Program-made: the position numbers and the translations under genes | Assembly (NCBI GenBank): GCA_947629715.1 | Contig: CANRET010000001.1 | Span: 32,633-96,632 of the forward strand | Source of the DNA: an uncultured Akkermansia sp. | GTDB lineage: Bacteria > Verrucomicrobiota > Verrucomicrobiia > Verrucomicrobiales > Akkermansiaceae | Length of the DNA: 64,000 bases | Reading direction: 5' to 3' | Notes under the pieces: model-generated | What the model was told of the DNA's origin: nothing | Seen by the model: only the letters and a program-made list of their open reading frames with translations | Database searches by the model: none | Shown: positions 1 through 64,000 of the stretch, one piece after another | Layout: each line of letters starts with the position of its first letter | Position numbering within the stretch: the first letter of the stretch is position 1

Positions 1-1402
1 GAGTGAGAGTCCGGCTCGTGAAAACATCCTCCATGAGGGCAACCTGTTCGGCCGTGGCAGGCGCCTTTTCGCTGAACGTAGGTCCGCCCTCAAGAATGGC
101 CTTCATCACGTAGTCCGGATACGGGTTTTCCCCCACAACCGGCAGTTTGTACTTCTGCCCTCGAATCATTGCGAATACGCTTGCTTCGTTCTTGTCCAGC
201 GCATTGACGATTTGCGCAGCACGCAGCGCCGGAGGATAGACTACGGGCTTCAGATCGGCAAGCGCCTGCTTGTGCTCATCGTACGAACGAGCCGTACCGA
301 TAAGGGCAAGGGCGCGGGAAAACTGCTCCATGTCATTGATATGACTCTGCACGCTGCGCAAAGTCTCCCGGTGCGGGGCAATCAGCCTGTCTTCCAGGCC
401 AAAAATGTCTTTGGCGTCCTGAAAGTCATTCATGAGACCCGTCAGGTGGCGCATGGCTTCCTGTAAACGCGGCAAATCTTCAGCCGTCTCTCCGGTCAAC
501 TTCGGCGCAGGAAAAGGCTCGGAAAAACGCTTGATATGATCACGCTTTTGCTGCTCGAGAATCTCCCGCTCCGGGCGGCATAATTCATCCCACTGCGCCA
601 TCAATTTTCCGGCAAAAGGAGCAGGCAAGGCCCGTATACGGCGTAAAAAACGCGCTCTCTCCTCAAGGCTGAGCGATGAGACCGCCTCGAGCTTTTCATA
701 GAGCTGCATCCGGCGCGTCAGCTCGCCGCTTTCGCGGAGGACGGCTTGCCGCCAATGGCGCGCAGCCTCCGCAATGGACGCCACGCCGCCATGCACGAGA
801 CGATTAATGCCGGTATCCGTCGCTTTCAGCAATCCGTCCGCGCGTTCCCAATTTTTCTCACTCACAGCATCACTCAGTTGGGATGCAAGGTTGTCGGCTC
901 TCCCCCGCAAAATGAGAACGAGACTTACCAGCGCCAACAAAAAAACGCCGAGTACGACCAACCTCACCACGCGGCTGCGCGTGCTCTTTTTTCGGCGGCG
1001 TGAAAGTTCCTTTTTCAAAAGACCTGACAGCGAGCGCGTTCCCTGCGGAGCCGGCTGACCGGCGGATTTGAGTACTTTGATGTGCATCCGGAGATCCCGG
1101 TACGCCATCTGCAATTCCGGGGTGTGAGAGCAGGCTATCGCCTGAGGACTGCTGAAGCTCCTGAGCATGGCCGCAATGCTCTGTTGTCCCTCCAGTACAG
1201 CGCGAGCGGTACGCTGTCGCTTATTTTCAGTCACGCGCAAAGGTTTTCCGGCGTTCATGCGCGCGAGTTCTTCGGCAACCTCCGCATCTTCCGGGTATGT
1301 GCGATGCATGCGCTCGAGCAGCGTCCGAGCCTCATCCACATGCCCGGACAAGACGCAGCGACGCAGGGCGCGCCATTCATCTGCTTTGGGATGGCGAGAC
1401 AT
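1..1402 (-). CDS. Membrane-anchored coiled-coil/TPR-like protein, partial (runs off left edge)
   Basis: Open frame from ATG at 1402 (MSRHPKADEWRALRRCVLSGHVDEARTLLERMHRTYPEDAEVAEELARM...) with one TM segment (VVRLVVLGVFLLALVSLVLIL); no stop before the window edge; overlaps the stop of the upstream gene. Confidence 0.75.
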   Translation of the reverse strand, partial: MSRHPKADEWRALRRCVLSGHVDEARTLLERMHRTYPEDAEVAEELARMNAGKPLRVTENKRQRTARAVLEGQQSIAAMLRSFSSPQAIACSHTPELQMAYRDLRMHIKVLKSAGQPAPQGTRSLSGLLKKELSRRRKKSTRSRVVRLVVLGVFLLALVSLVLILRGRADNLASQLSDAVSEKNWERADGLLKATDTGINRLVHGGVASIAEAARHWRQAVLRESGELTRRMQLYEKLEAVSSLSLEERARFLRRIRALPAPFAGKLMAQWDELCRPEREILEQQKRDHIKRFSEPFPAPKLTGETAEDLPRLQEAMRHLTGLMNDFQDAKDIFGLEDRLIAPHRETLRSVQSHINDMEQFSRALALIGTARSYDEHKQALADLKPVVYPPALRAAQIVNALDKNEASVFAMIRGQKYKLPVVGENPYPDYVMKAILEGGPTFSEKAPATAEQVALMEDVFTSRTLT

Positions 1403-2534
1403 CGGCGTGCGATCTTTTGTGTTTTACAGTCGGGAGAGGGACGTCGTCCTCCGCCGCAGGAGCCGGAGAAAGGACTTTGTCACGTACGGACGGGATCGAA
1501 GGGCGGCGAGGCTCTGAGCTTTTTTCGCTGAGCAATCCCGGCAACATCGCCGCACCGCACAAAACAACCGCACTACCTATCACGACCGGCAATATGTACG
1601 ACTTGCGCGGCAGTTCCGCCCCGGAATTCAGTTCCAATAAATCCGCAGAGCTGTACTCTGCATGCCGACAGGACATCATCACAGGCAATGCTGCCAGCGG
1701 AGAAAGCCTGGCAGCAGATTCCGACGGATCACCGGGGGGAGGAGGCAACGTGTCCTCGATCTTGGGGCTCAAAGTTTCGGCGGATGGCATCGCGGTCAAC
1801 CCGGGACGAAGCTCCAACACAGGCGTCTCAGCCTCACGCGCTCTTTGCTTAAGCGGCGAATTCGCCATGCAGAACAAGCGCTCCTTTCTCTCCGGCAAAC
1901 GCAACTCCATTGTCGGTACGCAAAACCCCATTCCCCACCCGCGATCTTCTCTCTGAGCGTCGCTCTCGTGCAACAGACTCAACATGTCTCTCGTACGCAC
2001 ACCGACGGGCAAGCTCACCACGCACCCATCGCAGTAAGGCGCCTGCTGCAGCGCCCAGGCAGACGTTGCATGACCGGTCAACACTTTCCACGTAGCACAC
2101 ATGTGCGGTGAGGGACAAGTTCCGCGAAAACAAGCTTCTGCTTCGTCCATGATTGTGGGCTGTCCACGCCATTCTTTCGCCCAAAATCTCTGCAATTCCA
2201 GCATGAGAGCCACACCGGCAGGCGTAGCGCAATCATCAGCTCGCAACAAATTGCAACGTTCAGAGTCGCGCAGAACCAGATGGTGAATCGTACGAGCGCC
2301 ATCCTGTCCCCTTCTCGCGGAAACCAGCACGTGAAAAAGCTCTCCGCCATCCGGGACGGTCGTGTAGCAGAACGTCGGCTCATCGGCGACCGCGCGGGCG
2401 ATGCGAAGGGTACGCTGCGCCACGAACCGTTCCAGATCGGCGCTCATGCTGCGGGTGCGCACTACGGCGGTGGCATTTGCGCCCGTCGTCTCCGACTCCT
2501 GCGTCCGCACAGTGTAGATGAGCTGGTAGGACAT
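1377..2534 (-). CDS. GAP1-N2-like GTPase-associated protein with one C-terminal-half TM segment
   Basis: 385 aa ORF; N-terminus YQLIYTVRT...AVVRTRSMSADLERFV...FHVLVSARRGQDGARTIHHLVL resembles GTPase-associated protein 1 N-terminal domains; TM YILPVVIGSAVVLCGAAMLPGLL; in an operon with a GTPase. Confidence 0.7.
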   Translation of the reverse strand: MSYQLIYTVRTQESETTGANATAVVRTRSMSADLERFVAQRTLRIARAVADEPTFCYTTVPDGGELFHVLVSARRGQDGARTIHHLVLRDSERCNLLRADDCATPAGVALMLELQRFWAKEWRGQPTIMDEAEACFRGTCPSPHMCATWKVLTGHATSAWALQQAPYCDGCVVSLPVGVRTRDMLSLLHESDAQREDRGWGMGFCVPTMELRLPERKERLFCMANSPLKQRAREAETPVLELRPGLTAMPSAETLSPKIEDTLPPPPGDPSESAARLSPLAALPVMMSCRHAEYSSADLLELNSGAELPRKSYILPVVIGSAVVLCGAAMLPGLLSEKSSEPRRPSIPSVRDKVLSPAPAAEDDVPLPTVKHKRSHADVSPSQSR

Positions 2535-2550
2535 AGCCGGTCAGAAACAT

Positions 2551-4317
2551 TCAACTGCGACTTTTACGCAGAAGATCAGGTTCCTTGCAGTGCAATGCCC
2601 AGAGCATGGGATCGATCACGCGATTAGGCTTTACTTTGCCATTTGCCGGAACGCAGTACGCCTCTCCCCGCTCATCCGTAACCTCCGCCGTCTCCCCACC
2701 GAAAGAACTTACGGCGAAATAACGCACATTGCTGGATACGGTCTCCGCATTGGTGCAGATATTCGGAGAAATATTGAAGAGGAATTCACGCAAACGCTTT
2801 GAGTTGGCATCGACAAACTTCGGCTGGAATTGTCCGTTGCGGACACTGGGAAGCAACGGCTCGGGACCGAGCAAGTCCTGCCAAACGTCACTTTTGCCGA
2901 TGATGATGGCAAGCGGTACGGCCAGCTTCTTTTCCGGCGGCAGATGCAAGGCCGAGCGCAACCTCATTTCCACATCCGAAAGCATGAGAGCCTGACGCTC
3001 ACGCACCCGGCGCCCTTTCGCTTTACTCGCGCCGTCGTCCATTTTAATGATCTTGCGGAATGCGATATCTGCCGTGGGATCAAAGAGGAAAAAAATTGCA
3101 GACGCCGCCTCCAAATGTCCGGCCTCATCCTCCGCCTCTTTCCCGTCCGGCTCATAACCGGTTCCGGCGGTATCGTAAAGCGTCACGCTGCACGTCTTGC
3201 TCCCACTGCTCAGACTGTATGTGAAAGGACGGGGCACGCGCACATAACGTCCATCGCGCCACACATCGTGATACAGCTCTCCGGAGGAAGATGTCCGGGC
3301 AAGAATAGCGCTCTGCGGATTATCGGCAGAAAACAACTTCATACGCATGGAGTTGAGCGAAGCATTGCCGGACGCGTCCGAATCTCGAAAGGCAATTCCG
3401 AACTCACGTGACAAGGCATACTCCAACTGGTGCAGCATCGTCGTCAGATAGTAGGTCTTCCCGGACCCGGGCGTCCCGACAAGCGAAAAAATCATTTGCC
3501 TCGCCTTCATGAAGAAGGAGGGCAATTTATGATGGCAGCGCGGGCAGGCGTACTCTCGAACACTCAGCCCCATTGCATCCACAGGCACTCCCTGCCGGTC
3601 CAGATTAATGGGTGTAAACCGTTGCTGAGCCTTCTCGCCCAGGATGGTGTCTCCCGTCAAATTCGGGTGCGCGGATACAGCCAGCGCCTGGGAGATCGGA
3701 AAACGCTGCCAGCAATGAGGGCAGCACACTTCCCTGCCCCCATCATCTTTTTGATCGTTGCTGTCTTTCACCGTGCGCACAGCGCGCCCGCCCCCGGACA
3801 ACTCACCGTGTTCTTCCGCCACAAAACGCGCCACCTCCCGGATATCGTCCAACTCAAATGCACATGTTGCAAGCCCCTTGAAAACCACGAGCTTCTTCCC
3901 ACGCGGCTCCTTGGGCAAAGCGTCGACGTCCTCCAGCTTCATGGCCTCGCTCCACTTTCCGGAACTCTTGTCGTACACGTACCATTCGGTCGGATTGAAT
4001 AAGCCAAAATCAGGCATGAAACGCTCATCCCCCAGCCATGCGATAAAGCATCCCCCCCCTAACACGAATAAATTGGGCGAGTTAAGTCGTAACTGAACCT
4101 CTCGTTCCGTCCTCTCTCCGTTGAAGGAATAACTGCCAACCGTCAAATGGGGGAAAAAGCGACATACCCCCCCCTGCAACGCAAAAGTCCCTCCTAACTC
4201 AGAACGCATCTTACAGCGAAAAACACTCCCCTGCCCCCGTCCTATCGTCATAAACGAGGCATCCGAAACACGCAACTTCTTGCTTAAACAATCGAATATG
4301 TACAGTCTGTTATCCAT
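2551..4317 (-). CDS. P-loop GTPase with FHA-like N-terminus and zinc ribbon (double-GTPase/TRAFAC-like partner of GAP1)
   Basis: 588 aa; Walker A GTPGSGKTYYLTTML, Walker B LYDTAGTG, G4-like IIIGKSD; CxxC pairs CCPHCWQRF and YACPRCHHKLP; FHA-like start LRVSDASFMTIGRGQGS. Confidence 0.75.
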   Translation of the reverse strand: MDNRLYIFDCLSKKLRVSDASFMTIGRGQGSVFRCKMRSELGGTFALQGGVCRFFPHLTVGSYSFNGERTEREVQLRLNSPNLFVLGGGCFIAWLGDERFMPDFGLFNPTEWYVYDKSSGKWSEAMKLEDVDALPKEPRGKKLVVFKGLATCAFELDDIREVARFVAEEHGELSGGGRAVRTVKDSNDQKDDGGREVCCPHCWQRFPISQALAVSAHPNLTGDTILGEKAQQRFTPINLDRQGVPVDAMGLSVREYACPRCHHKLPSFFMKARQMIFSLVGTPGSGKTYYLTTMLHQLEYALSREFGIAFRDSDASGNASLNSMRMKLFSADNPQSAILARTSSSGELYHDVWRDGRYVRVPRPFTYSLSSGSKTCSVTLYDTAGTGYEPDGKEAEDEAGHLEAASAIFFLFDPTADIAFRKIIKMDDGASKAKGRRVRERQALMLSDVEMRLRSALHLPPEKKLAVPLAIIIGKSDVWQDLLGPEPLLPSVRNGQFQPKFVDANSKRLREFLFNISPNICTNAETVSSNVRYFAVSSFGGETAEVTDERGEAYCVPANGKVKPNRVIDPMLWALHCKEPDLLRKSRS

Positions 4318-4331
4318 CGCACTCCGAAAAT

Positions 4332-4361
4332 GTTATACCACGTCACGCCCCATGTCGTCAA
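4332..4361 (-). promoter_or_regulatory. Candidate sigma70 promoter of the GTPase/GAP1 operon
   Basis: Minus strand TTGACG-N18-TATAAC, 14 nt before ATG 4317. Confidence 0.65.
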
Positions 4362-4393
4362 GCCCTATCATCCTGTTTTGCTCGGTGTGCGGC

Positions 4394-4422
4394 TTGACTT
4401 TTTGATTCTCTGACGCTATGCT
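4394..4422 (+). promoter_or_regulatory. Candidate promoter, leaderless metal ABC operon
   Basis: TTGACT-N17-TATGCT, 6 nt before ATG 4429. Confidence 0.7.
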
Positions 4423-4428
4423 GATTCT

Positions 4429-5307
4429 ATGCGCTTGTTCGTGCTCACGCTGCTGCTTATTTCATCGCTGTCGAGTGCAGGGGCGGATCTTCGTATAGCA
4501 AGTCTGCATCCGTTGCTCAGCGAAATGGCCAGGCGTGTGGGTGGCGATGACGTGGAGGTCGTGGACATCTTCCCTCGCGGCGGAGAGCTCCACCGCTTCG
4601 AACCGAGCGCCCGAGAACTGTCTGCAGCTGCAGGTTGCCGCTTTATACTTGCTTGCGGCAAGGGAACAGAGCCCTATCTGGGGGCCTTGCGAGAATCGCT
4701 TAATCCATTTAAGGTAAGCATTTTGGAGCTTGGAGACACTGTGCCGGACGTGATGACGCCGGACGGGGCCGCAGCAGATCCGCACTGGTGGAATGCTCCG
4801 GAAAATATGAAGCGCGCCGCTATTTCTCTCGCGATGACTCTGGCGCAGGCATTGCCGAACAGAAAAGAGGCTTTGCGCACGCGTCTCGCCGAATACGCGC
4901 GCTGCATGGACATGCTGACGCGTGAGGCGCGTCTCGCTCTGTCGCGCGTCCCACAGGAGCGACGCACCCTGGTCACGGCGCACGCTGCCATGTGTCATTT
5001 TTGCGAGGCGTTCCGACTGATGCCATTGGCTGTGCAGGGAGTAGCGACAGAGAGCGAGGGCGATATGGCTACGGTGGCACAATTCATCCGTGAACTGCGG
5101 GCGCGCGGCGTTCGCCGAATCTATGCCGAAGTGCGCGATGCTCCGCGATTTTTACAAAATATCGCAGAAGCGGCCGGAATTTCGCTTGGGGAACTGGTCA
5201 TGGACGGCGTCGCTCCCGGTCAACCTCCTTACGAAGTCATTTTTCGGTTCAACTTGCGTGCTGTATGCGATGGCCTTTCGGTTCCGTTTGAAACGTCCCC
5301 ATCATGA
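4429..5307 (+). CDS. Zinc/manganese ABC transporter substrate-binding protein (ZnuA/TroA family)
   Basis: Signal peptide, then IASLHPLLSEMARRVGGDDVEVVDIFPRGGELHRFEPSARE; DPHWWNAPENM; HAAMCHF histidine motifs. Confidence 0.88.
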   Translation: MRLFVLTLLLISSLSSAGADLRIASLHPLLSEMARRVGGDDVEVVDIFPRGGELHRFEPSARELSAAAGCRFILACGKGTEPYLGALRESLNPFKVSILELGDTVPDVMTPDGAAADPHWWNAPENMKRAAISLAMTLAQALPNRKEALRTRLAEYARCMDMLTREARLALSRVPQERRTLVTAHAAMCHFCEAFRLMPLAVQGVATESEGDMATVAQFIRELRARGVRRIYAEVRDAPRFLQNIAEAAGISLGELVMDGVAPGQPPYEVIFRFNLRAVCDGLSVPFETSPS

Positions 5308-5744
5308 AAAAGCCGTTGAAAACTCTCGCCTATTGCGCACTGGGCATTGTCATCGCCGGCCTGCCTCTGATATTTTTCAACGTCAGGTCCGATCCGGCAC
5401 GCGAGGTCAATCCTGCCGCAACGGAGGAGATTCGGGTCATGGCCCCGATCTTGGTACGCTACACGAACGCTCCGGCCGAGATTCGGATTCTGCGCACCGG
5501 TGATGAAATCTTACGCTTGCAGCCGGATTGCAGCGGCCAGTGGTACGGCGCGCTTCCCTTGCCTCCCATCCACCCCGGATCTGTGCTTGAACTTGAGGTG
5601 CAGGCCCGATGGGCGCATCCCCCCACTGCTCGACAAGTTATCACCCTGCAGCTTTTCCCTCCCGGTCTTCCGACGGCAACCGATACCCAATGGACCGATA
5701 CCCCTGCGAATGAGCTGCACAGCATCTTCCTCTTCCGATGGTAA
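5304..5744 (+). CDS. Uncharacterised membrane-anchored protein within the metal ABC operon
   Basis: 146 aa with N-terminal TM; 4-nt ATGA overlap with the upstream gene and overlap with the downstream ATPase. Confidence 0.75.
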   Translation: MKKPLKTLAYCALGIVIAGLPLIFFNVRSDPAREVNPAATEEIRVMAPILVRYTNAPAEIRILRTGDEILRLQPDCSGQWYGALPLPPIHPGSVLELEVQARWAHPPTARQVITLQLFPPGLPTATDTQWTDTPANELHSIFLFRW

Positions 5745-6511
5745 ATTGCAGAGATCATGTATGTTGGGGAGCAGCTGACCCCAATCACCACCCGCACGAG
5801 CTGCTGGTACGCCGACTCTCGGCGACATACGCGCGCGCGGAGCGACCGGCAATCTCCGGTATCTCCTTCAGCATTCATTGCGGTCACACCCTCGCGATCA
5901 TGGGGCCCAACGGTGCCGGCAAATCCACCTTGCTCAACGTGCTGGCCGGCATCATGCCTCCGGATGAGGGAGAAGTGTTGTGGGACGGTCACCCGTTGCA
6001 CAACACGCGCCGAGAAGTTGCCTGGCTTCCCCAGCGCAGTGAGATGGATCTCTCCTTTCCTATCACGGTGCGCGAGCTGGTTGAGATGGGACGCTATCCG
6101 GCTCTAGGCGCATGGGGAAGCATGGGAGAGCATGATGTCAACATGGTCAACAAGGCTCTTCACACGCTGGAGATCGATTCTCTGCAGCGCCGACAAATTG
6201 CCGAACTCTCCGGTGGGCAACTCCAGCGCGCTTTTCTGGCCCGCGCGCTCGCCCAGGAGGCCCATATCCTGCTTCTCGACGAACCATTCACCGGACTGGA
6301 TGCTCCCGGTGCTCACTCTCTCGGACTGCTTCTCGGCGAACTCGCACACGAAGGGCGTCTGGTGATCGCGAGTTACCACGATATCAGCAACGCGTCTCAG
6401 TACTTCGACAGCGTCCTGCTGCTGCATTGTGAACAACGGGCATACGGACGAAGTGCGGAAACTCTGGCGCCTCAAAACATCAACCGCGCGTACGGCGCCG
6501 TCGGCCTATGA
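5738..6511 (+). CDS. Metal ABC transporter ATP-binding protein
   Basis: GPNGAGKSTLLNVLAG, LSGGQLQRAFLARALAQ, LLLDEPFTGLD. Confidence 0.93.
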   Translation: MVNCRDHVCWGAADPNHHPHELLVRRLSATYARAERPAISGISFSIHCGHTLAIMGPNGAGKSTLLNVLAGIMPPDEGEVLWDGHPLHNTRREVAWLPQRSEMDLSFPITVRELVEMGRYPALGAWGSMGEHDVNMVNKALHTLEIDSLQRRQIAELSGGQLQRAFLARALAQEAHILLLDEPFTGLDAPGAHSLGLLLGELAHEGRLVIASYHDISNASQYFDSVLLLHCEQRAYGRSAETLAPQNINRAYGAVGL

Positions 6512-7329
6512 ATGAATTTTTAAGCTACCTTGCCGAACCCATCGCTCTGCGTACGCTGTGGGCCTGTGCTGTAATCGGCTTTGTGGATGGTTACGTAAGC
6601 GCGCTGGTTGTTCTGCGGCGTTCCTCTCTTCAGATAGGCGCAGTTTCGTGTGCCCTTCTCCCCGGGATTGCCATCGGCATACTGCTCTTCGGGCTGGGGC
6701 AATGGAGCGCACTTGTTGGGGCCATTGCCGCCGGCATGTTGGTGGGACTGAGTTCCCTTTTTGTAGCGCGCACGACCCGACTGCACCATGATGCAGCTCT
6801 CGCCGTTATCCACTCCGCTGCCTTTGCCTTCGGGTACGTCGTTTTGGTTCGCCTGGGCATGCAACAGAAAGTCGATGATTGGCTTTTCGGCAATATCATG
6901 AGCATGAGCTACGCCGATCTTTGCCTGGCGTACGCCACGGGCGCTGCAGCTCTGTTGTGCATCACGGCCTTCATGCGACCGCTTCTCCTCTGGCTTTTCG
7001 ATCCGAATGCCGCCACCAGTTTCGGTTTACCCACGCGTGCCATCAGCTATGGAGTGTACGCTCTCATCATTCTGGCGCTCGTATCATCGTTACAGGCGGT
7101 AGGAGCGCTGCTCACACTCGGGCTGCTCGTAGCCCCGGCAGGCATCATGCGCCTGCTCACCAACCGAGCTGAACTCATGTTCTGGGGAGCCGGCGCCATA
7201 GGGGGAGGCTGCAGCATCGCCGCCTTCTTCATATCCTATCCGCTCGGACTGCACCTCGGCGCCACAATCATCCTGCTTTTGGGCATCGCATTCTGCGTAG
7301 CGTGGCGCTTTCGTTCATCGTCTCGCTGA
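6508..7329 (+). CDS. Metal ABC transporter permease (ABC-3 family)
   Basis: Multi-TM protein typical of ZnuB/TroC; 4-nt overlap with the ATPase. Confidence 0.92.
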   Translation: MNEFLSYLAEPIALRTLWACAVIGFVDGYVSALVVLRRSSLQIGAVSCALLPGIAIGILLFGLGQWSALVGAIAAGMLVGLSSLFVARTTRLHHDAALAVIHSAAFAFGYVVLVRLGMQQKVDDWLFGNIMSMSYADLCLAYATGAAALLCITAFMRPLLLWLFDPNAATSFGLPTRAISYGVYALIILALVSSLQAVGALLTLGLLVAPAGIMRLLTNRAELMFWGAGAIGGGCSIAAFFISYPLGLHLGATIILLLGIAFCVAWRFRSSSR

Positions 7330-7401
7330 ACCCCACAGATTGCGCGGTGTTCCGACGATTTTTCACCCACTCGGAGGATGAAATGAGCCGCCGACGCAAG
7401 C

Positions 7402-8325
7402 TCACATGAGGCTGCGCAGTTCCTCTGCGGCAGCGCACCCGACAGTCTCCGGAGCGTTGGCAGGGCCTCGTCGGATGCAGCGCAACGCCACGCCGTCCGG
7501 GCAAAAGTAGAGGACGCGTAACTCAAGTTCCGTTCCCCGAAGCTTTGCGTACCCCCCGACCGGCGTTGAACAATCCGCCTGCAACGCCGCAAGAAAGGCT
7601 CGTTCGGCACGGATGGTCAACTCACTCGGTTCGTGGTTGATGCCGCGCACAAGATCACGCGTCACACCATCATCCCGACGCGTCTCCACCGCAATAGCGC
7701 CTTGACAAAGTGCGGGCGCAAAGCTGTCGCAATCCATATCCACAAGCGTCACTCCATCCGGCAAAATCTCCTGCAGCCTGCCCAGACGATTCAACCCGGC
7801 GCGAGCGAGAAGGATGGCATCCATTTCATTGCTCTCTGCCAGCCTGCGCAGCCGTGTGGTCACATTCCCGCGCAATTGCACCGTGCTCGCGCGTCCGCTC
7901 CAGTAGGCTCCTACCAACGCAGCGCGGCGCACACTGGATGTGCCGATGACCGGAGCATCCATATTCGCACCACGTCGGATGACAAGCGTATCATTGATTG
8001 CCTCGCGCGGGAGCACGGCGGCAATCTGCATACGCTCATCCAAGGTACCGGGCATATCCTTGCAGCTGTGCACTGCGCAGTCAATTTCCCCGCGAGCAAG
8101 CGACTCCTCAATCGCAGCGATAAACACTCCCTTATCTGCCGTATTCGTGGCCTTGTTTACCTCGCAAAGAGGGATATCCGTGCGCTCGTCGCCCGCCGTA
8201 CGGATGGGGACAACTTCGGTTTGAATGCCGGGGTGCGCATCGTGTAAAGTCTGCTCTACCAATCTGGCCTGACAAAGAGCCAGCTCGCTGCCTCGCGTGC
8301 CCAGCCGAAGTGTGAAGCGCTTCAT
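7402..8325 (-). CDS. hemC: Hydroxymethylbilane synthase (porphobilinogen deaminase)
   Basis: MKRFTLRLGTRGSELALCQARLVEQTL...; start set to 8325 from the promoter and homologous N-terminus rather than ORF start 8451. Confidence 0.95.
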   Translation of the reverse strand: MKRFTLRLGTRGSELALCQARLVEQTLHDAHPGIQTEVVPIRTAGDERTDIPLCEVNKATNTADKGVFIAAIEESLARGEIDCAVHSCKDMPGTLDERMQIAAVLPREAINDTLVIRRGANMDAPVIGTSSVRRAALVGAYWSGRASTVQLRGNVTTRLRRLAESNEMDAILLARAGLNRLGRLQEILPDGVTLVDMDCDSFAPALCQGAIAVETRRDDGVTRDLVRGINHEPSELTIRAERAFLAALQADCSTPVGGYAKLRGTELELRVLYFCPDGVALRCIRRGPANAPETVGCAAAEELRSLM

Positions 8326-8331
8326 GCAGGC

Positions 8332-8360
8332 ATTGTAGCGCATGGGACTTGCTCTGTCAA
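8332..8360 (-). promoter_or_regulatory. Candidate promoter of hemC (leaderless)
   Basis: Minus strand TTGACA-N17-TACAAT, 6 nt before ATG 8325. Confidence 0.8.
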
Positions 8361-8429
8361 ACATGTTGCCCCGCACGACAAAGCAACAATATATAAAACG
8401 CCGGAACTTCGGACAGAATCTCAGATAGT

Positions 8430-8621
8430 ATGGAAGAAAGCAACGAGCCATGGACGAACAATCCGAGTGAGCCGTACAACTTGCGTAAGGCTGACAGTCT
8501 GCACGAGACCGAGCTTGGCCACACGCTTAACATGATGTACACGCTCTACTACGAAGTGCCTGACACACCGACATCTCTGCGATTTTTCCCGGAAGACTCG
8601 GAGTCTGAACAGGCGCTTTAA
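8430..8621 (+). CDS. Small hypothetical protein (63 aa)
   Basis: ORF with no overlapping better candidate; no recognised domain. Confidence 0.45.
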   Translation: MEESNEPWTNNPSEPYNLRKADSLHETELGHTLNMMYTLYYEVPDTPTSLRFFPEDSESEQAL

Positions 8622-8807
8622 CGCCGGAGCGTCAAACTTCCCCTATTGGAAGATACCGGGAAAAATGACGGAACGGTCGTCTGCAGGAGCCAGGAGGGAA
8701 CAAAGAGAGTGGAAAGGGGGACATCCGGAAGAGTCCGAAAAAACAAACCCTTGCGATGCAACCGGAGGCGTCCGGGATCATCGGTGATGCGTTGACCCTG
8801 CCGCTCC

Positions 8808-8836
8808 TTGACTCGCTCTGCCCGGAGTGGTATAAG
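8808..8836 (+). promoter_or_regulatory. Candidate promoter of the ZIP transporter gene
   Basis: TTGACT-N17-TATAAG, 12 nt before ATG 8849. Confidence 0.6.
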
Positions 8837-8848
8837 GACTGCATTGGT

Positions 8849-9658
8849 ATGGAGGCAAGCACGTTACATCCTCTTGTGCTGGGCGGCATTTTGTCGCTTC
8901 TGGCCGGGCTGTGTACGGGGGTGGGCGCAGCCGTGGCGCTGTTCATGAGGCGCACGAACACGCGCGTTCTCACTTTTGCACTGGGTGCAAGCGCGGGAGT
9001 GATGGTGTACATTTCTTTCATGGAACTCATGCCCACAGCAATGAAAAATCTCGGCGGAATGGCAGGAGAAAAATGGATTGCTATGGCCGCCTTTTTCGGG
9101 GGCATGGGATTGGCATGGATAATTGATTTCATGATCCCGGAGGATGAAAACCCGCACGAGATACACGATGCCGCCGAGCTGGAACATGTGCAGGCTACCG
9201 GGCAATTCTCCGGACGAGAAAACGTGCGCCGCGGCGCCCTGCTCTTCGCGCTGGCCATGGCGCTGCATAATTTTCCGGAAGGCATGGCCACTATGGCTGC
9301 GGCATTCGACAACACTGACACGGCTCTTTCCGTGGCTCTGGCCGTCGCCATCCACAACATCCCGGAGGGCATTGCCGTGGCTCTGCCGCTGATGTACGCC
9401 ACAGGCAAACCCGGCAAAGCCTTCCGCCTGGCTACGCTCACGGGCATGGCCGAACCGCTGGGAGCTGTCATCTGCATGCTCATTCTGATGCCCTGCATGA
9501 GTGGTTTTCTGCTGGCATGCCTTTTCGGCATCGTCTCCGGCATCATGGTGTACATCTCCTTTGACGAACTGCTGCCCATGGCAGAGCGTTGGGGGCACCA
9601 CCATCTCTCCATCTGCGGCGTAGCAGTCGGTATGTTTATCATGGCGCTCACGCTGTGA
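8849..9658 (+). CDS. ZIP family metal transporter (ZupT-like)
   Basis: ALAMALHNFPEGMATMAAAF and VAIHNIPEGIAVALPL signature helices; start 8849 preferred over 8756. Confidence 0.93.
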   Translation: MEASTLHPLVLGGILSLLAGLCTGVGAAVALFMRRTNTRVLTFALGASAGVMVYISFMELMPTAMKNLGGMAGEKWIAMAAFFGGMGLAWIIDFMIPEDENPHEIHDAAELEHVQATGQFSGRENVRRGALLFALAMALHNFPEGMATMAAAFDNTDTALSVALAVAIHNIPEGIAVALPLMYATGKPGKAFRLATLTGMAEPLGAVICMLILMPCMSGFLLACLFGIVSGIMVYISFDELLPMAERWGHHHLSICGVAVGMFIMALTL

Positions 9659-9702
9659 TGAAGCTTGCAAAACTCTGTCGCAGTGCAGACGCATAAATTT
9701 GC

Positions 9703-9731
9703 TTGCATGGCGCCGTCAGATGAGGTATAGA
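9703..9731 (+). promoter_or_regulatory. Candidate promoter of the MscS gene
   Basis: TTGCAT-N17-TATAGA; overlaps the ATG of the longest ORF (9731), so that start is unlikely from this promoter. Confidence 0.5.
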
Positions 9732-9787
9732 TGGAACCGACTCAAAAGAGGGTCTTACGTGATGAAACTTGCACCGCTGATTTTCCC

Positions 9788-10618
9788 ATGGAGAACACCG
9801 TAACAACCGAGTGGACGACCGATGCGCTTGGTCTGTGGCACAGACTGCTGGACGGCGGATGGATTGCTTTTGCAGGCTGGCTGCTTGCAGCGTATATCGT
9901 CATACGCATTGTGAAGCTCGTTTTCAGCCGGTTGTTCATTCGCTCCCAAAAGCTCCACCATCCTGCTGTACGTTTTCTCGCTCATCTCGCCACAACTCTC
10001 ATCTGGGCGCTCGCTCTGGTGCAAGCTCTGCGAGCAGTTGGCGTGGACCTGGTGAGCATTCTCGGAGCCGCCGGCGTCGTCGGCATTGCCATCGGCTTCG
10101 CCTCCCAGACGGCGCTCAGCAACCTCATCAGCGGTTTCTTTCTTATCTCCGAGAGCAGTTTCAAAATCGGCGACTACGTGCGCGTGGATTCCCTGGAAGG
10201 AACCGTGGAAAGCATTAACCTGCTCTCCATCTACCTGCGCCAGCCGGATCACTCGCTCATTCGCATTCCCTGCGAAATGATCATCAAAAATCCGGTCGTC
10301 AACATGACGAATGATAAGGTCCGCCGCTGCGATTTGGACGTGGGAGTGGACTATTCCTCGGACCTCGTGCGGGTACGAGAAGTCATCGAGCAAGTTGTCG
10401 CCGAGCAGCCAGGACTTTTCACGGATAAGAAACACGCCACCACCATCCTCTTCTCCGGTTTCGGCGAGTCTTCGCTCAACCTGCACATCGGCGCCTGGTG
10501 TCACACCGATGATTACCACGCCGTACGCTACTCCTTCGCTACAAAACTCCTCGCTGCCTTTGCCTCCGCCGACATCTCCATCCCCTTCCCCATCCGCGAC
10601 GTACGGATCACGAAGTAA
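9788..10618 (+). CDS. Small-conductance mechanosensitive channel (MscS family)
   Basis: ILGAAGVVGIAIGFASQTALSNLISGFFLISE and GDYVRVDSLEGTVESINL motifs; the ORF can extend to 9731. Confidence 0.9.
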   Translation: MENTVTTEWTTDALGLWHRLLDGGWIAFAGWLLAAYIVIRIVKLVFSRLFIRSQKLHHPAVRFLAHLATTLIWALALVQALRAVGVDLVSILGAAGVVGIAIGFASQTALSNLISGFFLISESSFKIGDYVRVDSLEGTVESINLLSIYLRQPDHSLIRIPCEMIIKNPVVNMTNDKVRRCDLDVGVDYSSDLVRVREVIEQVVAEQPGLFTDKKHATTILFSGFGESSLNLHIGAWCHTDDYHAVRYSFATKLLAAFASADISIPFPIRDVRITK

Positions 10619-10663
10619 GCGGAGCAACTCATTTTGTGATAAACAGCCCTGAGCTTGCCGGCC

Positions 10664-10693
10664 TTGACGCTCGGAGACGCTCTGTGATACAAT
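10664..10693 (+). promoter_or_regulatory. Candidate promoter of psd (leaderless)
   Basis: TTGACG-N18-TACAAT, 9 nt before ATG 10703. Confidence 0.7.
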
Positions 10694-10702
10694 GCCGGGA
10701 GC

Positions 10703-11617
10703 ATGAAGAATACATCGCCGGTTGTTTTTTTTAACCGATACACCCAACGGGAGCAGGAGGAAAAGATTCTGGGAGAACGTTCGCTGCGTTGGGTGTACGG
10801 CACGTGCACCGGACAACTGGCGCTCCACGCGCTGGTGAAACGCAGAATTTTCTCCCAGCTTCTGGGAAAATGGCAGAGTTCTCCCGGCAGCGCAAAACGG
10901 ATTCCTGACTTTATCCGCGACTACGACATCGATGTACAGGAGATACTGCGTCCTCTCGACGCCTTTTCCAGTTTCAACGACTTTTTCATCCGAGAACTCA
11001 AACCGGAAGCTCGTCCTGTCTGTTCCGAAACCTGTGTGGCGCTGCCGGCAGACGCTCGTCACCGAGGCTGGCAAAATGCTGCAGAGGCACGCGATGTGTA
11101 CGTGAAGGGGCAGCGCTTCGACCTGCCCGCTCTGCTGGGCAACCGCGACTTGGCGACTCGATTTGAACATGGTTCCTTGTTGCTCTCCCGCCTTTGCCCG
11201 GTGGATTACCACCGTTTTCACTTTCCTGCCTCCGGAACGCCGGAAGCCGCCGTGCGTTTACCCGGCCCTCTGGCCAGCGTCGCCCCCTGCAGCTTACGGC
11301 GCCGCCTTTCATGGTTATGGACAAATCAGAGGGAATTGACCCTGCTGCACACACCGGACATCGGTGATGTGGTCATTGTCGCCGTGGGGGCGACGGGTGT
11401 GGGAAGCATTCACCAGACATACACGCCCGGACGTCAGGTTCGCATGGGCGAGCAGCAAGGGTATTTTTGCTTCGGAGGTTCCACGGTGATCTGTCTTTTT
11501 GAGCCGGGACGCATCCGACTGGCCGCAGATTTGCTGGAGCTCACGCAACGCGGCATGGAACTGTACGCACACGTGGGGGATATTCTCGGTGAGCGAGTCA
11601 TGCCCCGGGATTCGTGA
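10703..11617 (+). CDS. psd: Phosphatidylserine decarboxylase
   Basis: FFNRYTQREQEEKILGERSLRWVYG; FNDFFIRELKPEARP; VGATGVGSIHQTYTPG and FGGSTVICLFE (pyruvoyl cleavage-site region). Confidence 0.92.
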   Translation: MKNTSPVVFFNRYTQREQEEKILGERSLRWVYGTCTGQLALHALVKRRIFSQLLGKWQSSPGSAKRIPDFIRDYDIDVQEILRPLDAFSSFNDFFIRELKPEARPVCSETCVALPADARHRGWQNAAEARDVYVKGQRFDLPALLGNRDLATRFEHGSLLLSRLCPVDYHRFHFPASGTPEAAVRLPGPLASVAPCSLRRRLSWLWTNQRELTLLHTPDIGDVVIVAVGATGVGSIHQTYTPGRQVRMGEQQGYFCFGGSTVICLFEPGRIRLAADLLELTQRGMELYAHVGDILGERVMPRDS

Positions 11618-12944
11618 CTTCTGCCGTCAGCTCACCCTCACTCAGGCAGATGTTCAACTGTGTGCCGAGGGGAGCTTCCTGCGCTCGTCTCAAGAGCGTC
11701 CCATCTTTCTTGCGCACGAAAGCAAAACCGCGCTTCAAGGCATTCTGAGGACTGGCAGCGCGCAATCTTTCCTCGTGGATGCGGAGAGCAGATGCCCACT
11801 GTTCCATCCGTGCCTGGGCGCTCAAACGCAGTGTTCGTTGAACTGCGACCAAGCGGTCCTGCGCCCGCGCCAGCTCCACGCGCAAACGCCCTGCACTCAG
11901 ACGCGCGCTGAGCATTTCAAGTCCTTGCGCCGCGAGATGTAAGCGGTTGCGACTGTGCTCAAGCAGGTCTTCCTCCAGTGCATCCATACGTTGAGCAAAG
12001 GGAGCAAGCAGTTCCAACGGACGACTCAGTTTTCCGCGCTCTGCGGCAAGCAAGCGCAAACGCGCCGTTTCCACCGCACGCATCAACTGCTTGCGCATGA
12101 TCAGAGCCGTTTGATCCAATCCTGCGTCCAGAGCCGCTGCGTCCGGCGTAGTCAGCTCGATGGCAGCAGTGGGCGTCGGGGCGCGGAGATCCGCCACAAA
12201 GTCGGCGATGGTAAAATCCGTTTCGTGCCCCACAGCAGAAACCACCGGCACACTGCTGGCTGCGATAGCACGCGCCAGAACCTCCTCATTAAAGCACCAC
12301 AGGTCCTCCATGGAACCGCCGCCACGGGCCAAAATCACGAAGTCCACCGCCGGCAAGCCGTAACGCTCCGGTTCGCTCCACATTTGAAGCGCACGCGCCA
12401 AACCCAGTTCCGCACCCTTTCCCTGCACTTGCACGGGCAACAGGTAAGCCTGCACCCAGGGCGCGCGTTGCTCCAGGCGATGCCTCATATCCTGAATAAC
12501 CGCACCTGTCGGAGACGTAATCAGTCCGATGCTCACCGGATAGCGCGGAAGCTGACGTTTGCGTTCAGCGGCGAATAAGCCCTCGGACTCCAGCTTGCGC
12601 TTCAGCGCTTCGAACTGCTGTTGCAGGGAGCCTACGCCCGCCTCGCGCACACGCTCCACGATGAATTGAAGAGCGCCGCGCCCCTCCCAGACCGTAGCTC
12701 GGCCGGAAAGCTCCACGAGCAAGCCCTCGCGCAGATGCACGCGGCAGCCGACAGCCTGATAGCGGTAGAGTACACATGAGAGCTGGGCGTTTGCATCCTT
12801 GAGCGTGAAGTACACATGCCCGCTGCTCGCTGCTTTGCAAGAACCTATCTCGCCAACGACGCGCGCCTCGCCCACTTCGCCTTCCACGGCGTACTTGAGA
12901 CGAGCGAGCAGCTGGGTGACGCTCCATGGCTCATTCTTACTCAT
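11598..12944 (-). CDS. xseA: Exodeoxyribonuclease VII large subunit
   Basis: MSKNEPWSVTQLLARLKYAVEGEVGEARVVGEIGSCKAASSGHVYFTLKDANAQLSCVLYR; GGGSMEDLWCFNEE; VSAVGHETDFTIADFVADLRAPTPTAAIE. Confidence 0.95.
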   Translation of the reverse strand: MSKNEPWSVTQLLARLKYAVEGEVGEARVVGEIGSCKAASSGHVYFTLKDANAQLSCVLYRYQAVGCRVHLREGLLVELSGRATVWEGRGALQFIVERVREAGVGSLQQQFEALKRKLESEGLFAAERKRQLPRYPVSIGLITSPTGAVIQDMRHRLEQRAPWVQAYLLPVQVQGKGAELGLARALQMWSEPERYGLPAVDFVILARGGGSMEDLWCFNEEVLARAIAASSVPVVSAVGHETDFTIADFVADLRAPTPTAAIELTTPDAAALDAGLDQTALIMRKQLMRAVETARLRLLAAERGKLSRPLELLAPFAQRMDALEEDLLEHSRNRLHLAAQGLEMLSARLSAGRLRVELARAQDRLVAVQRTLRLSAQARMEQWASALRIHEERLRAASPQNALKRGFAFVRKKDGTLLRRAQEAPLGTQLNICLSEGELTAEVTNPGA

Positions 12945-13273
12945 GACCGAGGATACAGGTGAGCGTTGGGATCCTGCCATGCGGGAGCGTAACCCTTGGC
13001 GTAACTGAACAAGTCACGGCGCTGGTAGGCGTACGGCTCGTCTTCCTTCGTCAGTCGCTGCTCTACTGCCGCATTCAATGCCTCGGTCACCTTCTTCATC
13101 ATGTTCAGGGTGAGCCTGCGTCCGGTCCTCGCACGCTGCACCTGCTTGTGCGTGAGCTGAGCTTCCGGTCCTACCGCCGTCACCAGGTCATGATTATCCA
13201 ACCCCCAGTTGCAAAGCAGAGCATCCAGCCGCTGGACCCCGCATTCTCTCTCGTTCATCTCCTGCCTGTCCAT
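12941..13273 (-). CDS. Hypothetical protein, possible XRE-like HTH
   Basis: 110 aa; LDALLCNWGLDNHDLVTAVGPEAQLTHKQVQRARTGRRLTLNMMKKVTEAL resembles HTH spacing; overlaps the xseA start. Confidence 0.6.
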   Translation of the reverse strand: MDRQEMNERECGVQRLDALLCNWGLDNHDLVTAVGPEAQLTHKQVQRARTGRRLTLNMMKKVTEALNAAVEQRLTKEDEPYAYQRRDLFSYAKGYAPAWQDPNAHLYPRS

Positions 13274-13276
13274 GTT

Positions 13277-13795
13277 TCAATAGCCTGGTATGTGGCGCAC
13301 CTTAAACCCGGTGCATCTTCTCGAGGTTGTGTACCATCTGGGACCCACGCCTCTCCCGCTTCCCGTCGTATCAAAACGAGCTCCGGCAATGATGAGGAAC
13401 ACGTGCCCGTACTTCGTGTACACGGTCAACCATTTGCCATATCCCGGCCTGCCCCAGCGCAGAAAGTCGCCGGAGGTAGGTTGAGCGCCCTTTTTGAGCA
13501 TGCCTGCCTCGCGCAACACGAAAGCCACGGAGCCGGAGCAATCGTACGCGCTGTCGTGATGCCGTCCGTGACCGCCGCCGCGACGGTAAGGCTTGCCCAC
13601 AATTTTATTTGCCGCCGCAATTGCTCGCTTAATGCGTTTGGGGGCCTCTTTTGGCGCCACTGCTTTCCCATGAATCAAGCGCACGCTGTACCCCTTGTGG
13701 TACACGTAATTAGGGGTGTACACATCCGGCTCGTGCGTCTGACAAGCAGTCAACACAAGTGCAAGAGCCAGGAATGCTGTAAAAAAACGCCTCAT
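13277..13795 (-). CDS. NlpC/P60-like lipoprotein peptidase
   Basis: Lipobox-like LVLTACQ; YDCSGSVAFVLREAG (Cys motif) and YGHVFLIIAGARFDTTG (His motif). Confidence 0.8.
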   Translation of the reverse strand: MRRFFTAFLALALVLTACQTHEPDVYTPNYVYHKGYSVRLIHGKAVAPKEAPKRIKRAIAAANKIVGKPYRRGGGHGRHHDSAYDCSGSVAFVLREAGMLKKGAQPTSGDFLRWGRPGYGKWLTVYTKYGHVFLIIAGARFDTTGSGRGVGPRWYTTSRRCTGFKVRHIPGY

Positions 13796-13810
13796 CCTAC
13801 CCGTTTGCGC

Positions 13811-13839
13811 ATTCTAGCATATCCATGCAGAAACCGCAA
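13811..13839 (-). promoter_or_regulatory. Candidate promoter of the NlpC/P60-like gene
   Basis: Minus strand TTGCGG-N17-TAGAAT, 15 nt before ATG. Confidence 0.55.
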
Positions 13840-14106
13840 GGCAGCATTTTGATTTACAATATGATTTGCAAAGTTCGGCAAGCACGGCGCATGGAGCTGC
13901 AAACCAGAACCGAGGCGGTCGGCAGGAGCGAACGCCGGGACCGTTGCCTTGCCGGACCAAATCGTCGATCCGGAGCCCCTGAAAGCACCTTTTCCAAGGT
14001 TGTTGAAAAGCGATTGCTTTTCAGCGCAAAAACCTTTTCGCTCACCATCCTGAATCTCCTTCCCTTGCCTTGAGAGTTTTCAGAGGAGACAAACTCGTAA
14101 ATGAAG

Positions 14107-14135
14107 TGGACAAATCGGCTGGGAGAGGTTAGAAT
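14107..14135 (+). promoter_or_regulatory. Candidate promoter, leaderless GH-like gene
   Basis: TGGACA-N17-TAGAAT, 8 nt before ATG 14144. Confidence 0.6.
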
Positions 14136-14143
14136 GAAGCTGT

Positions 14144-16759
14144 ATGAAAGGTCTCATGGCATCGACTGCTGCATTTGCTGTATTATTGTCACTCCAATCG
14201 GGCATTGCTGAAACGACGGCAGACTCTCAGTCAGGCAATGAAAAAGTCTCCAACGTACTCGCGAAGAATGAAGTTTTGAAGGGAAAGGACCGGGCTGTTC
14301 TATCCAATAAGTGGATTTCCGTCAGTTTTGACTTTGGGAAAGGCAGCGGCATCGTCCTCAACGGACTCACCGAAAAAGCGACCGGCAAGAAACTGGTGAA
14401 GGGAGGCACGAACATCCTCAGCGTGCGCGCTGCGGGGCGCAAAGAGGTCAGCACGAAAGATATGAAACTGCTCTCGTGGGATGTGGATTCATACCCTGCG
14501 AATCCCGCAGCCACGCGGGCGGCAGAGAAGGAAAGCGGCAAAGGCGTGCACGCCGTGCTGGAATCGAAAGACGGCGCCTACCAAGTGGAGTGGCGAGCGA
14601 TACTGCGCGAAAATTCCAAGTATCTGCGCCAGGAGTTCGTGATCACGGCTCTGCACGACACGGCTTTCGAATCCTTCATCCCGCTGCAATGCGTCTTTTC
14701 AGAGGATGCAGGGCAGCCATCCGTCGTCGGCAATGTAACGCACGGCAACCCGGTGACAAGTGAGCGCTTGTTTGCCGGACTGGAAACTCCCATGTCCGTG
14801 ATGAAAGTCGGAGGACGGGAAGCCCCCGCCGAGAAAGATCCCACCGTGTGGTCTCCGGAGTCGTTTCAGGATGTCTTTGCCAACGACATTCCCCAGGAGG
14901 TGCGCTCCGCTTGCGCAGAACTCTGCGCAGAGATGGACGGTCCCGTCGTTCGCCACGTGAAGGCGGGTGGCGGCGAGGTGCAATTCGCGGAGGGCGGGGA
15001 ATGTCGAGTGGAGCCCGTGTATGAAGGCGGATCTCACAAGCTGAATATCATCGCTGTAAGTCTTGCGGACGCCACGGGTAAAATCGTGAGCTGCGATGCA
15101 CATCGAGGAAGTGTCGGCGACAAGAGCATCGACTCGGTTTACACCCTTCAAGTTCCCGCTCCGGGCGCTTACACCCTGCATTATTGGGTGGAAAACAAGA
15201 CGGAAAGCATCACGGCGCACGGCTCGCTGCGTCTTTCTCTCCCGCTGAAGACCGAAGCCGCCGAAGACCGGGACGGGCAATCCTCCGCCAACATGGTGTG
15301 CGGGGAGTGGGTTCGTAAGGCGCTGCTGCCACGCGGATGGAGTTGGACTGTTTCCTCAGTGACAGGCCTGCTGGATCCCGAACAGCCGCGTCGGTCTTTC
15401 CTGCATTACAGCGAACGCGAGCGCGCCGTGCCTTACCGTTTGCTCGTACATTACAACGATTGGTATGAGGTAGGCATTCGTGTGCATGACAACAGCGATC
15501 CTCTCCAACGAACTACGGATGCCATTTGGAAAGGTATCCTGGCGCAGTGGAAACACGAACTCTTCGACAAGCGGAAAACGAACATAGACGCTTTCGTGAT
15601 TGATGACGGCTGGGATGACTTCAACAGCCTCTGGGAGTTTCACGCGGGTTTCCCGAACGGCTTTGCCAACATCAACCGCGCGGCTGTCAAAATGGGCGCG
15701 GGAATCGGCACCTGGCTCGGTCCGGTGGGCGGCTACGGAAGTTCCAAACAGATGCGCATCTCCTACTGGAATAAAAAACACCCTCGCAATCAGATCAATA
15801 ATTTCAAACTCTCCAATCAGGAGTACTTTGATGCCTTTGTGTCGCGCTGTTCGGACATGATCAAGAAATACGACATGCGATACTTCAAATTTGATGGCAT
15901 TTCAACGAAGTTTCATGCCGACGGACCTGCGGATTTGGAAGATGCGGAGGGCATTATCCGCGTGGCAACGGAGCTGCGGAAAAAGCGCCCGGACATCTTC
16001 ATCAACGCCACCGTAGGCACGTGGGCCAGTCCCTTCTGGTTCCATTTCGTGGACTCGGTTTGGCGACAGGAAAACGACTTCGGGCAAGTAGGCAACGCCG
16101 GAGACGCGCGTGACCGCTGGATCACCTACCGCGACAGACTGGTGTACGAAGTCTTCGTGCAGGGCGCTCCGCTCTTCCCCATCAATTGCCTCATGACGCA
16201 CGGCACCATTATCACGCGCAACGGACCGCCGAGTGTCATGAGCAAAGATCCCGCCAACTGCATCAAAGAAATGCGCACTGCCTTCGGTTGCGGGTCGGGA
16301 TTGCAGGAGGTGTATGCCGATGCCGAATTGCTCAATCAGGAAAACGGCAAGTTGTGGGATGAACTTGCCTCCTGCATCGCATGGATTCGCCGCAATGCCG
16401 ATGTGCTGGCTGATGTGCATTGGGTGGGCGGCAACCCGTGGGATGGGAACGACGGGAGCATCTACGGCTGGGCGGCGTGGAATCCTTCAAAATGCACCCT
16501 CACGCTGCGCAACTCCTCCGCCTCTGCCAAAACCCTGCGTACCACACTGCGCCAACTTTTCGAGATTCCCGGGAAAAACAAGGAAAAGATCAAACTGATC
16601 AGTTCCTTTGCCGATCAACGTAAGCTGCCCGGTTTCATGGACGAGCTGTTGGATGTGGATGCCGAGCTGGAAATCACACTTGAACCGGGCGAAGTCATCG
16701 TGATGGAGGGCAAATCGAACAGAGCGCAAAAAAAGAAGAAGAACTCGAAACGCCGGTAG
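14144..16759 (+). CDS. Secreted clan GH-D-like (melibiase/raffinose-synthase-like) glycoside hydrolase
   Basis: Signal peptide; FVIDDGWDDFNSLWEFHAGFPNG, KYDMRYFKFDGIS, NATVGTWASPFWFHFVDSVWRQENDFG; basic C-terminal tail. Confidence 0.72.
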   Translation: MKGLMASTAAFAVLLSLQSGIAETTADSQSGNEKVSNVLAKNEVLKGKDRAVLSNKWISVSFDFGKGSGIVLNGLTEKATGKKLVKGGTNILSVRAAGRKEVSTKDMKLLSWDVDSYPANPAATRAAEKESGKGVHAVLESKDGAYQVEWRAILRENSKYLRQEFVITALHDTAFESFIPLQCVFSEDAGQPSVVGNVTHGNPVTSERLFAGLETPMSVMKVGGREAPAEKDPTVWSPESFQDVFANDIPQEVRSACAELCAEMDGPVVRHVKAGGGEVQFAEGGECRVEPVYEGGSHKLNIIAVSLADATGKIVSCDAHRGSVGDKSIDSVYTLQVPAPGAYTLHYWVENKTESITAHGSLRLSLPLKTEAAEDRDGQSSANMVCGEWVRKALLPRGWSWTVSSVTGLLDPEQPRRSFLHYSERERAVPYRLLVHYNDWYEVGIRVHDNSDPLQRTTDAIWKGILAQWKHELFDKRKTNIDAFVIDDGWDDFNSLWEFHAGFPNGFANINRAAVKMGAGIGTWLGPVGGYGSSKQMRISYWNKKHPRNQINNFKLSNQEYFDAFVSRCSDMIKKYDMRYFKFDGISTKFHADGPADLEDAEGIIRVATELRKKRPDIFINATVGTWASPFWFHFVDSVWRQENDFGQVGNAGDARDRWITYRDRLVYEVFVQGAPLFPINCLMTHGTIITRNGPPSVMSKDPANCIKEMRTAFGCGSGLQEVYADAELLNQENGKLWDELASCIAWIRRNADVLADVHWVGGNPWDGNDGSIYGWAAWNPSKCTLTLRNSSASAKTLRTTLRQLFEIPGKNKEKIKLISSFADQRKLPGFMDELLDVDAELEITLEPGEVIVMEGKSNRAQKKKKNSKRR

Positions 16760-16775
16760 CCGCCGCGCATCAAAA

Positions 16776-17552
16776 TCACTGTCCCGGGCGATTCTTGTAG
16801 TGCGTGGGCTTCGTTTTCTTTCTTCCGACGGCGAAAAATTCCGGGTGGGCAGCGGCCCATTTTTCGTAGAGATCCGGTCTGTTGGCTCGGGTGCGCTGCA
16901 CGGCCTGCTCCAGCTTCCACTCGGCTATCGCCTTATGATTGCCGGAGAGAAGCGTTTCCGGCGCCTTCATCCCGCGATACTCTGCAGGTTTGGTGTAGGC
17001 GGGAGCTTCCAGCAGACCGTCGGAGAAAGATTCCTCCTCACTGCTGCGTTCGTCGCCGAGCGCGCCCGGAAGTAAGCGTGAGACGGCGTCAATGAGCACG
17101 ACGGCTGCGATCGCGCCGTTGGTAAGAATGTAATCGCCAATGGAAAGTTCCATGTCCACGAGCTTTTCCACCACGCGGTGATCTACCCCCTCGTAGTGAC
17201 CGCAGATGATGATGTAGTGAGCGCTTCCACTCGGTTCGGTGCAGGGAGCCGCCAGCTCGCGCACAACCGACTGGGTGAGTACACGCCCCTGAGGCGTCAT
17301 GAGGATGACCTTCGTATTCTCCCTCCGGAGTTCCTCGACAGCCTCAAAAATCGGCTCGCATTTCATGAGCATCCCCTGTCCGCCTCCGCACAGGTAGTCA
17401 TCTGTGCGATGATGCTTGTCATGCGTCCAATCCCGTAACTGGTGGGAACGCACAGAGACAATCCCTCCGTTCGAGGCGCGTCCCAGAATGCTCTGCGAGA
17501 GCGGTACGCTCACAATCTCCGGGAACAGGGAGAGTACGTCAAACTCAAGCAT
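16776..17552 (-). CDS. trmD: tRNA (guanine-N1)-methyltransferase
   Basis: MLEFDVLSLFPEIVSVPLSQSILGRA; GGGQGMLMKCEP; YIIICGHYEGVDHRV; SIGDYILTNGAIAA. Confidence 0.96.
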   Translation of the reverse strand: MLEFDVLSLFPEIVSVPLSQSILGRASNGGIVSVRSHQLRDWTHDKHHRTDDYLCGGGQGMLMKCEPIFEAVEELRRENTKVILMTPQGRVLTQSVVRELAAPCTEPSGSAHYIIICGHYEGVDHRVVEKLVDMELSIGDYILTNGAIAAVVLIDAVSRLLPGALGDERSSEEESFSDGLLEAPAYTKPAEYRGMKAPETLLSGNHKAIAEWKLEQAVQRTRANRPDLYEKWAAAHPEFFAVGRKKTKPTHYKNRPGQ

Positions 17553-17572
17553 CGCAGCGTCGGATCGCTCGT

Positions 17573-18689
17573 TTAAGCATTGGCATTGTGCCGCAGCATG
17601 GCTTCAATATAGGCATCCAAATTGCCGTCCATCACGTCCTGAATGTTGCCGCTCTCCACCCCGGTGCGCAAATCTTTCACCATCTGGTACGGTTGGAAAA
17701 CGTAGGAGCGGATCTGGTTGCCCCACGCAATGTCGCCCTTCTCAGAATACTGCCGATCCGCCTCCGCCCGCTTGCGGTCTTCCTCCAATTGAATGAGACG
17801 CGCCTTGAGCATGCGCATGGCTTCCTCACGGTTGCGCAGCTGAGAACGCTGCGTCTGACATGCCACGATGATACCAGTAGGCAGATGGGTAAGACGCACG
17901 GCCGTTTCCACTTTGTTGACGTTCTGCCCTCCCTTGCCTCCGGAGCGGTAAGTGTCCATCTTCACGTCCGCATCCTTCACTTCGATCTCCACGTCGTCGG
18001 AGATGTCCGGCGTGGCGTCCAGCGAACAGAATGACGTGTGGCGCTTGCCGGCTGCATCAAAGGGGCTCATGCGCACGAGGCGATGAATGCCGCGCTCGTT
18101 TTTGAGGTATCCATACGCATATTCCCCGGTAATTTTTACCGTCACAGAACGCAATCCGGCTTCATCGCCATCCGTACTCTCCATGATTTCCGTGGCAAAG
18201 TCGTGCCTCTCGCAGTAGCGAAGATACATGCGCAGCAGCATGCTCGCCCAATCGCACGCCTCCGTGCCGCCCGCTCCCGAGTGGATGGTAATATAGCAAC
18301 CGGATGCGTCATGCGGACCGTTGAGCAGGGTGATCAGCTCAAACTCCTCCAGCCTTTTTTGCCAAGCGGCAAACTCCGCTGCCGCCTCCCCTGCCAACTC
18401 TGCTTCCTCGCGCGCCAGCTCCAGAGCAACCTCCACATCTTCCAGCCCGCTTTCCAAAGCGCGGTATTGCTCCAACCGCCGCTTGAGCGGGTTCACCTCC
18501 GCCATGAGCGCACGCGCTGCGGCCGGGTCATCCCAGAAGTCAGGAGCACTCATGCGCTGCTCCAAATGGTTCACCTGTTGCTCCAAGTGAGCGAGGTCAA
18601 AGATAGCTCCCGAGCTCGGAAAGACGACTGCGCATGGCCGCCGTGTCGAGCGCCGAGAGATCGATTGGGGAAGTCGGATTCTCCGTCAT
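17573..18689 (-). CDS. prfB: Peptide chain release factor 2 with programmed +1 frameshift
   Basis: 30-codon ORF from ATG 18689 ending ...GSYL-TGA; CTTTGAC slip site, then RF2 body with [16 protein letters not shown] and [18 protein letters not shown]. Confidence 0.95.
18596..18602 (-). promoter_or_regulatory. prfB programmed +1 frameshift site CTTTGAC
   Basis: Minus strand CGGGAGCTATCTTTGACCTC; in-frame TGA after 30 codons, with the RF2 body continuing in +1. Confidence 0.93.
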
Positions 18690-18698
18690 AGCGCGCGC

Positions 18699-18727
18699 AG
18701 TGTAGCAAGCCGCCCCCATCGTGTCAA
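18699..18727 (-). promoter_or_regulatory. Candidate promoter of prfB-trmD (leaderless)
   Basis: Minus strand TTGACA-N17-TACACT, 9 nt before ATG 18689. Confidence 0.75.
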
Positions 18728-19147
18728 GGCAAATCCGATGCGCTTTGCGTCAATTACATCTCAGGCCAAGCGAGTCCGAACCACATATTTTGCTTCCGTA
18801 TGTGCGTATTTCAGAGTACGTACGTCAGGCCTGCATTTGATAATTTCCCCCACTTTTCTTTCAACAACCTGTCAGGGGAGGAATACTTTCCACGCAGGTG
18901 GAGAATCCATTAGTCCCTTTGCCGATAAATGATCTTCCATATCTTAGACAAGGTCGGACACGTATTCCAAATCCGTTCCTCTCAGGGGCAGCTCGAGCGA
19001 TATTTGGCGATAAGATCCGGCTCTCCGTTACTTAACATATTTTACACTTGAATCAACAATTCAGGAAGTTATTGATGGTAGTTTTATACACCTTTTCTCT
19101 CCTGCCGAATTTCTCATGCGCTTGCCCCGTCATGCCGCAAGCATCAC

Positions 19148-19177
19148 TTGACGTGCCGGGGTGAGGCATGGTAGAGT
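19148..19177 (+). promoter_or_regulatory. Candidate promoter of the leuC operon
   Basis: TTGACG-N18-TAGAGT, 18 nt before ATG 19196. Confidence 0.6.
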
Positions 19178-19195
19178 CGTGGACAAACGGATAGT

Positions 19196-20614
19196 ATGGG
19201 TAAGACACTGTATCGAAAAGTATGGGAAGCGCATACGGTGGGGAGTTTGCCGGATGGGCGCACGCAGCTGTTCATCGCTACGCATTACGTGCACGAGGTG
19301 ACCAGCCCGCAGGCCTTTGCCATGCTGCGGGAGAGCGGACTGCCGGTCCTGCACCCGGAGCGCACCTTTGCCACGGTGGATCACATCATCCCCACGGATG
19401 ACCAACGTGAACCTTTTGCAGACGAGCGCGCGCAGAAAATGATTGACGCGCTGCGGAGCAACTGTCACGAAACGGGCATCCGCTTTTTTGACCTGCCGAG
19501 CGGACAGCAAGGCATTGTGCACATGATCGGACCGGAGCTGGGCATCTCCCAGCCGGGCATGACCATTGTGTGCGGAGACTCGCACACGGCCACGCACGGA
19601 GCTGTGGGCGCCGTCGCCATGGGTATCGGATCTACGCAAGTACGCGACGTACTCGCCACCCAAACGATCGCTCTCTCCCCGCTCAAAGTGCGTCAGGTGC
19701 GCGTGGAGGGGCAGCTGCGTCCCGAAGTGACGGCCAAAGACGTTGCGCTGCACATCATCGGCAAGCTCGGTGCGCAGGGAGGACTGGGCTACGCGTACGA
19801 GTTTGCGGGATCGGTAGTAGAGCAAATGGACATGGACGGGCGCCTCACCCTCTGCAACCTCGCCATTGAGGGCGCCGCACGCTGCGGCTACGTGAATCCA
19901 GATGAGACCACCTTTGCTTACCTGAAAGGTCGCCCCTACGCCCCGCAGGGCGCGGAGTGGGATGCTGCCGTGGCGCGCTGGAAGGGCTTTGCCAGCGATG
20001 CGGACGCAGTATATGATGATGTCGTACGCATCGACGCATCGGTCATTGAACCGACCGTCACCTGGGGAATCTCGCCGGACATGAGCGTGGGCATTTCCGC
20101 CACGCTGCCCGAATTAAGCGAAGCGAAGGATGATGAGCAGAGGCGCGCGTGGCAGGCGGCATACGAATACATGCGCTTCGCCCCCGGCGAAAGCATGAGG
20201 GGGAAGAAGGTGGATGTCGTCTTCATCGGATCTTGCACAAACGGGCGCATCCAGGATTTTCGAACCGTGGCGCCGTTGCTGAAGAACAGGCGCGTGGCGA
20301 ACGACGTGCGCGCTCTGGCCGTGCCAGGGTCGCAAATGACCGCCGCAATGTGCGAAAAAGAAGGCATCGCCGACATCTTCCGCGCAGCGGGCTTCGAATG
20401 GCGTCTTCCCGGTTGTTCCATGTGCCTTGCCATGAACCCGGACAAGCTCAATGGAGAGCAGCTGTGCGCCTCCACCAGCAACCGCAACTTCAAAGGACGC
20501 CAAGGCAGTCCTACCGGGCGCACGTTGCTCATGAGTCCTCTCATGGCGGCGGCGGCGGCCGTCACCGGTTGCGTGAGCGACCCGCGTGAAACGTTTCCTG
20601 ACATCCAACTTTGA
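19196..20614 (+). CDS. leuC: 3-isopropylmalate dehydratase large subunit
   Basis: [63 protein letters not shown]. Confidence 0.96.
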
Positions 20615-20620
20615 GCTGCT

Positions 20621-21250
20621 ATGTCTGCCATGCTTCACCCCATCAACAAAATCACCGGTAAAGCCGTGCCTGTGTCAGGAGCCAATATGGACACTGACCG
20701 CATCATCCCTGCGCGCTTTCTCAAGTGTGTCACCTTTGACGAGCTGTCCGGCAAGATGTTCTACGACGAACGATTCAACGCGGACGGCACGAGCAAAGGA
20801 CATCCCATTGATGCCCCGCAACACGCCGGAGCTCTTCTTCTCATCGGCGGAGAGAACTTCGGCTGCGGCTCTTCTCGCGAGCATGCTCCGCAAGCTATTA
20901 AGCGCTCCGGCATCCGAGCAGTGGTGGCGGAGAGTTTCGCAGAAATTTTCTTCGGCAACTCCTCCGGCATCGGTCTGCCCTGCGTGCGCGCGAGCGCGGC
21001 AGATCTGGCAAGCATCAACGCGCGGCTCAAGACTCATCCGGAAACGGAATGGACGCTCGACCTGCAAACCATGCAGCTCACAGACGGCTCTGCTTCCTTC
21101 TCCGTGCGCATGCCCGCCGAGCCGCGCGAAGCTTTCCTCACCGGCCGCTGGGACGCCGTCACCGAACTCATGAACGCCGTCGAAAAGACGGAAGAACTCG
21201 CGCGCACTCTGCCCTTGCCCGCTTACACCCCGCCGAATCATGCTCGTTGA
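20621..21250 (+). CDS. leuD: 3-isopropylmalate dehydratase small subunit
   Basis: [44 protein letters not shown]. Confidence 0.96.
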
Positions 21251-22361
21251 CATCACACCCATCATCTGCGGCGGCGTCATCGATAACACGGTGCGCGGCG
21301 TCACGAAACTCACTCTGCGCATCGTGATTGAGGAGGGAGAGCAAACGTTCTCCATCCCCGGCGACTGCTTGGGAGATATCGCCGGGTGCCGCGTTGTGTT
21401 TGAGCGCGTCGGAACGCCCCAACGCGCCGTCTCGGAACAGCTCCGGATCTCGCGCTGTCTCCGCGAACTCTGCGCTCACAAAGATTCTCTCATCGCCGGG
21501 GACATGACTTTTTCCCGCCGTGCGCTATCCCCGCAACACTCCCACTTGGTTAACGCTCTTTCACTGGAGTTTTTCGACGGCACAGACACCCGCGTACTCG
21601 TGGAAAGCGAAGAATTCATCTGCACTGAAATTTCCCTGCCGCAATGGGAATGCACGCGCGCCATCGAAAATGCACAGAAGATGCTCAACATGTCCGCGCT
21701 GCACGATCACGTGCTGGCAAATGTGGAAAACTTTCGCGGTCCCGGATTGAGCATGATCGGCAACGACATGCCGAGCTGCAAGTGGGATGCCGTACTCAAC
21801 CGCGCCGAAGCCTACATGGCCATTCTCCCATCCATTTGTCACAAGTATATGGAACACCCTCGGGGAGTGATGTCTGCCGCCTTTGTACTCGACCAAACAG
21901 ATTTTCTGGATGGCTTGGCCAATGAGGACGAACGCGGGCACGACATGACCCTCACCCATACGTGGGGAGGTTGGGAAGTCGCTGATTTTATGTCGCGCGA
22001 CGATGCGCAACGTCTGCGACACGCCATGAATACACCTCTCTTCAAGGCTGTTTCCAAACTTATCTCGGTGATACGCGAGCACATCACCTCCCACTACGAA
22101 CGCTACAGCAACAACAATGCCGTAGAGCAAATTCTCTCCGTCTTCGCCGGACTCATCTCGCACCTACTGGGCACCATCATGCTCATCCAGGAGCGCCGGG
22201 CAAGCAACCGTCCCATCGTCCTGCGCCGCGCAGAGGCGATTGCCCTACGTCTGCACAAGCTCACTGTGCATGCCCGCGAATGTCTGCCCCAGCAAACATC
22301 CAAACCGTTCAACGACGCCGCGCAGAGCATCCTGAACGAACTGCAAAACATCGTTCATTGA
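21240..22361 (+). CDS. Uncharacterised protein in the leu operon
   Basis: 373 aa ORF overlapping the leuD stop by 11 nt; no recognised domain. Confidence 0.75.
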   Translation: MLVDITPIICGGVIDNTVRGVTKLTLRIVIEEGEQTFSIPGDCLGDIAGCRVVFERVGTPQRAVSEQLRISRCLRELCAHKDSLIAGDMTFSRRALSPQHSHLVNALSLEFFDGTDTRVLVESEEFICTEISLPQWECTRAIENAQKMLNMSALHDHVLANVENFRGPGLSMIGNDMPSCKWDAVLNRAEAYMAILPSICHKYMEHPRGVMSAAFVLDQTDFLDGLANEDERGHDMTLTHTWGGWEVADFMSRDDAQRLRHAMNTPLFKAVSKLISVIREHITSHYERYSNNNAVEQILSVFAGLISHLLGTIMLIQERRASNRPIVLRRAEAIALRLHKLTVHARECLPQQTSKPFNDAAQSILNELQNIVH

Positions 22362-22368
22362 GTGCGCC

Positions 22369-23136
22369 ATGTACGTGCCGCACGAAAGGCGTTCTCTTCT
22401 GCTCTCTCTGTTAGAGCGACGCGGCTACTTGCGCACCGCTGCCGTGGCTCGCGAGCTCGGTGTCACTGAAGAAACCGTGCGCAACGACTTCATTGCCCTG
22501 CAGCAGCAGAATCTTCTGCAGCGCGTGCATGGCGGCGCGCGTTATTTGCCTCCCGTCGGCGGCGATGATGACGCTGTACGCACGGAATCGCAGTACATTC
22601 GCCGCATCATGGAACACGCTCCGGATCATGCCTGCATCTATGCGGATGACGTCGCCCTCCTGCGCCACGCTCTCGCGCTGCCAAGGGAGAAGAAGAGCTT
22701 CACTTTGATCACGCCTTCCCTGCAAATGGCGAACGCCCCTCGAATTTCCTCAACTGCGCAGCACGTCATTCTGCCCGGTGGCATATTGGACGAGAAAACG
22801 CGCCTCATCCGCGCCGAAAGAGGACCAGACCTCTTCCTGAGCGCTCATCGTCCGACTCTCGCCCTGCTCTGTCCCGACGCCTCTGAGTCAGCGCAACGCG
22901 TTGCCTACCGCCACGCTCTTTCTGCCGAGTGGGCGCAAGCCGCCTGCCGATACGCCGAACGAACTGTACTCATTCTCCGCCCGGAAACTTCAAGCGCCAC
23001 CGCCACGCACGACGTCTTTTGCACTCCGCAGCTTCTCATCGCCCCCAGTGATGTCCCGTCCGCTTTCCTCTCCATCCCGCACGAACTCATTCCCATCATC
23101 ACTATTCAAGACATCCTCGAAGCGCAGCAGATGTAA
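22369..23136 (+). CDS. DeoR-family transcriptional regulator
   Basis: ERRSLLLSLLERRGYLRTAAVARELGVTEETVRNDFIALQQQNLLQRVHGGA HTH. Confidence 0.82.
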   Translation: MYVPHERRSLLLSLLERRGYLRTAAVARELGVTEETVRNDFIALQQQNLLQRVHGGARYLPPVGGDDDAVRTESQYIRRIMEHAPDHACIYADDVALLRHALALPREKKSFTLITPSLQMANAPRISSTAQHVILPGGILDEKTRLIRAERGPDLFLSAHRPTLALLCPDASESAQRVAYRHALSAEWAQAACRYAERTVLILRPETSSATATHDVFCTPQLLIAPSDVPSAFLSIPHELIPIITIQDILEAQQM

Positions 23137-23238
23137 CCGGTCTGCCACTCCTGCCTGCTAAAAGCACGGATTTTCCTCATCTGTCGGCATGCCGTTTTGC
23201 CGCAAAAAATCACTTCATGCAGCAGCTGAATCTTTGCA

Positions 23239-23267
23239 TTGGATAAATCGCCGGAATGTGCTTTAAT
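23239..23267 (+). promoter_or_regulatory. Candidate promoter of the uvrA-like gene (leaderless)
   Basis: TTGGAT-N17-TTTAAT, 6 nt before ATG 23274. Confidence 0.5.
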
Positions 23268-23273
23268 AAAAGC

Positions 23274-25781
23274 ATGAGCAGAAACAAGACAGAAGAACGG
23301 CCGGAGTGGATCCGGGTGCGTGGCGGGAGGGTGCATAATCTGAAGAATATTGATGTGGATGTGCCTCTGCACAAGGTTGTGGGCATTGCAGGGGTGTCGG
23401 GATCGGGCAAATCATCGCTCGCACTGGGGATTTTGTATGCAGAGGGCTCACGACGTTACTTGGAATCACTCTCCACCTACACGCGTCGACGCATGACACA
23501 AGCTGAAAAAGCGCAGGTGGATGAGGTCCTCTACGTACCGGCCGCACTGGCTTTGAGGCAAAGACCCGGAGTGCCGGGCATTCGCAGCACCTTCGGCACG
23601 GGCACAGAATTGCTCAATGTATTGCGGCTCATGTTCTCGCGCCTGGCGAGTCATCGCTGTCCGCACGGGCACTACGTGCCGCCCTCGTTGCATGTGGCTG
23701 CAGAGCAGGAATTGGTGTGCCCCGAATGCGGAGAGCATTTTATGGCTCCCGGAGCGGAGGAACTGGCCTTCAACAGCCAGGGTGCATGTAAGCGATGCGA
23801 CGGCACGGGAATCGTACTCACTGTGGATGAAAGCACGCTGGTACCCGATGAATCGCTCTCCATTGACGAGGGCGCCGTGGCGCCGTGGCAAACGCTCATG
23901 TGGTCACTGATGAAGGATATTGCTCGCGAAATGGGGGTGCGAACAAATGTGCCCTTCTGCAAGCTCACTAAAAAGGAACGCGATATCGTTTTCCATGGCC
24001 CCGCGGTGAAGAAAAACATCATCTACCAGAACAGGACCAGCGGCGCTGCCGGCGATATGGATTTCACTTATTTCAACGCCACATATACTGTGGAAAACGC
24101 CCTTTCCAAAGTGAAGGACGAAAAAGGGATGAAGAGGGTGGAAAAATTCCTGCGCCGCGAGGTGTGTCCGGATTGTGAAGGAACGCGTCTGAGCGATCGT
24201 GCACGAGCTCCACGGTTGCGTGACATATCGCTGGCCGAGGCCTGCATGCTTCCTCTGCTTGATCTTGAGGAATGGGTGCGGGGCGTGCCAAGTTCCCTGC
24301 CGCGTGAGATGCGTCCGATGGCAGAAAACGTCTGCGCATCCTTCTTCAGCGCATCAAAACGACTCATGGATCTGGGGCTTTCTTACTTGTCCTTAGATCG
24401 AGCGGCGTCCACACTCTCTACGGGCGAGAGACAGCGCATGCAACTGGCCCGCGCTGTGCGCAACCGAACAACCGGTGTGCTCTACGTGCTTGATGAACCC
24501 TCCATCGGTCTGCACCCCGGCAATATCGAGGGACTTACCGGCGTAATGCACGATCTGATGGCAGATGGCAACACCGTTGTGCTGGTGGACCACGACGCGC
24601 AAATTCTCCGGGAAGCGGACTGGCTCATCGAACTCGGACCGGAAGCCGGAGCAGGCGGCGGACGCATCATTGCGCAAGGACCACTCGAGCAGGTCGTGCG
24701 TGACGGGCGCTCGCGCATCGGACCCTTTCTCACCGGCAAGCGACGCATCGACATCGGCTCACCCCCACCCCTCAAAAAAATGTTTGAACTCGGACGGATA
24801 AGTATGTCCACCGGTGCCATTCATACCGTCAAACCACTGCGAGTGGATTTCCCGAAAGGACGACTGAGCGTCATCACCGGCGTATCAGGCTCCGGTAAAA
24901 CGACGATGATTCTCGAGAGTCTGGTTCCCGCGCTGGAAGCCAAATTAAAAGGACAAAAATTACCGGAGCACGTGCACAGCATCAGTGCGGAAGGAATCGA
25001 GCAGGTGAAGCTCATTGACGCCACTCCCATCGGCATCAACGTACGATCCACTGTGGCTACCTACGCGGATGTGCACGACGAACTGCGCAAGGCTTTCGCC
25101 CGCACACCCGACGCCAGGGAACACTCTTTCAAAGCCGGAGATTTTTCCTACAACACCGGCCGTCTGCGTTGTCCCACCTGCGATGGCACAGGAGTCGTCA
25201 ACTTGGACGTCCAATTCTTGCCGGATGTGCAAATTCCTTGCCCGGAATGCGACGGCTCACGCTATGCGAAGGTAGCGAACAGCATCCGACGCGTGACCAA
25301 AAAGGGAGGCCAAGCCAACACCCTGCCCGAGCTGATGGCGATGAGCATCGACGAAGCGTTGGCCGCCTGCACGGATCTGCCGCTTGTGGCACGCAGACTG
25401 CAGACGCTGCACGACCTCGGTCTGGGCTACCTGACCCTGGGAGAAGAAACTCCCGGACTCTCAGGTGGAGAGGCGCAGCGGCTCAAGCTTGCCGGGGAAA
25501 TGGGACGCGGTCAAGAGGACACTATTTTCGTATTTGACGAACCTACCATTGGCCTGCATCCACTGGATGTGGAGAGCCTGCTCCGCGTATTCCGCACTCT
25601 GATCGCCCACGGAGCCACTGTCATCATCATTGAGCACGACCTGGATATCATTCGCAACGCCGACTATATCATCGATATGGGTCCCGGCGGCGGTGAACAA
25701 GGCGGTAAAATCATTGCTACCGGTGCCCCTGCTGACATCGCCGCTTGTAAAGGCTCCGTCACCGGAAAATACATCCACTGA
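23274..25781 (+). CDS. UvrA-like ABC ATPase (short, class II UvrA-like)
   Basis: GVSGSGKSSLALG and GVSGSGKTTMILE; two signature motifs (LSTGERQRMQLAR, LSGGEAQRLKLA); CPECGEHF/CKRCDGTG and CPTCDGTGVV/CPECDGSRY zinc fingers; only ~835 aa. Confidence 0.88.
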   Translation: MSRNKTEERPEWIRVRGGRVHNLKNIDVDVPLHKVVGIAGVSGSGKSSLALGILYAEGSRRYLESLSTYTRRRMTQAEKAQVDEVLYVPAALALRQRPGVPGIRSTFGTGTELLNVLRLMFSRLASHRCPHGHYVPPSLHVAAEQELVCPECGEHFMAPGAEELAFNSQGACKRCDGTGIVLTVDESTLVPDESLSIDEGAVAPWQTLMWSLMKDIAREMGVRTNVPFCKLTKKERDIVFHGPAVKKNIIYQNRTSGAAGDMDFTYFNATYTVENALSKVKDEKGMKRVEKFLRREVCPDCEGTRLSDRARAPRLRDISLAEACMLPLLDLEEWVRGVPSSLPREMRPMAENVCASFFSASKRLMDLGLSYLSLDRAASTLSTGERQRMQLARAVRNRTTGVLYVLDEPSIGLHPGNIEGLTGVMHDLMADGNTVVLVDHDAQILREADWLIELGPEAGAGGGRIIAQGPLEQVVRDGRSRIGPFLTGKRRIDIGSPPPLKKMFELGRISMSTGAIHTVKPLRVDFPKGRLSVITGVSGSGKTTMILESLVPALEAKLKGQKLPEHVHSISAEGIEQVKLIDATPIGINVRSTVATYADVHDELRKAFARTPDAREHSFKAGDFSYNTGRLRCPTCDGTGVVNLDVQFLPDVQIPCPECDGSRYAKVANSIRRVTKKGGQANTLPELMAMSIDEALAACTDLPLVARRLQTLHDLGLGYLTLGEETPGLSGGEAQRLKLAGEMGRGQEDTIFVFDEPTIGLHPLDVESLLRVFRTLIAHGATVIIIEHDLDIIRNADYIIDMGPGGGEQGGKIIATGAPADIAACKGSVTGKYIH

Positions 25782-25850
25782 CGGATGGGCGCTTTGCACC
25801 GAGTGTTTTTAGCGCCCCGTACGATTACGTACTTTGCGCCGGAAACGTAA

Positions 25851-25893
25851 CGAAAAAAGCCCCGGCGCTTACCACAAGAGGAAACGCCGAGGC
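25851..25893 (-). terminator. Terminator of the str-S10 operon
   Basis: Minus strand GCCTCGGCG...CGCCGGGGC stem followed by TTTTTTC. Confidence 0.75.
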
Positions 25894-25916
25894 GAAATCA
25901 GGAAATTCCGTACAAC

Positions 25917-26282
25917 TCAGAGCACCTCGGGTGCAAGCGACACAATTTTCATGAAACCCTTTTCACGGAGCTCACGGGCAACCGGTCCGAAGATACGGGT
26001 GCCACGCGGGTTGTTGTCCTTGTCGATGCACACGACTGCATTCGAGTCGAAACGCAACACGGAGCCGTCATCGCGGCGGATGGGCGCAGAAGTGCGCACC
26101 ACCACAGCTTTCACAACCGTGCCCTTCTTCACCGCAGCGGTGGGAATGGATTCGCGGATGTGGCACGTGATGATGTCGCCGACGTGCGCCTGATCAGTCG
26201 CCTTCCCGATCACTCCGATCATCTTGGCCGTGCGGGCGCCGGTGTTGTCGGCCACCTGCACAAGAGATTCCATTTGAAGCAT
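25917..26282 (-). CDS. rplN: 50S ribosomal protein L14
   Basis: [26 protein letters not shown]. Confidence 0.98.
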
Positions 26283-26303
26283 AGTCGATCTCCTTTCTTG
26301 CGT

Positions 26304-26576
26304 TTAGTGTTTGATGATCTCCACAAGCTCCCAGCGCTTGAGCGCAGAGAGCGGACGTGTCTCACGAATACGGACGGTATCACCGACCTTGGCACTCTCC
26401 TGCTCGTCATGCGCGTAGTACTTCTTGCTGCGCTTCACGATCTTCTTGAATACCGGGTGCGGCACACGCGCCACATACTCCACCACGATGGTCTTGGTCA
26501 TCTTGGTGGACACAACAACGCCCACGCGAGTCTTACGCAATCCTTGGGCTTTGGCTGTAGTAGTTTCTTCGCTCAT
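26304..26576 (-). CDS. rpsQ: 30S ribosomal protein S17
   Basis: [45 protein letters not shown]. Confidence 0.97.
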
Positions 26577-26604
26577 ATCAGGAATAAATCTGCGTTAGGG
26601 TTGA

Positions 26605-26826
26605 TCAATTCTCCTCGGCGGGCGCGGATGCAGGGAGACCTTCACCCTGCACCGTAAGGGCGCAGGCGAGCTCCTTGCGCAACACGCGCAGCTTCTGATT
26701 GTTCTCCAGAGAACCGGAGCCGTGCTTGAGACGCAAGTCGAAAAGCTCCTTGCGGAGACTGCGAATGTGGGCGGCCAATTCCTTGGCGTTCATCCCGCGA
26801 AAGTCTTTAGCTTTTTTGACAGGCAT
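26605..26826 (-). CDS. rpmC: 50S ribosomal protein L29
   Basis: MNAKELAAHIRSLRKELFDLRLKHGSGSLENNQKLRVLRKELA. Confidence 0.95.
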   Translation of the reverse strand: MPVKKAKDFRGMNAKELAAHIRSLRKELFDLRLKHGSGSLENNQKLRVLRKELACALTVQGEGLPASAPAEEN

Positions 26827-26856
26827 AATTCTGAATCTGGTTGGATGTTGATGGGG

Positions 26857-27291
26857 TTATGCCCGGGGTTCCACACCCTGGCGATAGACGAAGCGCGTGC
26901 GAATACCCAGCTTATTGGAAGCGAGGCGAAGAGCCTCCTTCGCTGCGGACTCGGCAACGCCGCCGACCTCGAACATGACATTGCCGGGACGGCAAACGGC
27001 CACCCAGCCCTCCACGGCGCCTTTGCCCTTGCCCATACGGGTGTCCGGCGGACGCTTGGTAAAGGATTTCTGCGGGAAGATACGGATGTAAACTCGCCCG
27101 CGACGACGCAGGTAACGGTTGATGGCCACACGGCAGGCCTCAATCTGATTGTTGGTGACCCAGCCGCGCGTGAGCGCCTGCAACCCGTAATCACCGAATG
27201 CCACGTAATCTCCGCTCGTTGCATTGCCGCCGCGATTGCCGCGGTGCATCTTACGCAGGTTACCCTTCACTCGTTTTGGCATCAAAGGCAT
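26857..27291 (-). CDS. rplP: 50S ribosomal protein L16
   Basis: [40 protein letters not shown]. Confidence 0.98.
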
Positions 27292-27331
27292 ATACTTTTA
27301 TTTCCTTTCTATCTTTAGGGGTTCTACAGGC

Positions 27332-28075
27332 TCAGGCATCGCGACGACCGTTCTCGGAACGCTCCCGGCGCGGACGCGGACCACGACTGCCGGCAGACCT
27401 GTTGTTCGAAGCGTTTCCACCCGCTTCCGGTCGCTTATTGATCCAGCACTTCACACCGATGAGTCCGTACAGCGTTCGAGCTTCTGCAAAGCCGTAGTCA
27501 ATTGGCGCGCGCAACGTCTGCAAAGGCACTTTGCCCTCGCGGTACTGCTCGGCTCGTGCAATGTCAGCGCCGCCCAAACGTCCGGCGCAGCGCACACGAA
27601 TGCCGTCGGCCCCGAAGTCCATAGCCACCTGCACGGCGCGCTTCATAGCGCGACGGAAGGAAACGCGTCGCTCCAGCTGGGTGGCGATGTTCTCGGCCAC
27701 CAACTGAGCGTCCAACTCCGGCTGGCGAATCTCCAGAATATCCAACTTCACCTGAGCACCGCCGCAGAGCTTGGCAAGTTCAGTCGTCATCTCCTCGATG
27801 TACTTGCCCTTAGGACCGATCACCAAGCCCGGACGAGCAGTAGAGATGGTGACGCGCACGCTATTCCAAGCGCGCTCGATGGTGATGCGCGAAATAGCGG
27901 GGGAAGTGCCCTTCAAATCGCTGTTCACCTTCATGGTGTAGCCCTTGATGTACTTGCGAATCTTGAGGTCCTCATGCAGCTTGGCCGCATAGTCCTTGCC
28001 GGTGGCGTACCACTTGGAACGCCAATCCTTCGTCACCGCAAGACGAAAACCGATAGGATTTACTTTCTGTCCCAT
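27332..28075 (-). CDS. rpsC: 30S ribosomal protein S3
   Basis: [32 protein letters not shown] domain; [12 protein letters not shown]. Confidence 0.98.
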
Positions 28076-28105
28076 ATTGTGTAAAAAGGTTGGAGCGCTG
28101 AGCGA

Positions 28106-28462
28106 TTAATCTTTCTCGTCCGACACCACCACGGTAATGTGCGCAGTGCGTTTGCGGATCACGTTTGCGGAGCCTCGTGCGCGCGGCATCGTGCGTCGGA
28201 AGGTCATCCCTTCGTCCACTTGCACGCTCTTGAGCGTCAGCTCATCGGCGGCAAGCCCGTTGTTGTTCTCTGCATTCGCTACGGCTGCCTTGATCGTTTT
28301 GTTGATCAGGTAAGCGCCCTTCTTGGGTGTGTAGCTCAGCACATCAATCGCCTTGGCCACAGGCATCCCCTGCACAGCCGCAGCTACGTCGCGCATCTTC
28401 TTAGCCGAGATGCGGGCATTCTTGCATATTGCTTTGACTTCCATTGTTGTAGTTTTACTCAT
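28106..28462 (-). CDS. rplV: 50S ribosomal protein L22
   Basis: VKAICKNARISAKKMRDVAAAVQGMPVAKAIDVLSYTPKKGAYLI; ATG 28462 overlaps the upstream stop (28455). Confidence 0.95.
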   Translation of the reverse strand: MSKTTTMEVKAICKNARISAKKMRDVAAAVQGMPVAKAIDVLSYTPKKGAYLINKTIKAAVANAENNNGLAADELTLKSVQVDEGMTFRRTMPRARGSANVIRKRTAHITVVVSDEKD

Positions 28463-29162
28463 TGGTTGTGACAGACACACGATCCCCCACATTGATCGAA
28501 AGGTTGGGGTTGAGATGCCGCTGCACGAGAAGACCGGACACTTTCTTGCGCACATCCGTGACGATGGCGCGCGCAATAGCCTGGTCGCTCCGAGATATCT
28601 CCATGGGCATGCCCACGCGTACGCGTGCCTCGCGTCCGGCATTGATGACGATCAGCCCCGACTCCGAGTCAATGCTGAGCACCTGAGCCTCTTCCAGCGT
28701 ACCGGAAAGCTCATCCTGCGGCGCCATCCTTAAGCCCAAGGCCACCTCTTGCTCGCGCAGGGCAGCTTCCAGCGCCTGGCGCGCCGCAGCATCCTCCACC
28801 ATGGCCGTGCTCATATAAGCATTGATGGCAGCGGAGAGATTCATGGCGGCCTTACGCAGGGCATCAAGTTCCCCGCGCACGCTTTCAAGCTGTGCTGCAG
28901 TGTCGATGATGCGCTCCTCACTCTCCCCGAGGGCAGCGCCGCCCAAAGCCTCCAGACGAGTGCGTATTTCACTCATCTGCCTGCGAGCTCGGTCGGCATC
29001 GGCCCGCGCAAGCGCGTAGCTCTCGCGCAGGGTCGCCACCTGTTTCTCAAGTTGAGAGATCCTGTGTTGTGTTCCATGATCGGCCTCCGCAGCGCACGCC
29101 AGGCAAGCGGCCCCGAAAAGGAGAGGCAGCGCCCTGCACGCGTGTTGGAAGAAAATGACCAT
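28455..29162 (-). CDS. Secreted coiled-coil protein inserted in the S10 operon
   Basis: 235 aa; signal peptide-like N-terminus ALPLLFGAACLACAAEA; long heptad region; C-terminal VLSIDSESGLIVINAGREARVRVGMPMEI. Confidence 0.85.
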   Translation of the reverse strand: MVIFFQHACRALPLLFGAACLACAAEADHGTQHRISQLEKQVATLRESYALARADADRARRQMSEIRTRLEALGGAALGESEERIIDTAAQLESVRGELDALRKAAMNLSAAINAYMSTAMVEDAAARQALEAALREQEVALGLRMAPQDELSGTLEEAQVLSIDSESGLIVINAGREARVRVGMPMEISRSDQAIARAIVTDVRKKVSGLLVQRHLNPNLSINVGDRVSVTTNE

Positions 29163-29187
29163 GGGATTTCAGTGTTTATCTTGCAAG

Positions 29188-29457
29188 TTATTTCTTACCG
29201 ATGCCGCCATGCGCCTTAAAGATGCGCGTGGGAGCAAACTCGCCCAGCTTGTGCCCCACCATGTTCTCCGTCACATACACTGTGGCGAAGTTCTTGCCGG
29301 CGTGCACCAGGAAGGTGAGTCCCACGAAGTCCGGCACCACCATGGATGCACGACTCCAGGTCTTAATCGGTTTACGATCGCCGCTCTGCAGCTGGGCATC
29401 CACTTTGTCCAGCAGAGATTGGCTCACGAAGGGTCCTTTTTTGAGGGAACGTCCCAT
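29188..29457 (-). CDS. rpsS: 30S ribosomal protein S19
   Basis: [20 protein letters not shown]. Confidence 0.98.
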
Positions 29458-29487
29458 TGTTTTTCTAGTTGGTTGAGGTTTTTGGCG

Positions 29488-30321
29488 TTACTTGCTCTTG
29501 CGACGCTGCACGATGAAGACATCGCTCGGTTTGCGAATGCGACGCGTCTTCTGTCCCTTCACATGCCCCCACGGGGACTTGAGGTGCTGACGTCCGCCGC
29601 CGGACTTCGATTTGCCTTCACCGCCGCCATTGGGGTGATCCACCGGGTTCATGCACATGCCGCGCACGGTCGGACGGATGCCCAGCCAGCGAGTGCGTCC
29701 CGCCTTGCCGGAAGATTCGTTCATGTGCTGCGCGTTGCCCACCTGACCGATGGTGCAGTAGCAGTCCACGCGGAAGCGGCGCACCTCACCCGAGGGCATC
29801 TTCACGAGGGCGTACTCACCGTCGCGGTTGGAAAGCACGGCCTGCTGACCTGCAGAACGAGCCACTTTACCACCGGATCCGGGACGAATCTCGATGTTGT
29901 GAATGGCCGTTCCGAGCGGCACGTTTTTGAGAGGCATCGCGTTGCCCACCTTCGGAGCCACGCCCTCACCGCTCTGCACGGTCATGCCGGGTCCCAGCCC
30001 CACCGGAGCCAGAATATAGCTTTTCGTGCCGTCCTGGTACTGCAACAGAGCAATGCGGCAGGTGCGGTTCGGATCGTACTCCACGGCGAGTACTTTGGCG
30101 GTCTCGTGGCGACTGCGACGAAAATCCACCAAGCGGTAATGCCGCTTATGTCCGCCGCCGATGTGGCGCGTGGTGATGCGACCGTTATTGTTGCGTCCGC
30201 CGCTCTTGCGCAGCGGTTCAAGAAGTTTCTTCTCCGGCCGCGTCTTGGTGATCTCGTCAAAAGAGGGAAGCGCCTTGTAGCGGTTGGAAGGTGTGGTAGG
30301 CTTGAATGATTTGAGTGACAT
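29488..30321 (-). CDS. rplB: 50S ribosomal protein L2
   Basis: [52 protein letters not shown]. Confidence 0.98.
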
Positions 30322-30354
30322 GACAGCTTACTTCGTTAAGGGTTCATACCGACA

Positions 30355-30639
30355 TCAGACCAGCTCGAGCGACTCGCCCGGAGCGAGCTTCACGTAGGCC
30401 TTTTTCCAAGCGGGACTCACGCCGTGATTTTTGGTGCGCTTGCGACGCTCCTTGCCATCGTAATTGGCAGTGCGCACAGCAATCACCTTCTTGCCCAGCA
30501 GCTTCTCCACAGCTTGCCGAATCTCGATCTTGGTCGCTTTCACAGCCACCTCGAGCGTTACCTCGCCGCTCTTCTCGTGCAGCAAGGTCGCCTTTTCCGA
30601 GATGCGCGGACGCTTGATTACTTCGTGTATATCGTTCAT
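30355..30639 (-). CDS. rplW: 50S ribosomal protein L23
   Basis: IKRPRISEKATLLHEKSGEVTLEVAVKATKIEIRQAVEKL. Confidence 0.97.
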   Translation of the reverse strand: MNDIHEVIKRPRISEKATLLHEKSGEVTLEVAVKATKIEIRQAVEKLLGKKVIAVRTANYDGKERRKRTKNHGVSPAWKKAYVKLAPGESLELV

Positions 30640-30640
30640 G

Positions 30641-31252
30641 TTACTTGGTGCGGTTGGCTATGGTTTCCAGAGCAGAATCAACAAACACCACCTTGCCCGC
30701 ATGGAGCAGGTGCTCGATGTTCATCTCCGCCGCGCTCATCAGCAGCACGTCCGCCACATTGCGACCCGCGCGCTTCGTAAGTTCGTCAAACTGATCAGCC
30801 ACGATGAGCACTTTGCGTGCGTCACCGGCGATATCTTTCACCGCCGCCACAAAGCTCTTCGTCTTGCCGTCCTCAATGTTGAAACTCGGCACGCTGAGCA
30901 CCTTGCCCCCACTCAAGATGTCTCCCAGCACGCGACGCAGCGCAAGCTTGCGCACGCTCTGGTTCACTTTCTTGGAGTAATCGCGCGGCTTCGGCCCGAA
31001 CACAACGCCGCCGCCCACGAAAAGGGGGCTGCGCTTGTCGCCGTGGCGCGCGTTGCCGGTGCCCTTCTGGCGGTAGATTTTGCGGTTGTTGCCACTCACC
31101 TCGGCACGCGTCTTGGTGCAGGCGCTGCCCTGGCGACGGTTTGCTCTATAGGCCACGATGAGGTCGTGCACCGCCTGGTCGCCCTTCTCGGGACCCACGG
31201 TCACAATGTTTGCCTCATGAGCGGCTTCCAATGTCAATTCTTTTGCGGACAT
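30641..31252 (-). CDS. rplD: 50S ribosomal protein L4
   Basis: [55 protein letters not shown]. Confidence 0.98.
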
Positions 31253-31279
31253 AGATAAGTTCTCCCGGGTTCGTCTTGC

Positions 31280-31924
31280 TTATTTGGCCGATTTCTTCTT
31301 GGCGGGGCGGATGATGACCACGCTGCCCTTAGCACCGGGAACCGGCCCGGATACCAAAATAACCTGGTCATCTTTGCGCACCTGCACCACCTTCAGGTTC
31401 TGCACGGTCTTGCGCTCATTTCCCATGCGGCCGGGCATCTTCTGCCCTTTCCAGACGCGGGAAGGAGTGGCGCAAGCGCCCACACCGCCGGTGCGACGGT
31501 GCATCATGCTGCCGTGGGTCATGGGTGAGCCGTGGAAGTTGTGTCTGCGCATCACGCCCTGGAACCCCTTGCCCTTGCTCGTGCCAATGACATCCACCCA
31601 CGCCCCCTCTGCGAAAAGCTCGCAACCGGGATGGGCAGCCCCCTCTTGCGGCAGATCGGCGGGATCCACGCGGAACTCGCGCAGCGCCTCCGCCGGCTCT
31701 ATGCCCAGCTTCTTGCAATGACCGGCGACGGGACGGCTCAGGCGACTCTCTTTCTTGGAGCCGTAAGCTACCTGCACGGCGGCGTAGCCGTCCTTCTCGG
31801 GCGTCTTAATCTGGGCGAAGACATTTCCGGTCACGTCAATCACGGTCACAGGCGTCATGGCGCCCGTTTCTTTATTGAAGACGCGGGTCATGCCCACTTT
31901 CTTTCCGATAAGTCCTAATGACAT
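31280..31924 (-). CDS. rplC: 50S ribosomal protein L3
   Basis: MSLGLIGKKVGMTRVFNKETGAMTPVTVIDV; GKGFQGVMRRHNF. Confidence 0.98.
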   Translation of the reverse strand: MSLGLIGKKVGMTRVFNKETGAMTPVTVIDVTGNVFAQIKTPEKDGYAAVQVAYGSKKESRLSRPVAGHCKKLGIEPAEALREFRVDPADLPQEGAAHPGCELFAEGAWVDVIGTSKGKGFQGVMRRHNFHGSPMTHGSMMHRRTGGVGACATPSRVWKGQKMPGRMGNERKTVQNLKVVQVRKDDQVILVSGPVPGAKGSVVIIRPAKKKSAK

Positions 31925-31945
31925 GTCAATGAATCAGGGTTAGGG

Positions 31946-32254
31946 TCAAATCTTAATTGCGATATCCACGCCTGCCGGCAGGTTGAGCTTCTTGAGCTCT
32001 TCCACCGTGCGCGAGGTGGGGTCTACGATGTCGAGCAGACGCTTGTGCGTGCGGATCTCGAACTGGTCAGCTGATTTCTTATTGACACGAACCGAGCGGT
32101 TCACAGAGAACTTCTCGATGCGAGTCGGCAAAGGAATCGGCCCGGCTACTTTCGCCCCGGTGCGCTTGGCAGTCTCCACGATCTCAGATGCGGATCGGTC
32201 GATTGCACGGCTATCGAAGGCGCGAAGTCGAATGCGGATTTTAGGACTTTGCAT
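31946..32254 (-). CDS. rpsJ: 30S ribosomal protein S10
   Basis: [41 protein letters not shown]. Confidence 0.98.
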
Positions 32255-32301
32255 GAACGTGCGGTTATGTTTGGGTTAATAATATGGGTTAAGGTAGAAG
32301 T

Positions 32302-34485
32302 TTACTTGGCATTGCCACCGCGCGCCTTGACGATTTGCGCAACGAGGTTAGGCGGCACTTGCTCGAAGTGCGAGGGTTCCATGGAGTAGGAGGCCAAGCC
32401 CTTGGAAAGTGTACGAATGTCGGTGGAATAGCCGAACATCTCCGCCAACGGCACGGCGGCGGTGAGTACGCATTCGCTGCCCTTGTGCTCCATGCTGTTC
32501 ACCTGAGCACGGCGACGATTGAGGTCGCCCATGATGTCGCCCTGGTTCTCCGCCGGGGTCACCACTTCCACACTCATGATGGGTTCCAGCAGAACCGGAG
32601 CGCACTTGGCAAAAGCGTTCTTCATGGCGAAGATGGCCGCCATCTTGAAGGCGTTCTCATTGGAGTCCACTTCGTGGTACGATCCATCGACCACATCCAC
32701 TTCCACGTCTTCCACCGGATAGCCCGCCACGATACCGGAGTTCATGGCCTCGTTCAATCCGGCGTACACGGCATTCATGTACTCCTTCGGGATAGCGCCG
32801 CCCACAATCTTGTTGGCGATCTTCAAGCCGCTCCCGCGCTCGCCCGGACGCATATCAATGATAACGTCGCCGTACTGACCGCGACCGCCGCTCTGCTTGA
32901 CCAGTTTGCCCTGCACGTGGTCAACGGACTTGGTGATGGTCTCACGATAGGCAATCTGCGGCTTGCCGGTGTTGGCCTCCACTTTGAACTCACGCTTCAA
33001 GCGATCCACGATAATGTCCAAATGAAGCTCGCCCATGCCGGCGATGATGGTCTGTCCGGTCTCCTCATCGGTCTTCACACGGAAGGTCGGGTCCTCAGCC
33101 GAGAGACGCTGCAGGGCATTGCTCATCTTCTCCTGGTCAGCCTTGGTCAGCGGCTCCACCGCCATGGAAATCACGGTATCCGGGAAGGTGGGCGGCTCAA
33201 GAGTGTAGTCGTAATCATCGCTCGCAAGAGTATCGCCCGTGGTCGCGTTCTTCAGACCCACAATGGCCGCGATATCCCCGGAGAACACCTCATCCACGTC
33301 CGTGTGCACATTCGCCTGAATCTGGAGCAGGCGTCCCACGCGCTCGCGCTTGCGGGTGCGCGGATTGTATACCGTATCGCCCTTGCGAATCACCCCCGTG
33401 TATACGCGGATGAACACCAACGAACCCACGAATTTATCCGCCCACAGCTTGAAGGCAAGCGCCACCGGCTTGTCGTCATCGGACGGAATAATCTCCTTTT
33501 TCTCAAAAATCTCGTAGCCGTTCTCATCCACTCCGGAGGAGATGGTGGAAGTCACCGTAGCAACCTTAGCCTCCAAAGGGCTGGGCAGATAATCCACCAC
33601 GGCATCCAGCAGAGCCTGCACTCCCTTGTTCTTGAAAGCAGAGCCGCCGGCTACCGGCACAAACTCGTTCGCAATGGTCGCACGACGAATGGCCGCTTTC
33701 AGCGTGGGCGCGTCAATGGGCTCCTCCATCAGGTAGAGTTCACCGAGTTCCTCGTCCACGTTGGCCACGCGCTCCTTCAGGTCCTCCAACGCAGCTTGGG
33801 CGGCTTCCTTCAACTCCTCGGGGATCTCCTCAACGGTGTAAGTGGAACCCAAACGGTCGGAGTCGGAGTAGATGATCGCCTTCTGGTTTACCACATCAAT
33901 CTGCCCACGCAAGCTGTCCTCCGCCCCGATGGGCATGAGAATCGGCGCAGCATTCGCTCCCAGTTTGGTGCGAATGTCGTTCAACACGTTGGCAAAATTG
34001 GCGCCCGTGCGATCCATCTTGTTCACGAAGCAGATACGCGGCACGTTGTATTTGCTCGCCTGGCGCCATACGGTCTGCGTCTGCGGCTGCACACCCGCCA
34101 CCCCGCAGAACACCACGATCGCGCCGTCCAGCACGCGCAGACTGCGCTCCACCTCAGCGGTGAAGTCCACGTGACCCGGGGTGTCGATGACGTTGAGCTG
34201 AAAGTTCTGCCCCTCGAACAACTTGTAGCAGCCCTCGGCCGCCAACTGCTTCCAGTTGGTGGTCACGGCAGCAGAAGTGATGGTGATACCGCGCTCCTGC
34301 TCCTGCTCCATCCAGTCAGTAGTAGCTGCGCCGTCATGCACCTCGCCGATCTTATGAATCATGCCGGTGTAGAAGAGGATGCGCTCCGAGAGCGTGGTCT
34401 TGCCACCGTCAATATGCGCCGCAATGCCGAAGTTGCGGTAACGCTCCAAGGGCTCTTTACGGTCAGGACTGCTTACACTTGCCAT
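32302..34485 (-). CDS. fusA: Elongation factor G
   Basis: [47 protein letters not shown]. Confidence 0.98.
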
Positions 34486-34552
34486 TTTCTTTTCTAAGGG
34501 TTGAGTTTTTCTGTCGGTCGTTTCTCAGGGCAAAAAAAGCTTCCGCCGGTCA

Positions 34553-35026
34553 TTACCAGCGGAAGTGTGCAAAGGCTCGGTTCGCCTGGGCCATTTTGTG
34601 GACGTCGTCGCGCTTGCGCACAGCGGCACCCTGATTGGCTGCGGCTTCTTTAATCTCGTTGGCCAAAGCCTTCGCCATGGGTACGCCCTTGCGGTTGCGC
34701 GCAAACCCGATAATCCAGCGCATCGCCAGTGCCTCGGAACGCTCCGGCGCCACTTCCAGCGGCACCTGATAGGTCGCTCCGCCCACGCGGCGACTCTTCA
34801 CTTCCACGCGCGGCTTAGCGTTCTCAATTGCCCGCGTCAGCACCTCCAGCGGACTCACCATCTCCGTGCCTTCATTAGCGATGTCAATCGCCTTGTACAC
34901 GATGCGCTCTGCCAGCGAACGCTTGCCGGAAAGCATCACCTTGCCGATAAATCGCCCCACCAGCGCGGAATCGTACCGCGAGTCGTGGCGTTCCATTTTC
35001 TTATAGACGCGTTTGCGACGTGCCAT
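34553..35026 (-). CDS. rpsG: 30S ribosomal protein S7
   Basis: MARRKRVYKKMERHDSRYDSALVGRFIGKVMLSGKRS. Confidence 0.98.
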   Translation of the reverse strand: MARRKRVYKKMERHDSRYDSALVGRFIGKVMLSGKRSLAERIVYKAIDIANEGTEMVSPLEVLTRAIENAKPRVEVKSRRVGGATYQVPLEVAPERSEALAMRWIIGFARNRKGVPMAKALANEIKEAAANQGAAVRKRDDVHKMAQANRAFAHFRW

Positions 35027-35055
35027 AGCTCAATAATTTGGTTAAAGGTTCCTAT

Positions 35056-35457
35056 TTACTTTTTCTTGGCGGGAGTCGCTGCACCTTCCTTCGGTCGCTT
35101 CGCACCGTACTTCGAGCGACCGCGGCGACGCTTCTCAACACCGAGACAATCCAAAGCTCCGCGAACAATGTGGTAACGCACACCCGGCAAGTCCTTCACA
35201 CGCCCGCCACGCACCAGCACAATGGAGTGCTCCTGCAAGTTGTGCCCTTCGCCACCGATGTAGGCGATCACTTCTTCTCCATTGGTCAATCTCACCTTAG
35301 CCACTTTACGCAAGGCGGAGTTCGGTTTCTTCGGCGTGCGGGTCATCACTTGAAGACAGACCCCACGACGCTGCGGACAGCTGTGAAGAGCACGTGATTT
35401 CGACTTCTCTTCCGGTACGGTGCGTCCCTTGCGGACGAGCTGATTGATGGTCGGCAT
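35056..35457 (-). CDS. rpsL: 30S ribosomal protein S12
   Basis: [12 protein letters not shown]...[37 protein letters not shown]. Confidence 0.98.
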
Positions 35458-35602
35458 GTTTCCTGCTTGTTGATTGTTGTTCAGGCCTTTCCGCCAATGG
35501 ACCCGTCCCCTCTTTTTCCGAGAGAAATCGCCCGTTTTTCCGGCGGCTTGCCCGATAATCCCCTCTCTTTCCGCATTTTCTATGCGCCTAAAGGGGACAC
35601 AC

Positions 35603-35630
35603 AGTTTACCATTTTCTTCCCTCTTGGCAA
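35603..35630 (-). promoter_or_regulatory. Candidate promoter of the str-S10 operon
   Basis: Minus strand TTGCCA-N16-TAAACT, ~145 nt upstream of rpsL. Confidence 0.45.
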
Positions 35631-35796
35631 GTCTTTTTTTGCCTGTCCGCTATTTTTTTTTCGTTTCCGATGGATTTTTCTCCTTCCCGCATCCCTCCAT
35701 GCGTACCCACACGATCTTCCCTCACCTGGCAACCGTCCGAGCTGCGTTGCACTTGACGCTACTCTGCGCAACACATTCAAATAACAATACGAGACT

Positions 35797-36405
35797 TCAA
35801 AATCGTCGCCACGCATGGCAGGAAAGCCATTCACTCAACTGTTTCAGCGCCATGGCTCGGTGAGAGATGGCATTCTTCCGCTCCTCAGGCAGCTCGGCTA
35901 ACGTGCAGGAAAAGCCGTCCGGAACAAAGAGGGGGTCGTAGCCAAAGCCGTTTGTCCCGCGCGGGGAAAGCGTGATGCGTCCCGGCAAAGCACCCAGAAA
36001 ATTGGCCAAAGTCTGTCCATTCTCCGCCAGGCACATGGCGCAGGCAAAGTGGGCGCGGAAAGGAGCGTGCGCAGACAACGCCCCCAGCTCGGAGAGCAAT
36101 TTGCGATTATTCGCCGCATCATCCCCATGCTCTCCGGCGTAACGAGCAGAGAGCACGCCGGGAGCTCCGGAAAGCACATCCACGCACAACCCGGAGTCAT
36201 CCGCCAGCGTCAACCCGTTCACACGGGCGGAAATTTGCTGCGCTTTGAGTGCGGCGTTCTCGGCAAAGGAGCGTCCGGTCTCCTCGACTTCCGGCAGGTC
36301 CGAAAAATCCGCAAGGGTACGAATGCGCCAGCCGGACAGAATGGCGGCAATTTCTTGCGCTTTGTGGACGTTACGAGTGGCAATGATCAATTCCGGAATC
36401 ATCAT
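35797..36405 (-). CDS. rdgB: RdgB/HAM1-family non-canonical purine NTP pyrophosphatase
   Basis: IIATRNVHKAQEIAAIL; ADDSGLCVDVLSGAPGVLSARYAGEHGDD; GTNGFGYDPLFVPDG. Confidence 0.96.
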   Translation of the reverse strand: MMIPELIIATRNVHKAQEIAAILSGWRIRTLADFSDLPEVEETGRSFAENAALKAQQISARVNGLTLADDSGLCVDVLSGAPGVLSARYAGEHGDDAANNRKLLSELGALSAHAPFRAHFACAMCLAENGQTLANFLGALPGRITLSPRGTNGFGYDPLFVPDGFSCTLAELPEERKNAISHRAMALKQLSEWLSCHAWRRF

Positions 36406-36416
36406 AAAAAATCAGG

Positions 36417-37829
36417 TCAAAACGACACGTTGTCTCGTCCTTCGTCGGGTTCGTCCAAAGTGGCGTTGCAATGCGGAAAGACGCGACGCAGGAAGGTGAG
36501 CAGCACGGCAAAGCCCAGCAGGAAAGAGAGAAAGTCCGCCGTCGTTTGCGAGAGCCACACGCCCGGCTCTCCCAGCCACTGAGGCAGAAGCCAGAGCGCA
36601 GGGATCAGGAAGAAAAGCTGGCGCGTGAGGTTGAGGAAGATGCTCATTACCGGACGTCCGATAGCCTGGAAGAAGTTACCGATGACAATCTGCGACCCCA
36701 CAAAAACGAAGCAAATGCCCATGAGACGCGTCCCGAGCGTTGCCAACTCGATGAGCCTCGCAGAGTCTGCATCCTCCGCACTCACGAAAAGGCGCACCAC
36801 CTGCTCAGCGAAAACTTCCATGCAGGCGGCGCCTGTGAAGGTGATGGCCGTAGCCCAGCAGATGGCCAGAAAAAGCACGCGCCGCACGCGGCAAAAGTTG
36901 CCAATGCCCAAGTTGTACCCGGCAATGGGCTGCATCCCCTGGGTGATGCCCAGCACCACCATCACAAAGAGAAAGAGTACGCGATTCACGACGCCGTAGG
37001 CGCCCACCCCCATCTCGCCGTCAAACTCCAGAAAGCGTCGGTTGAAAAACATCACCACCACGCAGCCCACGATATTGAGCAGACAGGGCGGCAGTCCCAC
37101 CGTACAGATGCGCCTCACCAGGCGTGCCTGCAACGCGTAGATTCCGCGACGAAAATGCAGCACGTTGCTCCCATCCGCAAAGTGTCGCAACACCCAAGCC
37201 ATTCCCACAGCCTGCGCCACCAACGTAGCCAATGCCGCACCCGTCATCCCCCAATTCCACCAGCAAATGAAGACGGGCGCCACTGCCACGTTCACGACCA
37301 TGGAGATGATGAGGCTCACCATCGCCTTGCGCGGATAACCGCTCGCACGCATCAGGTGATTCAAATTCATGAAGGAGCTGCTCACCGGAAAACCGAGCAT
37401 GATGACTAACATGAAGTCGTATGCCGGGTCAAGCGCACGTCCCTCCGCGCCGAACATCATCAGGATCTCGCGCAGCCACGGAATCGGCAGCCACCCCACC
37501 GTCACCCCCAGCAACGCACTGAGCGCCACGCAATGCCCCAGCACCCGGTGCGCACGTTCAAACTTGCCCTGGCCCAGCGTGATGGACGCCGTTGCCGCAC
37601 TGCCCAACCCCACCAGCGTGCCCACCGCCACCGTCAGGTTCATCACCGGAAACACCAGCGCCATGCCCGCTATCGCCAGCGCCCCGCACCATTGCCCCAC
37701 GTAAATGGCATCCACGATGTTGTACATCGAAGTCGCCACCATCCCCACGATGGCAGGCAACGAATAGCTGAGCAGCAGCTCCCCCATACTGCGCTTCTCC
37801 AATTCCTCCAGCTTTGCATCCTTTGCCAT
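36417..37829 (-). CDS. MATE family efflux transporter
   Basis: MGELLLSYSLPAIVGMVATSMYNIVDAIYVGQWCGALAIAGMALVFPVMNL; start 37829 preferred because the longer ORF start overlaps the promoter. Confidence 0.92.
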   Translation of the reverse strand: MAKDAKLEELEKRSMGELLLSYSLPAIVGMVATSMYNIVDAIYVGQWCGALAIAGMALVFPVMNLTVAVGTLVGLGSAATASITLGQGKFERAHRVLGHCVALSALLGVTVGWLPIPWLREILMMFGAEGRALDPAYDFMLVIMLGFPVSSSFMNLNHLMRASGYPRKAMVSLIISMVVNVAVAPVFICWWNWGMTGAALATLVAQAVGMAWVLRHFADGSNVLHFRRGIYALQARLVRRICTVGLPPCLLNIVGCVVVMFFNRRFLEFDGEMGVGAYGVVNRVLFLFVMVVLGITQGMQPIAGYNLGIGNFCRVRRVLFLAICWATAITFTGAACMEVFAEQVVRLFVSAEDADSARLIELATLGTRLMGICFVFVGSQIVIGNFFQAIGRPVMSIFLNLTRQLFFLIPALWLLPQWLGEPGVWLSQTTADFLSFLLGFAVLLTFLRRVFPHCNATLDEPDEGRDNVSF

Positions 37830-37842
37830 CGCAAACTGCGCC

Positions 37843-37871
37843 ATTCTACCCGCTCTCATGCTCTTTGTCAA
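37843..37871 (-). promoter_or_regulatory. Candidate promoter of MATE-rdgB
   Basis: Minus strand TTGACA-N17-TAGAAT, 13 nt before ATG 37829. Confidence 0.75.
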
Positions 37872-37953
37872 TGGACTGCTCTGTCGTCATTTTCACGCCC
37901 TTGCTCGCAGGGGCGCATTCTCGCAAAACGACGATCGGCAATTTCTTCGGCTC

Positions 37954-37981
37954 TTTACAAAAGAGAGCATTGTGGTATAAT
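37954..37981 (+). promoter_or_regulatory. Candidate promoter of argF-sufE
   Basis: TTTACA-N16-TATAAT, 22 nt before ATG 38004. Confidence 0.7.
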
Positions 37982-38003
37982 CTGCGCCTTTCCGAGCACG
38001 CAC

Positions 38004-38909
38004 ATGAAGAATTTACTATCCATTGAAGAGCTCAACGGCGAACAAATCAGGGAGCTGCTGGCGCTGGGACGCAAGTTGAAGGAGGAGAGGGGGCGTCACG
38101 CCGCGCAGCCATTGGCCGGACAAACTTGGGCGCTCATCTTTTCCAAATCCTCCACGCGCACGCGCGTGTCGTTCGAAGTCGGAGTCAGTGAACTCGGGGG
38201 GCGCCCGATGTTCCTCTCCGTGAGCGACACGCAATTGGGGCGAGGCGAACCGGTGAGGGACACGGCGCGCGTACTGGGGCGCATGGTGCACGGAGCCATC
38301 ATCCGCACTTACGCGCAAAGCGAAGTGCAAGAGTTTGCGGAGCATTCCGGCATTCCCACCATCAACGCGCTCACGGATCAGGAACACCCCTGCCAAATAC
38401 TCGCGGATTTGCTTACACTGGAGGAACTCTACGGCGTGAACTCATGGAAGAGTATGAAGATCGCTTTCATGGGCGACACGAACAACAACATGGCCCGTTC
38501 CTGGATGTGGGCCGCCAAGCGGCTCGGCTTTACTCTGGCGCTGGGCGGTCCGCAACACGCACTCCCGAGCGATGAACTGCTGGCTCAACTCAACTGCCCC
38601 GACGTTGTGTGCACCACCGACCCCGTGGAAGCTGTGCGCGGCGCCACCGTCATCAATACCGACACATGGATTTCCATGGGGCAGGAAAACGAAAAAGGCA
38701 GCAAAGAAAAAGCCTTCTTCCCCTACCAGGTGAACCGTGAGCTGCTTTCCCACGCCGCGCCGAAACACAGCGTGTTCCACTGTCTGCCCGCTTACAGAGG
38801 CTACGAGATCACCGACGAGGTTCTGGAGGCGCACGCCGACGCCATTTTCACCGAAGCTGAAAACCGTCTGCACGCGCAAAAAGCTGTACTCTGCACCATC
38901 GCACAATGA
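38004..38909 (+). CDS. argF: Ornithine carbamoyltransferase
   Basis: KSSTRTRVSFEVGVSELGG; HPCQILADLLTLEE; VFHCLPAYRGYEIT. Confidence 0.95.
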   Translation: MKNLLSIEELNGEQIRELLALGRKLKEERGRHAAQPLAGQTWALIFSKSSTRTRVSFEVGVSELGGRPMFLSVSDTQLGRGEPVRDTARVLGRMVHGAIIRTYAQSEVQEFAEHSGIPTINALTDQEHPCQILADLLTLEELYGVNSWKSMKIAFMGDTNNNMARSWMWAAKRLGFTLALGGPQHALPSDELLAQLNCPDVVCTTDPVEAVRGATVINTDTWISMGQENEKGSKEKAFFPYQVNRELLSHAAPKHSVFHCLPAYRGYEITDEVLEAHADAIFTEAENRLHAQKAVLCTIAQ

Positions 38910-39319
38910 TGAGCTGTTCGGAACGCATGGAAGCCTTGATGGATGACCTGTCCGTCTTTGAGGATTGGCAGGAACGCTACGAATACATTATCTCGCTGGG
39001 ACGCCATCTCCCCGCGCTGCCGGAACAATACCGTCGGCCTGAAAATCTTATCCGAGGCTGCCAAAGTCAAGTGTGGGTGGGCACGGAAGTCGTGGACGGC
39101 GCCTTCATCATCCACGCCGACAGTGATTCGCTGATTACAAAAGGACTCATCGCCATCTTCGTCCGCCTCCTCTCCGGGCTCACGCCTCAGGAGGTGGTGG
39201 CTGCCGACCTGAGCAAGCTGGATGCCTCGGGTCTCAGGGAGCACTTGGCCTCCACCCGAGCCAACGCCCTCACCACGATGGCCGATACCATACGTCGCGC
39301 CGCTGCTGAACACGTCTGA
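38906..39319 (+). CDS. SufE family protein
   Basis: FEDWQERYEYIISLGRHLPALPEQYRRPENLIRGCQSQVWVGTEV. Confidence 0.93.
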   Translation: MMSCSERMEALMDDLSVFEDWQERYEYIISLGRHLPALPEQYRRPENLIRGCQSQVWVGTEVVDGAFIIHADSDSLITKGLIAIFVRLLSGLTPQEVVAADLSKLDASGLREHLASTRANALTTMADTIRRAAAEHV

Positions 39320-39332
39320 ATCACCGTTCCGC

Positions 39333-40244
39333 ATGCCTTCCCGTCTGGACCAACTGCTGGCGGAACGTCGCGCCGCGCTTGAACCGATGACCAACGCCTA
39401 TCGCGTGCTACCGGAAGGATTGATATTTCCCGGCGTGAGTCTGGATGCGCTGGCGGGACGCTTTTTGGTATCGTTGCGGGACGCCGAACTTCCCGAAGAG
39501 CTCCGCGCCTGGTTGCTTGACCGTGATGCAGACGTATTCGTCAAGCGTCTGTCAAAAGGAGACAAATGCGCTCCTCAACCGCTGCTTCCTCCTCGGCACC
39601 CCATGCAATTTGCCGCCTTGGAAAACGGTGTGCGCTACCTGCTGGACATGCAGAGCGGATACTCGCAAGGTCTCTTCATCGACCAGCGTAACAACCGCGC
39701 GCAGCTGCGCCGTCTCTGCCGCCCGAACATGACCGTGCTGAACCTCTTTGCCTACACCGGCGCTTTCTCCGTGTGCGCTGCACTTGCCGGCGCTACTGTC
39801 ACCACGCTGGACATCGCACAACCTTGTCTGGAACGCTGCCGTGACAATATGAGAGCGAACGGCATTGACCCGGCGAAGCACTTCTTCTGCAAAGGCGACG
39901 CCCTGCATTGGCTCACCGTCTTCGCGCGGCAACGCCGCCTCTTCGATGCCATCGTGCTGGATCCTCCCACTTTCTCACGCGATGCCCGAGGACGCATCTG
40001 GCGTGCCGACCACGATTACACGGAACTCGTGCATCGCGCTGCGCTCTGCCTCGCACCAAACGGCTTTGTGCTTTGCACCACCAACTGCCGAAGTCTTAGC
40101 CCGAACGACTTTCGACAAATGGTGCGCGCCGCCTCACCCGCAACAGCTCGCTTGGAAGAAACTCCCATGCCTTTCGATTTCCTGCCGGAATCCTACCTGA
40201 AAACCCTGTGGATGCACACCGACTCACTCTCGTCCCGTACGTAA
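39333..40244 (+). CDS. Class I SAM-dependent rRNA methyltransferase (RlmI/RlmK-like)
   Basis: GLFIDQRNNRAQLRRL; VLNLFAYTGAFSVCAALAGA; DAIVLDPPTFSRD. Confidence 0.9.
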   Translation: MPSRLDQLLAERRAALEPMTNAYRVLPEGLIFPGVSLDALAGRFLVSLRDAELPEELRAWLLDRDADVFVKRLSKGDKCAPQPLLPPRHPMQFAALENGVRYLLDMQSGYSQGLFIDQRNNRAQLRRLCRPNMTVLNLFAYTGAFSVCAALAGATVTTLDIAQPCLERCRDNMRANGIDPAKHFFCKGDALHWLTVFARQRRLFDAIVLDPPTFSRDARGRIWRADHDYTELVHRAALCLAPNGFVLCTTNCRSLSPNDFRQMVRAASPATARLEETPMPFDFLPESYLKTLWMHTDSLSSRT

Positions 40245-40618
40245 TGCCTCAAAAAAAACGGTCACCCGACAGCATAGCATCTCCTCCAGTCTTCGGCATA
40301 CCCCATGCTGCCCTCTGTTCCATACGGCTCGATTGCCCATCCACAGAGCGCATAGTTATCCGTCCATGTCAGCGTCCACGCGCAGTCTCCTCGCGTCTCT
40401 GAGCAGTCATGCGCTTCCCGCGCGGCTGCCCCATCAAAAACCAGATCTTCTTGATGACTCCAAGCTCCTCGCGCTCTACAATTTTTCGCCTCTCCTTCTT
40501 CTTGCCGCAAGGCGTTCCCTTGCTGGTCAACAGTTAAATGACAATCTGCAGAAAGCAACTCTGTCCCGGAGGCAATGCGTTTTTTTTCGAAAAAATGAAA
40601 CTGAAGGTGAGATTATGC

Positions 40619-40647
40619 TTGACGTTCGACCGAACGAAGAGTAGAGT
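40619..40647 (+). promoter_or_regulatory. Candidate promoter of the spc operon
   Basis: TTGACG-N17-TAGAGT, ~60 nt upstream of rplX. Confidence 0.65.
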
Positions 40648-40705
40648 GTCTGCCCCGCGCTGCAGATGCAGCCGGGATGATCTAATAAAAACAACAACAC
40701 GTACG

Positions 40706-40930
40706 ATGAAGACCCACGTTAAGAAAGGCGATGAAGTCCAAGTCATTGCCGGCAAGAACAAGGGCAAGCGTGGCGTTGTCACCTCCGTGAATGTCACCAA
40801 ACAAACTGTGATCGTCGAAGGTGTGAGGAAGCTCAAGAAAGCGACCAAACCAAGCGAAGACGATCCGGAAGGGGGCATCAAGGAAATCGACGGCGCCATC
40901 CACATCTCGAATGTGAAGAAAGTGAGTTGA
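40706..40930 (+). CDS. rplX: 50S ribosomal protein L24
   Basis: [40 protein letters not shown]. Confidence 0.97.
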
Positions 40931-40990
40931 CGCCCGGGAGGGAAGAGACTCCGCGCTTAAGCCAACATCAACAAGCTGACCCGCTGAATC

Positions 40991-41563
40991 ATGAAAACAC
41001 CAACACTACTGAAACACTACAAGGAGAAGGTCGTTCCGACCCTCCGCGCCAAGCGCCAGTACGCCAATGTGCATCAAATTCCACGACTCGAGAAGATCGT
41101 GGTGACCACATGCATGGGCAAGCATCCGGACCGCAAGCAAGCCGTGGAAGACGCTGTGGCGGAAATTGCAAAAATCACCGGTCAAAAGCCGTCTGTCACC
41201 TACGCTCGCAAGAGTGTGGCAAACTTCAAGCTCCGCGAGGGGGAGGTCCTGGGCGCTCGAGTGACGCTGCGATCCACACGCATGTGGGAGTTCCTGGACC
41301 GGTTCATTAACGTGACGGCTCCGAATATCCGCGACTTTCGCGGATTGCCTGCCAAATCTTTCGACGGACGAGGCAACTATGCCGTCGGCATTTCGGATCA
41401 ATCGATCTTCCCGGAAATTGAGCTCGACCAAATCAAGCGCAACATCGGTTTCGACATCATTTTTGTGACGACGGCGCCGACGGATGAGGAGGGACGCGAC
41501 CTGCTCAATGAGCTGGGGCTTCCCTTCCGCAAGCCTAATAAGAAGACAGAAGAAACCACTTGA
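40991..41563 (+). CDS. rplE: 50S ribosomal protein L5
   Basis: VHQIPRLEKIVVTTCMG; TGQKPSVTYARKSVANFKLREGEVLGARVTLR; RDFRGLPAKSFDGRGNYAVGI. Confidence 0.98.
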   Translation: MKTPTLLKHYKEKVVPTLRAKRQYANVHQIPRLEKIVVTTCMGKHPDRKQAVEDAVAEIAKITGQKPSVTYARKSVANFKLREGEVLGARVTLRSTRMWEFLDRFINVTAPNIRDFRGLPAKSFDGRGNYAVGISDQSIFPEIELDQIKRNIGFDIIFVTTAPTDEEGRDLLNELGLPFRKPNKKTEETT

Positions 41564-41577
41564 CCTTTTTTACTACC

Positions 41578-41979
41578 ATGGCAGTACTGACTGATCCTGT
41601 CGCAGATTTCCTGACCCGCGTGAAGAACGCCGGTCGCGCGCATAATGAATCCTTCACTGCGCCTCACTCCAAAATCAAGGCCGAGATCGCCCGCATCCTC
41701 CAGGAGGAAGGCTACATCTGGTCCTATGAGGTGACCGGCGAGGGGAAGGACAAAGTGATTACCGTGAAGAGCAAGTTTGCCCAGAGCGGAAAACCCATTG
41801 TCACTGACGTCAAGCGTTGCTCCCGTCCGGGGCGCCGCCACTACGTCACTTCCGACCAGATACCCACGGTCATGAATGGTCTGGGCATCTCCATCGTCTC
41901 CACGTCACAAGGTCTCATGACCGGCGCCAAAGCTCGCAAGCTCAGCATCGGCGGAGAACTCATCGCCCTCGTCTGGTAA
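41578..41979 (+). CDS. rpsH: 30S ribosomal protein S8
   Basis: MAVLTDPVADFLTRVKNAGRAHNES; GLGISIVSTSQGLMTGAKARKLSIGGELIALVW. Confidence 0.97.
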   Translation: MAVLTDPVADFLTRVKNAGRAHNESFTAPHSKIKAEIARILQEEGYIWSYEVTGEGKDKVITVKSKFAQSGKPIVTDVKRCSRPGRRHYVTSDQIPTVMNGLGISIVSTSQGLMTGAKARKLSIGGELIALVW

Positions 41980-41999
41980 CCCTCAACCCTCTTCCTGTT

Positions 42000-42539
42000 A
42001 TGTCTCGAGTCGGTAAGAAAGTTATTACGATCCCTGCGGGCGTTTCCGTTTCCGATAAGGACGGAAAGGTCACCGTCAAGGGCGCAAAAGGCGAACTCTC
42101 ATGGACGCTCCCGGAGGGCATCACCATTTCCGTGGAAGGCGCAGAGCTGAGTGTGAAACGCACGGATGATTCCCGCCGCCTGCGCGCTCTGCACGGCACC
42201 AATCGATCCCTTCTCTCCAATATGGTGGAAGGCGTTTCCAAAGGCTTCTCCAAAGAGCTTGAAATCGTCGGCGTGGGTTTTAAAGCTGCTGTCAAAGGCA
42301 AGCATCTCGACCTCTCGTTGGGCAAATCCCACCCCATCCTGCACCCCATCCCCACCGGCATCACGGTGACGGTGACGGAAAACACCAAAATTAAGGTGGA
42401 AGGTATCGACAAGCAGGTCGTTGGTCAATTCGCCGCAGAAGTGCGCGGGTACTACCCGCCCGAGCCGTACAAGGGCAAAGGCGTGCACTATGTGGGTGAA
42501 CACATCCGCCGCAAGGAAGGCAAGAGCGTTGGCAAGTAA
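42000..42539 (+). CDS. rplF: 50S ribosomal protein L6
   Basis: MSRVGKKVITIPAGVSVSDKDGKVTVKGAKGEL. Confidence 0.98.
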   Translation: MSRVGKKVITIPAGVSVSDKDGKVTVKGAKGELSWTLPEGITISVEGAELSVKRTDDSRRLRALHGTNRSLLSNMVEGVSKGFSKELEIVGVGFKAAVKGKHLDLSLGKSHPILHPIPTGITVTVTENTKIKVEGIDKQVVGQFAAEVRGYYPPEPYKGKGVHYVGEHIRRKEGKSVGK

Positions 42540-42563
42540 CCGTCATTTTAACCTTCAGAAGAT

Positions 42564-42914
42564 ATGAGTACGATTAATCGTAAAGCTGTTCGCAGCCGTG
42601 TTCGCGCACGCATCCGCAAGAAGCTCTCCGGAACCTCCGCCCGCCCGCGTCTGGCTGTCTTTTTCTCCAATCAGCACGTGTACGCTCAGGTGATTGACGA
42701 CACCAAGGGACACACCTTGGTCGCCGCTTGCACCAAAACGCTCGGACTCTCACGAGCCAATGTGGAAACCGCAGCTAAAGTGGGCGAGGAGATCGCCAGG
42801 AAAGCTTTGGCAGCCGGCGTCTCCGAAGTGGTCTTCGACCGAGGCGGATTCCTCTACCACGGCAAGGTCAAATCTCTGGCGGACGCCGCCCGCGAAGCCG
42901 GTCTGAAATTCTAA
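42564..42914 (+). CDS. rplR: 50S ribosomal protein L18
   Basis: [33 protein letters not shown]. Confidence 0.97.
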
Positions 42915-42926
42915 CCGCTTAGAACA

Positions 42927-43622
42927 ATGAGTACTGAAGAAACACAGGACAAAGCAGTCGCTCCCGCCACGGAGGCTCCCGTTGCAGAGGCCCCGAAGAG
43001 CGAAGCGGCTCAAGCTCCCAAGAACCATGCGCCCCGCGCTCCGCGCAGGGATGGTGCCTCCGGTCCCCGCAATGCTCAGCGGTCTGGACGTCGCGATGCG
43101 GCTTCCTCTCGCCGCGCTGCGGAAGCTCCTGCTGAGGACGGACCCCAGCTCGTTGAAAAGGTCGTTTACGTCAACCGCTGTGCCAAGGTCGTGAAAGGCG
43201 GACGCCGCTTTTCTTTCTCCGCGCTCGTGGTGGTAGGCGATCGCAACGGCAAGGTCGGTCAGGGCTTCGGCAAGGCCAACGAAGTTTCCGACGCTATCCG
43301 CAAGGGTACTGATGCCGCCAAGCGCGCGATGAAGAAGGTCGTGGTGGTCAATGAGACTCTGCCGCACGAAGTGTACAGCGAGTTCGGCGGAGCCAAGATT
43401 GTGCTCAAGCCCGCCGCACCCGGTACCGGTTTGGTGGCCGGCGAAAAAGTGCGCGCCGTGTTGGAAGCTGCCGGCGTAAGCAATGTGATCGCCAAATCCC
43501 TTGGTTCCTCCAATGCCGCCAACGTGGTGAAAGCCACCATGCAAGCCATGCTCTCCATGCGCACGGCTGACCAGGTGCTCTCCGCCCGTGGCAAGAAGAA
43601 AAAGGAAAAGGAATCTGTGTAA
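42927..43622 (+). CDS. rpsE: 30S ribosomal protein S5
   Basis: LVEKVVYVNRCAKVVKGGRRFSFSALVVVGDRNGKVGQGFGKANEVSDAIRKG. Confidence 0.97.
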   Translation: MSTEETQDKAVAPATEAPVAEAPKSEAAQAPKNHAPRAPRRDGASGPRNAQRSGRRDAASSRRAAEAPAEDGPQLVEKVVYVNRCAKVVKGGRRFSFSALVVVGDRNGKVGQGFGKANEVSDAIRKGTDAAKRAMKKVVVVNETLPHEVYSEFGGAKIVLKPAAPGTGLVAGEKVRAVLEAAGVSNVIAKSLGSSNAANVVKATMQAMLSMRTADQVLSARGKKKKEKESV

Positions 43623-43642
43623 TTTAACCGTTCATCACGACT

Positions 43643-44110
43643 ATGTTGACACTTCATTCTCTTAAACCGACCCCGGGGTCCAAACACCGTAAAAAGCGCA
43701 TCGGCAACGGCGAAAGCTCCGGTCTCGGCAAGACCTGCGGCAAGGGCAACAAAGGCCAAAAAGCCCGGTCTGGCGGTTCGATCCGCCCCGGATTTGAAGG
43801 CGGGCAAATGCCCCTGCACCGTCGTCTCCCCAAAAAAGGCTTCAGCAATGCACGCTTCCGTGACCGCGTAGCTATCGTTAACCTCTCCCAGTTGGAGGCT
43901 TTCTTCAACGCCGGGGACGCCGTGACGGAAGTGGAGCTGCGCGCGGCCGGTCTCGTTAAGGGAGAATGCGACGCGGTGAAGCTTCTCGGCAAGGGCGAGT
44001 TGAGCAAAGCGCTGAATGTTTCAGTGGACTTTGCCAGCGCTGCTGCCGCCAAGAAGATTGCCGACGCAGGCGGTTCCCTCACCGCCCTCAGCGAGAGCGC
44101 TGAGAGCTGA
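43643..44110 (+). CDS. rplO: 50S ribosomal protein L15
   Basis: MLTLHSLKPTPGSKHRKKRIGNGESSGLGKTCGKGNKGQKARSGG. Confidence 0.97.
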   Translation: MLTLHSLKPTPGSKHRKKRIGNGESSGLGKTCGKGNKGQKARSGGSIRPGFEGGQMPLHRRLPKKGFSNARFRDRVAIVNLSQLEAFFNAGDAVTEVELRAAGLVKGECDAVKLLGKGELSKALNVSVDFASAAAAKKIADAGGSLTALSESAES

Positions 44111-44253
44111 CAAGCTTTCACTCGCCCGCCCGGCGGAGTCCTCTCTGCCGGGCGCCGCGAGTCTCGCAGAGGGGCACACGTTCTCCGAACCTCCCTCATC
44201 GCGCCTCGCGGGGACTCGTTCCCGATCTTTTTCCCAGAACAAGCATTTCCGCT

Positions 44254-45729
44254 ATGATAGCCGCCTTTGCCAACACTATGAAGGTTCCGGAGCTCCGGAG
44301 CCGCATCCTTTTTACGCTCGCCCTGATCGTTGTCGTGCGACTGGGCGTGCATCTTCCCCTGCCGGGCGTGGATGTTCACGCGCTTGCCACCTACCTGCAG
44401 CAGCAGGCGGCGGACGAAGGAGGTCCCCTCGCCGCCCTCGGTGCGATCCTCACGATCTTCTCGGGCGGCGGTTTGCAACAATGCGGCATCTTCGCCCTGG
44501 GCATTATGCCTTACATCTCCGCCTCCATTATGACACAGCTCATGGGAGCGGTGCTTCCCTCGTGGAAGAAGATGTTGGAGGAGGAAGGTGGACGTCAAAA
44601 GATGACGCGCTACACGCGCATTCTCGCCATCATCATCGCCATTGTGCAGGGCTTCCTGCTCACCCGCACGCTGGAAAATCCTTCCACGATCGGTTTGGAC
44701 GTCGGCAACCTCGTCATGCACCCGGGCTGGATTTTCACCCTTTCCACAATTTTCATCATCGTCACCGGCACCATGTTCCTCATGTGGATCGGCGACCAAA
44801 TCACTGAGCGTGGCGTGGGCAACGGGATTTCGCTCATCATCTCCGTGAACATTATCTCCGCCCTCCCCGGAGCATTTTCCATGGCTTGGAAAACTTGCGT
44901 GATGAAGGGAGGCGAAGTCAACCCGCTCGGCTCGCTCTCTCTCGTAGCCCTCATTCTCTTCATGATCGTTGTGGTGGCTCTCGTGGTCACCGTCAGTCAG
45001 GCGCAGCGCCGCATCCCCGTGCAACAAGCCAAGCGCGTAGTTGGGCACGGAAAAATGACTCAGGGCGGCACGACCTACCTGCCCCTCAAGCTCAATTACT
45101 CCGGCGTGATGCCCGTAATCTTCGCCACGGCCATCCTCGCTCTGCCCGGCATGCTCATGCAGCAGCTCTTCACCGGAGATTCCCCTTTCGTCTCTTTCGT
45201 CAATGTTCTCCTCTCGCCGAGTGATATCTGGTACTACCTCATCTCCTCGGCCATGATCTTCTTCTTCTCGTTCTTCTGGGTTGCCACCATGTTCCAGCCC
45301 CAGCAAATCGCAGAAAATCTCAAACGTTCCGGCAGCTACATTCCCGGCATCCGTCCCGGTCCCATTACAGCGGCTTTCTTGGACCAGACGATGGTGCGCC
45401 TCACTTTCGCCGGATCGCTGTTCCTGACCCTCATTTACTTCCTGCCCAGTCTGCTTTCAGTATTCGGCGCCCTGCCCCATGTGGTCACCCAATTCTTCGG
45501 AGGCACCTCACTGCTTATTCTGGTGGGCGTGCTGCTGGATATGATGCGTCAGGTGGAAGCCACCCTCTTGCAAAAGAATTATGACGGCTTCATGAAAAAA
45601 GGTCGTCTGCGCGGACGCTATTCCCATATCCAAGGCACCGGCGCCCCCGCCGACAGCAAAGGGCTCGTCGTTCTCTGGGTCCTCATTGCTCTCGCCGTCC
45701 TCGCTTGCATGATCATTATCATGCCGTAA
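44254..45729 (+). CDS. secY: Protein translocase subunit SecY
   Basis: VPELRSRILFTLALIVVVRLGVHLPLPGVD; IGDQITERGVGNGISLII; multi-TM. Confidence 0.97.
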   Translation: MIAAFANTMKVPELRSRILFTLALIVVVRLGVHLPLPGVDVHALATYLQQQAADEGGPLAALGAILTIFSGGGLQQCGIFALGIMPYISASIMTQLMGAVLPSWKKMLEEEGGRQKMTRYTRILAIIIAIVQGFLLTRTLENPSTIGLDVGNLVMHPGWIFTLSTIFIIVTGTMFLMWIGDQITERGVGNGISLIISVNIISALPGAFSMAWKTCVMKGGEVNPLGSLSLVALILFMIVVVALVVTVSQAQRRIPVQQAKRVVGHGKMTQGGTTYLPLKLNYSGVMPVIFATAILALPGMLMQQLFTGDSPFVSFVNVLLSPSDIWYYLISSAMIFFFSFFWVATMFQPQQIAENLKRSGSYIPGIRPGPITAAFLDQTMVRLTFAGSLFLTLIYFLPSLLSVFGALPHVVTQFFGGTSLLILVGVLLDMMRQVEATLLQKNYDGFMKKGRLRGRYSHIQGTGAPADSKGLVVLWVLIALAVLACMIIIMP

Positions 45730-45816
45730 ATCCGAATGTCTTTTCTTCCTTTGAGCCTTGGGAAATGAGCGTGCTTGCTGCGCGCGGAGTTTGCGAGACT
45801 TGTGCGGAGCGGGGCT

Positions 45817-46809
45817 TTATTGGTCCTGTTTCGGCAGGAAGTACCCGCGCTGCTTGGCGGATATGGGAAGGTGGGCGAGTTCCATGACGTGCAGCATTTC
45901 TTCCCAGAGCTTGCGACGCTCGGCCAGCACGGACGTGCGCAGCAGGTAGCTGGGGTGATGCGTGACGATGACAGGCGCGCCACAGTAGGATAAGTTGCTC
46001 ATCTGCTGATAGGCGGAGAGCGGCAGCTCCCCCTGCCCGATGATGCCCCGAGCCGCTGTCACGCCGAGCGCAACGATCACCTTCGGTCGCACGTAACGCA
46101 CCTCGAACTCCAACACCGGCAGAGAAAGACGTATCTCCTCCGACGAGGGCGCGCGGTTGTTCGTGGTCTGTCGCGGCATTCTTGGACGGTATTTCACCAA
46201 GTGCGTGATATATACATCCTTGCAGGCAAGCCCCATGGCACGCAGCATTTCGTCCAATTTCACTCCGGCCTCGCCACAGAAAGGACGTCCCTCCCGCTCG
46301 TCGTAGTAATTGGGAGCATCGCCCACGAAAACAATGTCCGCATCCGAGGAACCCGTGCCCCACACCATCTTGTCACGCAGTGTGCCGAGTTCGCGCAGCG
46401 GTTTCCAACGCGTCAGCAATTGTTGGGCCTGAACCCATATATCCTCCCGCGTCCGTCCGCCGGGACGGAAAAAAACGGGCTGCTTTGTTTCGAGTTCCGG
46501 CTGAGTTTCCTCTTGCTCGTCCATCATCTCGTGCAGAGAAACTTTCGCCTCACCCGCGATCAGAACGGTCTCTGCGGACGTCGTCATCGCCGCATCCGGC
46601 GCAACGGACGGAACCTCGGGGACCTTGTTCACGCATGCGGTTGCAACGCCACCGCGTCGCGCAGCCAGCATCCATTCGCGCAGGATCGGACGGACGTCTT
46701 CCTCCAAAGCCAAACGCTTCTCGCCGCATGCAGCCAACCCGGTGAGATAGGATTTGACAAGGCCACGCATATCCCTCCGTCCTGCATCGCTGGCAACCAT
46801 CTGTTCCAC
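45817..46809 (-). CDS. Family 4-like uracil-DNA glycosylase superfamily protein lacking the usual Fe-S cysteines
   Basis: IVFVGDAPNYYDEREGRPFCGEAGVKLDEML; VYITHLVKYRPR; HHPSYLLR; GTG start or ATG 46800. Confidence 0.82.
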   Translation of the reverse strand: MEQMVASDAGRRDMRGLVKSYLTGLAACGEKRLALEEDVRPILREWMLAARRGGVATACVNKVPEVPSVAPDAAMTTSAETVLIAGEAKVSLHEMMDEQEETQPELETKQPVFFRPGGRTREDIWVQAQQLLTRWKPLRELGTLRDKMVWGTGSSDADIVFVGDAPNYYDEREGRPFCGEAGVKLDEMLRAMGLACKDVYITHLVKYRPRMPRQTTNNRAPSSEEIRLSLPVLEFEVRYVRPKVIVALGVTAARGIIGQGELPLSAYQQMSNLSYCGAPVIVTHHPSYLLRTSVLAERRKLWEEMLHVMELAHLPISAKQRGYFLPKQDQ

Positions 46810-46815
46810 GGGATC

Positions 46816-46844
46816 ATCCTAGCCTGTGGCACGTGTTTTGTCAA
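46816..46844 (-). promoter_or_regulatory. Candidate promoter of the UDG-like gene
   Basis: Minus strand TTGACA-N17-TAGGAT, 6 nt before GTG 46809. Confidence 0.7.
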
Positions 46845-46850
46845 GTGGCA

Positions 46851-47537
46851 TCACCAACCAAGCAGGCAACGCAGCGAGAGAAAAACTCCGCGTTCACGCC
46901 GCTGCGATGTGCGGATGATCTCGGCCTGCGGCAGAGTACGGACGAAGCGGGCGGAGGGATTCACCAGCACGGCGCGTTCACAAATGGAGAGCATGGGAAG
47001 ATCCGTCATACTGTCCGTGTAGCCCACCTGCGCATGAGTGATACCGCAAGCGGCCAGCCGCTCCACCTTAACGAGTCCGCGATTGTTGCCGGGAGGCGGG
47101 ATATGCGGCAGAAAAGGCACGCGCTCTCCCGGCACTTGAACCGGAGTGGCAATCGTCCGCGCAAAGCCCAATTGCTCCGCCAATATGCTCACCCACCACA
47201 TGGGGGAAGCTGAACACAGCACCGTTTCATCCCCTGCAGCGAGGTGTTGCTCCAACCGTTCGCGCAAAGGCGCATACAAGGCAGGCAGCAGTTCCTGTTG
47301 CACAAAGGCGAAACATTCCTGCTCCAGCTCGTCGCGTCGCATTCCCCAAGCATAGCAGAGGAAAAGGCGTTTCATGCCCTGCCCGCTCAGCAATCCGAGC
47401 ACGCGCAGCGCCAGTCCCGGCACAACCAGCAGCAAATACAATCGCCGCCACCCATGGCGCCTCAGCACCCAACGAGCGAAACGCAACTGGGAATCCCCCG
47501 CAAAAAGCGTACCATCCATGTCGAAAATTACCGTCAT
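46851..47537 (-). CDS. HAD-IB family phosphatase
   Basis: VIFDMDGTLFAGDS; VLCSASPMWWV; GYTDSMTDLPML. Confidence 0.9.
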   Translation of the reverse strand: MTVIFDMDGTLFAGDSQLRFARWVLRRHGWRRLYLLLVVPGLALRVLGLLSGQGMKRLFLCYAWGMRRDELEQECFAFVQQELLPALYAPLRERLEQHLAAGDETVLCSASPMWWVSILAEQLGFARTIATPVQVPGERVPFLPHIPPPGNNRGLVKVERLAACGITHAQVGYTDSMTDLPMLSICERAVLVNPSARFVRTLPQAEIIRTSQRRERGVFLSLRCLLGW

Positions 47538-48283
47538 CCTTCTCCTCTTTTAAGCGCACGACTGCGCCAAATCCACATGATCACGGCCGACAAGATGATG
47601 CCGCCGAGGTGTCCGGCCTCACCGCCGGCATTACTGCCGTTAAAAGTAACGGTCAAAAAGGCAATGGTCAGGACCAGGAGCGCAAAGGTGCGCATGGTCA
47701 TGGCAATAGGGGGGAAAATGAGCTGCACCATGCTACGCGGATACAGAAAGGCCACCGCAACCAGCACACCGTAGATGCTTGCACTCGCGCCTACCATCGG
47801 AATGAGTTTCCAGAATTCCTGCGGACTCAGCCCTGCATAACTCAGCAGATCGCCCAACGGCGTGTACTGCTCCACGAACGACGCCTCCGGCACGTTCAAG
47901 ACCCCGACCCCGAAAAGCAGAGAGCTGAACAACGCTCCTGCCACGCCGCATGAGAGGTAGAAAATCAGATAGCGGCGGGCTCCCATAAAATACTCCACCG
48001 CGTAACCAAAAAAGTAAAGAGCCCACATATTAAACACGAGGTGCCACAGATTCGCGTGTAAAAATTGGTAGGTGATGAGCCGCCACAGCTGCCCCTCGCC
48101 AAAGCACGTGAACCACGAGTACGCCCCGCGCACGAAGAGCACGGGCTCTGATTCCGGGGACGTTGCACTGGCCACTCCGTAGAGCGCCGGAACCTCCACC
48201 ATGTTGTTAATCAGGAAGACAACGATATTGGAAATGATGAGTGCGGTCGTGATGCTCATGCCATCTCGATTTGCGTAAGACAT
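47534..48283 (-). CDS. Rhomboid family intramembrane protease
   Basis: HANLWHLVFNMWALYFFG; VGASASIYGVLVAVA (Ser motif); GEAGHLGGI (His motif). Confidence 0.93.
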   Translation of the reverse strand: MSYANRDGMSITTALIISNIVVFLINNMVEVPALYGVASATSPESEPVLFVRGAYSWFTCFGEGQLWRLITYQFLHANLWHLVFNMWALYFFGYAVEYFMGARRYLIFYLSCGVAGALFSSLLFGVGVLNVPEASFVEQYTPLGDLLSYAGLSPQEFWKLIPMVGASASIYGVLVAVAFLYPRSMVQLIFPPIAMTMRTFALLVLTIAFLTVTFNGSNAGGEAGHLGGIILSAVIMWIWRSRALKRGEG

Positions 48284-48326
48284 ATTGATGAGATAACTCG
48301 TGGCGACAAATTGTTCAGGAATCGCT

Positions 48327-48707
48327 TTACCTGGGCAGGTGCTTGCTGAGCTGTTGAATTTCCTCCATGGTGAGGATATGCTCGATGAGGCATGCGGTTT
48401 CATTCGCGCGCTCGGCGCTCAGCCCTGCCACCTCCCGCATGAAACGGCGCAGGATGCGGTGCGCGCTGATCACACGATCAGCGTATTCCTCGCCTCTGGC
48501 AGTGAGCTCAATGGGCGAGTACTGCTGATAGCTCACGTAGCCCAGCTCAGACAAACGCCGCACAGCCACGGTGACGCTGGGCTTTTTGACATGCAAGCGC
48601 TTGGCGATATCATTTACGCGAGCTGCCCCTTTTTCACGACAAAGGAGACCGATGCATTCCAGATAGTCTTCTGCGCTGCGCGAGAGACGCGTTTCATCCT
48701 GTTTCAT
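48327..48707 (-). CDS. DtxR/MntR-family metal-dependent regulator
   Basis: SAEDYLECIGLLCREKGAARVNDIAKRLHVKKPSVTVAVRRLSELGYVSYQQYSPIELTARG. Confidence 0.92.
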   Translation of the reverse strand: MKQDETRLSRSAEDYLECIGLLCREKGAARVNDIAKRLHVKKPSVTVAVRRLSELGYVSYQQYSPIELTARGEEYADRVISAHRILRRFMREVAGLSAERANETACLIEHILTMEEIQQLSKHLPR

Positions 48708-49933
48708 AAGTGTCGATCAAGCGTGGTTACGCACTCCAAGTGCTTTGTTTGAGGAAAGAGGTCGAAGGGCTGCACCTCGACAAGGTCATATCCTGCCGCG
48801 CGGAAAGAAACCAGATCCCGCACCTGCGTAGCAGGATTGCAGGAGACATACACCACCCGAACCGGACCGTACGCGAAAAGCTGGTCCAAAAATTGTCTGT
48901 CGCAGCCCTTGCGAGGGGGGTCAATCACCACCACCGTTTCCCGAGCCGGAAAGTTGATCTGCGCGAAAATCGCCTCGGCGCTCGCCGCCAGGAACTCCGC
49001 GTGCGTGATGCCGTTGCTGACGGCATTCGCCCGTGCCCAATCAGCGCTGCTCTCGCTGACTTCCACCCCCACGACACGCTCGAAATGCTTGGAAAGCGTG
49101 ATTGCAAAGAGGCCGCTACCGCAATAGGCGTCCACCAGGAAGCGCGCTCCGCTGCCGACGGCCTGCTTGGCCACATAATCCGTGAAAGCCGGCAAAATGT
49201 AAGGATTGTTTTGGAAAAAATCGCCAGCCAAAAAGTTGAATATCAGCCCGTCCACATGTTCCGTGCATACCGCGTGCGGATTGGTAAGAACCTGCCCCTC
49301 GCTCACGCGCATCAGCAAGGTGGCCCCGCGTTTGTACTGCGCAGCAGTGCTTTGCACCTGACGACGCAGTGAAGGCAAGGCCGTATTGATGGAATCCATC
49401 GCGATGGGACACCGCTCAATATCGCACAGTTCGCTGCGGCTCCCTGCACGCAAAAAACCGATACTGCCCACTTTCTGCCCTTTCGGCTTGTGAAAATGCG
49501 GCGTGATTTTGGAGCGGTAGCCGTACAGCCGCTCGGAGGCGATGGGCGGTCGCACTTCTGTCTCAATCTCCGCGCGCAGACGCATCAAATCCGCCACCTG
49601 GCGGCGCTTCCACTCCAGCTGCTCTTCATAGCGCAAGTTTTGGTACTGGCATCCGCCGCAGATTCCAAACATCGGGCAGCGCGGATCCACGCGGCCAGGC
49701 GAAGCTTCCAACGTCTCCAGCAAATCTGCGCGAGAACAGTTGCTCTCATTACGGTAAATGCGCGCGCGCACTCTCTCCCCGGGCAACGCAAAGGGTACAA
49801 ACACAACCCATCCATCCACGCGACCCACGCCGTCACCTTCGTTGCTCAGCGCGTCAATGCGCAATTCCACCTCCTGATGGTAAGCGAAAGGCTGCGGCAC
49901 AAAGCCGCGCGGTGGAACATCCATCGACATCAC
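48704..49933 (-). CDS. TrmA/RlmD-family 23S rRNA (uracil-5-)-methyltransferase
   Basis: TRAM domain; CPMFGICGGCQYQNLRYEEQLEWK; DAYCGSGLFAITLSK; VVIDPPRKGCD; YVSCNPATQVRD. Confidence 0.93.
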   Translation of the reverse strand: MMSMDVPPRGFVPQPFAYHQEVELRIDALSNEGDGVGRVDGWVVFVPFALPGERVRARIYRNESNCSRADLLETLEASPGRVDPRCPMFGICGGCQYQNLRYEEQLEWKRRQVADLMRLRAEIETEVRPPIASERLYGYRSKITPHFHKPKGQKVGSIGFLRAGSRSELCDIERCPIAMDSINTALPSLRRQVQSTAAQYKRGATLLMRVSEGQVLTNPHAVCTEHVDGLIFNFLAGDFFQNNPYILPAFTDYVAKQAVGSGARFLVDAYCGSGLFAITLSKHFERVVGVEVSESSADWARANAVSNGITHAEFLAASAEAIFAQINFPARETVVVIDPPRKGCDRQFLDQLFAYGPVRVVYVSCNPATQVRDLVSFRAAGYDLVEVQPFDLFPQTKHLECVTTLDRHL

Positions 49934-50310
49934 AATCCGGGGGTGAGTTTCCCATTGATATCCATGGGCAACAGCTTGGGCAAAGCAGGAGAACGCAATC
50001 CGTGCTGCTGCGCCGGATCAGGATCCGGAAGCAATTTCTCTTCCTTTCTCTCCCTCGGCGCAAAATCATGCTCTCGCGTCTCCTCCTCCACAACGGATTC
50101 GCTCTCCGGCAGGGACTCATGACGTGCTTCCTCTTCCGTGAGCAGTTTCATGGCAGCCTCCTGCTGCTCAGTCGAGGGCTGCACCACTTCCGACTGCGCC
50201 TCTTCTGTTTTCGCCAGCGTACTCGCAGCCAAATTCCTGCGCTTCATCCAAGAGCACGAACTTAAAAGCATCATCCCGACAAACACTGCCAGCGTCGCCA
50301 TCCGTTTCAT
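49930..50310 (-). CDS. Hypothetical lipoprotein
   Basis: Lipobox-like MLLSSCSWMK; ATGA overlap with downstream methyltransferase. Confidence 0.7.
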   Translation of the reverse strand: MKRMATLAVFVGMMLLSSCSWMKRRNLAASTLAKTEEAQSEVVQPSTEQQEAAMKLLTEEEARHESLPESESVVEEETREHDFAPRERKEEKLLPDPDPAQQHGLRSPALPKLLPMDINGKLTPGL

Positions 50311-50316
50311 GTCGGC

Positions 50317-50345
50317 ATCCTACCATGCTCGCCAACCGCTGGCAA
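50317..50345 (-). promoter_or_regulatory. Candidate promoter of the lipoprotein/rRNA MTase/DtxR operon (leaderless)
   Basis: Minus strand TTGCCA-N17-TAGGAT, 6 nt before ATG 50310. Confidence 0.65.
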
Positions 50346-50837
50346 GCACGAAATCCCGGACTCCAGAGCAACGCCTTGAAAAATGAGTTTGCTGTTTACG
50401 AATTGTTGTTTACTGAGAATGCGTTCGTTGCGAAGATTGATCCCGAAAGGCAGACGAATGCCGCCATGGGAGGGAGGCAACTTTGTTCGCATCGCAAACC
50501 ATCCTGCCATGGCGGTTTTTGCGTCCGGACAGAAATGCAACAGCCCGCCCATCCGTCCCAAGAAAAAGCGATTCCAACACGCAGTTGTCGGAGCGTAATA
50601 ATCATCAATCACTCCTAATTTACGAATTACAGCACGCCCGACGACCCCGTGGAAGGGCGCTCGCGTCAGTGGGCAGTAAGAGCGTATGGACAACGCGCAT
50701 GCGTTGCCCCGACAGGGTGAAAACGAACGACGGCTGTTTTGTCTATTGTACATGACAAAACTCATGGGAAACGGATTGAATGAGCCCGGAGAAAATTTAT
50801 TGGGACGCGTGTGAACGGCCCGTTGATTCGGAAGTCA

Positions 50838-50866
50838 TTGACAGAACAGAGACGAACGGATAGAAT
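50838..50866 (+). promoter_or_regulatory. Candidate promoter upstream of the AEC transporter
   Basis: TTGACA-N17-TAGAAT. Confidence 0.8.
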
Positions 50867-50874
50867 GGGCGCGT

Positions 50875-50910
50875 ATGAAGCGTACCACAGAGCGCACGTG
50901 TCTGAGTTAA
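50875..50910 (+). CDS. Candidate leaderless 11-aa upstream ORF (MKRTTERTCLS)
   Basis: ATG 8 nt after the -10; stop 22 nt before the AEC ATG, which has its own GGAGG. Confidence 0.45.
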   Translation: MKRTTERTCLS

Positions 50911-50932
50911 ACGGACGGGAGGAAGATGCTTT

Positions 50933-51916
50933 ATGTTAAGCGTTGTTACACAAGCTCTTATATCCACAGTCCCCGTTTACGTATTTTTTGCGATCGGTTT
51001 TTGGTTGCGCAGCAAAGGAGCTCTCAAAGCGGAAGAGGACAAACCGGTGATGCAGCTGGCAATGGATGTGGCCTACCCATGCCTTATCTTCTACAATATC
51101 ATGCGCTACATGGTGGTAGAACCCCATACCGGCATAGCGGGCGTCGGGTTTACACTGCGAGCCGCCGGCTGCGGCTTTGCAGAGATGCTGCTGGGGGTGA
51201 TTGCAGCGTGGCTGGTAGCGCGCATGCTTCGCTTGCGCATCGGAAATGGCTTGCGGACCTTCACTCTGACGGCAGGAATGCAAAATTATGCGTTTTTTGT
51301 CATTCCGATTGTACAAATGCTCTTCAGCGGACGCAATGACCCCACGCTCGGCGTACTTTTCATTCACAACGTGGGATGCGAGATATTTGTGTGGAGCTTT
51401 GGAGTAGCGCTCATGCGGGGCAGTATGCGGGACATGGATATCGGGATTTTCATGCGCGGACCGTTGTTGGCAGTCGGGGTGTCTCTGCTCCTGGTGTGGA
51501 GCGGACTTGGCGAATACGCAGCGCAGCCGCCGATTATGAAAGCCGCAGAAATGACGGGAGCCGTCGCCACGCCGGTGAGTCTCATTATGTTCGGCTGTTT
51601 CATGAGAGACATGCTGGTGCAATTCAAATGGCAACCGCGCATGCTCGTCAGCGGGCTGATTGCAAGACTGGGGATAGCGCCTTTGCTCATTCTCCTGCTG
51701 GCATACGCTCTGCCGGTAGAGGAGGAAATCAAACGCATCATGGTCATACAAAGCGCCATACCGAGCGGCGTCATACCCGTGCTGCTTGCAAGACGCTACG
51801 GCGGACAGCCGGGCGTGGGCACCCAGATTCTGCTGTCCACCACACTGTGCTCTTTCTTCACCCTGCCGCTGTGGCTGGCCATCGGAGGAACTTTGGCGGC
51901 GCCTATCCTGCCCTGA
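50933..51916 (+). CDS. AEC family transporter
   Basis: Ten-TM-like; VYVFFAIGFWLRSKGALK; SAIPSGVIPVLLARRYGG; SD gggagga upstream. Confidence 0.88.
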   Translation: MLSVVTQALISTVPVYVFFAIGFWLRSKGALKAEEDKPVMQLAMDVAYPCLIFYNIMRYMVVEPHTGIAGVGFTLRAAGCGFAEMLLGVIAAWLVARMLRLRIGNGLRTFTLTAGMQNYAFFVIPIVQMLFSGRNDPTLGVLFIHNVGCEIFVWSFGVALMRGSMRDMDIGIFMRGPLLAVGVSLLLVWSGLGEYAAQPPIMKAAEMTGAVATPVSLIMFGCFMRDMLVQFKWQPRMLVSGLIARLGIAPLLILLLAYALPVEEEIKRIMVIQSAIPSGVIPVLLARRYGGQPGVGTQILLSTTLCSFFTLPLWLAIGGTLAAPILP

Positions 51917-51928
51917 ATCATCAAGCGC

Positions 51929-54900
51929 TCATTCTTGAGGGATGTGCCCGATGGGACGCATCACCACGCGCTCTTCCATGTAGCGCATAAGCTCCAACCG
52001 CCCATTGGCAACCACGGGGGAAACGTCTATGCGCAGTCCGCAGGCAGCCGCTTGCGCCACGGTCTCATCCCCCGCCCCCGGAGCGCGTAAAACGATTCCT
52101 TGCGACGCCAATGCGCCGAAGTTCGCTTCAAAGTCAGTCCGTCTAGCGCAGGTGAGCGGCGTCCCGTACTGCTCGCAAAAAAGAGTGATCCAATTCCTCG
52201 GTTCCGCGAGGCTCAGCGAGATGCGACTGCGCGTCTGCATAGCCGCCATCAGCATGATGGCCAAATCCTCATCGCTCATCTTTTTCTCCACGCGCAGACA
52301 AAGATGCTCCGGCCTGTACGAAACCGTGGCTTGAATGCCGTCGGCAGGCGCGAGCTTATGCTCTTTGCCAAACTCATGCTCCCACCAGTACGAGATGGAG
52401 TCAGCAGCGGCGGAAAGCCGCATCGCCGCCTCCACATTCGATGAAGTCGGCAAGATGTCCTTAGGATCAAACTCCAAATTCCGTCGTGCGCTGCGCAGAG
52501 CAGGACGCTCATGCTCCACCCAGCGGCAAAGAGCCGCAACTCCGCTCGCCAACCCACGCATCGGTCCAACCGCGCCCTGCTGCGTCGTCTTCCACATCGG
52601 CTCGGGGAACACCCCGCAGCGCACAGCAGGGCAACAATTCACGCACACGCGACGACAGTCCGTCTCACGCATCCACGTGGCAATCTCATCTTCATCCTGC
52701 GAGTAAATGACGGCCCGACTCCCCTGCGAAATGCGCATCTGCGCCTCCGCCGCCTCATGAACGTTCTCCACGCACACGATGCCAAGCAGAGGCAGATGCT
52801 GTCCGTAACGCACAAAGTCGCCCCGGGGCTGCACATCTGAGCACAGACCGGGACTCCACAGCTGCGAAGCAGAGCTCTCCGCACGGGGAGTCACCCACCA
52901 CTCAACGCCGCTTCCTTCGCCGGCAAGCAGTCTGCGCTCTCCTTCTCCAAGCGGCGAGGATATCGGGCCGAGAGCCGCTCCTTCCAACCAAGTGGGACGC
53001 GGTTCTTGAGACTCCACGATATCTTGAATGGCGGCACAAAACGCCGGATCTTTGCACAAGGAAACATGAACGAAAACGATATGCGGACATGAGGAGCCCT
53101 GGCCGGAACGACTGAAGGAGGATGAAGCCACTTCACGCACAGCGGCTGCCCAGTCGCAGCTCTCGGACAAGTACACGCTCGGGCCGTGCGCCGGAGTCGC
53201 CAGCACGGTCGCGCCGGGGTTTGCCTGCACTATACGCTTTGCCTGCTCAGCGGACGCGGAGCAAATCACAGCATCCACACGCTTGTCACTCATCAGGCGC
53301 TGTCCTATCTCATAGTCCGCGCACGGAAGCGAAATAACCGGAATCCCTGCATCATTCAAGAGTTCAGACAAGCGGGAAGCCAGCAGTACAGAGTAGGAAG
53401 CCGGCTTGTAGAGGATGGCGTTACCGCCCATCCAAGCAGCGGCAATGCCCTCTGCGGCGTCAAACAAGGGGCGCGCCGCCCCCACTGATACGACCGCCAC
53501 ACCCAAGGGCTGCGCCTCAGCCCCATCCTGAAGCCCGCGCCACACTTCGTCCTGAGTAGCAACACAGCGCAGCGCATCCTGAGCGTCGCGCAGCTCCGCC
53601 GCCGCGTCTGCCACTGTACACCCCGCATCCCGCACTAACACTCCGACAAACTCCGCCCGACGCTTTTTCAGCTCCCGCGCCGCCCGACGCAATGTCGCTG
53701 CCCTCTCTTCCATGCTCGGCCCCTGTTCGCGCGCCAGCTTCTGCGCGTACGCCAGCGCCTGATCCACGGCGGCATAGTCTGCGCTGTCGTACCGGTAATC
53801 CTCCAGACCCTGCACAATGAGCGAACGGTGAATGCAGGTGAGAGGCGTGCACACATTCTTTCCTCCCAACCGAAGCGGTATGGGTTGCTGAGGGCGCTCT
53901 TTTTCCTCCCGTGCGGCAGCGTAGTATGAATCCACTTCGGCACGCTCAATGAGATCCTCGAGACTGCCCGGCTCCCAGACGTCCGTCTCGTGCGGCTTCC
54001 CCTGCGCTTTCTCTCGCTTGCTGTGCGCCGCCATGATCGGCTTTGCCTTCGCCGACCAATCGATGGTCTCGCTCTCCGCCGCACCGCAGCCGATCAAGTA
54101 GCTCCCCGGACGAGACAGTTCGTGCAGGGTACGCATCAGGTAACGCTCAAAGGCGCTTGCCTCGCTTTCCTCGGCAGCTACCCCCGCTACCAAATCCACG
54201 GCGCAACCCAACTCAGCCAACACGCGTCCCGTGTGATTTCCCAGCCCGTACACCAGCGACACGGGCGGCATCCCTTTCCGTCCGCTCCGCGCCCACAACA
54301 GCACGGCATAACACAGATGCATCACTTCCAGAGTCCCTACCACCGGCGTGATCGCTCGCTCCGAACACGCTACGGCCGCCTCCAGTAGCGTGACGAAGTT
54401 CATATCCGTCTCGCTCTTCTCCTCACAAAGCTGATCCTGCGTTCCATATTTCGCGCTGCACGTGCGCTGCTCATCCAGGTAATCCCCCTTCACCAGGAGG
54501 ATCCGCAAAGGCGTCGCCCCGCGCAAACTACGCGTCTCCGCCCAATCCGCAATCTCACGCAGACAGGTCAAACTCGTTCTCAAATACGCCGGCAGCTCTA
54601 TGCTCGCCTCCGCTCCATCCATCTCCGGCGAGGACAACACTCGTTTGAGCGCATGGATAACAATCTCCATGGTATCGCTGCAATGCGTCTTGACAACGAT
54701 GGGACGCCCGCCAACCTCACGGGCTGCCGTAAATAAACGTTGCAGTTTTTCCGTCAAACGCCGGACGCTGTATTCCGGGGAAGAGGGAGACATCTCGGGA
54801 CAGAGCCGGTGCGCCTCCACGACAATACCGACTCCCGCCTGTTTGGAGAGGATGGCATGCAGGTTTCTCTCGTAACGCTCCGCCCCTTTGCAACCGAATA

Positions 54901-55399
54901 CGCGAGGCGTGAGCGGCTGCAGCACAACACGCATCCCCTCCTTCCTCAAACTCTCAGCGCGGCGGCTTACTTTGCCCATGTGCGTTGACAACACCAGCTC
55001 CCCGAAAGTCGAACGAAAAACCCGCTTCACCTCAGCCATGGCCGCTCCCTGCATGCTGCGCGGCGCCATGACCGCAGCCTTAATCCGCAATCTGCCCATG
55101 GAGCTGAAAAATGTCGGCGCTCCGCCGTAGCGGCTCAACAAGGATTTCAACTCTTCTGCCGAATCGCTCGCCCCGTGCAACACGATTTTGCACACCTCAC
55201 GCATCAACTGCCGACTCTGAGCATCCGTCGACAGCCGCCTCATGGCCGACACAAAGCCGCGCTCTTCCGCTCGCATCCGGTTCAGTGAGCTCGCGTAAAC
55301 CTCGCGCGCCATCTCTATGGACCGCTGCACTAATGTCTGATCAGCCCAACCTTTGCTGCGCGCATCGTTCAAAAGCGTGCGAATTTCTGTCTCGCCCAT
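51929..55399 (-). CDS. PutA-like proline dehydrogenase/aldehyde dehydrogenase fusion, divergent with altered ALDH catalytic residues
   Basis: PRODH-like LRILLVKGDYLDEQRT; ALDH-like block SSSFSRSGQGSSCPHIVFV aligns without gaps to SAFDSAGQRCSALRVL; start 55399 from promoter position. Confidence 0.75.
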   Translation of the reverse strand: MGETEIRTLLNDARSKGWADQTLVQRSIEMAREVYASSLNRMRAEERGFVSAMRRLSTDAQSRQLMREVCKIVLHGASDSAEELKSLLSRYGGAPTFFSSMGRLRIKAAVMAPRSMQGAAMAEVKRVFRSTFGELVLSTHMGKVSRRAESLRKEGMRVVLQPLTPRVFGCKGAERYERNLHAILSKQAGVGIVVEAHRLCPEMSPSSPEYSVRRLTEKLQRLFTAAREVGGRPIVVKTHCSDTMEIVIHALKRVLSSPEMDGAEASIELPAYLRTSLTCLREIADWAETRSLRGATPLRILLVKGDYLDEQRTCSAKYGTQDQLCEEKSETDMNFVTLLEAAVACSERAITPVVGTLEVMHLCYAVLLWARSGRKGMPPVSLVYGLGNHTGRVLAELGCAVDLVAGVAAEESEASAFERYLMRTLHELSRPGSYLIGCGAAESETIDWSAKAKPIMAAHSKREKAQGKPHETDVWEPGSLEDLIERAEVDSYYAAAREEKERPQQPIPLRLGGKNVCTPLTCIHRSLIVQGLEDYRYDSADYAAVDQALAYAQKLAREQGPSMEERAATLRRAARELKKRRAEFVGVLVRDAGCTVADAAAELRDAQDALRCVATQDEVWRGLQDGAEAQPLGVAVVSVGAARPLFDAAEGIAAAWMGGNAILYKPASYSVLLASRLSELLNDAGIPVISLPCADYEIGQRLMSDKRVDAVICSASAEQAKRIVQANPGATVLATPAHGPSVYLSESCDWAAAVREVASSSFSRSGQGSSCPHIVFVHVSLCKDPAFCAAIQDIVESQEPRPTWLEGAALGPISSPLGEGERRLLAGEGSGVEWWVTPRAESSASQLWSPGLCSDVQPRGDFVRYGQHLPLLGIVCVENVHEAAEAQMRISQGSRAVIYSQDEDEIATWMRETDCRRVCVNCCPAVRCGVFPEPMWKTTQQGAVGPMRGLASGVAALCRWVEHERPALRSARRNLEFDPKDILPTSSNVEAAMRLSAAADSISYWWEHEFGKEHKLAPADGIQATVSYRPEHLCLRVEKKMSDEDLAIMLMAAMQTRSRISLSLAEPRNWITLFCEQYGTPLTCARRTDFEANFGALASQGIVLRAPGAGDETVAQAAACGLRIDVSPVVANGRLELMRYMEERVVMRPIGHIPQE

Positions 55400-55409
55400 G
55401 TCGGTGAAC

Positions 55410-55438
55410 ATTCTATCTTTTGCCTGCACCGCTTGCAA
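55410..55438 (-). promoter_or_regulatory. Candidate promoter of the PutA-like gene
   Basis: Minus strand TTGCAA-N17-TAGAAT, 10 nt before ATG 55399. Confidence 0.6.
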
Positions 55439-55447
55439 GAAATTTTA

Positions 55448-55477
55448 TTGACGTTAACTGAGACAAAATGGTAAAGT
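55448..55477 (+). promoter_or_regulatory. Candidate promoter of NfeD-like/flotillin
   Basis: TTGACG-N18-TAAAGT, 16 nt before ATG 55494. Confidence 0.6.
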
Positions 55478-55493
55478 GGAATCGGTACACGCT

Positions 55494-56117
55494 ATGGACA
55501 CACTCCTCGGAATCCTAGATCAGGTTATGAACTTTTTGCGCGCGGCGGACCTCCTGCCGGACTTCGTATCGGCGCGCGGCATTTTTTGCTTCATTGCCTG
55601 GCTGTCCACCCTCTTGGCCGTCATCTCGCTTGTGCTTTCGCTCTTTGCTGATTTTGACGGCGGGACGGATGCCGATGCGGCAGGCGACCTGCCGGATGGC
55701 GATACCGGTCCTTTTTCTCTGCGCGCCCTCATCGGATTCTTAATCGGACTTGGCTGGGGAGGCTATATTGCCATGCAAAACGGCCTTTCGGTAATCATGT
55801 CCATCATCATCGGTTTGCTTTTAGGAGCCTTGCTCTTCGCTGTGATCGCTGCCATGATGCGACTCATCTACAGTATGAAATCGGACGGCACTCTGCGCTA
55901 CGAGGAGCTTGTCGGCCTGCGCGGCACGGTGTACCTGACCATCCCGCCGAACGGCGAACCCGGAGGGCAGGTTCAAGTTCCCCACCCCTCGCAACTCGTC
56001 ACGATGGCCGCCATCCAAACCGGCTCCGTTCCCCTTCCTGCGCAGACGCCCATTGTCGTCACTCACGCCACATCTTCTCTCCTCACGGTGCAAGCCGTTG
56101 ATCCCACCAAAAATTAA
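55494..56117 (+). CDS. NfeD/YqiJ-like membrane protein with OB-fold
   Basis: N-terminal TMs, then LVGLRGTVYLTIPPNGEPGGQVQV OB-like region; adjacent to flotillin. Confidence 0.78.
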   Translation: MDTLLGILDQVMNFLRAADLLPDFVSARGIFCFIAWLSTLLAVISLVLSLFADFDGGTDADAAGDLPDGDTGPFSLRALIGFLIGLGWGGYIAMQNGLSVIMSIIIGLLLGALLFAVIAAMMRLIYSMKSDGTLRYEELVGLRGTVYLTIPPNGEPGGQVQVPHPSQLVTMAAIQTGSVPLPAQTPIVVTHATSSLLTVQAVDPTKN

Positions 56118-56132
56118 CCGCAATCACAAGCT

Positions 56133-57638
56133 ATGTTCATGCTCGCTCAAGCAACCGTCAACTCAGCGCCGGTCATCGCCATTGCCGTCATTGTCCTGGT
56201 GCTGTTCGGCACAGTGGCTCTCATCCTGAGCCGTTACAAAATGTGTCCCTCGGACAAGATTCTCATTGTGTACGGCAATGTGGGCTCGGGACGCTCCGCC
56301 AAATGCATCCACGGCGGCGCAACGTTTGTGATACCCGTATTCCAGAGCTACGCCTTCATGGATTTGAACCCCATCAATATCGACGTACCGCTCAAGGGCG
56401 CGCTCTCCAGCCAGAATATCCGCGTGGATGTGCCCTCCTCTTTCATCGTGGGCATCAGCACGCAACCGGAGATCATGCAAAACGCCGCCAGCCGCCTGCT
56501 GGGACGCTCTCGCGAAGACATCCGCGACCTCGCTTCCGAAATCATCATGGGCCAGATGCGCGTGGTCATCGCCTCCCTCACAATTGAAGAAATCAACGCC
56601 GACCGCGAGAAGCTCATCAAGGGCATCACCGGCGGAGTGGACGTGGAGTTGCACAAAGTGGGACTTTACCTCATTAACGCCAACATCACGGACATCCGCG
56701 ACGCCTCCGGCTACATTGCCGCGCTCGGTCAGGAAGCCGCCGCCCGCGCCATCAATGACGCCATGATCAAGGTGGCGGAAGAAACCCGCCGAGGCGAAAT
56801 CGGCAAGGCTGAAGCCCTGCGCGACCAGACCGTGCAAGTGGCGCTGGCCAACGCCGCTGCCGTGGAGGGCAACAACGAGGCCCAGATGAAAGTGGCCGAC
56901 TCCAACGCAAAGCTCAAGGTGCGTCAAGCCGAGGCTCAACGCATCGCCCTGGTGGCTGAACGTGAACAAGCCGCCAAAGCCGAAGAAGCCGGCTACATCG
57001 CCAACCGCGAAGCTGAAATGAAGCGTGCCGAACTCGAACGCGCCACTCAGACAGCCAACGAAATTGTGGCGGCGGAGATTCTCAAGCGCAAGCAGGAAAT
57101 CGCTGCCGAAGCCGCCGCAGCCGTCCGCGTGAAAGAAGAACAAGGACGCGCTGACGCCCTCGTCATCGCTAAGGAAGCAGAAGGCAATGCCGCCATCAAG
57201 TTGGCCAAGGGCGAGGCCGATGCTCTGCTTCTCAAGAAAAGGGCTGAGGGCGAAGGCCTGCAAATGGTCGGACAAGGGCAGGCCGCCGCCATTCAAGCCG
57301 CTCTGGAAGCCAAAGCCACCGGTTTCCGTCGCATCGTAGAGGCGGCCGGTGACGCCCGTGCCGCCTCCGGTTTGCTCGTCACTGAGCAGCTTCCGAAAAT
57401 CGTAGAGACTCAAGCGTCAGCCGTCCGTAATTTGAGCTTTGATAAGGTAATCGTGATGGGTGGTGGCGCCGATTCGCAATCCGCCTCGGTCGGCAGCTTT
57501 GTGCAGAATCTCGTCACAGGCACGCTCCCGTTGCATGAACTCGCTTCATCTGTGGGTGTGGAGCTCCCCAATTATCTCGGAAAAAGAGAAAAAGAAGAGC
57601 CTTCCAAACCGACGTCCAATCAAAATAAGAAAGGCTGA
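56133..57638 (+). CDS. Flotillin family (SPFH/YqiK-like) protein
   Basis: VYGNVGSGRSAKCIHGGATFVIPVFQSYAFMDLNPINIDV; Ala/Glu-rich coiled coil. Confidence 0.93.
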   Translation: MFMLAQATVNSAPVIAIAVIVLVLFGTVALILSRYKMCPSDKILIVYGNVGSGRSAKCIHGGATFVIPVFQSYAFMDLNPINIDVPLKGALSSQNIRVDVPSSFIVGISTQPEIMQNAASRLLGRSREDIRDLASEIIMGQMRVVIASLTIEEINADREKLIKGITGGVDVELHKVGLYLINANITDIRDASGYIAALGQEAAARAINDAMIKVAEETRRGEIGKAEALRDQTVQVALANAAAVEGNNEAQMKVADSNAKLKVRQAEAQRIALVAEREQAAKAEEAGYIANREAEMKRAELERATQTANEIVAAEILKRKQEIAAEAAAAVRVKEEQGRADALVIAKEAEGNAAIKLAKGEADALLLKKRAEGEGLQMVGQGQAAAIQAALEAKATGFRRIVEAAGDARAASGLLVTEQLPKIVETQASAVRNLSFDKVIVMGGGADSQSASVGSFVQNLVTGTLPLHELASSVGVELPNYLGKREKEEPSKPTSNQNKKG

Positions 57639-57659
57639 CTGTACAACGGATCAACGACA

Positions 57660-57690
57660 CGCCGCGCCCCTCTTTCCGGGTGCGGCGTTT
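57660..57690. terminator. Convergent terminator between flotillin and argD
   Basis: CGCCGCGCCC...GGGTGCGGCG 10-bp stem (one G-U) followed by TTTT. Confidence 0.7.
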
Positions 57691-58938
57691 TCACGCCAGC
57701 TTGCTGAGCACGCCGTGAAGGATGTCCAGCCCCTCGGCCAACACGTCTTCGGGGATGTTCAGGGCAGGAATAAGGCGTAAGGTATCCGCACCGGCCGGGC
57801 AAGCAAGCAGCCCCGCCTCGCGACACAGGTCATTCACGTAGGCAGCCGGGGTCTTGTCCTCCGGCGCCGCAAAGCTCCCGGGTTTGAGAGCCACGCCGCG
57901 CAGCAAACCCAATCCACGTACTGTTTCCACACAGGGAAACTGCCATCCCTCCACGGTCTTCTTCACGTACTCGCCGAGCTTTTTAGCACGCGCAGCAAGA
58001 TGGAGGCGCAGCATTTCACTCACTACGGCTTTGGAGACCGCGCAGGCCAACGGTGTGCCTCCGAAAGTGGAGCCATGCGACCCGGGGGTCATGATGGAAG
58101 AAAGAGGCGTACCGACATCGTCGATGGCACGATTGCTCACCCAGAAGCAGCCCATGGGGAAGCCCCCTCCCATGCCTTTTGCGCACGATACGAGATCCGG
58201 GCGGATATCCGGGCACACCGCCTGCCAGCCCATCATCTCCCCGCAGCGTGCAAAGCCGCACTGCACCTCGTCGATCATGAGCAATAAATCTTTCTCTCGG
58301 CACAATTTCGCCACGCCGCGCAAGAACCCCACATCTACGGGATTCACGCCTCCTTCCCCCTGCACCGCCTCCAGCAAAATGCCGCAAGTTTCCTTGCCTA
58401 CCGCCGCGCGCAACGCTGTCATGTCGTTGAAATCCACATACCGGAATCCCACGAGCAGCGGGTCAAATTCCACCTGAATTTTCTTCTGACCCGTGGCCGC
58501 CATAGCCCCAAGCGTGCGCCCGTGGAAACTTTTGTTGAAAGTGATCACCTCGTAACGCGGAGAGCCATCCGCCGCCGGACGACGGTGCCCGAATCTCCTC
58601 GCCACTTTAATGATGCCATCGTTCGCCTCTGCTCCGGAATTGCAGAAAAATACCTGTCCGTCAATTCCTACGACGTCGCGCACAATCAGCTCTGCAAGCT
58701 CCTCCTGCCCCGGGATGCCGTACAAATTGGAACAGTGCATCAACTTGCGCGCCTGCGTCTCCAACGCCTTCACCACACCCGGGTGGCTGTGCCCCAGACA
58801 ACACGTCGCTATTCCCGCACAAAAATCCACGTAACGCTTGCCCGTGACGTCGAACAGGAATGAGCCCTCACCCCGTTCCATCTGAATCGGTGCGCGTCCA
58901 TACGTACCCAGCACATATTGCTTCTCATTCATATTCAA
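57691..58938 (-). CDS. argD: Acetylornithine/ornithine aminotransferase family
   Basis: YVDFCAGIATCCLGHSHPGVVKAL; FNKSFHGRTLGAMAATGQ; LLMIDEVQCGFARCGEMMGWQ; HGSTFGGTPLACAV. Confidence 0.93.
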   Translation of the reverse strand: MNMNEKQYVLGTYGRAPIQMERGEGSFLFDVTGKRYVDFCAGIATCCLGHSHPGVVKALETQARKLMHCSNLYGIPGQEELAELIVRDVVGIDGQVFFCNSGAEANDGIIKVARRFGHRRPAADGSPRYEVITFNKSFHGRTLGAMAATGQKKIQVEFDPLLVGFRYVDFNDMTALRAAVGKETCGILLEAVQGEGGVNPVDVGFLRGVAKLCREKDLLLMIDEVQCGFARCGEMMGWQAVCPDIRPDLVSCAKGMGGGFPMGCFWVSNRAIDDVGTPLSSIMTPGSHGSTFGGTPLACAVSKAVVSEMLRLHLAARAKKLGEYVKKTVEGWQFPCVETVRGLGLLRGVALKPGSFAAPEDKTPAAYVNDLCREAGLLACPAGADTLRLIPALNIPEDVLAEGLDILHGVLSKLA

Positions 58939-59021
58939 TATCCGTGTTACATCAGCCCTGCCTCTTACAGCAACGATGCCAAATTTCCAAATCTTCCGTC
59001 GTAAATGAGGTCAACGGCTCT

Positions 59022-60332
59022 TTACGCTTTCTCCTCGCTCGCAATCACTTTCGCTTTCTTCACCAACAGCTCCATGACCTTGGACGCCAGGAGACTGAGA
59101 CGTATGCCCATGATTCGATTCTCTTTTTGAAGTTTGCGGATGTAGGTCTTGAGATTGCCCGCCCGCTCGCGTTGCGCCATTCGTGCAATTTCAGTCGTAA
59201 GTTCATAGTCGCTCACGGAGATGTTCTCTTTGACTGCAATCTCCTGCAAGGCGAAGTACACGCGCAGAGAACGAATGGCGTCCTTGCGAGCCTCATCGCG
59301 CAAACTGTCCGGATTTTTGGAAGCGTTAAAGTCACCGGCCTGCATAGCGGCGTACACCTTGCGCTGGAGCGCACCTTCAGTCTCACGCTCCACCAAGCTG
59401 TCCGGCAGCGGGAAGTCCAGTTGATCCGCCAGTTTGTCAGTAATCTGATCAGCCTTGGAGGCCTCGTTGGCCTGTTCTTTGGAAGACTTCATGTTTTTGC
59501 GCACTTCCTCACGCACTTCATCCAGACTCTTGCCGGGCATCACGCCGTTGAACAACTCCGCCGTGATCTCCGGCACGCGCTTCTCCAGCACTTGTTTCAC
59601 ATCACAGGCAAACTGCATTTCTTTGCCCTGCAGTTCAGCGATGGGGAAGTTGTCCGACAGTTTGGCGGTGATGTCACGATGTTCACCCGGGGCAGCGCCA
59701 ACCAAACCTGCACTCAATTCCGGCACAAAGGTGTCGGTGAGCGAGAGACGGTAATTCTCGCGTCCTTCCATGAAGCCTACCGGTTTGCCGCAGTACTCCG
59801 CTGCAGGCTTGCCCTCCACACTGGTTTTGAAATCCATCACCACCGTATCCTCAGCCGTAGCAGCACGCTCCACCGGTTCGCGCGTCGCACTGCTTTCCGC
59901 AAACTTCTGAAGCGCATCCTGCACCTCCTCATCGCTCACTTCAACGCCCTGCTCGGTCACTTCTATCCCCTCGTACGCCGGCAGATCAAAAGCGGGCAAC
60001 AGCGTCAAATTGCCGTGCACTTCATAGGCGCCGCCTTCCGCCTCTCTCACTTCCATGTCGGAAAAGTTAAGCACTCTGAGTTCTTTGTTTTCCTCCAACG
60101 CCTTCCGCTGAGCTTCGTCAATCATCTGCTCCTTCATCGACTCCTCTGCGTCTTTGCCGTAACGTTTGAGCAGCACGCTCTCCGGAACCTTGCCGGGACG
60201 GAATCCCGCAACGCGCGCATTTCTTCCGTAGCTCGCCAGCAGCTTACTGCGCAGTTTCTGTGCCTCTCCCTCTGTAACCGCAGCGCTCAGCGTTGCCTCA
60301 CAATCATTTTTCTTGTCAAGTGTAATCTCCAT
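59022..60332 (-). CDS. tig: Trigger factor
   Basis: VAGFRPGKVPESVLLKRYGKDAEESM; central FKBP-like and C-terminal chaperone regions. Confidence 0.92.
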   Translation of the reverse strand: MEITLDKKNDCEATLSAAVTEGEAQKLRSKLLASYGRNARVAGFRPGKVPESVLLKRYGKDAEESMKEQMIDEAQRKALEENKELRVLNFSDMEVREAEGGAYEVHGNLTLLPAFDLPAYEGIEVTEQGVEVSDEEVQDALQKFAESSATREPVERAATAEDTVVMDFKTSVEGKPAAEYCGKPVGFMEGRENYRLSLTDTFVPELSAGLVGAAPGEHRDITAKLSDNFPIAELQGKEMQFACDVKQVLEKRVPEITAELFNGVMPGKSLDEVREEVRKNMKSSKEQANEASKADQITDKLADQLDFPLPDSLVERETEGALQRKVYAAMQAGDFNASKNPDSLRDEARKDAIRSLRVYFALQEIAVKENISVSDYELTTEIARMAQRERAGNLKTYIRKLQKENRIMGIRLSLLASKVMELLVKKAKVIASEEKA

Positions 60333-60426
60333 GTCCGGATAATGTTAAGAGCGCGCTCATTGTACCCCATGTCTTCCGAATTGCAAGCCCATTGTGCGTC
60401 TGCCGTTCCTCGCGCCCTCTCAACCA

Positions 60427-60517
60427 CGGAGCGGGGGGGATTCGAACCCCCGGTACGGGTTTATGCCCGTACGACCATTTAGCAAACGGTTGCTTTCAGC
60501 CTCTCAGCCACCGCTCC
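60427..60517 (-). tRNA. tRNA-Ser (anticodon GCT), CCA not encoded
   Basis: GGAGCGG...CCGCTCC acceptor; ACCGT-TTGCTAA-ATGGT anticodon arm; long variable arm; GGGGGTTCGAATCCCCC T-arm. Confidence 0.95.
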
Positions 60518-60531
60518 AAATACGTGGGAAA

Positions 60532-60560
60532 AGTATAATGGGAGTCTTTCAAAACGTCAA
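60532..60560 (-). promoter_or_regulatory. Candidate promoter of tRNA-Ser
   Basis: Minus strand TTGACG-N17-TATACT, 14 nt upstream of the tRNA. Confidence 0.7.
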
Positions 60561-60611
60561 CCGAAAAGTGCGCAGTCTGCCAAAAAAAAGTGCGAACATG
60601 CGAGATTAGCA

Positions 60612-60640
60612 TTGACCCCGCCGCGCAGAAAGAGCATAAT
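60612..60640 (+). promoter_or_regulatory. Candidate promoter of mdh (leaderless)
   Basis: TTGACC-N17-CATAAT, 9 nt before ATG 60650. Confidence 0.65.
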
Positions 60641-60649
60641 ACCGCGCGT

Positions 60650-61630
<981 letters not shown>

Positions 61631-61654
61631 TCTCAGCCGCTACATTCCTTTCCC

Positions 61655-61690
61655 GACCGCCCGGTCTTTTCCGAGGCGGTCGTTTTTTTT
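61655..61690 (+). terminator. Rho-independent terminator of mdh
   Basis: GACCGCC...GGCGGTC stem followed by GTTTTTTTT. Confidence 0.88.
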
Positions 61691-62017
61691 GCCTCGCCCG
61701 TCCGACACTCCTTTTCTTGCGGACAAATGAGATCGGATAGAGAGCCATCAGACGGATAAGTTCGAATCTTCCCAAAATGAAGCGAAAAATTCCGCTGTCT
61801 CATGTGAGAATCCGGAGCCAGACGATGAACAAGAAGCTTGACATGCAACGTTGAGATGATAGTTTGTTGGTGGCGGGTCATGTCAGAATCAGAAACTGTT
61901 TCCCAACTCTGCCCAAGCCTGAATCTTCGAACGGATCCGACATTTTTCGTATTTTTCTTTTTCACAGAACAAGTGTAAATAGGGAACTCTTCCGCAAATT
62001 CACACATCACGTCGATC

Positions 62018-64000
62018 ATGTCTTACGAACCTGAATTAACCTTCCTCGGCTGGGATGCCCCGGCTGTCCAACTGGTAGGAGACCGTTTACTGGAGCTCAA
62101 CAGGGAAAATCCCGATGCGTTTCGGCGCGCCACCGTTGTAACCCTCACGGCTCCCAGCGCCAAACGTTTGCGGGAGTACATCGCGGAGCGGGCAGCGGAG
62201 CCTATCCTGATGCCGCGCATTGTGCAGCCCGGACGCCTGCTGCCGGAGAAGGAAGGCAAGGAGAATGAACAACTTATCGCATGGGTGAGGGCGTTGCAAC
62301 GCTTGTCGCCCGAGTCGTACACAACCTTGCTTGGCGAGCGGGAGGGGACGTTGAGCGACCGTCGCGCTCTCGGTACGGCCCATCAACTGCTTCATTTGCG
62401 CACCCTTTTGGAACAGGAAGCTCAGACGCCGGAAGCCATCTACCGGAAGCTCGAGCAGAGGTCCGGCGACACCTCCCCGGACCAGTCTTTCATGGACGAG
62501 GAAAGTGAGCGCTGGAAGGAATTCAGCGAGCTCTGTGCAGAAGTGGACCGTCTAGCGCCGACGAACGAACCCGAGTCCCGGCAGCCGCGACCGAAAGAGG
62601 AGAGCATGATCATCCTCGCCGCCCTGCCGGAGTTGACCGCCCGTCTGCGCGAGACGCTGGAGGACGTGCTGGCGGAGCGTCCCGGACACGTGAAGGTCTG
62701 GGTGAACGCGCCGGAGGAGGAGCGAGCCCATTTCGACGCCTGGGGCATGCCTGTCACCGAACACTGGTCGGCGCGTCCCATCGACATCCCGGAAGAGAGC
62801 ATCCTCAAGCCCGCGGACGACGCGCAGGATTTCGGCGCCCGGGCAGTCCGGGAAGCCGGGGGGTGTCCTTCGGATGAGGTGGTGCTCGGGCTGTGCGATC
62901 CCTCGTTTTCTTCCGACCTCTGCACGGCATTCGCCCACGCGGAGGGGAATCGCTGGCGACTGCAGCTCAGGGCCGGACGCAAACTTACCACGATGGATGC
63001 CGCGCAGCTTCCGGCGCGTCTGCTCCACTACGTCGAAACAGCCAATCAACTCCACCTCTCGAAGAAGGGGACGAGTCCTCTGGACATTGCCGACTCGGAA
63101 TATATGTTTGCCTTCCTCGACCTCCTGCGCACGAGTGTCCTTCTCCGCAACACCCCCGCCGAGGGAGCGATGGACGCCACGCTCGATGAAGTGATTTCGA
63201 AGAATCTCCCGGGATCGGTCCAACGGTTCCTCAACCTCCTGCGCAAGAAGAATGTGGACTGCTTCCGCCGCGCCCAGGAGTTGTGCGACCTTGCGCAGAA
63301 GTGTCTCACCCCCTCCACGCTCCCCGAAGCCCTGATCGAGTCCGCTGACATCATCGAGGGATCCTGTCCCGAGCCTTCTCACGACACGCTTGTCATCTCC
63401 GACGCCCTGCGTGAAGCCGCGCAGGTGGGCGCCGCACCCGACATCACCCCCGAGCTCACGCTCCTGATGCTCCAGCAGCGTTTCGAAAACGCCACTTGTC
63501 GTCCCGAGCAACCGGACGAAAACGACGAACCGACCGTGGAGACCGTTGACTGGATCGAGCTGCCGTACACGCGCGGGAAGCGGCTTCTCCTGCTGGGGCT
63601 GCATGAAGGCTGCGTGCCGGAGGCGGGCGGCAATGCGGGCCTCCTCACGGAAAAGCTCAAGGAGCTCGTGGGTCTGCCCACGCAAAATTCCCGCAGCGCG
63701 CGGGACGCCTTCCTGCTCACCGCCCTCCTGAAGAGCCGAGGCGCGGCGGACAATGTACGCATTCTCACCGCCCGTCAGGGAACGGATGAGACCCCCATCG
63801 CGCCCTCGCCCCTCCTCCTCCGCTTCCCTGAAGATCATGCCGATGACCTCGTCAAGCGCGTGCAAAAGCTTTTCAGCGACCCCGGGGAAGCTAAGGGAAC
63901 GAAAGACTATAAGCAATTCCGCCTGCTTCGGCAAACGGCTTCCTCCCCCGTCCCGGTGCAGACGACAGAAGGGAATGAGGAAGAGTACCCCATGGAAAGC
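62018..64000 (+). CDS. AddB/RecC-like PD-(D/E)XK nuclease-helicase family protein, partial (runs off right edge)
   Basis: Open frame MSYEPELTFLGWDAPAVQLVGDRLLELN...; WIELPYTRGKRLLLLGLHEGCVPE resembles the AddB VxxxGLxEGxxP motif; no stop before the window end. Confidence 0.65.
   Translation, partial: MSYEPELTFLGWDAPAVQLVGDRLLELNRENPDAFRRATVVTLTAPSAKRLREYIAERAAEPILMPRIVQPGRLLPEKEGKENEQLIAWVRALQRLSPESYTTLLGEREGTLSDRRALGTAHQLLHLRTLLEQEAQTPEAIYRKLEQRSGDTSPDQSFMDEESERWKEFSELCAEVDRLAPTNEPESRQPRPKEESMIILAALPELTARLRETLEDVLAERPGHVKVWVNAPEEERAHFDAWGMPVTEHWSARPIDIPEESILKPADDAQDFGARAVREAGGCPSDEVVLGLCDPSFSSDLCTAFAHAEGNRWRLQLRAGRKLTTMDAAQLPARLLHYVETANQLHLSKKGTSPLDIADSEYMFAFLDLLRTSVLLRNTPAEGAMDATLDEVISKNLPGSVQRFLNLLRKKNVDCFRRAQELCDLAQKCLTPSTLPEALIESADIIEGSCPEPSHDTLVISDALREAAQVGAAPDITPELTLLMLQQRFENATCRPEQPDENDEPTVETVDWIELPYTRGKRLLLLGLHEGCVPEAGGNAGLLTEKLKELVGLPTQNSRSARDAFLLTALLKSRGAADNVRILTARQGTDETPIAPSPLLLRFPEDHADDLVKRVQKLFSDPGEAKGTKDYKQFRLLRQTASSPVPVQTTEGNEEEYPMES

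Follow-up and report, generated by a model that had tools for sequence, protein, structure and literature searches.

What function is served by the three adjacent, partly overlapping minus-strand genes at the left edge of this stretch of DNA, which encode a GTPase and two proteins each predicted to cross the membrane once? The stretch, referred to here as the window (64,000 nucleotides, G000:C1:32633-96632), lies in the 2.2 Mb draft genome of a gut Akkermansia, and the nearest relatives that carry a name are MAGs of uncultured Akkermansia with the isolate names 'Lapin' (probably from rabbit gut). The initial annotation assigned the genes to the GAP1/GTPase systems described computationally by the Aravind group, an assignment that agrees with the main text of Kaur et al. 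(2020; PMC7159879), and proposed that they form an NTP-dependent conflict system, with an effector possibly lying further to the left.

The operon and its three proteins

The genes, domains and upstream site are as follows, in window coordinates:

4332-4361, minus strand: promoter-like site TTGACG-18 nt-TATAAC upstream of the GTPase gene (direct sequence reading, which is not functional evidence)
2551-4317, minus strand: GTPase gene, 588 aa, first of the operon (ORF, orthologues, AlphaFold)
4024-4317, minus strand: N-terminal FHA-fold domain, about residues 1-98 of the GTPase (Foldseek and alignment)
3535-3723, minus strand: split zinc ribbon of the GTPase, C199-P-x-C202 ... C258-P-x-C261, with a conserved 55-residue insert (alignment)
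2569-3501, minus strand: G domain of the GTPase, with G1 GTPGSGKT (281-288), G3 DTAG (382-385) and G4 GKSD (474-477) (alignment, fold matches)
1377-2534, minus strand: GAP1 gene, 385 aa (ORF, orthologues, hydropathy)
1-1402, minus strand: TPR/single-TM gene, first 467 of 716 aa in the window, edge-open ORF 2-1402 (ORF, profiles, model, hydropathy)

Since the gaps between these genes are +16 nt (GTPase/GAP1) and -26 nt (GAP1/TPR gene) on the same strand, the three are read as one operon, as had been supposed, and the promoter-like site was likewise found again, with the remark that a consensus scan demanding T at the last position passes over TATAAC. The expectation that the operon continues past the left edge was correct, and the suggestion of an effector there was not. 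Leftward extension of the contig gives the third gene in full (716 aa, L002:14884-17034), followed at spacings of 3 and 17 nt by genes for a YfcE-like phosphoesterase and then a phosphopantetheinyl transferase, after which a convergent gene ends the cluster. The extended contig does not support an effector past the edge, and no variable effector gene or effector fusion was found in the operon or in the leftward extension. Further to the left of the window, at L002:7753-10178 (G000:C1:24753-27178), a BsuBI/PstI-type restriction endonuclease gene (E 8.7e-59) adjoins an Eco57I-type methylase gene, and this restriction-modification pair is only a few kb from the operon. Divergent from the operon on its other side are ZnuA-ABC-permease metal uptake genes (window 4429-7329, plus strand), among which a 146-aa protein is encoded at 5304-5744.

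The AlphaFold model of the GTPase (mean pLDDT 85) contains a single all-beta part of FHA size, residues 1-98, and Foldseek aligns the model with the FHA structure 3po8 at a TM-score of 0.79 and an rmsd of 2.1 Å over 96 columns; further FHA structures (3oun, 4qcj and others) are matched at TM-scores of 0.74-0.79, and the G domain matches Ras/EF1A/atlastin-like folds. The FHA-like N-terminus noted initially is thus an FHA fold, and a distant orthologue, L157, has a canonical FHA domain in the same place (E 4e-12). In the L155 orthologue a GYF_2 domain replaces the FHA domain at this position, from which it appears that the N-terminal adaptor of the GTPase is exchangeable. Of the ligand positions, the window GTPase has GR and NG in the alignment, the GR not being kept in most relatives, while the Ser-x-x-His positions of a phosphothreonine reader were not found in it, which marks its FHA domain as degenerate. 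A GYF domain within the Akkermansia GTPase (residues 108-165), suspected by sequence, was rejected at a profile-comparison probability of 1%.

Ahead of the G domain, Cys199, Cys202, Cys258 and Cys261 are invariant in the GTPase alignment (A1) and kept in nearly all relatives, which upholds the split zinc ribbon described initially; judged from this pattern, the GTPase carries the ribbon N-terminal to its G domain, where DO-GTPase systems have one or two zinc ribbons. The DO-GTPase2 profile reaches the window GTPase at E 0.019 and 15.1 bits, below the cut-off of 27. It exceeds this cut-off in the relatives L059 (31.4 bits), L058 (27.3) and L156 (34.9), falls just under it in L056 (26.5), and matches 23 of 26 family members at E up to 1, so that by way of its relatives the GTPase is classed as a DO-GTPase family member. 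The Walker B Glu386 of the family (DxxGE) is replaced by Thr in the window (DTAGT). DxxGE is kept in every non-Akkermansia locus and in most Akkermansia, and for most of the window's clade the alignment has Thr, Ala, Ser or Val in place of the Glu; its absence is read as a loss inside the family and not as the sign of another one.

The second protein has a GAP1-N2 region at about residues 1-115, a middle region and a single TM segment at 317-335 by hydropathy. It has no Pfam match of its own, and the orthologues that align with it match GAP1-N2 (PF20013) at E 1e-10 to 1e-22, so that the profile searches reach both DO-GTPase2 and GAP1-N2 through relatives, the window proteins themselves being sub-threshold or unmatched. 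Through these orthologues it is taken to be a GAP1-N2-type protein encoded directly downstream of the GTPase gene, with the one TM segment that had been described. It ends after the TM segment, the C-terminal part of its relatives of 800-1250 aa having been lost, and a GAP1-M profile matches only L055 and L155 among the orthologues scanned.

The third protein, expected to have one TM segment and a TPR-like N-terminus, has a TPR at residues 12-49 and a single TM segment at 146-164 (hydropathy) with positive charges on its N-terminal side; the helical region and mixed C-terminal domain that follow are predicted to be periplasmic. A PDB fold search with its model gave no overall match (best E 0.4), and only a C-terminal SH3-like stretch resembles PDB entries, namely DUF903/YgdR lipoproteins. 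Taken together, the operon is very probably a real, if reduced, member of the DO-GTPase/GAP1-N2 systems.

The system in other Verrucomicrobiota

The GTPase-GAP1-TPR order is conserved across Verrucomicrobiota, where further genes accompany it. A gene for a GYF-domain protein adjoins the TPR gene in 25 of the 26 non-Akkermansia loci with enough flank, and after the core and the GYF gene there follows, in 13 of 20 loci with enough flank, a MotA/TolQ/ExbB gene whose product is above the Pfam cut-off for ExbB in every complete copy tested. Behind ExbB come two proteins, each about 270-350 aa long and with a single TM segment near its N-terminus; they matched no Pfam family and are labelled putatively ExbD-like for this TM segment, a usually conserved Asp and their position. 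The whole channel trio could be followed in Prosthecobacter and in one genome of the Opitutales (L150, L149). Variants occur in three other families, in which GYF is joined to trypsin or is part of the GTPase, the GYF-trypsin fusion being found in L156.

The link is not confined to single loci. When 289 genomes of the phylum were searched with a profile of the first ExbD-like protein, 27 had a match, of which 22 also hold the GTPase (hypergeometric p 1.3e-14, a figure that ignores genome relatedness), and by coordinates about 20 of these 22 pairs lie at most 13 kb apart on one strand, in many Verrucomicrobiota families. An ECF sigma factor gene is divergent from the GTPase gene in nine Opitutae-type loci (L116, L118, L120, L130, L134, L137, L140, L142 and L143), with a zf-HC2-like partner in L142. 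Other arrangements were also seen: the L157 family showed no ExbB trio, and there a PilM-like protein (L157:10368-12224, E 6e-16) with one TM segment is encoded directly after GTPase-GAP1-TPR, and the L152 and L153 genomes, which carry the GTPase operon, have a second, distinct ExbB (471-490 aa; with a zinc-ribbon-like start in L153) and two ExbD-like proteins with no GTPase nearby. In G053, GrpE is found near the GTPase locus, an association that Kaur et al. also report.

These data bear on the conflict role that was first proposed, and that Kaur et al. (2020) suggest for all DO-GTPase/GAP1 systems, whereby an invader would be sensed by GAP1 or the TPR/TM protein, the GTPase would act as a threshold switch, and an effector would kill or arrest the cell in anti-phage defence or kin recognition. 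Such a role would accord with the published classification, which in the main text of PMC7159879 lists GAP1-N2 systems from verrucomicrobia, with the patchy presence of the GTPase in 51 of the 289 phylum genomes, with the likeness of the L156 GYF-trypsin fusion to the one in that text, and with a weak similarity of the linked ExbB to ZorA (E 2e-6). However, this similarity covers only the MotA/ExbB domain, the operon and the region past its edge have no effector, no FNIII match was found in the operon genes or flanking genes scanned, the search found no viral relatives of the operon, and the chromosomal neighbourhood is constant within the genus. Direct evidence for a conflict role was not obtained, the PADLOC defence models matching none of the three core proteins apart from a weak JetC hit (E 0.0047) on a coiled-coil stretch at residues 24-142 of the TPR protein, and such a role seems rather unlikely. 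A phage or other foreign origin was rejected, viral relatives being absent and the GC of the three core genes (0.55-0.59) being near the window average of 0.58. The channel trio and the ECF sigma links suit an envelope role better than a conflict role.

Loss and retention in Akkermansia

The usual order in Akkermansia is GTPase-GAP1-TPR-phosphoesterase-transferase, in a neighbourhood stable across the genus, and orthologues of the three core genes are found in this order in most Akkermansia examined. The operon is not universal housekeeping equipment of the genus: the GTPase is found in 27 of the 36 other Akkermansia sampled and is missing from nine, and the TPR protein is found in 43 of 59 Akkermansia genomes, the window's own counted. 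Both the GTPase and the TPR protein are missing from several larger genomes that are complete or nearly so (G004, G015, G017), which indicates that the operon is clade-stable yet dispensable. It is very improbable that the operon is a housekeeping one in which the membrane switch serves the phosphoesterase or the phosphopantetheinyl transferase encoded 3 and 17 nt downstream: both genes do come after the TPR gene in most Akkermansia loci, but in the other Verrucomicrobiota that were examined the operon does not include them, so that the link is a matter of genus-level gene order, and a quarter of congeners manage without the GTPase.

Akkermansia lacks the channel module, the ExbD-like gene being absent from the window's genome and from every Akkermansia searched, and its GTPase, GAP1 and TPR genes have been lost piecemeal. 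The GTPase is absent from G025, where a transposase-like gene pair lies upstream, and G014 and G008 have lost GTPase and GAP1 and retain the TPR gene at a dN/dS of 0.15. In these two genomes (L145:8960-11605 in G014; L146 in G008) the TPR/TM protein and the phosphoesterase remain, and in G014 the TPR/TM gene is directly downstream of an apparent phosphoglycerate kinase gene. GTPase-GAP1 also occurs with no TPR gene in place, in G007 (one locus), G009 and G023, from which it follows that the three parts do not strictly depend on one another. Some Akkermansia have a second, divergent GTPase-GAP1 locus (L049, in G007:C45, and G062:C3); in L049 the gene that comes next encodes a protein of 910 aa, the C-terminal end of which is similar to the TPR/TM protein.

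Losses of this kind could mean that the operon is a decaying remnant, in which GTPase and GAP1 drift for want of the channel and only the TPR/TM protein and the YfcE-like phosphoesterase are still useful. The loss of the Walker-B Glu across the window's clade and a GAP1 length that changed five times or more on the GTPase tree would fit with decay, as would four Akkermansia loci (L091, L092, L096, L101) in which the G3 motif is gone, leaving apparent pseudo-GTPases in otherwise intact operons. Compared with the nearest species, however, dN/dS is 0.107 for the GTPase, 0.234 for GAP1 and 0.144 for the TPR gene, rough figures with synonymous sites close to saturation, and on these values the genes look functional and under purifying selection; in the window the frames are intact and the GTPase retains G1, G3 and G4. 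Decay is, on balance, an unlikely explanation.

The preferred reading is that the operon is the remnant core of a GTP-gated inner-membrane or envelope switch, to which we assign a probability of about 0.5. The cytosolic GTPase would use its zinc ribbon and its degenerate FHA domain to dock on two cytosolic sites, the GAP1-N2 domain of GAP1, which one TM segment holds at the membrane, and the TPR of the third protein. Whether GTP or GDP is bound would then determine how a membrane-spanning complex assembles or which conformation it takes, and the TPR protein would supply the periplasmic part of this complex with its helical/SH3-like C-terminus. In other Verrucomicrobiota, where the switch genes are encoded beside a channel and two ExbD-like subunits, an envelope-machine job is probable, and the switch probably regulates a proton-powered envelope machine or senses the state of the envelope. 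Akkermansia does not have this output module, the window's clade has trimmed the switch further (Walker-B Glu lost, GAP1 truncated), and some species retain only its TPR/TM protein. As the channel module is missing from all Akkermansia tested, function in this host cannot be inferred from relatives. A broader proposal, tentative and on present evidence doubtful, is that DO-GTPase, GAP1, TPR/TM and GYF proteins control a motor of MotA/ExbB and two ExbD-like proteins as a phylum-wide GTP-gated proton-channel machine that arose separately from MglA-AglRQS, of which Akkermansia would keep a motorless core with another output. The piecemeal loss in gut Akkermansia shows which parts persist without which, and provides natural variants for comparison (no channel, no Walker-B Glu, no GTPase).

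Comparison with known systems

The DO-GTPase/GAP1-N2 systems were defined by Kaur, Burroughs, Iyer and Aravind, with verrucomicrobial members included, and were predicted in the main text to act near the membrane, the class being one of conflict systems (PMC7159879). More recently, a 2024 paper on envelope stress mentioned a DO-GTPase protein with a predicted role in membrane-related stress (PMC11237479); experimental studies of DO-GTPase/GAP1 systems were not found in the literature searched. The window operon shares with the systems in the main text of PMC7159879 a TRAFAC GTPase that bears a zinc ribbon in its N-terminal part and, as the next gene, a GAP1-N2 gene with a C-terminal TM segment, and its relatives share GYF partners, those of Kaur et al. 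having trypsin or a TM region and occurring in planctomycetes. It differs in that there is only one GTPase, which carries a degenerate FHA domain, in that a TPR/TM protein completes the core of three, and in having neither an FNIII protein nor an effector. The link of the relatives to MotA/ExbB and ExbD-like proteins is new with respect to that main text, which mentions none of MotA, ExbB, TolQ or ExbD.

Zorya (PMC11890865) likewise combines a MotA/ExbB-type protein with a single-TM periplasmic partner, a likeness that applies to the relatives only. Unlike in Zorya, no nuclease or helicase partner was seen, and membership was rejected, the ExbB similarity being confined to the common MotA/ExbB channel domain.

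A further comparison is with the MglA/Agl-Glt machinery of Myxococcus, where MglA acts on AglR and GltJ (PMC12288465) and AglRQS consists of one ExbB-type and two ExbD/TolR-type proteins (PMC3169522). The relatives, though not Akkermansia with its missing channel trio, combine a GTPase with one MotA/TolQ/ExbB and two ExbD/TolR proteins in the same way, and in both cases there are partners with an FHA domain (GltG in Myxococcus) and TPR domains (PMC3169522, PMC12288465). In contrast to the DO-GTPase, MglA is a small Ras-like GTPase whose GAP is MglB, and the outer-membrane Glt set was not seen at the loci studied here; the likeness is one of design. Formally, the proposed switch would resemble MglA acting on the AglRQS motor, and would add to MglA a second case in which a GTPase is paired with a motor. 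For a known kind of system this offers a new and testable phylum-wide context, in which the MotA/ExbB-type channel link, together with the ECF sigma factor in Opitutae, gives the DO-GTPase/GAP1 family a concrete candidate output that can be tested, namely proton flow or envelope force.
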